NCBI GenBank assembly: GCA_023245565.1
Contig: JAHFKB010000001.1
Span: 8,737-47,955, forward strand
Direction: 5' to 3'
Source of the DNA: an archaeon
GTDB taxonomy: Archaea > Nanobdellota > Nanobdellia > SCGC-AAA011-G17 > GW2011-AR18
DNA: 39,219 nucleotides
Shown: piece after piece, positions 1 through 39,219 of the stretch
Layout: each line of letters opens with the position of its first letter
How positions within the stretch are numbered: the first letter of the stretch is position 1
The notes under the pieces: model-generated
What the model was told of the DNA's origin: nothing
Seen by the model: the letters and a program-made list of their open reading frames with translations, nothing else
Databases searched by the model: none
Program-made: the position numbers and the translations under genes

Positions 1-432
1 TTAGTAGTTAAAAGTAGATTTCCAAAAATAAAAAAAGGAGAAAGAGGAATAATAAATTTATTATCAGAGGGAATAGATTTTAGGTTTACATTACTTGATT
101 CAGAAAAATCAACAAAAGCACTATTTAAGCCAGAGGTAAGGGCCCATTTAATTTATGAATTAATATCCTCTTTTGATATTGAAGATAGAACCAGAGAAAT
201 TTATGTTGATGGATATTATAAAAATTTACAAGAAAGATTAAATGATATTTTTATTCAAAGAAATTTAGAAAAACCTAATAGAATAATTTCAGAACCAAAA
301 GCAGATATAACTTATAAAATTGTAAATGCAGCAGATACAATTGCAAGAGCCTTATTTCAGGCATATTCAAGATCTCATGAAATAGGAATAGAAAAATATT
401 TAGATAAAAAAGTTTTTACTTCACTATTATGA
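1..432 (+). CDS. 3' part of a hypothetical protein, truncated by window edge
   Basis: Open frame 1 from the window start to TGA at 430-432; stop overlaps the next ATG (429). Confidence 0.6.
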   Translation, partial: LVVKSRFPKIKKGERGIINLLSEGIDFRFTLLDSEKSTKALFKPEVRAHLIYELISSFDIEDRTREIYVDGYYKNLQERLNDIFIQRNLEKPNRIISEPKADITYKIVNAADTIARALFQAYSRSHEIGIEKYLDKKVFTSLL

Positions 433-632
433 AATCTTCAAAAAAAGCATTAAAAAACGAATTAAAAAGAATGCAAGCATCTTTCTTAGAAATAAAAAAA
501 GAGAATACAAGAAAATTAAATCCAAATATTTGTTTAAAATGTAAAAATGATGCAGGAAATAATTTTATTTTAATTTACAAAAAAAACAATGAATTAAAAG
601 GAAAACTTTGTATTTCTTGTCATAAAAAATAA
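429..632 (+). CDS. small zinc-ribbon-like protein (CxxC...CxxC)
   Basis: 67 aa ORF with CLKC and CISC pairs; ATGA overlap with the upstream ORF. Confidence 0.55.
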   Translation: MKSSKKALKNELKRMQASFLEIKKENTRKLNPNICLKCKNDAGNNFILIYKKNNELKGKLCISCHKK

Positions 633-637
633 ATAAT

Positions 638-1039
638 TTAAGCAGCCTTTTCTAATTTTCCTTGTATAGAATTTTCATTAATTATATTATTAATAAAAAC
701 AATTGCTTCTTTCTCAGCCCTATGTATTTCTTTATCTCCATACTGATGAGTTTTAGAAAGAATTATACCTTTATGATGAACTTTAATTTTATTTTCACCA
801 ATTGACTCAATAAATGTTAATCTAATTGAATAATAAATATTTTCAATAATAATCATTGCCTGAATTTTAATAGTTCCCCCATATAATTCTATTGAATATT
901 CCCAATCACTAATTTTCCTAAAATTAATTTTTGATTGAAAACTGCCACTTAAAATAACTATAAATTCTTTAACAAATTTTTCAACATAAGTATAAAATCT
1001 CTTTCTTAACATTGCTTCATCTAATTTTTTATCTGCCAT
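638..1039 (-). CDS. hypothetical protein
   Basis: 133 aa ORF overlapping the next minus-strand gene by a few bases, operon-like. Confidence 0.6.
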   Translation of the reverse strand: MADKKLDEAMLRKRFYTYVEKFVKEFIVILSGSFQSKINFRKISDWEYSIELYGGTIKIQAMIIIENIYYSIRLTFIESIGENKIKVHHKGIILSKTHQYGDKEIHRAEKEAIVFINNIINENSIQGKLEKAA

Positions 1040-1766
1040 AAGAACTCACAAAAAAATAAACTAAAGTTGCTAAAACTGCAATAACAAATGCCAATAAAAT
1101 TCCCCAGAATACTGTAAAGTGAATTAATAAAAATAATAAAATTATAAATACTAATAAAAAAACATAAGTAAATAAAGATCCAAAAAATATTTTTGTTCCA
1201 TCTAAATTTGATAAAGGAATCATATTAAATAAAGCCATAAAGAAATTTATATTTACAAATTTTAAAGTATTTATTCCAAAATAATTTCCAATTATAACAC
1301 CAATAACTCCTAAAAAAATATGTGCTAAAATCCCAGTAGAAACAATTTGTGATTCTTCTAAATAATTTAAATTTAATTGCTTCCTACCTAATCTTGCACT
1401 TTTATTTTCACTTAAATTATGTATTCCAATAGCACTAAAAAATAATCTTCCTTTTGAACCTAGGGTTATAAATAAAGCCATTAAAATACCTAATGGGAAA
1501 GATCTAGATAATTTTCCAATATTACCAAACCAAACCCTTTTAATTCTCCAAATTTCATATTCACTAATAGCATCATGTCTTTTAGAAAAAAATTTTACAA
1601 CAACTTCTCTGATTAAAATAGATATTATAAGAAAGAAAAATATAGAAATTAGATTAAAAATCCAATTATCAAAAATAAAAACTTTGCTTCCATCATCAAA
1701 ACCAAACACAAATGTCAGAAATAAAATAGAAATTAGTAAATGAACCTTCTCTCTTTTTGTAAACAT
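1029..1766 (-). CDS. membrane protein resembling site-2 protease (M50), apparently without the HExxH motif
   Basis: Multi-TM protein; FNMIPLSNLDGTKIF resembles the M50 N-x-x-P-x-x-x-L-D-G motif; IREVVVKFFSKR lies where HExxH would be expected. Confidence 0.55.
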   Translation of the reverse strand: MFTKREKVHLLISILFLTFVFGFDDGSKVFIFDNWIFNLISIFFFLIISILIREVVVKFFSKRHDAISEYEIWRIKRVWFGNIGKLSRSFPLGILMALFITLGSKGRLFFSAIGIHNLSENKSARLGRKQLNLNYLEESQIVSTGILAHIFLGVIGVIIGNYFGINTLKFVNINFFMALFNMIPLSNLDGTKIFFGSLFTYVFLLVFIILLFLLIHFTVFWGILLAFVIAVLATLVYFFVSSYGR

Positions 1767-1826
1767 AACATTATAAGAGAAAATGTATATTTAATTCTTT
1801 CTAATAATTCATTGTTCACTGAACAG

Positions 1827-2501
1827 TCAATGTTTATCTAACAATTTAATTTCATTAATAATTTCTTCTTCATGTCCTGCGCCAACAACACCAACAACCT
1901 TCTCATAATTTTCCATTAATCTAAATAATTTAACAGCCATATATTTATTTCTATCTTCAACTAAAGTTTTATACAAATTAGGATATCTAAGTTTTGTATG
2001 TTTTAACATTTTATGTATTAATTCTTTTTCAGGAACTTTTGTTAAATCAAATTTCACTCTCTGTTCTTTACTAAAAATACCTTTAATAATATCAGAAAAA
2101 AATCTAAATTTCTCTTTCCAAGTTATTTGTTTAGAAAAATTTTTCAGAGTAACTTCAATTTTCTGATCTACTAATGCAATTTTACATTTATTTTCTAAAG
2201 CAACTTCAGCAGCTTTTAACATTTCTTGTCCAGGACTTACTCCAACCCGTCCTCCAAGTTTTCTTTCTATAAACTCTCCTAGTTTAGCAAATAAATATCC
2301 CTTAAATCCAATACTCTTAATTTCTTTTAATCCAATTCTACCTTTAACTTTATTTGTAAGAGCATAAAATCTTCCTTTATCAAGTTCTAAAGCAACAACA
2401 ACTGGTTTTTCTTTTTTAATTATTCTTTCAACTTCTTCAATACTCTCTCTAGAAATATGAGAAGTACCAATCAAAATTAGATTTTCAAACGCTTGCATCA
2501 C
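1827..2501 (-). CDS. TraB-family protein
   Basis: LILIGTSHISRESIEEVERIIKKEKPVVVALELDKGRFYAL and VGVVGAGHEEEI are typical TraB/GumN-like motifs. Confidence 0.8.
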   Translation of the reverse strand: MMQAFENLILIGTSHISRESIEEVERIIKKEKPVVVALELDKGRFYALTNKVKGRIGLKEIKSIGFKGYLFAKLGEFIERKLGGRVGVSPGQEMLKAAEVALENKCKIALVDQKIEVTLKNFSKQITWKEKFRFFSDIIKGIFSKEQRVKFDLTKVPEKELIHKMLKHTKLRYPNLYKTLVEDRNKYMAVKLFRLMENYEKVVGVVGAGHEEEIINEIKLLDKH

Positions 2502-2567
2502 AGAAAGGAAAAATATATAAACTTAAAAATGTTGGTAAAAAGATATACAAACTAAAGGTGATTGTAA

Positions 2568-2855
2568 ATGTTAAAGACAAGAAAAGTAACTGATATTTTT
2601 GGATTAAGAGTTTTTACAGACGAAGGTTATTATTACGGTGACATTGAAGAAGTAGTTCTTCAAGGAAACAGAGTTTGGGGCTGGCGTATTAAAGCAACAA
2701 AAGCTTCTCAACTAACTCGTGTTTTAACTGGAGCTAAAGGAGCAACAATTCCTCATCAACTTGTTAGATCAATTGGTGATATAGTAATTATATCTAAAAA
2801 TGCTTTACCTTCAGAAGAAATGCCTGTTGAAGAGCAAAGTGTTGAAGAATATTAA
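2568..2855 (+). CDS. PRC-barrel-like domain protein
   Basis: 95 aa; RKVTDIFGLRVFTDEGYYYGDIEEVVLQGNRV...IPHQLVRSIGDIVIIS pattern. Confidence 0.6.
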   Translation: MLKTRKVTDIFGLRVFTDEGYYYGDIEEVVLQGNRVWGWRIKATKASQLTRVLTGAKGATIPHQLVRSIGDIVIISKNALPSEEMPVEEQSVEEY

Positions 2856-2911
2856 ATTTTATTTTTCATCAAACAAAACACTTATATACTAATTCTTTTA
2901 TTTTACAATAT

Positions 2912-3469
2912 ATGGCTTCGCCTCTACAAAATGCTATAACTTTCTTAAGAGATTTTGGCCTTTTTGATGTTGTGCTTCCATTCTTATTAGTATTCTCAAT
3001 TATTTTTGCAATTCTAGAAAAAACAAAAATTCTAGGAACAGAGGGCAAAGAGCAGACTCCAAAAAGAAGCTTAAATACAATGGTTGCTTTTGTAATTGGA
3101 ATGCTTGTTGTGGCAGCAAACAAAATTGTTACAGCAATTAATGAAGCACTTCCAAATATTGTATTAATAATTATTGCATTTGTAGCATTCTTAATGATGA
3201 TTGGAGTATTCTTTAAATCAGAAGAATTTGTTTTAGCTGAAAAATATAAAGGATTTACTTTAGGTTTTGTTGTAGTTTCATTAATCATACTAATTATTAT
3301 ATTATTAGATTCATTAAAATTAGATAGTAAAAAGAGCTGGTTAGAATGGCTAATGGAATATGTAGTAAATAATATAAGCGGCCCTATTGTTACATCAATA
3401 ATATTTTTGATTGTTGCAGTAGCAGCAGTTGTTTATATAACAAGAAGTAATGGTGGAGAAAAAAAGTGA
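2912..3469 (+). CDS. multi-TM membrane protein, tandem paralog 1 (pilus-locus associated)
   Basis: 185 aa; LRDFGLFDVVLPFLLVFSIIFAILEKTKILG aligns with the next ORF. Confidence 0.75.
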   Translation: MASPLQNAITFLRDFGLFDVVLPFLLVFSIIFAILEKTKILGTEGKEQTPKRSLNTMVAFVIGMLVVAANKIVTAINEALPNIVLIIIAFVAFLMMIGVFFKSEEFVLAEKYKGFTLGFVVVSLIILIIILLDSLKLDSKKSWLEWLMEYVVNNISGPIVTSIIFLIVAVAAVVYITRSNGGEKK

Positions 3470-3475
3470 TAAAAA

Positions 3476-4033
3476 ATGGTACTAGGGTCATTTAATTTAC
3501 AAGATTCATTAAATTACCTAATTGATTTAGGAGTTTATGATGTATTACTTCCATTCTTATTAGTATTTGCAATAGTTTTTGCAACACTAGAAAAAACAGC
3601 AATCTTGGGAAAAGATAAATCAAACATTAATGCAATTGTTGCAGTTGTTACAGGTTTACTTTTAGTAGTTCAAAGAGGAATTGTTGATACAATAAATATT
3701 TTCTTACCTAGAATTTCTTTACTAATTGTAGTTATATTAATGGGATTATTAGTTATTAGTATGATTGCTGGAAAAGAATTTGATGGTATAAAGGGCGGAA
3801 GTTTTGCAATAGGTGTTATAATAATTATAATTGCAGTTATATTTTCATTAGTAACTCCACAATCAGGAGGACCAATATGGTTAACTCCAGCAGATAAACA
3901 AATTTTATTATCAGTTGGAATTCTAATTTTAGTATTAGTCCTTGTTATAGGTTTAGTTACTTCAAAACCAAAACAACAGCAAGGAGATAGTTTCCTAAAA
4001 AAATTAGCTAAAGACTTTGGTGGAAAAGAGTAA
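3476..4033 (+). CDS. multi-TM membrane protein, tandem paralog 2
   Basis: LIDLGVYDVLLPFLLVFAIVFATLEKTAILG matches paralog 1. Confidence 0.75.
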   Translation: MVLGSFNLQDSLNYLIDLGVYDVLLPFLLVFAIVFATLEKTAILGKDKSNINAIVAVVTGLLLVVQRGIVDTINIFLPRISLLIVVILMGLLVISMIAGKEFDGIKGGSFAIGVIIIIIAVIFSLVTPQSGGPIWLTPADKQILLSVGILILVLVLVIGLVTSKPKQQQGDSFLKKLAKDFGGKE

Positions 4034-4585
4034 ATGGCAACAATATTAGACACAGGATTAATATCATTTTTATTACCTGTATTTGTATTTTTATTTATTT
4101 TAGTAGTTATCTATGCAATCTTAGGAAAAACAGAATTATTTGGTAAAACTCAAACAACTTTAAATTTATTAGCAGCAATTTGTGTGGCTGCAGTTTCTGT
4201 ATTTGCAGGAAATATGATTAAAGTTATTGGATCTATAATTCCTTGGATTGTATTTATTGCTTTAGTTCTTGTTTTAGTATTTGCTATATATATGGCTTTT
4301 GGAAAAAAAGAAAAAGAAATATGGGATACCTTTGGTGGACCAACAGTTATAACAGTAATTATTATTTTTATAGTTTTAATTGGTCTAATTGCAGTATTTG
4401 AATCAGATATAACTCCTTTCTCTGGAACTTCTCAAGTAAGCTCAGATGGAAAAATAGTTCAAGGCCAAAATGTAAAAAATGAAGTTATAGCAACACTAAC
4501 TCATCCAAGATTATTAGGAGCTTTATTTCTTTTAATGGTAACTGTATTTACAGCTAAATTATTAGTAGATAAATTAGAACCATAA
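4034..4585 (+). CDS. multi-TM membrane protein, divergent tandem paralog 3
   Basis: FLLPVFVFLFILVVIYAILGKTELFGK resembles the N-terminal motif of paralogs 1 and 2; starts directly after the upstream stop. Confidence 0.7.
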   Translation: MATILDTGLISFLLPVFVFLFILVVIYAILGKTELFGKTQTTLNLLAAICVAAVSVFAGNMIKVIGSIIPWIVFIALVLVLVFAIYMAFGKKEKEIWDTFGGPTVITVIIIFIVLIGLIAVFESDITPFSGTSQVSSDGKIVQGQNVKNEVIATLTHPRLLGALFLLMVTVFTAKLLVDKLEP

Positions 4586-4616
4586 ATATTTTAACTTCTT
4601 ATAATACTAAATTAAT

Positions 4617-5645
4617 ATGAATATAAAAGATAAGTATTTAGATTTTCAAAGAAAACGTAAAATTAAACAATTAAAATCTGCAATAAAAGATTATCAAAAT
4701 TTAGTATTTGGATCAATTCCAGCTACCAAAGCTAGAAATAATTTAATAGAAGAATTAAAACCTGCTTTAGATATAATAAATAAATTTGAATATTTTGGAT
4801 ATATTTCTATAGAAGATTATGAATACTTAAAAAAATATTTAAAAATAGATTCTAACTTAAATGATGAAAATGAAATTATTATTTTTGGAGGGATTCTCAA
4901 AACAGATTTACAAGCAATTATAATTATTCTTAGTAAAATTCAACAATTAGCTAAAGAATTAAGTTTATCAATAAATTCAGTTAAAATAGAGTTATCAAAA
5001 ACAGAATTATCAAAATTATCAAAAGAATTCTATATAATTCCAAAAGAATATATTATTAGTCACACAACTCAAAGTTACAGAGATTTCTTAAAACAAGCAA
5101 ATTATATGGATCTAGATTCAGCAGATGGTTTATTAGTAGAAAAGAAAATAAGTAAAACAAAAATAAATTGGTCTGATTCTAAAAATTTAATAGAAAAAGA
5201 AGGTTATAAATTATTAACAGCAGGTCTAATCTACTTAGTTTTTATTCCTTATCTAAAAGAAAAAGAATCTCAAGGAGAAAAAGGAGTAATAGAAACATTA
5301 AATGAAATGATGAGTAAATATGCAGAATGGTTAGAAGATAAAATAATAAATAAAAACACATTAAAAATAAATAATAAAGAAATAGAAATAAATTTAATAC
5401 AACAAGATGGACGGTTTGACAAAGAAGATATAAATGAATATGGTTATCCTGAAAAATTAAAAGAAAAAGGAGAATATTATTATTGGTATCCAAGAAATAA
5501 TGAAATTGCTACCATTCGTGACTGGAACTCCGTGTTGGGCTTGAGTCTTATGGGGGGGCCTTCCTTTGTTGGCGGTTGGCTTGGGGTACGTCGTACAAAA
5601 ATTTTCAATTTTAAAAAAGAAATATTCCAAGGACCATTTAGATAA
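4617..5645 (+). CDS. putative DGR variable protein 1 (unique N-terminus, shared CLec-like C-terminal cassette)
   Basis: Shares EFYIIPKEYIIS..QxYRDFLKQANYMDLDSADGLLVEKK and YYWYPR..NE..RD...LGL...G.P.FV...LG.RR.KIF with ORF 12558-13616; GC-rich, A-poor C-terminal stretch. Confidence 0.75.
   Translation: MNIKDKYLDFQRKRKIKQLKSAIKDYQNLVFGSIPATKARNNLIEELKPALDIINKFEYFGYISIEDYEYLKKYLKIDSNLNDENEIIIFGGILKTDLQAIIIILSKIQQLAKELSLSINSVKIELSKTELSKLSKEFYIIPKEYIISHTTQSYRDFLKQANYMDLDSADGLLVEKKISKTKINWSDSKNLIEKEGYKLLTAGLIYLVFIPYLKEKESQGEKGVIETLNEMMSKYAEWLEDKIINKNTLKINNKEIEINLIQQDGRFDKEDINEYGYPEKLKEKGEYYYWYPRNNEIATIRDWNSVLGLSLMGGPSFVGGWLGVRRTKIFNFKKEIFQGPFR
5505..5597 (+). other. putative DGR variable region (VR1)
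   Basis: 31-codon segment: 9 A in the first 90 nt and about 56% GC, in strong contrast with flanks; 31/93 nt differ from 13506-13598 while the adjacent frame stays conserved. Confidence 0.7.
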
Positions 5646-5648
5646 ATT

Positions 5649-6194
5649 TCAATGTTTTATTTTTTTAAGTTCTTGAGTTACTCTATTAAGATCTTTAATA
5701 TTAGAAGTTAAAGGTTCTAAAATTTTTTCAAAGACTTTTTCTAAAGCTTTCATCTCAGTATGAACTCCTTTAATTCCTTCATCATAATCTTTTACTTTAC
5801 CAAGAACAGCACCTTGTAATTGTTCAAATCTTTCTTCTAATCTAAGTAATTCTTGTTTTATAGAAATAACATCATTATTCATTTTTTCTTTCCAAACAGC
5901 AATATTACCAATTCCACCCACAACATCCTGCCATTTTTCATTAATTATTGCTTCAATAATTTCATGTATTCTATCAATATCAATTTGTGGACTAGCATTT
6001 GAAGATTGTTGTGGATTATAATTTTGTTGAGAATAACCTTGGCTAGGTTCAGAACTATCTGCATAATTTGTAGTAGGTAAATCTCCTTCATCATTAGGAA
6101 TCTCAGACTGTACTCCACTAGAAGGAGCAGGAACATCACCAACCATTCCATCAACACCTGCTTTTATATCATTAAAATCTCTTTCATCTGGCAT
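5649..6194 (-). CDS. coiled-coil protein, possibly archaellum/pilus accessory
   Basis: 181 aa; low-complexity N-terminus and predicted coiled coil; adjacent to a second coiled-coil ORF and the ATPase. Confidence 0.6.
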   Translation of the reverse strand: MPDERDFNDIKAGVDGMVGDVPAPSSGVQSEIPNDEGDLPTTNYADSSEPSQGYSQQNYNPQQSSNASPQIDIDRIHEIIEAIINEKWQDVVGGIGNIAVWKEKMNNDVISIKQELLRLEERFEQLQGAVLGKVKDYDEGIKGVHTEMKALEKVFEKILEPLTSNIKDLNRVTQELKKIKH

Positions 6195-6573
6195 GTTCTT
6201 TTACTACCTCTTTTTTACCATTATGTATCTCAATTAATTTAACAACATCTTCTTCAGTTGTAAATTTCATAGGGTTCCATAAATTAATATATTTTTCTAA
6301 AAATTGAACATCTTCTTTCCTAGCAAATAATTCAACTTCTTGAATTAAATGTCTAATACTTTCTTTTAATTTAAATACATCTCCTTTAATATCTTTAATT
6401 TCAGAATCTATAAATTTAATTTCACCCATAACTTTTTTATATTCTTCAATCATATTATTATTAATTATTAAAACTCTATCTCTAAGCAAGTTATATTTTC
6501 CTTCTAAACTTCTAACTCTAGAATTAACATCAAATAATACTTCTTCAGGAGAATATGTTTGTTCTTGAGCCAT
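6184..6573 (-). CDS. FlaD/E-like coiled-coil protein
   Basis: Coiled coil followed by YINLWNPMKFTTEEDVVKLIE, reminiscent of FlaD/E C-termini; neighbours the ATPase. Confidence 0.55.
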   Translation of the reverse strand: MAQEQTYSPEEVLFDVNSRVRSLEGKYNLLRDRVLIINNNMIEEYKKVMGEIKFIDSEIKDIKGDVFKLKESIRHLIQEVELFARKEDVQFLEKYINLWNPMKFTTEEDVVKLIEIHNGKKEVVKEHAR

Positions 6574-6626
6574 GAAATAACCTCTTTATTATATAAGGAA
6601 AACTAATTCTATTTAACACTTTCGGG

Positions 6627-7337
6627 TTATAATTGGTTTATTAGTTCATCCAATTTTTCTATATATTTCTTAATTTTTAATAGATCTATGGCTGCTTGTT
6701 GTGAATCTTGTCGATTTAAGTAACTAGCACTTTTTATAAGGTTTCCAATCTGAGTATCCAGTAAACCTCTTAACATCTTTCTTTCAGTATCTAATTTAGT
6801 AAATAGATCTTTACCAAACATTTTTTTAAAAGACTCATTCTCAACTTGATCTTCTATATCTTTTAATGTTTTATACAACAGGTCTATATCTGAAGAAAAA
6901 TGTTTTATTGCCTCATCTAAAGAGCTTTTTCCATAGTAATATTCAAAATTAGCAAAATAACCCGCTTCCCAATTTTTCTGCATTGTTTCAAACCAACTAT
7001 AAAAATCTCCAAGTCCATTTGAAAGATTCACCAATATAACTTTTAAAGTTTCTAGATCATATTCACTTAAGTTAGGTGCTTTTTTCATAGGAAATTCATA
7101 GCCTTCTTTTCTCAAAGTTAAAAAAGTTTTTAATAAAGATCCTATTTTTTTCTGTCCCGTTTCCCCCTGTTTTAACTCCAATTCAACAGAATTTATTCTC
7201 ATTAAAACTTCATCTCTCTTAACAGAAGGCAGACTATTGCAACCAGAACTTAAAGTCCCAAGTAAGAAAAACATAACTCCAAATCTTTTCTTCTTTTTTA
7301 ACAAATCAAGCATTAAGTCATTAATCAATAACCTCAT
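6627..7337 (-). CDS. putative lipoprotein, helical
   Basis: N-terminal KKKKRFGVMFFLLGTLSSGC resembles a lipobox signal; rest is alpha-helical. Confidence 0.5.
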   Translation of the reverse strand: MRLLINDLMLDLLKKKKRFGVMFFLLGTLSSGCNSLPSVKRDEVLMRINSVELELKQGETGQKKIGSLLKTFLTLRKEGYEFPMKKAPNLSEYDLETLKVILVNLSNGLGDFYSWFETMQKNWEAGYFANFEYYYGKSSLDEAIKHFSSDIDLLYKTLKDIEDQVENESFKKMFGKDLFTKLDTERKMLRGLLDTQIGNLIKSASYLNRQDSQQAAIDLLKIKKYIEKLDELINQL

Positions 7338-7403
7338 TTAAATAAGTTTCTAAGATACTAGTAAAATTAATTAACTAACATTCTACTTAAGATTTAGATT
7401 AAT

Positions 7404-9695
7404 ATGGTATTATTTAAAAAAAAGGTAAAGCCTGGAGAACATGAAGTTGTAAAAGAAGGTCCAGAAGAAGTTATCCATATAAATTATGAATCTTATCCAA
7501 GAATTCCATCAATTGAAGATGATGCAATAGTAATGTCCTCAGTTATAGAAAAATTATCACAAGCATCTTCAGTTTCTAGAATTATTTTTCATCAAAAGAA
7601 AAAATATGAATATAATTACAATCAAACACAATTATTAGCAGAAGTTGCACAAATATATAATCATTTCATAAAACAAAAAAATATTTTAACACAGGCAGCT
7701 CTAGAAGTTTTTGGTCCTATTCCAGATTCAGCTTCAAGAATAAGAAACTTGCAAAATGTAGTTCTAAATTTATTAAGAACAGATCCAATAGGTGCATTTG
7801 TAGAAACTAAAAGATTGTTAAGAGAAGAAAAAATAACTTTGTCTAAAAATCCACCGCAAGAATATGTTTCATTATTGCAACCTTATTTAACAGTATTAAC
7901 TGAGATTTATACTTTACTTGCAGGAACAAAATTAGTTCAAGCTGCAAAAGATAATTTAGAAGGTTATTCAATTGGAACAAGAGAAGTATACAAGAAATTA
8001 TTCCACCCAGTAATAACCCCAGATTTTATGTACACTAGATTATTAGCAACTCCTCCTTTAGATGCAGAACTTATAGATTCTTATTCATTAGGTAAAAATA
8101 CACATGTACAATTATTTAATACAAAAGAAACTATAAAACCATTATATCATATAACTCCTCCAGAATTTCAAATATCTGAAGATAAATATGAATTATTAGA
8201 ATTAGCAAGAAAAGTTTTAGCAGAACATCAGCCAAAAGCAGAAGAATTTATTGATCCAGAGAAAATGAGAGAGACTTTTTTTAATATTGGTAGAGACTTA
8301 ATAACAGAACTTGCAGAAAATAAAAGAATTTCTCTAAATTATCATGAAATAGAAGAGCTAGCACAAATTTTAGTAAGATACACTGTTGGTTTTGGTTTAA
8401 TTGAAAATTTATTACAAGATGAAGAGGTACAAGACATAGCAATAAATAGTCCTCCAGGCACAACCCCAATATTTCTAGTTCATGGAAAATATGATGAATG
8501 TGTTACAAATATTATTCCATCAGTTGAAGATGTAGAAAGTTGGGCATCTAAGTTTAGATTAATTTCTGCTCGTCCATTAGATGAAGCAAATCCAGTTTTA
8601 GATACAGAATTAATTCTTCCAACTTCAAGAGCAAGAGTTGCAATAATTTCTAGACCATTAAATCCAACAGGTTTAGGTTTCTCAATTAGAAGACATAGAG
8701 ATAAACCCTGGACATTGCCATTATTTATTAAAAATAGAATGATAAATGATTTAGCAGCAGGCTTGTTAAGTTTTATTATTGATGGAAATAGATCTTTATT
8801 AGTAGCAGGAACTAGAGGTTCTGGTAAAACAGCAGTCTTAGGTTCTGTCTTAGTAGAAATTATGAGAAAATATAGAGTTATTTCAATCGAAGATGTTTTA
8901 GAATTACCAACTGATGCTCTAAGAGAATTAGGTTATAATATTCAAACAATGAAAGTTAGATCTGCTTTATTAAAATCTGGTTCTGAATTAGCAGCTGATG
9001 AAGGAATAAGAACTTCTTTACGTATGGGTGATTCATCTTTAATTATTGGAGAAGTTAGAAGTACCGAAGCTTTTGCACTTTACGAAGCAATGAGAGTTGG
9101 CGCAATGGCAAACACAGTAGCAGGAACAATTCATGGAGATTCTCCTTATGGAGTTTATGATAGAGTAGTTAATGATCTTCAAGTTCCAAAAACAAGTTTT
9201 AAAGCAACAGACTTAATCATAGTTGCTAATCCAGTAAGATCAGCAGATGGTTTGCATAGATTTAGAAGAATAACTCAAATTACAGAAGTAAGAAAAGATT
9301 GGGAAAATGATCCTCTAACAGAAGGAGGATTTGTTGATCTAATGAGATATGATTCTAAATTAGATACTTTAGTTCCAACAGATGAACTAATTAATGGAGA
9401 TTCTGAAATTATAAAAAGTATAGCATCAAATATAAAAGAATGGGCTGGTAATTGGAATTCTTTATGGGAAAATATTTTATTAAGAGCAAAAATAAAAAAA
9501 ACAATGGTTGAATATTCACAAAAATATAAAATTCCAGATTTATTAGAAGCAAAATCAGTTATACAAATGAATGATGAATTCCATAGAGTATGTGATAGAA
9601 TAAGTCAAAGTTTAGGAAAATTAGATTCAGAAAAAATATTTTTTGAATGGGAAGAAATTCTAAAAAAATATATTAAAATAAATTATAAAATATAA
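7404..9695 (+). CDS. type II/IV secretion system ATPase (FlaI/GspE/VirB11 superfamily)
   Basis: Walker A AGTRGSGKTAVL; IEDVLELP; SLIIGEVRSTEAFALYEAMRVGAMANTVAGTIHGDSP; RRITQITEV. Confidence 0.92.
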   Translation: MVLFKKKVKPGEHEVVKEGPEEVIHINYESYPRIPSIEDDAIVMSSVIEKLSQASSVSRIIFHQKKKYEYNYNQTQLLAEVAQIYNHFIKQKNILTQAALEVFGPIPDSASRIRNLQNVVLNLLRTDPIGAFVETKRLLREEKITLSKNPPQEYVSLLQPYLTVLTEIYTLLAGTKLVQAAKDNLEGYSIGTREVYKKLFHPVITPDFMYTRLLATPPLDAELIDSYSLGKNTHVQLFNTKETIKPLYHITPPEFQISEDKYELLELARKVLAEHQPKAEEFIDPEKMRETFFNIGRDLITELAENKRISLNYHEIEELAQILVRYTVGFGLIENLLQDEEVQDIAINSPPGTTPIFLVHGKYDECVTNIIPSVEDVESWASKFRLISARPLDEANPVLDTELILPTSRARVAIISRPLNPTGLGFSIRRHRDKPWTLPLFIKNRMINDLAAGLLSFIIDGNRSLLVAGTRGSGKTAVLGSVLVEIMRKYRVISIEDVLELPTDALRELGYNIQTMKVRSALLKSGSELAADEGIRTSLRMGDSSLIIGEVRSTEAFALYEAMRVGAMANTVAGTIHGDSPYGVYDRVVNDLQVPKTSFKATDLIIVANPVRSADGLHRFRRITQITEVRKDWENDPLTEGGFVDLMRYDSKLDTLVPTDELINGDSEIIKSIASNIKEWAGNWNSLWENILLRAKIKKTMVEYSQKYKIPDLLEAKSVIQMNDEFHRVCDRISQSLGKLDSEKIFFEWEEILKKYIKINYKI

Positions 9696-9741
9696 TTAAT
9701 GATACAATAATCAATTTAAATGAAAAAAATAGAATAATTTA

Positions 9742-10263
9742 ATGACCCAAAATAGGATAATAAGAACCAATTCTTTTGCATACGTTTCAACATTAATAAA
9801 CCAAGATTTCTCTACTATTTATCCAGTTCCATTAAGAGGAATAATGTGTTCACTAAATGGAGAATTAGTTTTAATGAATAGAGAAAATTCAAGTGAATTA
9901 AGAGTTAAAACTATAGAAGAAATATTAAATGATGGATCTGAATTAAATTTAAAACAAGACTATTACATTACTAAAGTAGATGAATTTTCAACAAATGAAA
10001 GAGCTTTATGGGTGGACGTATATGCAAATTCCCATGTGATTTGTCAAATGAAAGCAAATTTTCAAGTATTACAAGGAAATTTAAAATATCTTAAAACAGC
10101 AGTATTGGTTTATGATAAAACTTTATTTGATCAAAAATATAAATCCCCTTACATATTCAATAGACGTTTACCAGCTAATAAAGGTAAATTAAGTAAAATA
10201 ATATTAAAAGCATACATAATAGATGAAGAATGCACAAGACCTTGGTCTCCTCCACCATTTTAA
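9742..10263 (+). CDS. hypothetical protein, possible degenerate Hint-like fold
   Basis: 173 aa between ATPase and platform gene; CSLNGELVLMNRENSSELRVKTIEEILND and CQMKANFQVLQGNLKYLKTAVLVYDK resemble Hint blocks. Confidence 0.4.
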   Translation: MTQNRIIRTNSFAYVSTLINQDFSTIYPVPLRGIMCSLNGELVLMNRENSSELRVKTIEEILNDGSELNLKQDYYITKVDEFSTNERALWVDVYANSHVICQMKANFQVLQGNLKYLKTAVLVYDKTLFDQKYKSPYIFNRRLPANKGKLSKIILKAYIIDEECTRPWSPPPF

Positions 10264-10405
10264 TTCCTATTTTCAACCAAATCAACATAAAAGCAGACTG
10301 ACCAACCATAAAATTGCCCTTGACATTCAACTTTTAAAAATATATGTAATGGAAAATATTAAATTCTCAATATAATCTAATTTTAATAGAAAAAGAGGTC
10401 AATTT

Positions 10406-12580
10406 ATGTCAGAAGATATTAAAGAAATTTTAAATAAATATAGGAATAAAATAGAAGAGCATGTAAATGAAGAAACAGAAGGCCAAGTTGAACCTCAAGA
10501 CATAAATGATTTCTCAAAAGAATATGTAAAATTTAGAGAAGAAGTATTATCAAGCAACATATCAAGATATGAAAAATATTGTAATGTTGCAGATAAATTA
10601 ATAAAATTTAAACCCCCAGAAAAAACTTTACCAAAAATCCAAGAAGCAATTGATGTTACTCACCTAAATATTACTCCTTCAGGTGCAGCAAGCTTAGCAG
10701 CACTAGCAGCATTATTTACTTTACTTGGTGGAGTTATAATTTCTATTTTAATATTTTTACTTTCAGGTGGATTTCCAATATTTACATTTTTAATGTTTTT
10801 AATAATCAGTCTAGTAGTTTTAACTTATCTTAATAGAATGCCAATTTTCTTAGCAACAAAATGGAGACTTAAAGCAAGCAACCAAATGGTTCTAGCAATA
10901 CTATATATTGTAATTTATATGAGACATACTTCTAATTTAGAACATGCAATTAAATTTGCAGCACAGCATACAGATGCACCATTATCTTTAGATCTAAGAA
11001 AAATATTTTGGGATATTGAAACTAGAAAATTTTCAACAATAAAAGAATCTCTAGACAATTATCTAGAATCTTGGAGACATTATAATTTAGAATTTGTAAC
11101 AGCAATTCATTTAATAGAATCTTCTTTATATGAACCAACAGAATCTAGAAGAAATGATCTTTTAGATAAATCATTAAGTGTAATTCTAGATGGAACTTAT
11201 GAAAAAATGTTACATTATGCACAAGACATTAAAGGCCCAGTAACAACTTTACATATGTTAGGAGTTATTCTTCCAATTTTAGGTTTAGTAATATTTCCAT
11301 TAGTGGGTTCATTTTTACAAGGATTAGTTAAATGGTATCATCTAGCTTTCCTTTACAACATAATTCTTCCAGTGATGGTATTTTTCTTAGGAATGAATAT
11401 TTTATCAAAAAGACCAACAGGTTATGGTGAATCTAAAATTGCAGAAAGAGTTTATCAAAAAGCATTTGATCCAAAATTTTTATGTATATTTATAGCTTTA
11501 TTATTAATTGTAGTTGGATTATTTCCTCTTTTTGTAAATGCAATAACACCTGCAAAATTTATTCCAAATCAAAAATGTGCTATAGGAGATATAGATTTAG
11601 GTAATTTATTTGGTTGTTTTTTCGGATATATTCAAGTTGGTGAAGATATTTATGGCCCATTTGGTTTAGGTGCTTTAATTCTAAGTTTCTTAATACCTGC
11701 AGGATTAGCTATTGGTCTTGGTACTTATTATAAAATGAAAAGTAAGAAAATTATTGAATTAAGAAATGAAACAAAAGAATTAGAAAGTGAATTTGCATCT
11801 GCATTATTTCAAGTAGGAAATAGAATTGGTGATGGAATTCCAACAGAATTATCTTTTAATAAAGTAGCTGAAACAATGGAAGGAACACCATCTGGAAAAT
11901 TCTTTAGATTAGTAGATCAAAACATAAGATCACTTGGAATGAGTATTCAAGAAGCAATATTTAATGAAAAAAATGGAGCAATATTATCTTATCCTTCTCC
12001 TCTAATTGAAAGTTCAATGGAAGTATTATTAGAAAGTTCAAGAAAAGGTCCAAAAATAGTTTCTCAATCATTAATTAGTATTTCAACATATGTAGATAAA
12101 ATTCACAAAGTATCAGAACGTCTTAAAGATCTATTAGCAGAAGTTATTTCTTCAATGAAATCTCAAATTTCATTTTTAACACCAGCAATTGCAGGAATAG
12201 TTGTAGGAATTTCTTCAATGATTGTTAATATTATTGTAGCTTTAAATTTAAAAATAAGCAGTTTTAGTTTAGAAGCAGGATCAGATTCAGGAAGTGCAGC
12301 TAGCTTAACAACAATAGTTGATTTATTTCAAGTTAATGGAATAATTCCAGGATATTTTTTCCAAATAGTTGTAGGAGTTTATGTAGTACAGTTAGCTTAT
12401 ATTTTAACAATAATGCAGAATGGAATAGAAAATGGTTCTGATAAAATTAATGAACAGCACTTGCTTGGAAAAAACTTAATAAGAAGTTTTCTTTTATATG
12501 CAGTAATCGCAATAATTGTAACAATATTATTTAGTTCAATGGCACAAGGATTATTAAGTGCACAAGATATTACTGGCTAA
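10406..12580 (+). CDS. type II secretion system F / TadC/FlaJ-type platform membrane protein
   Basis: 724 aa with multiple TMs and two T2SSF-like halves (RHTSNLEHAIKFAAQ..., ASALFQVGNRIGDGIPTELSFNKVAE...), directly downstream of the ATPase. Confidence 0.85.
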   Translation: MSEDIKEILNKYRNKIEEHVNEETEGQVEPQDINDFSKEYVKFREEVLSSNISRYEKYCNVADKLIKFKPPEKTLPKIQEAIDVTHLNITPSGAASLAALAALFTLLGGVIISILIFLLSGGFPIFTFLMFLIISLVVLTYLNRMPIFLATKWRLKASNQMVLAILYIVIYMRHTSNLEHAIKFAAQHTDAPLSLDLRKIFWDIETRKFSTIKESLDNYLESWRHYNLEFVTAIHLIESSLYEPTESRRNDLLDKSLSVILDGTYEKMLHYAQDIKGPVTTLHMLGVILPILGLVIFPLVGSFLQGLVKWYHLAFLYNIILPVMVFFLGMNILSKRPTGYGESKIAERVYQKAFDPKFLCIFIALLLIVVGLFPLFVNAITPAKFIPNQKCAIGDIDLGNLFGCFFGYIQVGEDIYGPFGLGALILSFLIPAGLAIGLGTYYKMKSKKIIELRNETKELESEFASALFQVGNRIGDGIPTELSFNKVAETMEGTPSGKFFRLVDQNIRSLGMSIQEAIFNEKNGAILSYPSPLIESSMEVLLESSRKGPKIVSQSLISISTYVDKIHKVSERLKDLLAEVISSMKSQISFLTPAIAGIVVGISSMIVNIIVALNLKISSFSLEAGSDSGSAASLTTIVDLFQVNGIIPGYFFQIVVGVYVVQLAYILTIMQNGIENGSDKINEQHLLGKNLIRSFLLYAVIAIIVTILFSSMAQGLLSAQDITG

Positions 12581-12581
12581 A

Positions 12582-13616
12582 ATGGAAGAAAAAGATACTA
12601 AGAAAATTGCAGTGGTTTTAATTAATGATTTTTTAAATAAATTAATTAAGAATTTAAAAAGTAAAGGGCCTCAATACTACTATGAAATAAAAGAAATAAA
12701 GTCAGATATAAGAAATACTTTTGGATACGAAATTAGATTAAAATACAGAATTGGTATGACTTGGGAGAAAAAATATTTTTTAAAAATTTACATATATTTT
12801 TCAGGAGAAACTAAAATAAGTTATAGGAATTATGATATAGAATATAATTCAGCAAAAATATTTAGACATATTTTAGCACCACATTTTTTAGATGATGAAA
12901 TAAGCACTAAAATTAATTTAGCAATAGAAAAATTAAAAAATGATATATCTAAAGAATTAAATATTATTGAAAAAAATATATTAACAGAGGAATTCTTACC
13001 AACAAGAGAAGAAATAGAAAAAGAATTCTATATAATTCCAAAAGAATATATTATTAGTAACACAACACAAAATTATAGAGATTTCTTAAAACAAGCAAAT
13101 TATATGGATTTAGATTCAGCTGATGGTTTATTAGTAGAAAAGAAAATATTTAAAACAACTATAAATCAAACAGATGGAAAAAAACTAGTAGAAAATCAAG
13201 GATATAAATTATTAACAGTTGGTCTAATGTATTTAGTTTTTATTCCTTGGTTAAAAGAACAAGAATTAAAAGAAAATAAAGATGCAAAAGAAACATTAGA
13301 AGAAATGAAAACTAAAAATGCAGAATGGTTAGAAGATCAAATAATAAATAAAAATACATTAAAAATAAACAATAAAGAAATAAAATTAAAATATTTACAA
13401 TTACAAGATGGATCTTTTGATAAAGAAGATATAAATGTATATGGTTATCCAACTAAAATAAAAGATTCAGGAGAACATTATTATTGGTATCCAAGAGATA
13501 ATGAAGCAGCCGCCTTCCGTGACGGGAGCTCTGAGTTGGGCTTGATTTTGAACGGGGAGCCTGGTTTTGTGTATGATGTGCTTGGGTTGCGTCGCGCAAA
13601 AATTTTCCAAAATTAA
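12582..13616 (+). CDS. putative DGR variable protein 2
   Basis: Track ORF begins at GTG 12558; ATG at 12582 just after the upstream stop is the likelier start. C-terminal cassette shared with 4617-5645. Confidence 0.75.
   Translation: MEEKDTKKIAVVLINDFLNKLIKNLKSKGPQYYYEIKEIKSDIRNTFGYEIRLKYRIGMTWEKKYFLKIYIYFSGETKISYRNYDIEYNSAKIFRHILAPHFLDDEISTKINLAIEKLKNDISKELNIIEKNILTEEFLPTREEIEKEFYIIPKEYIISNTTQNYRDFLKQANYMDLDSADGLLVEKKIFKTTINQTDGKKLVENQGYKLLTVGLMYLVFIPWLKEQELKENKDAKETLEEMKTKNAEWLEDQIINKNTLKINNKEIKLKYLQLQDGSFDKEDINVYGYPTKIKDSGEHYYWYPRDNEAAAFRDGSSELGLILNGEPGFVYDVLGLRRAKIFQN
13506..13598 (+). other. putative DGR variable region (VR2)
   Basis: 10 A in the first 90 nt and about 58% GC; aligns without gaps to VR1 with 31/93 differences on an invariant G/C/T skeleton. 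Confidence 0.7.
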
Positions 13617-13675
13617 ATTTAATATAAATTAATCTATCTAAAAACCTTTATATACAAAGTTTAATCTAAAGTTAT

Positions 13676-13804
13676 ATGTTAAAAAAAGGACAGACAAGAT
13701 CAACAGTATATGCATTATTTATTCTTATATCAATTATATTACTTTTATATATTTTATATAAAATAATTAATTTAAAAGTTGGAGGAATATTTGTAGGAAT
13801 ATGA
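13676..13804 (+). CDS. micro-protein with single TM, pilin-like (42 aa)
   Basis: MLKKGQTRSTVYALFILISIILLLYILYKIINLKVGGIFVGI*; stop overlaps next ATG (13801); absent from the ORF track due to size. Confidence 0.6.
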   Translation: MLKKGQTRSTVYALFILISIILLLYILYKIINLKVGGIFVGI

Positions 13805-14517
13805 AAAAAGCAGGATTAGAAACAAGCACTCTAGCAATTTTAATTGTAGTAGCCTTAACAATATCAATATTATTTATTATAATAAAATCTCAAACAGACA
13901 TTTTAAGTTCATCTTCAAATTCAGAAGCAATTAATGTTTGGATAAAATCAAGACAAGCCTCAGGTCAAATTAAAGACCTAACAGTTCCAGACAAACCACC
14001 AGTAAAAGACTTAGAAGATCCTCTAGAAATTAAATCAGAAGAACAGCTTGAATGGTTAGATGGAAAACCTCCAGTTATTTATAGAGAAATAGCAAATAGT
14101 ATGGTAAATTGTTGGAATACATTTGACAAAGGAGATACAAATTTCCTCTCAAATTATCAAAGAGAAACATTTTGCTTCCCTTGTAGAAGTCTTGTTTTTC
14201 CAGAAAATATTGTAAAATCTAAAAAATACTTAGAAAATTTTTATAAATACTTAGTAGAAGAAAAAATAAATCCATTAAAGGAAATAACTTATTATCAATA
14301 CTTAATTAATAATCCAAATTATAAACAAAAACCAATTGAAGGATATTTAAAGATTGATTCAACAATGTATATTATGTTTGTAGAAAGTACTACATCAAGA
14401 ACACACACCACAATTAATAGAAATGCAGGTGTAGTATTTGTTGGCCCTGAAGATGCAAATAAAATATGTAATCAAGAACTATCGGTAATAGATTATTATG
14501 GGGGAATATTTGTATGA
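13801..14517 (+). CDS. single-TM pilin-like/secreted protein
   Basis: MKKAGLETSTLAILIVVALTISILFIII N-terminal hydrophobic helix; overlaps neighbours. Confidence 0.65.
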   Translation: MKKAGLETSTLAILIVVALTISILFIIIKSQTDILSSSSNSEAINVWIKSRQASGQIKDLTVPDKPPVKDLEDPLEIKSEEQLEWLDGKPPVIYREIANSMVNCWNTFDKGDTNFLSNYQRETFCFPCRSLVFPENIVKSKKYLENFYKYLVEEKINPLKEITYYQYLINNPNYKQKPIEGYLKIDSTMYIMFVESTTSRTHTTINRNAGVVFVGPEDANKICNQELSVIDYYGGIFV

Positions 14518-14666
14518 ATAAAAAAGCAGATTTTGAATTAGATACAATAATGAAATTATTATTAGTTTTAATTATATTATTAATAATAATTGGAATAATT
14601 TATTTATTAAAAAATCAATCTTTAAATATATTAGATAAAATAAGAGAGATGCTTAGGTTTAGGTAA
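14514..14666 (+). CDS. micro-protein with single TM (50 aa)
   Basis: MNKKADFELDTIMKLLLVLIILLIIIGIIYLLKNQSLNILDKIREMLRFR*; overlaps the upstream gene by 4 nt; 1 nt before the next ATG. Confidence 0.6.
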   Translation: MNKKADFELDTIMKLLLVLIILLIIIGIIYLLKNQSLNILDKIREMLRFR

Positions 14667-14667
14667 A

Positions 14668-15795
14668 ATGGAAAAACAAAAATTAGCAGCATTTATTTTA
14701 GTATTAGCAGCATTTATATTTCTTTTATTAGCAATAGTCTTCAAAGTTTCACCTTTAGTACAATCTTTTGCAGGAATATTTCAAGAAAATAAAACAGAAG
14801 TTAAAGTAGAAGTATCTTCAGATGTTATTTTTTACAAAGAATTTATTAAAAATTATCAAGAGTGTAAATTATCTCCATCAAATAATTGTTATTGTCCATT
14901 CACTAATGCACTAGTTCCAGAAAACTATGTAGTTTCAATTTCCAACTCAAAAAAATTAACAACAATTACTTTACTAGGCAATGCAAAACTAATTAATGAT
15001 TGTCAAGGTATAACTAATACTTCAGAAGATAAGCAAGAAGTTAGTACAGATATAAGAAATGATATATTATATTTTGGATTTGATGTTTTTAGAGATTCAA
15101 ATGTAGAATTTGCAGAAGAACTCCCAAAAAAAGCAATAGTTGGAGGAAGAGGGGCAGTATTTGTTAAAGATACAACAAACACTCTTGCAAAATTAAAAAT
15201 TGAAGGTTTTCATCAAGTTCAACAATCTGAAAAATTATACTTAACTGAATCAAAATTATGTTCAAGTGCAGATCCAAAAAATATTAATATTATAGACTTA
15301 AGAAATGGATATTTATATAAATTTGACAATGAAAAAATAGGAATAGCTTCAGCCCAATATAAATTAAATAAATGTGAATTATACAAAAATTCATTTGAAG
15401 CCAATAATATTTTTAATGATATTTTTTACCAGATAGAAAATTGTAATAATAAATGTTCATATCTTATTAAACCAGAAGATAAATCTGTAATTCCAGAACA
15501 CTACGCAATAACTATAGAAGATAATGTATTAGTATTGTACTATGAAAAAACAGAAATTACCTCAAAAAAATTTACAAAATACAGTTGTTTATTTACAGAT
15601 TATAAAAAAACAGAAGAAAAAGACCTTCAAACTCTACATCAAACAATAAAACTAAATGATTACACAGAAATAGAATTTTACACATTCAAAGATAAAACTT
15701 GTTTCTTACCTTATACTCTAGAATTAATAAAACAAAGAACTTTCTCTAATCAAGTGGCAATTTCTAGTGCAAAGAAAGAATTAATTCCAAAATAA
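14668..15795 (+). CDS. single-TM extracellular protein, Cys-containing
   Basis: 375 aa; MEKQKLAAFILVLAAFIFLLLAIVF N-terminal helix and several Cys residues. Confidence 0.65.
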   Translation: MEKQKLAAFILVLAAFIFLLLAIVFKVSPLVQSFAGIFQENKTEVKVEVSSDVIFYKEFIKNYQECKLSPSNNCYCPFTNALVPENYVVSISNSKKLTTITLLGNAKLINDCQGITNTSEDKQEVSTDIRNDILYFGFDVFRDSNVEFAEELPKKAIVGGRGAVFVKDTTNTLAKLKIEGFHQVQQSEKLYLTESKLCSSADPKNINIIDLRNGYLYKFDNEKIGIASAQYKLNKCELYKNSFEANNIFNDIFYQIENCNNKCSYLIKPEDKSVIPEHYAITIEDNVLVLYYEKTEITSKKFTKYSCLFTDYKKTEEKDLQTLHQTIKLNDYTEIEFYTFKDKTCFLPYTLELIKQRTFSNQVAISSAKKELIPK

Positions 15796-15802
15796 CTACA
15801 AA

Positions 15803-15820
15803 CAAAAGCTTTAAATAGAA
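15803..15820 (+). promoter_or_regulatory. archaeal BRE/TATA-like promoter, consistent with leaderless transcription
   Basis: CAAAAGCTTTAAATAGAA about 20-30 nt before the ATG at 15841; identical 18-mer recurs at 16941. Confidence 0.55.
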
Positions 15821-15840
15821 TTGTCTATTTATAGAGACAT

Positions 15841-16395
15841 ATGGCTAATAATAGAGACGATATAATACTAGAAATAGTACTTTTATTATTAAAAGAAAAG
15901 ATCCATTTAAGGAGTATAGCAAGAAAATTAGAAATCCACCATTCAATAATAGCAAGAAAATTAAAAGAATTAATTAATGAAAACGTTGTAGATTATAATC
16001 TTGAAGGAAAAAACAAAGTCTTCTACATAAAAAATAATATTCAGGCAAAAAACTATGTTTATAATGCTGAAAGATATAAACTAATAAAACTATGCAGAAA
16101 ATATCCAGAATTAACTATAATAATAGAAGATATATTAAAAATATCCAGAGAAAAAATGATAATACTATTTGGAAGTTATGCTAAATTTTCACCAAAAAAA
16201 GAAAGTGATATAGATCTATATATAGAAACAAAAAATAGCAAAGTAAAAGAAGAAATAAACAGTATAAACTCAAAAATAAAAGTAAAGATTGGAATTTTTA
16301 ATATTAATGATTTATTAATAACAGAAATAATTAAAAATCATATAATATTAAGAGGTGTTGAAGAGTTTTATGAAAAAAACAAATTTTTTAAATAA
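15841..16395 (+). CDS. HTH + MNT-type nucleotidyltransferase
   Basis: LRSIARKLEIHHSIIARKLKELI HTH; LFGSYAKFSPKKESDIDLYIE nucleotidyltransferase motif (GS...DxD). Confidence 0.8.
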   Translation: MANNRDDIILEIVLLLLKEKIHLRSIARKLEIHHSIIARKLKELINENVVDYNLEGKNKVFYIKNNIQAKNYVYNAERYKLIKLCRKYPELTIIIEDILKISREKMIILFGSYAKFSPKKESDIDLYIETKNSKVKEEINSINSKIKVKIGIFNINDLLITEIIKNHIILRGVEEFYEKNKFFK

Positions 16396-16852
16396 ATTAA
16401 AAGAAGAAGGAAATCTAAGTCTAGTGGAGCAATCAGAAACAATATGTATATCATACATATTAAAATCAGATAATTCACTAAAATCAGCAAAAATATTACT
16501 AGAAAACAAACTTTATGATGATTCAACATCAAGCTCATATTATGCAATGTACAATATATTAACAGCATTGCTATTTAAAACAGGAATAAAATGTGAAAAC
16601 CACGCAGGATCAATACTTTTGCTAAAATTTTTATTAAATAAAGTAGAACTATTTGATTTAATATCAAAAGCAAAAGAAGATAGAATAGATAAACAATATT
16701 ATGTAACATCAGAAGATATAACATTAACAGAAGAATCAACCAAAAAAATATTAATTAAAGCAGAAGAATTCACAGTAAAAATGAAATTAGTAATAAAAAA
16801 TATGAAAAATGAAGAAATAATAAATTTAAGAGAAAAATTTCAAGATATATGA
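16370..16852 (+). CDS. HEPN domain protein
   Basis: SYYAMYNILTALLFKTGIKCENHAGSILLLK HEPN pattern; overlaps the MNT gene. The track start (GTG 16355) is less likely than ATG 16370. Confidence 0.75.
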   Translation: MKKTNFLNKLKEEGNLSLVEQSETICISYILKSDNSLKSAKILLENKLYDDSTSSSYYAMYNILTALLFKTGIKCENHAGSILLLKFLLNKVELFDLISKAKEDRIDKQYYVTSEDITLTEESTKKILIKAEEFTVKMKLVIKNMKNEEIINLREKFQDI

Positions 16853-16940
16853 TATTAAAATGAGTTTAAGTTAATTATACTTACGCTTATTATTTATTGA
16901 GTTTATATAATTTTAGCTTTGTATTAACAAAACCTTAAAT

Positions 16941-16958
16941 CAAAAGCTTTAAATAGAA
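16941..16958 (+). promoter_or_regulatory. archaeal BRE/TATA-like promoter of the pilin gene
   Basis: CAAAAGCTTTAAATAGAA identical to 15803-15820; AGGTG ribosome-binding-like site precedes ATG 16996. Confidence 0.5.
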
Positions 16959-16995
16959 ATATCAAGATTTAATCAATAATAAAAGGTGTGAATAA

Positions 16996-17421
16996 ATGTT
17001 AAATAAAAAAGCTCAAGGAATGCCGATGAATGTTATTATCATTGCAATAATTGTGCTTGTAGTCCTAGTTATTTTGATTGCTTTTTTCGCAGGCGGTTTT
17101 GGTAGTGTTGTTGGAAAAGTAAGAGATTTATTTACAGGAACAACTTCTGGCCAATCTAGAGATATTGTTGTTCAGACATGTCAAAACTTATGTGATAGTG
17201 GTAAATCATTGCCAGAATCAGCACAAAAACTTTCAGGTTATTGTAAACAAAGTTTCGTAGTAGATATGGATAGTAATCCAACTACTCTTCCAGAGAGAGT
17301 AATTTGTGGAACTCCAGCAACTGAAATAACCGCAGGATTAGACAAATACAAAGATGATATTAAAAAAGTAGGAAAAGCAAGTTCAACTTTAAATATAGAT
17401 TGCCCAGAAATAACTTGTTAA
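16996..17421 (+). CDS. archaeal type IV pilin/archaellin-like major pilin candidate
   Basis: Class III signal peptide-like MLNKKAQGMPMNVIIIAIIVLVVLVILIAFFAGG; own promoter and SD. Confidence 0.75.
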   Translation: MLNKKAQGMPMNVIIIAIIVLVVLVILIAFFAGGFGSVVGKVRDLFTGTTSGQSRDIVVQTCQNLCDSGKSLPESAQKLSGYCKQSFVVDMDSNPTTLPERVICGTPATEITAGLDKYKDDIKKVGKASSTLNIDCPEITC

Positions 17422-17422
17422 A

Positions 17423-17596
17423 ATGTTTAAAAAAGGTTCATCTCTTTCTTTAGAAACAGTTGTTGTATTTATTATAATTTTAATTGTTCTTTTCCTAGTT
17501 ATATTCTTTATTTTAAAATATGGTGGTCAAATAGGCTCAAGTATTGGAGATCAAGTAAAAATGAGTAATGCTTCCTTGCCTAAAGTCTTACCATAA
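17423..17596 (+). CDS. small single-TM pilin-like protein (57 aa)
   Basis: MFKKGSSLSLETVVVFIIILIVLFLVIFFILKYGGQIGSSIGDQVKMSNASLPKVLP*; starts 1 nt after the pilin stop. Confidence 0.6.
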   Translation: MFKKGSSLSLETVVVFIIILIVLFLVIFFILKYGGQIGSSIGDQVKMSNASLPKVLP

Positions 17597-17636
17597 GAAA
17601 TAAATACCTTAGAATTCTTTAAAAATAATAAAAAAG

Positions 17637-19256
17637 ATGGTAAAAAATAAGAAGGCAGTATATGAAATAACTAATATATTTCTAGGAATATTAGCAGCTG
17701 TTTTGCTTATAGGTGCACTAATTCTTGCATCACAAGCAGTTAGTAATGCTTTTTTCAAAAAATCTACACAATGTGAAAATTACAAATGGTGGGATGGTAA
17801 AAATAGTTTAAAAGAAATATTAAAACAAGTAGATGAAGGAAATATTAAAGAATATTTATTTTATAATAACGGTTGTCCATTAATAAGTTTTACTTTTTCT
17901 CAAGGAATTGGTAAAATAACATATCCATATACTTTATCAAACGAACCATCACTTTGTTTATGCACAATAGAAGATAAAATATGCAAACCCTATGATTGTT
18001 ATAAATTCAAAAATTATGAAAAAATTAATCAAGAACAATTTTCAACTTTAGATCTAAAAAATTATGTGTTTTTAAAATTTATAAAAGATGGAAAAATTTT
18101 AAGAATTCAAGTTATTTCAACAGAAAAAGAATTAGAACCAGTAAAATATTCTAGTCAAGGAATAAATACAAAAACAGACCAAAATAATTTAATTAATGAA
18201 TTATCAATTAAATTTAAAACTAAAATTGATTCTTTTATTCCAATAGTAACACAAAAAAAACAGAGTTTACTATTACCAGAAGGAATCCAAAATATAGATG
18301 GATTTACTAATTTTTTTGATATAGAATTAGCTCAAGTTTCAAATATAAAAGAATTAGAAACAAACTATAAAAAAATAGATCCTTCTGAAGTAGAAAATAC
18401 TTATATTAAATTAAGAATTGATAAAGAAAAATTTAATTTAGTTCAAGCACAAGACAGAGATAAAATTTATTTATATTATAAAAAAGATCAAACATGGCAG
18501 CAAACAAAATTAGAATGTAGTGAATCTGAGACAGATGTATATTGTATGGGAAACCTGGATGGTTTTGGAAATAATTTTGCAATAAGTATAGGTAATGAAA
18601 TTCAAGAACAAGGAGAAATACAAAATTTTGCTTCATGCAAAGATATAAATCAAGAATTAGTTGTTATTCAACAAGATGAAAAAATAAAATGTTCAGATAA
18701 ATTATGTTGTGCTCATCAAGATACAGTAGAACATCTAATTTATACAAAAAAATTTATCAATAATCAAGATGAATATCTATTGATTAAAGATGCAGCACGT
18801 TCTGCAACATCTCAAAGAGATGCATTCTTTGATTTTTTAACAGGAGGAGCTGAAGCTTGTGGTCCTTTAAGTATATCTAATAAAAAAGAACTTGAAGAAA
18901 ATGTTCCAAATGTTAAAGGTTCAAAAAATATTAGAATTAAATTAGTAAAAGACTGGTTAGCAGCAAACAATCCAAAAGCACTTCAAATAATAAATGATTT
19001 ATCCCAATATTCTAATTGTCCGCATATAATTGGAAGAGCATTAGATGTTCAATTACAAAAAGGTAAAAATGATCAAGATCTTATTGGTCTGCGTAATTTA
19101 ATGTGTGAAGCAGGATGGGCTAATTATGGTAAAGAATGGTGGCATTACGAATACAAAACAAAAAGTTATGAAATTGCAAAACAAAACAATAAATGTTATT
19201 TTAGTGAAGATAAATATGCTACTTTACAAGCCACAGTAAAACCAGGTTATACTTAA
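17637..19256 (+). CDS. TM-anchored protein with PGF-pre-PGF-like region and C-terminal peptidase M15 (VanY-like D,D-carboxypeptidase) domain
   Basis: N-terminal pilin-like TM; DGFGNNFAIS; CPHIIGRALDVQ (HxxGxAxD) and GWANYGKEWWHYEY (ExxWH) M15 metal/catalytic motifs. Confidence 0.8.
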   Translation: MVKNKKAVYEITNIFLGILAAVLLIGALILASQAVSNAFFKKSTQCENYKWWDGKNSLKEILKQVDEGNIKEYLFYNNGCPLISFTFSQGIGKITYPYTLSNEPSLCLCTIEDKICKPYDCYKFKNYEKINQEQFSTLDLKNYVFLKFIKDGKILRIQVISTEKELEPVKYSSQGINTKTDQNNLINELSIKFKTKIDSFIPIVTQKKQSLLLPEGIQNIDGFTNFFDIELAQVSNIKELETNYKKIDPSEVENTYIKLRIDKEKFNLVQAQDRDKIYLYYKKDQTWQQTKLECSESETDVYCMGNLDGFGNNFAISIGNEIQEQGEIQNFASCKDINQELVVIQQDEKIKCSDKLCCAHQDTVEHLIYTKKFINNQDEYLLIKDAARSATSQRDAFFDFLTGGAEACGPLSISNKKELEENVPNVKGSKNIRIKLVKDWLAANNPKALQIINDLSQYSNCPHIIGRALDVQLQKGKNDQDLIGLRNLMCEAGWANYGKEWWHYEYKTKSYEIAKQNNKCYFSEDKYATLQATVKPGYT

Positions 19257-19612
19257 TGGTAAATATAGAACAAATTTCAGAATGGTTTGTACATATAGTA
19301 TTGCTATTAGTAGTTATTGCTCTTTTTTTAGGAGTTGGTTTTAAAATAAAAGACAGCAAACTTCACAATTTAAGAGTAGAATCAAGAGATATTGCTTTTA
19401 CTTTTGATTCAATATCAATTTCCCCAGACAATATAAATTATAATTATCAAATGAGAGACAAAACAGATTTTTCTCTAGATCAAAATAGATGTATGATTAA
19501 AACAAAATATAAAGAAGATACAACCACACCAACAAACTTCTTTTGTGGTATAAGTAAAGATAATCAAATTCCATATCAAGTAATTGAAAATCAAATTAAA
19601 ATAACAAAATGA
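19256..19612 (+). CDS. single-TM small protein, pilus-locus
   Basis: 118 aa with N-terminal TM; overlapping start/stop with neighbours. Confidence 0.6.
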   Translation: MVNIEQISEWFVHIVLLLVVIALFLGVGFKIKDSKLHNLRVESRDIAFTFDSISISPDNINYNYQMRDKTDFSLDQNRCMIKTKYKEDTTTPTNFFCGISKDNQIPYQVIENQIKITK

Positions 19613-20085
19613 AAAAAAAAGGATCTATAAATATTGTTGAATACATTGTTTATATATTATTCATAATAGTTTCTGCATTTTTTATTTCAGTTATGGCTTT
19701 CAAATATCTAAACGAAGATATTAATACAATTAGATTAGAAACTTTTATTTTATCTAAAAAATTAGTTTCTTCAGATCAATGTCTAGCATTTAAAGACGAA
19801 GCAAGAATTTATCAAGGAACAATAGATCTAGAAAAATTAAATATTGATAATCTAAAAACTTGTTATACAAAAGAAAACTTAGGATATACTGTAAAAATTA
19901 AAACATTAGATGGTAATATAATTAAATCTGCTAAAAATTTAAATTTAAGACAAGAAGCTTATCTTCCAATATGTGCTAAAGTTAATGATGTCAAATGCAA
20001 TATAAGAAGAGACCTAATTTTATACAAAGAAAATGAAAATATAAAAACTGGAATTATAGAAATAGAGGTGATAACTGGTGTATAA
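19609..20085 (+). CDS. single-TM pilin-like protein
   Basis: MKKKGSINIVEYIVYILFIIVSAFFISVMAF; overlapping genes. Confidence 0.6.
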   Translation: MKKKGSINIVEYIVYILFIIVSAFFISVMAFKYLNEDINTIRLETFILSKKLVSSDQCLAFKDEARIYQGTIDLEKLNIDNLKTCYTKENLGYTVKIKTLDGNIIKSAKNLNLRQEAYLPICAKVNDVKCNIRRDLILYKENENIKTGIIEIEVITGV

Positions 20086-20647
20086 TAAAAAAGGAGATTA
20101 TGGTTTTCCATTATACTTTTTGCCCTCTCTAGGACTATTCCTATTAGTAATTATTATTTTCAGTTTAATATTCTTTGTTTTTAATTTCTTTGATTCCCCA
20201 AATTTAGTTATTAAATCAGAAGCTTTTCAAGACAGTTCAAAAATTATAAATTTACTAAAATCAAATATAGAATTAAATGGAAAACAAACACAAATAGCAG
20301 AACTAATTAATCTAGCATATTCAGATCCAAAATATAAAGAAGACCTAAATAAAGAAGTAAATAAAATATTATTAGCACTTCCACTTCCAGGAGTAAAAGA
20401 AGACCTTACAAAAGTAAACTTTGCAACTCCAGGAGCAATTTCAGGAAGTCTTCAAGAAGCAAGATGGATTTTAGAAATAAGAGCAGATAATGAATTATTT
20501 TATTATAATGCAAAAGAATCTATTACAGGTAAAAGATATTTTTTACAAAGTACATTGATTCCATTAGCAAATAATAAAGTAGCTAAAGTAAATTTATTTT
20601 TAGATTGTTTTTCTTGTTCAGAGGAGGAAGTAAATGCTATTGCATAA
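20078..20647 (+). CDS. single-TM pilin-like protein
   Basis: MYNKKGDYGFPLYFLPSLGLFLLVIIIFSLIFFVF; overlapping genes. Confidence 0.6.
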   Translation: MYNKKGDYGFPLYFLPSLGLFLLVIIIFSLIFFVFNFFDSPNLVIKSEAFQDSSKIINLLKSNIELNGKQTQIAELINLAYSDPKYKEDLNKEVNKILLALPLPGVKEDLTKVNFATPGAISGSLQEARWILEIRADNELFYYNAKESITGKRYFLQSTLIPLANNKVAKVNLFLDCFSCSEEEVNAIA

Positions 20648-22190
20648 AAAAGGAATTTTCCTTCCTTTATTTGTAATTGTAAATATTTTAATTTTTATAG
20701 TCTTAGCTTTTATAATAAGATCTGAAGCATTAAATAAACAAGACCTAGTCGGCCTAAGATCAATAAACATAATAAAAACTTATGATGAATCTGAAAAAGC
20801 ACATTTTTATCTAGAGTTAGCAACAAAACAAGCTTATGAAACATCTAAATTAAAAATTGCAGATAGTGGGGGATATGCAGAAGCAAATAGATGTGAAAAA
20901 TCTGAAGAGTTTATAATTTGGAATACTTGTCAAATTTTAAGTCCAAGAGCAGAATTAACTTATCAAATAAGAACAGATCTAAAGCCTTATTTAGAAAATT
21001 ATGAAAGTAATTATAAAAAAACAGATACAGAAAAATTATTTAATGTAAAAAAAGAAGATATTAAATTTGAAGTTCCAGAAGGCACAGAAGACCAATATAA
21101 TTATATTTATACAAAAAATATTAAAGAATTAAATGTAGAAAATACATTAAAAATAGGAAATAATATAATATTTAAATTCTCAGAAATACAATATCCAATA
21201 GAATTATCAAGTGGATCTATTATAAAACAAAATCCCAGAATAAAAGTAAGATTTGATAATATAAATAGTTATCAAGTTTTATACACAACAATAGAATCAA
21301 ATTGTATAAATAAAGAATTTGAAAATTGTAAAAAGAAACTAAATGAAAAATTTAGTAATATAGAAATATCTAAAGAAGAAAATTTAATAAAAATTAAATT
21401 ACCTTTAGAAACCTCAGCAATTAAATTCGCATTTTACAATAATAAACCATTACAAGGATATCAAGATTTTTATGAAGATATTGAAGAAGGAGAAGATGCA
21501 GGTTATGAATCTGATAAAGTAGAAAAAAGTTCAGGATTTTTAAAAGAAGGAGAATCTTTATTAGACAGTTTAGATCTTAAAGGAGCAAAAATAATTAAGA
21601 AAATAACTCCAGAATTAAAAGTAGGTTCTAAAAGATCAAAAGTAAGTATGATTGTTTTACATCACACAGGTGAAGCAAAAGCAACTTACACATTATCAAC
21701 ATTAAAAGAAAGAGGATTATCTGTTCATTATGTTTTAGAAAGAAATGGAGATCTATATGTATTTGTTCCAGAAGATACAATAGCATATCATGCTGGTTGC
21801 TGTCAAAATCAGCTTTACAATGAAAATACAAAAGAATGGATTACAGCAAAATGTTGCAAAGAATTAACAACAGGTTCTGAAATAAATTGTAAAAATAGAT
21901 CTAAATTTTGTATACAAGGAATAAACTCAAAATCCATAGGAATAGAAATTTTAAATAGTGGAAGAATAAATGATCCAATAACAGAAGCACAATACAACAC
22001 TTTAAATCAAATTTTACCCTATTTAACAAAGAAATTAAATATACCATATGATGACAATCACATAGTAGCACATTATGAAGTTAAAAGCTCTAAAGATGAT
22101 CCTAGAAATCTTGATTGGTCTAGAATAAATCTTCCAAATCATCCAAAATATTCTTCTTATTTAAAGCCAAGAGATTTCACTTCACAATAA
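20634..22190 (+). CDS. TM-anchored N-acetylmuramoyl-L-alanine amidase (Amidase_2/PGRP-like) domain protein
   Basis: N-terminal TM; MIVLHHTGEAKATYTLS, VHYVLERNGDLYVFVPEDTIAYHAG, KSIGIEILN, IVAHYEVKSSKDDPRNLDW: expected Zn ligands (H, H, D) present. Confidence 0.85.
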   Translation: MLLHKKGIFLPLFVIVNILIFIVLAFIIRSEALNKQDLVGLRSINIIKTYDESEKAHFYLELATKQAYETSKLKIADSGGYAEANRCEKSEEFIIWNTCQILSPRAELTYQIRTDLKPYLENYESNYKKTDTEKLFNVKKEDIKFEVPEGTEDQYNYIYTKNIKELNVENTLKIGNNIIFKFSEIQYPIELSSGSIIKQNPRIKVRFDNINSYQVLYTTIESNCINKEFENCKKKLNEKFSNIEISKEENLIKIKLPLETSAIKFAFYNNKPLQGYQDFYEDIEEGEDAGYESDKVEKSSGFLKEGESLLDSLDLKGAKIIKKITPELKVGSKRSKVSMIVLHHTGEAKATYTLSTLKERGLSVHYVLERNGDLYVFVPEDTIAYHAGCCQNQLYNENTKEWITAKCCKELTTGSEINCKNRSKFCIQGINSKSIGIEILNSGRINDPITEAQYNTLNQILPYLTKKLNIPYDDNHIVAHYEVKSSKDDPRNLDWSRINLPNHPKYSSYLKPRDFTSQ

Positions 22191-22228
22191 AACAAAATCT
22201 TTTTAAATAAAGTAAAAATAAGTTTTCT

Positions 22229-23179
22229 ATGATTCTTGGCTATGAAACAATAATTAATAAAATTATAGATACAACAGGACTTTCTAGACAAGACATAGAA
22301 GTAAAAATTAATCAAAAATTAAAAGACTTACAAGATCTAATTTCTAGAGAAGGTGCAGCACATATTATTGCTAATGAATTAAATGTTAAATTATTTGATA
22401 ATTTAAATAGATCATTAAAAGTAAATCAAGTTGAAGCAGGACTTAATTCAGTTAATCTTATAGCTAAAGTAATAAATATTTATGAAATTAAAACATTTCA
22501 TAAAGAAAATAGACAGGGAAGAATTGGTTCTATTTTAGTTGGAGATGAAACAGGAGCTATAAGATTAGTTGTATGGGATGAAAAATTAATAGAATTAATA
22601 AAAGACATAAAACAAGGAGATATATTAAAAATAAATAATTCTTATTCAAAACAAAACAATAATGGATTTAAAGAATTACATTTAGGAAGTAAATCTCAAA
22701 TAATAATAAATCCAGAAAATGAGACAATACAAGAAGTAAAAATAAATTCTTCTTCAAATAGAAAACAAATAAATGATGTAAATGAAAATGAATTTGTAGA
22801 ATTATTTGGAACAATAGTTCAAGTTTTTGAACCAAAATATTATAATTCATGTAATGTATGTAATAAAAAATTAATGCAAGAAGGAGAATTATTTAAGTGT
22901 CCAGAACATGGAAATGTTCCTCCTAAAAAAGTTCCAATTTTAAATATTTTCTTTGATGACGGCACAGGAAACATAAGAGCAGTTTTATTTAGAGATCAAG
23001 CAGAAAAATTAATATTAAATAAAACTAATTTTGAAGAAATTAAAAAAGAAGTTTTAGGTAAACAATTAATATTAAAAGGTAAAATAAATAAAAATGAATT
23101 ATTTAACAGACTTGAGATAGTTGTAAATAATATAGAAGAACCAAAGCCAGAAATAATATTAGCAGAAATGCAAAAATGA
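22229..23179 (+). CDS. archaeal replication protein A-like ssDNA-binding protein (OB folds, zinc finger)
   Basis: VNLIAKVINIYEIKTFHKENRQGRIGSILVGDETGAIRLVVWDEK; CNVCNKK...CPEHG. Confidence 0.85.
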   Translation: MILGYETIINKIIDTTGLSRQDIEVKINQKLKDLQDLISREGAAHIIANELNVKLFDNLNRSLKVNQVEAGLNSVNLIAKVINIYEIKTFHKENRQGRIGSILVGDETGAIRLVVWDEKLIELIKDIKQGDILKINNSYSKQNNNGFKELHLGSKSQIIINPENETIQEVKINSSSNRKQINDVNENEFVELFGTIVQVFEPKYYNSCNVCNKKLMQEGELFKCPEHGNVPPKKVPILNIFFDDGTGNIRAVLFRDQAEKLILNKTNFEEIKKEVLGKQLILKGKINKNELFNRLEIVVNNIEEPKPEIILAEMQK

Positions 23180-23649
23180 TGTTTAAAACCCATGCAATGT
23201 TTGGTTTATTCTTAACATTATTATTAATAAATAAAATTTCTTTACCACACCCAATAATATTTGCAATATTAGTAACTGCTTTCAGTTCAATTCCAGACCT
23301 AGATCATCCAAAAAGTAAACTAGGGAGAAAATTACCATTCATATCAATACCAATAAATTTAATATTCAAACACAGAGGATTTTTTCATTCAATATTCCCC
23401 CCATTAATTTTATTAATAATACTTTATTACTTTAATTTAAGTTTTTTAGGTTTAGCTATTCTGGGAGGTTATTTAGTTCACTTAATTGGAGATTCAATAA
23501 CTAGAGAAGGAATAAGTTTTTTATATCCATTTACTAAATTTACATTAAAAGGTCCAATACATACAGGAGGACCATTAGAATTAGTTCTTTTCATGATAAT
23601 AACCATTTTAGATATATTTTTAATATTGAAATTTGTCAATATTTTATGA
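23176..23649 (+). CDS. YdjM/DUF457-like membrane-bound metal-dependent hydrolase
   Basis: KTHAMFGLFLTLLL..SSIPDLDHPKSKLGRK, HRGFFHS motifs. Confidence 0.75.
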   Translation: MMFKTHAMFGLFLTLLLINKISLPHPIIFAILVTAFSSIPDLDHPKSKLGRKLPFISIPINLIFKHRGFFHSIFPPLILLIILYYFNLSFLGLAILGGYLVHLIGDSITREGISFLYPFTKFTLKGPIHTGGPLELVLFMIITILDIFLILKFVNIL

Positions 23650-24110
23650 AAACAATTAAGAAATACACAAGAGAAGCATTTTTAGCAATAACTTCTCTAG
23701 GAACAACTTTCTTTTTTGTAATAATAATTGTATTTCTATTAACATTGGGAGAAGTAAAAATAGCTAAATCATTAGGATTAGGTTTAATACTTTGTTATGT
23801 ATTTGCATTTTTATTAAGATTATTTTATTTTAAAGAAAGACCTGAAAAAGAAGATTATTTTAATCTATTCACAAAAATAAATGCTTCTTCATTTCCAAGT
23901 TTACATACAATGGGTTCAATTTATGCAGCAATAGTTTTAGCAAATGAAATAAGAAAACCATTAGCTTCTATATTTTTAGTATTTATGGCATTATTAATAG
24001 GTTACTCAAGAATTTACTTAAAAAAACATTACTTTATAGATGTAGTATTTGGATTTATTCTTGGAATTATAGCTGGTGTAATTTATTTATTCTTAATTAA
24101 TTTCAGTTAG
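23646..24110 (+). CDS. PAP2-family phosphatase
   Basis: KERPEKED, SFPSLHTMGS, SRIYLKKHYFIDVVFG motifs. Confidence 0.8.
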   Translation: MKTIKKYTREAFLAITSLGTTFFFVIIIVFLLTLGEVKIAKSLGLGLILCYVFAFLLRLFYFKERPEKEDYFNLFTKINASSFPSLHTMGSIYAAIVLANEIRKPLASIFLVFMALLIGYSRIYLKKHYFIDVVFGFILGIIAGVIYLFLINFS

Positions 24111-24141
24111 TCTTTTAAATATATAAAAATTAGAAAATTAA

Positions 24142-24801
24142 ATGTTATCTATAATAATTCCTGCATGTAATGAAGAAAACTATATAGAGAACACTATAAA
24201 ATCAATAAAAGCTCAAGGTTTTAAAAAATATGAAATTATAGTTGTATGTGATGGGTGCACAGACAATACAGAAAAAATATCTAGAAAATTAGCTAATAAA
24301 GTTGTAGTATTGAAAAAAAGAACAGGTCCAGCAATTGCTAAAAATAAAGGTGTTAAAATAGCTAAAGGTAATAAATTAGTTTTCTTAGATTCAGATACTT
24401 TGTTAACTAAAGATGTTTTAGAAAATATATCTAAGATTCTAGATAAATATCCTAATATTGTTGGAACTTGTAAAATTAAACCTTCTAATGAAAAATTAAA
24501 ACATAAATTTATGATGTTTTTAAAAAATCATTTGATCTGTCCTTTTGGTGTTAGCAATGGAATGATTTTTTGCACTAAAAAAATATTTTTAAAATTTAAT
24601 GGATTTAATAAATACTTTAAGAAAAAAGAAGATGGAGACTTTGTAAGAAGAATAAGAAAACATAGTGGCTTTATTATTTTAGATGACTATGTGATAAGTT
24701 CTACAAGAAGATTTGATAAAAAAGGTTATATTAAAATAGGGTTATATTGGGTAAAAGAATATTTTAAACCTTCTAATGAAGACTATGAAGTAATTAGATA
24801 A
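24142..24801 (+). CDS. glycosyltransferase family 2
   Basis: LSIIIPACNEENYIENTIKSIKAQ..EIIVVCDGCTDNT..VFLDSDT. Confidence 0.9.
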   Translation: MLSIIIPACNEENYIENTIKSIKAQGFKKYEIIVVCDGCTDNTEKISRKLANKVVVLKKRTGPAIAKNKGVKIAKGNKLVFLDSDTLLTKDVLENISKILDKYPNIVGTCKIKPSNEKLKHKFMMFLKNHLICPFGVSNGMIFCTKKIFLKFNGFNKYFKKKEDGDFVRRIRKHSGFIILDDYVISSTRRFDKKGYIKIGLYWVKEYFKPSNEDYEVIR

Positions 24802-24844
24802 ATTCAACAACAAGCTTTATAAATATTATTTTTATTCATTCATT

Positions 24845-25411
24845 ATGCCAAAACAAGAAAATAAAGAGCCACAAATGGATAAAATTGATAATGAAAAGTG
24901 TCCTATGTGCCAAAAAAATACATTAACTCTTTATGAAACAGAACAAGATATTCCACATTTTGGAAAAGTCTTTATTTTTGGTATGTCATGTTCAAATACA
25001 GAATGTAATTATAAACAAAATGATGTTGAAGTAGAAAAAGTTGGAGAACCTTCTAAAATAGAATTCATATTAAATAATTCAAAAGATCTAAGTGTCAGAG
25101 TTGTTAAATCTTCAGAAGCAACAATTAAAATTCCAGGATTAAAAATGGAAGTAGAACCAGGAGTAGCTTCTGATGGTTATGTAAGTAACATTGAAGGATT
25201 ATTACAAAGATTTAAAAAAATTCTAGAAGCAGAAAGAGATACTGCAGATGAAGATAATATAAGAAAAAAAGCTAAGAATTTATTAAAAAAATTATGGAAA
25301 GCTGAATGTGGTGATGAAGAATTAAAAATTATTATTGAAGATTCAACAGGAAATTCTGCAATTATTTCTGAGAAAGCAGTTATTACTTCTCTGAAAAGTA
25401 AAAAGAAATAA
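24845..25411 (+). CDS. ZPR1-type zinc finger protein
   Basis: CPMCQKNTLTLYETEQDIPHFGKVFIFGMSCSNTECNYK and IPGLKMEVEPGVASDGYVSNIEGLLQRF. Confidence 0.85.
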   Translation: MPKQENKEPQMDKIDNEKCPMCQKNTLTLYETEQDIPHFGKVFIFGMSCSNTECNYKQNDVEVEKVGEPSKIEFILNNSKDLSVRVVKSSEATIKIPGLKMEVEPGVASDGYVSNIEGLLQRFKKILEAERDTADEDNIRKKAKNLLKKLWKAECGDEELKIIIEDSTGNSAIISEKAVITSLKSKKK

Positions 25412-25441
25412 ACTTATATATTTATTTACAAATCAAGACTT

Positions 25442-25771
25442 ATGGGATATTATGATTACTATACTTGTAAAGATAAAACTATTTGGAATATAGAAACTGG
25501 ATTAGTTGATTTAGTTTGTGATTACGGCGAAATTATTTTAGAAACACAAGAGGAAATAATTTGTAAAATTGAAGTTGGACCAATATCAATATCTTTAGAG
25601 ATGAAAAAAGACAATTATGATAATAGTTGGTATCAAAAGAGTAAAATTTGGTTTCACAATGAAGTAGTTTATTGTTCTATATCAGAGTCACTTTATCCAG
25701 TCTCTGTGCGCGTTTATAAAACTGGTGCATGGGAGAGAGCATTACATAGTGAACAGTTGTTATTAATTTAG
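25442..25771 (+). CDS. hypothetical protein
   Basis: 109 aa ORF with upstream TATA-like sequence. Confidence 0.5.
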   Translation: MGYYDYYTCKDKTIWNIETGLVDLVCDYGEIILETQEEIICKIEVGPISISLEMKKDNYDNSWYQKSKIWFHNEVVYCSISESLYPVSVRVYKTGAWERALHSEQLLLI

Positions 25772-25784
25772 AAAATATAAAGAA

Positions 25785-26732
25785 CTATAATCCCATAATT
25801 AATCCCAAAGTTCCTTCTCCAATATCTTCAAAACCTTCTTTGCCCAAGTCTGCTAATTTTTTAGTGGTTTGAGAAATATTTGTATCTTTAGTTTTAAATA
25901 TACCCAACAATCTTTTTAAAACTCCTTGAGCTGTATTACGAATTAAAGTATTTTTTAAATTCGAATATAAAAATGCAGCACCAGCAACATACATTAAAAC
26001 AATAACCCCCTTCTTAACACCACCACGGCTGTTTTTAATATCTGCACCTAAAGTTCCACGTAGTAAATCAATATAAGCTTTAGCAACATATTTTAATTTT
26101 TTTAATTCTGAATTATATAAATTATTAACTTGAATAAAATCACTTTTACTAATTTCTATAATTTTAGATAGGTTCCAAAATTTAATTCTTTCTTCTTCGA
26201 ATAATTTTGCTAAATTTTCTAATTTTTCAAAACCATCAAAATAATTTAACTTAGTTAATTCTTCAGCTAATTTTATTTGTTCATTCAACAACCTATTTAA
26301 TTCTTGCAAATATAAATAAGCCATATTAAGTTTTCCTATTAATGGTGCATAAGTTATATTCCAATAATTATTAATCAGTCCTTGTACTTCTCCAACATCA
26401 GAAATAGGAATTCCGTTTTCTCTTAAAAAATCAAAAAGCCCAAAATTTGAAGTCATTAAAACTAATCTATTTTCAACAACGTTCATGGTGTTTCTATACC
26501 AAAGTAAAGCAGACCTAGCACTTTTAATATCTATATTTATATAATTGAGAATGTCATCTTTCTTTATACTAATAAAAGGCCTATTAGAGAAAAAAGAAAA
26601 CTCTAAATGTATTCTTTCAATTTCAGGACCAAATTTTTTAACAAAATTATTTAAAACTTGAAAAGTATAAAGAATGTGTTTTTGTACATTACCATCAATA
26701 AAACCTATAGCAATATTCTGATTATTAGGCAT
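25785..26732 (-). CDS. hypothetical protein with one predicted TM
   Basis: 315 aa ORF; no recognised domain; hydrophobic segment KKGVIVLMYVAGAAFLYSNL. Confidence 0.6.
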   Translation of the reverse strand: MPNNQNIAIGFIDGNVQKHILYTFQVLNNFVKKFGPEIERIHLEFSFFSNRPFISIKKDDILNYINIDIKSARSALLWYRNTMNVVENRLVLMTSNFGLFDFLRENGIPISDVGEVQGLINNYWNITYAPLIGKLNMAYLYLQELNRLLNEQIKLAEELTKLNYFDGFEKLENLAKLFEEERIKFWNLSKIIEISKSDFIQVNNLYNSELKKLKYVAKAYIDLLRGTLGADIKNSRGGVKKGVIVLMYVAGAAFLYSNLKNTLIRNTAQGVLKRLLGIFKTKDTNISQTTKKLADLGKEGFEDIGEGTLGLIMGL

Positions 26733-26840
26733 AAATTATTAGAAATTAATAACTATATAAACATTCTACATTTATGAAATTATTATATAAAAAGATCCAG
26801 AGTTTCTATAATTAAAATAGAATATATGAAAATTTTATAG

Positions 26841-27614
26841 TTATTTATTTATAGTATCACTTATAACACACCATAAATCACTATTTTTTCTATAGTCAAC
26901 AGGAAGAATATAATTTACATAATTTCTAAATTTTTCAGCTTTTGAATATGCAGTTTTTTCTTCAGGATCAAAAACACAAATTGATGTTCCTCCTCTTCTC
27001 TTAACAAAACTAAAAGCAGGAATATCTGTATGTCCATCTCCAAAATAAATCATATTTTTAATTGGACATTCATAGCCTTCAGTTAGTTCACCTCTACTTA
27101 TTTTAACAATAGCTGAAACTTTTTCATGAGAAGATGAAGTAGATTTTAATCCATCAATACCAGGTCCAGGAGTAAGACCATCTAAAAAATCATAACCATC
27201 AATAGAATTACAATATCTAGCTAAAGAACAGTTTTTTAACATATCTTTTAAACCAACACTAAGTAAATGATAAGAAATATCTAAATGAGTATTAACTTCT
27301 TTCATATTATCAAAAAATTCAGGTAATCCAGGATATAACATATCATTAATATTTTCTCCTAAAAAATTAAGATCTTCAATAGTTAATCCACTACCTTTAA
27401 CTTTTTGAACTTCATGAAGTAAATAAGTTATATATATTACATCAACATTTACTCTATCTTTACTTTGAATTTCTTGTTCCCTAGTAACTTTAGCCCAAAA
27501 ATCTTTTATATTAATTCCAAAATGTTCAAGAACAATACTAGGATGATATCCTTTAGTTAAAGTCCAATCTACATCAAATATTAAACTTCTTTTCTTAGAG
27601 GAATCCATTTTCAA
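26841..27614 (-). CDS. HAD-like phosphatase
   Basis: LIFDVDWTLTKGYHPS (DxDxT) and MIYFGDGHTDIPAFSFVKRRGG. Confidence 0.75.
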   Translation of the reverse strand: MKMDSSKKRSLIFDVDWTLTKGYHPSIVLEHFGINIKDFWAKVTREQEIQSKDRVNVDVIYITYLLHEVQKVKGSGLTIEDLNFLGENINDMLYPGLPEFFDNMKEVNTHLDISYHLLSVGLKDMLKNCSLARYCNSIDGYDFLDGLTPGPGIDGLKSTSSSHEKVSAIVKISRGELTEGYECPIKNMIYFGDGHTDIPAFSFVKRRGGTSICVFDPEEKTAYSKAEKFRNYVNYILPVDYRKNSDLWCVISDTINK

Positions 27615-28593
27615 GTAGATCTTCCCATTTCATATCACCAATAGCAACTAAAGCTTCTTTAAAAGTAACTATTGTTTTTTCATATTTATCATGATCTTCA
27701 ACAGCAATTCTAGGACAAGCTAATTCAACAAATGCTTTTATATCATAAAAATTAATTAATTTATCATTACTCATTTCTCTCATTGTAATAACAATAACTT
27801 CTTTTCCTGCATTTTCAAATTTCTTTTTTATAACTTTAAAACTTCCAAATTTCTGTCCAGGTTTCATACCAACAATAATACCAATTTTCTTTTCATTCTT
27901 TAAACTCTCAATAGCAGCAAATCTTTGTTTTACCACTTTATCTCTTAATTTACTCATTTCAATTACTTCATTATTATAAGTATCTAATAAATAAATAGAA
28001 TTTTTTACAGACAAAGCTGCACCTAAAGAATGAAATTGATTTCCTATAACTAAAAAAGCATCAACATCTTTAGAAATTAATTTTAGAGAATTATATTCAC
28101 ATCCAACAACATGTCCATCATAATAAGCATAACCTTTTTTCTTAGGAATTATAACTTCTTTGCCTAAATTCTCAAAGAATTTTTTAGTTTCTTCTAATTG
28201 ATGCATGTGTTGAACACTACAAACTAATCCTATTTTCTTAAATTCTTTTAAATGTTTAATAGACATTTCTAATAAATTTTTAATAGAAGTCTTATCTTCA
28301 ATTTCAATATAAAGAACTTCAAAATCTACTTTTTTCATAAAAGGAGCATGTCCATAATGAATGAGCAAATCAACACCCAAATTTTTAGCTTCATCCAGTG
28401 CAAGATCACAACCACCCCAGCAAGTTTCTCCACTAACAATAATTTCAGAATTTGTATTATTCTCAAAATAATTAACTAATCTTATTGCTTCTTTTTTCAA
28501 ACCTTCAGGTAATTGTAATAATGCTAATTTAGTTTTCCTATTATTTAACTCATTAACAATTTTATCTTCTTGAAAATCAAATTTATTATCCAT
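27595..28593 (-). CDS. dph2: diphthamide biosynthesis enzyme Dph2
   Basis: LLQLPEGLK, SGETCWGGCDLALDEAKNLGVDLLIHYGHAPF, CPRIAVED motifs. Confidence 0.85.
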   Translation of the reverse strand: MDNKFDFQEDKIVNELNNRKTKLALLQLPEGLKKEAIRLVNYFENNTNSEIIVSGETCWGGCDLALDEAKNLGVDLLIHYGHAPFMKKVDFEVLYIEIEDKTSIKNLLEMSIKHLKEFKKIGLVCSVQHMHQLEETKKFFENLGKEVIIPKKKGYAYYDGHVVGCEYNSLKLISKDVDAFLVIGNQFHSLGAALSVKNSIYLLDTYNNEVIEMSKLRDKVVKQRFAAIESLKNEKKIGIIVGMKPGQKFGSFKVIKKKFENAGKEVIVITMREMSNDKLINFYDIKAFVELACPRIAVEDHDKYEKTIVTFKEALVAIGDMKWEDLLENGFL

Positions 28594-28644
28594 TAAGATT
28601 AAAACAAAAGACTAAGTTTTATAAGACTTTTTAAAATTAAAGAT

Positions 28645-28899
28645 CTAAGATTTTTTCTGATGATAAGTTACAAAAGGAATTGCAAGCATAGGATTATTTT
28701 CTCCACTAGTAAGACGACCAATTTGATAATATTGAAAATCTTTCCTTGCATGATCACAAAATTCTTTATAGTCTATGGTGGTTGATACAATAGCTTTAAC
28801 ATTAACAGTTTTCAATGGTTCTAAAAGAACTATTTTTCCATCTTCACAAATTCCTTCTAAACCTTTTTCACCATTTCTGACTTCTTTAAGTATTGTCAT
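28645..28899 (-). CDS. hypothetical protein
   Basis: Track ORF extends to 28950; internal Met (MTILKEV...) at 28899 is a likelier start. Confidence 0.45.
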   Translation of the reverse strand: MTILKEVRNGEKGLEGICEDGKIVLLEPLKTVNVKAIVSTTIDYKEFCDHARKDFQYYQIGRLTSGENNPMLAIPFVTYHQKKS

Positions 28900-28969
28900 A
28901 AAACAATAATAAGGGTAAATTTTATAAGCCTTACTAAACTTTAAATACAAGTATTTTAGTTATAACTTA

Positions 28970-30454
28970 ATGGAAAATCTTAAAAAATCAAAGTCAGAAA
29001 TGATTATGGATATAGCAACAAAAAGAGGTTTAATATATCCTTCATCAGAAATTTATGGAAGTAAAGCCGGTTTCTGGACATATGGTTCTTTAGGAACAAA
29101 AATAAAAAATAAATGGCAAAATTTATGGAGAAATTTCTTCTTATCATTAAATACAAATTTTTATGAAATAGATGATTGTACAATTATGCCAAAAAAAGTT
29201 TTTGAATCTTCAGGCCATTTAAAAAATTTCACAGACCCATTAACAGAATGTGAAAAATGTCATTTTAGATTTAGAGCAGATCAATTATTAGAAGATGAAT
29301 TAAAATTAGATATAGCAGGATTAAAAGAAGAAGCTTTAACAAAGTTAATTAGAGATCATAAATTAAAATGTCCAAAATGTAAAGGAAATTTAATGGATGT
29401 TCGTTTCTTTAATATGATGTTTGATATAAAAGTTGGAGCAACAGGTGATGATATTATGTACTTAAGACCAGAATCAGCACAGTCTCCTTATCTAGCATTC
29501 AAAAGAGAATTTGAAGCAACAAGAAGAAAATTACCATTAGGTCTAGCAGTAATAGGAAGAGTATACAGAAATGAAATTAGTCCAAGACAAGGGTTTTTTA
29601 GATTAAGAGAATTTATTCAAGCAGAATTACAAATATTCTTTGATCCAGATAAAGTAAATGAACATGAAAATTGGAATGAAGTTAAAGATGAATCATTAAT
29701 AATATTTTCAGATAAAAAATTAAAAAAAATAACATGCAAAGAATTAAATGAAAAATTAAAAATTCCAAAATTCTATTTATACCACATGACTAAAGTCCAA
29801 GAATTTTATTTACAAGTTTTAGAAATACCAGAGAAATTATTTAGATTTAGAGAATTAAATCAGGAAGAAAGAGCATTTTACAATAAAATCCATTTTGATA
29901 TAGAGTTAAATTTAGAAACTTTAGGTGGTTGGAAAGAAGCTGGTGGAGTTCATTATAGAACAGATCATGATTTAGGAGGCCATCAAAAAGGATCTAACAC
30001 AAAATTAGAAGTAACAATAGATGAAGATAATAAAGTTAAAAGATTTATTCCTCATGTTTTAGAATTAAGTTTTGGAGTAGATAGAAATGTCTGGGCATTA
30101 CTAGACATATTCTATAAGGAAGAAAAAGAAAGAACATTATTTAGCTTCCCAAATAAATTAGCTCCAATTGATGCAGCAGTATTTCCATTAGTAAATAAAG
30201 ATAAACTTCCAGAAATAGCAGAAAAAGTTTTCTTAGAATTATTTAAACAAGGATTTACTGTTTTCTATGATGATTCAGGAAGCATAGGAAAACGTTATAG
30301 AAGACAAGATGAAATAGGAACAAAAAATTCTCTAACAATAGACTTTGATTCAATAAAACAAAACGATGTAACTTTAAGAGATAGAGACACAATGCAGCAA
30401 GTTAGAATTAAAATTAAAGACTTAAAAGAAAACTTAAATAAAATTAAAAATTAA
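28970..30454 (+). CDS. glyS: glycyl-tRNA synthetase (archaeal/eukaryotic type)
   Basis: ATKRGLIYPSSEIYGSKAGFWTYGSLGTKIKNKWQNLWR; YLRPESAQ; GRVYRNEISPRQGFFRLREFIQAE; HVLELSFGVDRN. Confidence 0.95.
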   Translation: MENLKKSKSEMIMDIATKRGLIYPSSEIYGSKAGFWTYGSLGTKIKNKWQNLWRNFFLSLNTNFYEIDDCTIMPKKVFESSGHLKNFTDPLTECEKCHFRFRADQLLEDELKLDIAGLKEEALTKLIRDHKLKCPKCKGNLMDVRFFNMMFDIKVGATGDDIMYLRPESAQSPYLAFKREFEATRRKLPLGLAVIGRVYRNEISPRQGFFRLREFIQAELQIFFDPDKVNEHENWNEVKDESLIIFSDKKLKKITCKELNEKLKIPKFYLYHMTKVQEFYLQVLEIPEKLFRFRELNQEERAFYNKIHFDIELNLETLGGWKEAGGVHYRTDHDLGGHQKGSNTKLEVTIDEDNKVKRFIPHVLELSFGVDRNVWALLDIFYKEEKERTLFSFPNKLAPIDAAVFPLVNKDKLPEIAEKVFLELFKQGFTVFYDDSGSIGKRYRRQDEIGTKNSLTIDFDSIKQNDVTLRDRDTMQQVRIKIKDLKENLNKIKN

Positions 30455-30545
30455 ATTGTTTAAGCCATCTATTAAATTCTCTTGCAATTTCTAGGTTATT
30501 AAATTCAACAAATAACCTATTATAACCAGCATACCTATACCTCAT
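30444..30545 (-). CDS. small ORF, possibly second half of a frameshifted small gene
   Basis: MRYRYAGYNRLFVEFNNLEIAREFNRWLKQFNF*; downstream of 30547-30633 in another frame. Confidence 0.35.
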   Translation of the reverse strand: MRYRYAGYNRLFVEFNNLEIAREFNRWLKQFNF

Positions 30546-30546
30546 T

Positions 30547-30633
30547 TTAAAATCCCCACAATAATTCTTTAGGTATTCTATGATATTTTTCCCAATATGC
30601 AACTCTTTTTTTCTTCAATTCAATGGCATCCAT
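30547..30633 (-). CDS. small ORF with strong Shine-Dalgarno, possibly first half of a frameshifted gene
   Basis: AGGAGGTGGTAATA-ATG then MDAIELKKKRVAYWEKYHRIPKELLWGF*. Confidence 0.4.
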   Translation of the reverse strand: MDAIELKKKRVAYWEKYHRIPKELLWGF

Positions 30634-30752
30634 TATTACCACCTCCTAAATTGATTAAATATAATAAGAAGTACATTTATTAATCAATTATTAAAAACAG
30701 ATAAAGATCTATCTTCCACAAGCTTTAAAAGATAAAAATAAGAAAAACTAAT

Positions 30753-31409
30753 ATGGCTAACATATATATAATTCCTCAATGGTTTTTTGGATATACAATT
30801 TTCCTCGGCATATTATTTAGTATAATAACTTTAATAGTTGGAATTTATGCACTTAAAATTTATAAATTATCTTTTCAAAGACAATCAAAAATATTTGGCA
30901 TTGGTTTTATATTAATTTCAATTTCTTATTTAATTAGAACTGTTTTAACAATAGTATTATTCTCAAAAATAAAGACAAATGTAATAAGTCTATCAACTTT
31001 TAATCTCTGGAGTATAATAGGATTATATTCTCATTCAATTTTATTTATCATAGGTCTTCTTACAATAATTTATATGACCACGGGAGTTAAAAGTTTAAGA
31101 TTATATTCTTTATTTATTATTTTATTAATAATATCTTTAATATTTCATCCATTTAGATTAGAGTTTTTTGAATTATTATCTTCAGTATTGTTCTTATATA
31201 TAATTTATCATTATTTAAAAGTATATATAAAAAACAGACAAATTAAAAATTTAACAATTTTAATAGCATTTATTTTATTATTATTAACACATATAGATCT
31301 AATATTTTCAGTTACACATGGGAACTATTATGTGGTTGCAGATATTATTAGTTTAGTTTCTTATTTAATTATATTAATAAATTTAATATTAATCTCAAGG
31401 AAAAAATGA
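30753..31409 (+). CDS. multi-TM membrane protein
   Basis: 218 aa, multiple hydrophobic segments; ATGA overlap with the downstream wHTH gene. Confidence 0.65.
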   Translation: MANIYIIPQWFFGYTIFLGILFSIITLIVGIYALKIYKLSFQRQSKIFGIGFILISISYLIRTVLTIVLFSKIKTNVISLSTFNLWSIIGLYSHSILFIIGLLTIIYMTTGVKSLRLYSLFIILLIISLIFHPFRLEFFELLSSVLFLYIIYHYLKVYIKNRQIKNLTILIAFILLLLTHIDLIFSVTHGNYYVVADIISLVSYLIILINLILISRKK

Positions 31410-31681
31410 ACAAAAAACGAGATAGGTTACAGGTAATACACGATATTTTGAAAGCTATTCAAGATAAAAATGGGAAAATAAAACCCACACATATCCTTTA
31501 CAAATCTAATTTATCTCATCAAATGATGGAAGAATATCTAAATGAATTAATTGAAGGAGGTTTTGTTATTGAAAATCAAACTCCATCAGGAAAGACATAT
31601 TCTTTAACAGAAAAAGGTTTTGATTATTTAAAACAATATAAACTAATAACTGATTTTGTTGAATCTTTTGGTTTAAGTTAG
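31406..31681 (+). CDS. winged-helix transcription regulator
   Basis: DILKAIQDKNGKIKPTHILYKSNLSHQMMEEYLNELIEGGFVIEN..YSLTEKGFDYL. Confidence 0.8.
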   Translation: MNKKRDRLQVIHDILKAIQDKNGKIKPTHILYKSNLSHQMMEEYLNELIEGGFVIENQTPSGKTYSLTEKGFDYLKQYKLITDFVESFGLS

Positions 31682-31711
31682 TTTTATATAGTAAAAATAT
31701 AATAAAATAAT

Positions 31712-33040
31712 ATGTTAAAAAGATGGATTAAAATTGTTTTAGTATTATTGATTTTTATATTAACTTTATTTTCTGTATACGCAGAGGCTCCTTCAAATGA
31801 TGCAATATTTTACTTAGATAGTTATAATGATAAATTTATAACAATTGGTTTTGATGATTTTCCAGCACAAGATCTTGGTTTAGATAAATCTGTTCGTGGA
31901 TTTTTAATATTAAATGGACAAGTTATTTATGATATTAATCCTACAGTAAATCAAGCAATAAAAGATAGTGGAAGTTTATGTAATAATAATCCAGGTATAG
32001 TTTGTAAATTTGAAGGAAAAATCACAAGTACATATGAAAGTGGGCACATAGATATAATTTATAGAATTGATAAAACTGTTACATTTAATGGTAATCCAAT
32101 ATCTCCAGGAGGACAGCCAGTAGAACCAACAACATTAAAATTATTTAATGAAAAACACATAAAAGGAGATTTTATTGATGCAAATTTAATGAAATTTGAA
32201 GGGACTGTTGAAAAAAAAAGTTCTTGGAATTGGGTTTTTGGATGCTCTAAATGGCAAGATAATGATGTTGGAGGAATTTGTTTACTAGAAAATTATAAGA
32301 CAGATCAAGTAAAGACTGATCAATATAAATGGTGGGGTTTTGTAAAAGCTCCAGCAAATGGTAATGCAGTAGTTTCAATGATAAGAGGAGATGTAGAAGT
32401 AAGTAAAGATAATGGAAAAAAATTTATACCTGCAAAAGTTGGGGATATCCTAAAAAAAGGAGATTATATAGGTAATGGTTTTGAATCAACTTCAAGTTTA
32501 GATTTTGGTTACGGAAAATTAGATGTATATCAAATTACACAAATAAGAATAGATGAACTCACTTCAAAAGAAAAATTAGCTAAAACTCAACTGTATTTAA
32601 GAGTTGGGTCAGTTGCTGCAAAAGTTAAACACACAGCTGCAATTAGATCAGATTTTGCAGTTACAATGCCTTCAGCTACTACTGGTGTAAGAGGAAGTAA
32701 AATGTTTGTAAAATATGATAATAATACAAATACAGCAACAGTTTACACTTTAGAAGATCAAGCATATGTTAAAGGAATTTTAGATACATCAGAAACAATA
32801 ATTTTAGAAGGTAAAAAAGTAAATATAGATTCATCAGGAAAATCTTCACAACCAGAAATTTTTTCTAAAAACGAAATACCTCCTAGTTTATATAATTCAA
32901 TTGAAAGTTCAGAAAATTCAGAAAAAAATCCTGATAAAAATACCAATGAATCAAGTTCTTATTGGATATATGCAATTATAGTAATTATAGTACTTGTTCT
33001 AATTTATTTTTATTATAATAAAAATTTTAAAAAGAAATAA
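31712..33040 (+). CDS. FecR-domain surface protein with N-terminal signal and C-terminal TM
   Basis: VSMIRGDVEVSKDNGKKFIPAKVGDILKKGDYI...TGVRGSKMFVKYDN; C-terminal TM then KKNFKKK-like tail. Confidence 0.7.
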   Translation: MLKRWIKIVLVLLIFILTLFSVYAEAPSNDAIFYLDSYNDKFITIGFDDFPAQDLGLDKSVRGFLILNGQVIYDINPTVNQAIKDSGSLCNNNPGIVCKFEGKITSTYESGHIDIIYRIDKTVTFNGNPISPGGQPVEPTTLKLFNEKHIKGDFIDANLMKFEGTVEKKSSWNWVFGCSKWQDNDVGGICLLENYKTDQVKTDQYKWWGFVKAPANGNAVVSMIRGDVEVSKDNGKKFIPAKVGDILKKGDYIGNGFESTSSLDFGYGKLDVYQITQIRIDELTSKEKLAKTQLYLRVGSVAAKVKHTAAIRSDFAVTMPSATTGVRGSKMFVKYDNNTNTATVYTLEDQAYVKGILDTSETIILEGKKVNIDSSGKSSQPEIFSKNEIPPSLYNSIESSENSEKNPDKNTNESSSYWIYAIIVIIVLVLIYFYYNKNFKKK

Positions 33041-33047
33041 TCTAAAA

Positions 33048-33542
33048 ATGGTAAAAATAGTAAAGATTAAATTACATTCAGAAATTAAATCAAAATTACG
33101 GAAATTACAAATAGATAATTTAGATAAAGTTAAGAAAAATAAACATTTTTCAGTTGGTGCTTTAATTAAATCTAAAAATAAATATCTAATAATTAATAGA
33201 AATTTATATCCAGCAGGTTATGCAGGAATTGCAGGTCATGTAATGAAAAATGAATATTCATTAAAAGCTTTACACAGAGAAGTTAAAGAAGAAACAGGCC
33301 TAGATATTACAAAAAGTAAATTATTATTTCATGAAATAATTAAAGGTAATGAATGCAGAACTGGATTTCATTTACATGAATGGAAATTGTATAAATGTGA
33401 ATGCAAAGGAAAAGTAAAACTTTGTAAACGTGAAGTTAAATCTATTAAATATCTAACAAAAGAACAAATAAATAAATTATATAAAGAAAGAAAACTAGAA
33501 CCAGTTTGGGAACATTGGTTTAAAAAATTATTTAATTATTAA
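33048..33542 (+). CDS. NUDIX hydrolase
   Basis: GHVMKNEYSLKALHREVKEETGLD matches the Nudix box. Confidence 0.85.
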   Translation: MVKIVKIKLHSEIKSKLRKLQIDNLDKVKKNKHFSVGALIKSKNKYLIINRNLYPAGYAGIAGHVMKNEYSLKALHREVKEETGLDITKSKLLFHEIIKGNECRTGFHLHEWKLYKCECKGKVKLCKREVKSIKYLTKEQINKLYKERKLEPVWEHWFKKLFNY

Positions 33543-34163
33543 TTCTTTGTATTTATTATTAACACAATCAAGAACTTTATTAGCTATAGTTACAGGCTTT
33601 GTTATTCCAGGAAATCTAATCCAGCCAAATCCACTCCACATATCAGTGTCAACAGGTCCAGGACACACACAATAAACTTTAACATTATCTAATTCTTTTC
33701 TTAAACTATCACTAAAACCAACAACACCATATTTACTTGCACAATAAACAGAAAAATTCTCATAACTTTTTAAACCAGCAACAGAACTTATATTAACTAA
33801 AGTACCTTTAGATTCAATTAATTTACCTAAAAATAACTTTGTAGTGTAAATAACACCCTTCAAATTAACATCAATCATATTATCTATTTCTTTTATTTTA
33901 GTTTCATTCAGTTTTTTATAAAAAGCAACACCAGCATTATTAACTAAAACATCAACCCTTTTAAATTTTTTAATAGTCTTTAAATAGAAATTTTTCACAT
34001 CTTTAATATTAGAAACATCACATTTCATTAACAATAAATTATAACTTTCAAAAGCTTTCTGGTTTTTAGAACAAGAAGCAACATAATATCCTTCTTTAAT
34101 AAATCTATCAACAACTGCTTTTCCAATACCTCTTCTCCCACCAGTTACAACACAAACTTTCAT
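33528..34163 (-). CDS. short-chain dehydrogenase/reductase
   Basis: VVTGGRRGIGKAVVDRF, VLVNNAGVAF, YCASKYG motifs. Confidence 0.9.
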   Translation of the reverse strand: MKVCVVTGGRRGIGKAVVDRFIKEGYYVASCSKNQKAFESYNLLLMKCDVSNIKDVKNFYLKTIKKFKRVDVLVNNAGVAFYKKLNETKIKEIDNMIDVNLKGVIYTTKLFLGKLIESKGTLVNISSVAGLKSYENFSVYCASKYGVVGFSDSLRKELDNVKVYCVCPGPVDTDMWSGFGWIRFPGITKPVTIANKVLDCVNNKYKELIIK

Positions 34164-34207
34164 ATATAATAAGTTAATTTTATAAATTTAAAACTATCTA
34201 AAATACT

Positions 34208-34636
34208 ATGAAAGATTGTATATTTTGTAAAATAATAAAAAAAGAAATAGGTCAATCTAAAGACATAATTTATGAAGATGATAAAACAATTGCTTTTCTA
34301 GATATAACACCAGCACAGAAAAAAGGAGGTCATACATTAATAATTCCAAAAAAACATTATGAATTAGTAACAGACATGTCTGATGCAGATGCAAAAGCAG
34401 TAATGTTAACAATTAAAAAATTATCAAAAGCACTTTTACAATTTAGCCAAGGAATGAATATTATTCAAAATAATAAGAGAGTTGCAGGACAATATGTTAA
34501 CCATGTTCATTTTCATTTAATTCCAAGGTTTGATAATGATGGTATTTTAATAGAAAAATGGACTGCAAACAAATACAATTCTGAATCTGATAGATTAAAC
34601 ATGGTTCAAACAATCAAAAACCTTTTAAAAGATTAG
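34208..34636 (+). CDS. HIT-family hydrolase
   Basis: DCIFCKIIKKE..HTLIIPKKHYE..HVHFHLIPR. Confidence 0.92.
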   Translation: MKDCIFCKIIKKEIGQSKDIIYEDDKTIAFLDITPAQKKGGHTLIIPKKHYELVTDMSDADAKAVMLTIKKLSKALLQFSQGMNIIQNNKRVAGQYVNHVHFHLIPRFDNDGILIEKWTANKYNSESDRLNMVQTIKNLLKD

Positions 34637-34660
34637 TTTAGTTCTTAAATTATTAAATTT

Positions 34661-34732
34661 GCCTCGGTCGTCTAGCGGCAGGACACCGGTTTCATAAGCC
34701 GGTAATCGACGGTTCAAATCCGCCCCGAGGCA
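34661..34732 (+). tRNA. tRNA with CAU anticodon (Met or Ile2)
   Basis: Acceptor GCCTCGG/CCGAGGC; anticodon arm CCGG TTTCATAAG CCGG; T-loop TTCAAAT; one mismatch in the T stem; no CCA encoded. Confidence 0.88.
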
Positions 34733-34781
34733 TTATTTTCTAATAAATATGGAATTTAATTTCCTACAATAATTAATAATT

Positions 34782-36467
34782 TCACATAAACAATTTATTT
34801 TTAACAATTTCATCAACTAATTGCATTCTATATTTTCTTCCCCATTTTTTAATTCCTTTGCCATCTAAATGAATTAAATAATCTGCAACTTTTTGTCCAG
34901 ATAAATATTCAGGGAATATAACAAAATCAGCACCTTCTCTATAAAGTAATAAAGCATCCATACTACTATGTGTATTAATTATATTTATGATATTTTTATT
35001 AAGTGATTTAGATATTTTTATTAATCTAATATTATCATTAAAGTTAGGTACAGTAGATATAACCATTTTAGCATGTTTAATATTTAAATTTTCTAATACA
35101 TGTAAATTTCCATAATCTCCATAAATACAATTAATTCCTTCTCTTTGTAATCCTTTTACTCTATCAGGATCAAAATCAATAACCACAAATTCTTTTTTCT
35201 TAGCTTTTAAAACTTCTATTATTCTAGCAGCCATTCTATGTGCTCCAATTATAATTATATGATTTCTAATATCTTTATCAAAAGTTTCAATATTAAAATT
35301 CTTAGGATTAGTTTCAAATCTTTTTAATGCAGGATAAAATAAAGAATAAAGTCCCCTGTCATATTTTATAAAATAAGAAGTCAATGTGAAAGTTATAGTT
35401 CCTAAGATAATAATTAAACTAAATGTGTTTTGATCTAAATGTCCTAAAGCTAAACCACTGCCAGCTAAAACTAAAGAAAACTCACTAATCTGAGCTAATG
35501 AAATACTCGTACTAAAACAGGTCCTATTACTTTGCTTAAATATTTTTAATAACCAGAAAATTATAAAAGGTTTTACAATAATTACTAAAAATAATAAAAT
35601 TAATAACAAATTTAAATTACTTGCAAAATTAAATCCAGTTATTTGCATTCCTAAAGATACAAAAAATATTACTAAGAAAAAATCTTTCAAAGAAATAACT
35701 CTTCCAACAACTTCTAAACTATAAGGAGAAGAAGCTAAAGCAACACCAGCAATAAATGCTCCAATAACAATTGAAAAACCAAGATAATAAGCTATAGCAG
35801 AATAAACAAAAGCAATTGCTAAAGAAACAACAAATAATAATTCAGGAATAGAAGCACTCATTTTTAATAAATAATTAAATAAATATCTTCCAATTAAATA
35901 TGAAATTAAAATTAATGCTAATCCCTTTAATAAAGAAACCACAGCAAGTATAGAATTATTACCTAAACCATGTAATAAAGATAAAACTAAAACAACTAAT
36001 AAATCTTGAACTAATAAAATACCTAATACAATTTTTCCATGTAATGTTTGTAATTGGCTTTTATCTTCAATTAGTTTAACTACTAACATAGTACTTGAAA
36101 ATGCAACAATTAATCCTATGTATAATGATTGAGTTGGATTAAGCCAAATACCAGCAAACAAAGTTCCAACTAAAGTAACCAAAAAAACTTGTAAAATTCC
36201 AACAACAGTTATTACTCCACCTAATTGTTTAAATTTATTTAAATCAATTTCTAAACCAACAATAAATAATAGAAAAGCAACACCCAATTCAGCTAATTGT
36301 TTTATTAAATCTTGATTTGTAATAAAACCAAAAACTGCAGGACCTATTAGAAAACCAGCTATTACATAACCTAAAACTAAAGGTTGTCTAAAAAATTTAG
36401 TAATTAAAGCTAAGAGCGCAGCAAATAAGATAATAATACCTATATCTATTAATAATGTATTTATCAT
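34782..36467 (-). CDS. CPA2/Kef-type cation:proton antiporter with TrkA-N domain
   Basis: Multi-TM with AFSSTMLVVKLIEDKSQ and HIIIIGAHRMAARIIEVL..VIDFDPDRV..YGDYGN. Confidence 0.9.
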   Translation of the reverse strand: MINTLLIDIGIIILFAALLALITKFFRQPLVLGYVIAGFLIGPAVFGFITNQDLIKQLAELGVAFLLFIVGLEIDLNKFKQLGGVITVVGILQVFLVTLVGTLFAGIWLNPTQSLYIGLIVAFSSTMLVVKLIEDKSQLQTLHGKIVLGILLVQDLLVVLVLSLLHGLGNNSILAVVSLLKGLALILISYLIGRYLFNYLLKMSASIPELLFVVSLAIAFVYSAIAYYLGFSIVIGAFIAGVALASSPYSLEVVGRVISLKDFFLVIFFVSLGMQITGFNFASNLNLLLILLFLVIIVKPFIIFWLLKIFKQSNRTCFSTSISLAQISEFSLVLAGSGLALGHLDQNTFSLIIILGTITFTLTSYFIKYDRGLYSLFYPALKRFETNPKNFNIETFDKDIRNHIIIIGAHRMAARIIEVLKAKKKEFVVIDFDPDRVKGLQREGINCIYGDYGNLHVLENLNIKHAKMVISTVPNFNDNIRLIKISKSLNKNIINIINTHSSMDALLLYREGADFVIFPEYLSGQKVADYLIHLDGKGIKKWGRKYRMQLVDEIVKNKLFM

Positions 36468-36534
36468 ACCATCCTCTTTTAATAGTTTTAAGAAGAATTT
36501 AGTTTATTAAACTTTCTTAATGTTAATATAAGAA

Positions 36535-36747
36535 TTAATTTTTACTTTCTTTTAATAAATGTGTAATATAACCAGCTATTAGATTTCTTAATTTCTTAGA
36601 ATAAATTATTCCAACTTCATTTAAAGCTAGTTTATTATGAGTAAAATCCACTTTGAATTTATCTGGAAATTTATCTACAAAAGTCTGTCCAGTTCTCTTA
36701 ACCAAAGTAGTTCTAATTCTTCCCATAAAACTAGGCAAAATTAACAA
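36535..36747 (-). CDS. rps17e: ribosomal protein S17e
   Basis: GRIRTTLVKRTGQTFVDKFPDKFKVDFTHNKLALNEVGIIYSKKLRNLIAGYITHL. Confidence 0.85.
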   Translation of the reverse strand: MLILPSFMGRIRTTLVKRTGQTFVDKFPDKFKVDFTHNKLALNEVGIIYSKKLRNLIAGYITHLLKESKN

Positions 36748-36826
36748 TTTATAAAGCTTACTCTACTATAATTTAATTATTTTAATAGCTAAATCTTTAT
36801 ATTTATAATAATAACAAATCAACTAT

Positions 36827-37423
36827 ATGGATAAAAGAACTTTTGACTGTCTTTTAGCTGCAAATATAATAGCTCATCCAAATATTGATATAGCTTCTTT
36901 AGAGAGAATTCTTAGAGACTTTGGCTCCCAACTAGAAATAAATTTATCTCTTCCAACTCTGCGCTATAGTTCTAGAAAAGCAACTTATTTATTAAATCAT
37001 GATGGTGAAGTATTAAATTTTAAATTTAAAGATGAATTTCAAGAAAAATATAAATCTGCTGTAAGATCAGCTAGAAAAACACATGAAGGTTATTCAAATT
37101 ATTTAACGAGTGATGATGAAATAAGAAATACAACAATATTACTTACAGGTCATTATGGTCCATTAAAAATAATGACAGAAACTACAACAGATCTTTATCC
37201 ACGTCATAAGGTTGCTAAATGGGAACTTGCACGTTTTGATAGAAATGAAAAAGGTTTCTTTTTAAGTATTACAGAAAGAGATTTCATAGGAATAAATCCA
37301 AATTTCTTATATAAATTAGGAGAAAAATTTGGTAAAGAAGTAGATTTAGATATTTCAGGAATAACTCATGAAAGAGAAAGAAATTTCAACATAAGTTGTG
37401 CAATACCTTTAAACTTTATCTAA
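36827..37423 (+). CDS. hypothetical protein
   Basis: 198 aa ORF, leader with TATA-like sequence; no recognised domain. Confidence 0.6.
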   Translation: MDKRTFDCLLAANIIAHPNIDIASLERILRDFGSQLEINLSLPTLRYSSRKATYLLNHDGEVLNFKFKDEFQEKYKSAVRSARKTHEGYSNYLTSDDEIRNTTILLTGHYGPLKIMTETTTDLYPRHKVAKWELARFDRNEKGFFLSITERDFIGINPNFLYKLGEKFGKEVDLDISGITHERERNFNISCAIPLNFI

Positions 37424-38545
37424 AACATAAATTTCTCTAAGTAATTTATTTTCTTTATATCCATAAGAAATAGGTTTTGTAGCTAAAACAAATCCGTGTT
37501 TATCAACAAGACCTCTAAAATCAATAAAAACAGTTTTATTTTCCATAGTTCTAAATTTTGGAATAACAATAACAACTCTTCCATTTTTCTTAACAACTTT
37601 TTTCAAATTACCAAGTAATAAATCATATAAATTAGATAACTCAAAAACTAAGTCTTTAGCTTGAAGTAAATTTGGCAATTTTCTTATAAAAGGCCCCATA
37701 TAAGGTTCAGTTACAACACCATCTACACTATTGTCTTTTATTTTTTCATTTAATCTTGCACAATCTAAATTTATAATTTCATATTTACTATTTAATTTAA
37801 ATTCTTTAATTAACCAATTAATATTTTTATTAGCTTGACTTATAGATTCTTCATCTTTATCTAAACCAACAACATTTACACCCTTTAATAATGCTTCTTG
37901 CAATATTGTACCAGACCCACAAAAAGTATCTAATAATAATCCATTTTTTTTGACTTTACAAATATTAATTAAAATTTTAGCTAATCTTATAGAAATAACT
38001 TTCATATAATCTACTTCAGGCCTAGCAAGATCTCTTTTTTTCAATTCTAAAGGATTAGTAATAGAAATAACTTTTCCAATATAACTCTTAAATATTACAA
38101 AATTAATCCCATTCTCAATAATACTTTTATTAATTAATTTAGAAGGATCACCATTTTTTTTATACAAAGCTTTCAATTTAATGCTTTTAAAATAATCTTT
38201 TAAATAATCTTCAACAAAAGATAATAAATTACTATTAAAATTATCAATATAATATTCCATCTTATTTTTAGTTCCTTCATAAATACTAGTTTTTTCAAAA
38301 CTTTCTTCTATCTGATCTATTCTATTTGAATTAGAAAATACCTTAGCAATTTTTATTATACCGCCAAATTCATGAATAATTTCAGGATTTAATTCTTTAC
38401 AATCTAGAACAACTACATTTTTATTATCTTCTTTTATTGTAAATTCTATTCCTTTACTTTCTAGCAAAGATTCTATTTCTAACTTGCTTAATTCAGCATC
38501 TCTTCCTAATACAAATAAATATAACATAGGATAAAGAAATAACAT
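37409..38545 (-). CDS. THUMP/SAM methyltransferase, tRNA guanosine-10 N2-methyltransferase-like
   Basis: LLDTFCGSGTILQEALLKGVNVVGLDKDEES...DGVVTEPYMGP; archaeal Trm-G10/Trm11 family layout. Confidence 0.85.
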   Translation of the reverse strand: MLFLYPMLYLFVLGRDAELSKLEIESLLESKGIEFTIKEDNKNVVVLDCKELNPEIIHEFGGIIKIAKVFSNSNRIDQIEESFEKTSIYEGTKNKMEYYIDNFNSNLLSFVEDYLKDYFKSIKLKALYKKNGDPSKLINKSIIENGINFVIFKSYIGKVISITNPLELKKRDLARPEVDYMKVISIRLAKILINICKVKKNGLLLDTFCGSGTILQEALLKGVNVVGLDKDEESISQANKNINWLIKEFKLNSKYEIINLDCARLNEKIKDNSVDGVVTEPYMGPFIRKLPNLLQAKDLVFELSNLYDLLLGNLKKVVKKNGRVVIVIPKFRTMENKTVFIDFRGLVDKHGFVLATKPISYGYKENKLLREIYVLDKV

Positions 38546-38562
38546 TAATTTATAAATTCTTT

Positions 38563-38982
38563 CTAAATTATTATTAAATTATAAAGGTATTTATAGAGTG
38601 TTCTTAGTTCACTTTCATTAAAAGGTCTTGAGAATGAATGTTCCGAAGGGGTTAAGCTTGTTATATTAAATTCTATAAAAGCACTATCTTCTCTTTCTAA
38701 ATTTCCAGGTAATATATGTAAGTAATTATCTTTAGATTTTAAACTTTCTTTTCTATAATCCCCAGCTAATGCTACAGCTAAACATTCAATATTATAAAAT
38801 TTACCACTCCTTTCTCCAAAACGTTTCCAATCAGGGACTCCACCAGAACCTAAATAACCTAAACGATAAACTTTATGATATCTCTGGCCAGATTCATCTT
38901 GCATATCGCCTTCATTAAGAATAGAAGAATAAGGTGACCTCAATAAAATTTCATCAACACTTACTAAATATTCTATTATCAT
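38563..38982 (-). CDS. hypothetical protein
   Basis: 139 aa ORF; no recognised domain. Confidence 0.5.
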   Translation of the reverse strand: MIIEYLVSVDEILLRSPYSSILNEGDMQDESGQRYHKVYRLGYLGSGGVPDWKRFGERSGKFYNIECLAVALAGDYRKESLKSKDNYLHILPGNLEREDSAFIEFNITSLTPSEHSFSRPFNESELRTLYKYLYNLIII

Positions 38983-39099
38983 AAAGATTATTTTAAATAA
39001 AAATTTAAAAGCTTATCGGTAAAAACCTTTCTAAAAAATTGTAAGATTTTCATAAAATTATAGGTAATTCATTTTAATTTAATTTGTAATCTATATAAA

Positions 39100-39219
39100 A
39101 TGTCAATAATTATAATATTGAATATTAATAATAAATCAATAAGGTTAACATCTAAACAATGGAAACATATAGTCTATAGACATCCAGAAATATGCAATAA
39201 AATTAATGAAATAGAATCA
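39100..39219 (+). CDS. 5' part of a small protein resembling 'RLTxxxWxHIVxRHPE' families (toxin/nuclease-like)
   Basis: MSIIIILNINNKSIRLTSKQWKHIVYRHPEICNKINEIES..., truncated by window end. Confidence 0.4.
   Translation, partial: MSIIIILNINNKSIRLTSKQWKHIVYRHPEICNKINEIES

Follow-up and report, generated by a model that had tools for sequence, protein, structure and literature searches.

The window analysed here is a stretch of 39,219 nucleotides that forms part of contig C46 in a draft archaeal genome (G000; 896 kb, 54 contigs, 88% complete). Two homologous genes within it, which we refer to as target genes 1 and 2, have adenine-poor, GC-rich segments close to their 3' ends (VR1 and VR2), and both lie within a type IV pilus-like gene cluster. 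The features, in window coordinates, are as follows:

2912..4585, + strand: a trio of conserved membrane-protein genes that precede target gene 1, with their order kept in relatives
4617..5645, + strand: target gene 1, an open frame of 342 aa with an N-terminal part, a conserved target domain and the VR near the C-terminus
5391..5509, + strand: 119 nt shared without mismatch with the VR3-carrying paralogue and reaching the variable core (111 nt followed by the 8 nt of GAAATTGC)
5504..5597, + strand: VR1, A-poor and GC-rich, with an aligned core at 5508-5595
5580..5597, + strand: IMH-like end of VR1, with TGGGGT at 5582-5587; the VR of G001:C17 has the same end
7404..9695, + strand: T2SSE-type secretion/pilus ATPase (PF00437, E 2.8e-14)
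10406..12580, + strand: TadC/FlaJ-like membrane protein, present in 8/9 genus and family genomes searched
12558..13616, + strand: target gene 2, for which an ATG at 12582, just past the TadC stop, is a likelier start than the listed GTG
13506..13598, + strand: VR2, with an aligned core at 13509-13596 and an IMH-like end at 13581-13597

The cluster is conserved in the family, and includes the membrane proteins at 2912-4585, the T2SSE ATPase, the TadC-like protein and small secreted-type proteins; the TadC/FlaJ-like name is given from the position beside the ATPase together with topology, with no Pfam match over the cut-off. A nucleotidyltransferase-HEPN pair (Polbeta/NTP_transf_2 and HEPN) at 15841-16852, also within the cluster, is likely to be a toxin-antitoxin module. 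In relatives the pilus ATPase gene is split near residue 551 by about 1.4-1.5 kb (L106 6100-7607 in G001, L108 and L110), probably by an intein; the copy in the window has no interruption.

Target gene 2 starts right behind the TadC stop, and in the congeners G001 and G002 the TadC gene is followed directly by sequence resembling that located 3' of target gene 2 in G000. At the target gene 1 site just 18 nt separate the flanking-gene alignments in G007, and the gene is absent from G001 too, where each flanking gene also lacks its end. Since the target genes are present in one genome and absent from several relatives, they were more probably added in this lineage than lost repeatedly. DGR parts are associated with the cluster in a second case as well: in another relative, G004, a DGR RT and its template lie immediately 5' of the TadC gene, where the contig ends.

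A sequence-only reading had flagged positions 5505-5597 as an A-poor, GC-rich putative DGR variable region at the C-terminal end of ORF 4617-5645. The coordinates, the reading frame and the C-terminal place are correct, as is the resumption of AT-rich sequence at caaaaattttc, and the composition is borne out, with 9 A and 56.8% GC in the 88-nt core (5508-5595) compared with about 49% A in target gene 1 upstream of the core and 25% GC in the whole window. Both VRs are near the 3' end of their genes, with the ORF ending 50 nt past the core of VR1 and 20 nt past that of VR2. When both strands of the 39 kb were scanned for stretches with no more than 10 A and 48 or more G+C per 88 nt, exactly two passed, 5504-5597 and 13506-13598, both on the + strand; the second, near the 3' end of ORF 12558-13616, a homologue of target gene 1, had gone unmentioned in the earlier reading. 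Beyond the window, the scan covered just parts of the genome.

The conserved domain of target 1 spans about residues 136-332. By inspection, targets 1 and 2 have no evident signal peptide or membrane helix, and searches with the two proteins gave no Pfam match, no significant NCBIfam or PHROG match, and no match by sequence to PDB chains. A C-type lectin-like context had been proposed, with modelling of the C-terminus as a check; the AlphaFold2 models, built from four sequences, which is too few, reached a pLDDT of just 42 for the full protein and 50 for the domain, and Foldseek searches with these weak models gave no credible match. The diversified C-terminus may bind a ligand.

Variation among the paralogous gene ends

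Further copies are present elsewhere in the same genome:

C6:6332-6468, - strand: VR3, homologous copy
C15:18240-18383: VR4, homologous copy
C6:27425-27565, - strand: VR5, distant copy

VR3 and VR4 are located outside the pilus-like cluster, and no RT adjoins any of the VR1-4 genes. The paralogues of target gene 1 are 53-60% identical in alignment, the four frames are all open, and VR2 and VR3 end in TGGGTT rather than TGGGGT. Matches to the target proteins were found in 8 of 99 related genomes searched, with G000 itself counted, and a search of the named genome collection gave relatives of these proteins only in the Woesearchaeota MAG JACPNI01. The uncultured archaeon of the window is, on this basis, probably a member of Woesearchaeota.

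Contig C15 has, 3 nt upstream of the VR4 gene, another gene (L054 5020-5712) whose end is A-poor and GC-rich (stretch 5558-5671) but of a second type. Its protein is unrelated to the VR1-4 targets and resembles the AvpA-like target of G001:C14; alignment of this second-type VR with the G001:C14 TR was no better than with shuffles. This gene is probably a fifth DGR target, with two target families side by side, and the draft genome thus has at least four dispersed rewritable gene ends and probably five.

The VR1 and VR3 genes are identical at 119/119 nt before the core and at 26/29 nt after it, and differ at 32/88 bases inside it (core versus 111 upstream nt, Fisher p 1e-13). Differences restricted to the core between otherwise identical flanks imply that the two genes diversified later than the copying or conversion event which they last shared. 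When the four cores are aligned, the 48 invariant columns comprise 20 G, 12 C and 16 T, with A absent, and A is present in 21 of the 40 variable columns. All nine A residues of VR1 fall in variable columns, which has a probability of 5e-4 by chance, a value that serves as a guide only since the rows are related. This concentration of paralogue variation in the patch, together with the lack of any invariant A, supports the earlier assignment of VR1 as a DGR variable region. Judged indirectly, by comparing paralogue with paralogue, variation appears confined to the VR and to sites that template A would explain.

The variable columns are themselves of two kinds. Of the 19 without A, 11 split VR1 and VR4 from VR2 and VR3, whereas only 3/21 of those containing A do so (p 0.007). 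The cores may therefore represent two template lineages, VR1 with VR4 and VR2 with VR3, and we read the pattern as two template versions, distinguished at sites other than A, to which A mutagenesis would then have added further changes, although a single template changing over time would look alike. The same pairwise sharing of blocks is tract-like, as might be expected if no retroelement were involved and the patch were a foreign GC-rich segment or a product of gene conversion among paralogues. However, conversion or import would leave A in invariant columns and no private changes at the A-containing columns, and the proven VRs of congeners match in composition, gene position and end sequence; we consider this explanation very improbable. 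DGR-type adenine mutagenesis as the origin of VR1 is a well-supported interpretation.

We also looked for a hairpin downstream of VR1, and the fold of the VR1 end with its downstream sequence was no better than those of shuffles (z 0.64). A hairpin past the VR is not obligatory in every DGR.

Reverse transcriptases and templates in congeners and in the draft genome

Complete DGRs are present in both congeners. RT, TR and VR are together in G001:C17, where 14 TR-to-VR changes are at template A and 0 elsewhere over 50 nt, and the RT has the motifs LGNLTSQ and YVDD; similar DGRs are found in G001:C14 and G002:C26. The IMH-like ends are CTTGGGGTACGTCGCGCAAAAAT for the G001:C17 VR, CTTGGGGTACGTCGTACAAAAAT for VR1 and CTTGGGAATATCCC for the G001 template. 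The end of VR1 is nearly identical to that of the proven congener VR, which lends further support to the DGR reading, and nanoarchaeal DGRs are described with TGGGGT in the IMH and TGGAAT in the IMH* (PMC4372165). The scan of these loci for TR-VR pairs also gave many chance matches in A-rich DNA, which were disregarded.

Two further properties of the relatives' DGRs were observed. Each of the DGR RTs of G001:C14 (L062 3624-5368) and G002:C10 (L038) is divided between two reading frames, the second of which continues into a long C-terminal extension, winged-helix or HTH-like in appearance. In addition, in four template repeats about 17-24 nt are inserted behind CTCG, in the form CTCG-AAAT-...-CGAG, in which CTCG and CGAG are complementary:

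L044 (G001:C17), about 4780-4890, - strand: TR with CTCG insert
L045 (G002:C26), 365-476: TR with CTCG insert
L046 (G004:C14), about 5180-5320, - strand: TR with CTCG insert
L105 (G080:C24), about 4100-4270, - strand: TR with CTCG insert

The insert is missing from the VR in all three cases in which the VR is known, and there is none in the templates of G001:C14, G080:C14 and viral L120; RNA folds of three insert-containing templates were no better than shuffles.

The sequence-only reading had called for a DGR RT and a matching template in the genome, and in this 88%-complete assembly we found neither. PF00078 detects one RT only, on contig C18, which is retron-like by motifs and matches, and thus no DGR RT in the assembly, with the congeners scoring positive; a G001 DGR RT used as query (E<=10) matched both congeners and nothing in G000. 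Template searches of G000 were likewise negative with blastn of VR2, with an N-masked pattern of the four cores run over 103 genomes of the order, with a shorter core-middle pattern, and with the 306-nt leader and TR of G001, for which the congeners matched as control. A congener IMH* pattern also matched the congeners and not G000, but it is too narrow and would miss the G001:C14 type.

As the sole RT of the assembly, the C18 enzyme could be supposed to diversify VR1-4. It has PQG and WLDD instead of the LGNLTSQ and YVDD of congener DGR RTs, its best matches are retron RTs, and C18-like RTs are present in G001 and G002 besides their DGR RTs, such that we regard this as the least probable of the explanations. 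The retron-like RT (L001 1174-2133 in G000:C18, with L040 and L041) is common to G000 and both congeners.

A different possibility is that RT and TR have been lost from the lineage, and that VR1-4 are fossils, leftovers that no longer change. This agrees with an assembly that has no RT or TR of this type, and with the state of one locus in particular: the C17 DGR of G001, with its RT, TR and VR, is located between ribonucleotide reductase and thioredoxin genes, and contig C6 of G000 is continuous across this interval with the VR5 target gene only, indicating that the DGR machine is absent from that locus. Against general loss, the four genes keep open frames, the GC content of the cores has not fallen to the 25% found around them, and the differences between VR1 and VR3 lie in the core alone, with flanks that otherwise match. 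We view fossil targets as possible but somewhat doubtful. The thioredoxin gene adjoining VR5 (L015 683-1435, - strand, G000:C6) has an intein-like insert exactly at the active site (WAEWC...HN-CGPC); the G001 thioredoxin has none.

Contigs of relatives end at a VR or beside a TR (L045 1-80 in G002:C26, and L046 in G004:C14). Such breaks are expected if hypervariable repeats defeat assembly, and this could explain the missing machine of G000; on balance, we favour placing the RT and TR in the unassembled 12% of the genome. Alternatively, a virus or plasmid of this archaeon could supply the machine in trans from outside the chromosome. DGR RTs that are up to 59% identical to those of congeners are indeed encoded on IMG/VR contigs, one of which, L120, contains a TR and a VR that differ only at A and has an IMH end of similar sequence. 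In a pattern search, however, no viral contig had a template matching VR1-4, the viral contigs lack any relative of the target protein, and the congener DGRs look chromosomal, making an outside source unnecessary; we consider an external machine unlikely.

Interpretation and relation to known systems

We conclude, with a probability of about 0.9, that VR1 is the variable repeat of a DGR target gene whose template is encoded outside the assembly. A template RNA would be reverse-transcribed with errors at adenines, and the cDNA would replace the 3' end of the target gene as far as the GC-rich IMH end CTTGGGGTACGTCG; the template, in two versions, would act in trans on the dispersed targets VR1-4. 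We infer the template itself and its two versions from the cores, and both the trans action and a recent diversification of the targets are suggested in the same way. The best reading is that these are remote, dispersed DGR targets whose machine lies in the unassembled part of the genome, has been lost or is external. More tentatively, the target family may have spread to new loci, including a surface-filament cluster, and been diversified in trans from two templates, with the ancestral DGR locus left without RT and template.

This small archaeal genome is a clear case in which several DGR targets are remote, and its sister species provide complete DGRs to set beside them. Two questions can be tested with it: whether archaeal DGRs work in trans, and whether hypervariable proteins are acquired by DPANN pilus-like clusters.

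RT-less DGRs and remote targets are already known from nanoarchaea, cyanobacteria and Thiohalocapsa (PMC4372165, PMC7517822, PMC10907252). The archaeal DGRs of DUSEL4 Nanoarchaeota include partial ones that consist of a target gene and VR only, for which fossil and remote explanations were already named by the authors (Paul et al. 2015, PMC4372165). Our targets resemble these in the VR position near the C-terminus, in the TGGGGT of the IMH and in that a genome has several targets, but the DUSEL4 genomes with partial DGRs also contained complete ones (PMC4372165), of which we found none in G000; moreover, targets 1 and 2 are in a pilus-like cluster, and the downstream GRA-loop hairpin is not seen here. 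AvpA, the variable protein of an archaeal DGR, adopts a C-type lectin fold and has reported relatives in Woesearchaeota (PMC5006420). It shares with our targets a short VR of about 27 residues followed by a conserved last segment, although its motifs are not visible in targets 1 and 2; the AvpA motifs GAKVVVYAH and HPQTIPFLG are found instead in the G001:C14 target. The closest parallels to the dispersed arrangement are the remote variable proteins of cyanobacteria (PMC7517822) and the trans-diversified targets of Thiohalocapsa PB-PSB1 (PMC10907252), in which VR-bearing paralogues are likewise distant from RT and TR. Trans action was inferred there from the TR match at non-A sites, and those genomes contain the matching TR (PMC7517822, PMC10907252), whereas in the present assembly no TR was found and two template versions are deduced from the VRs.
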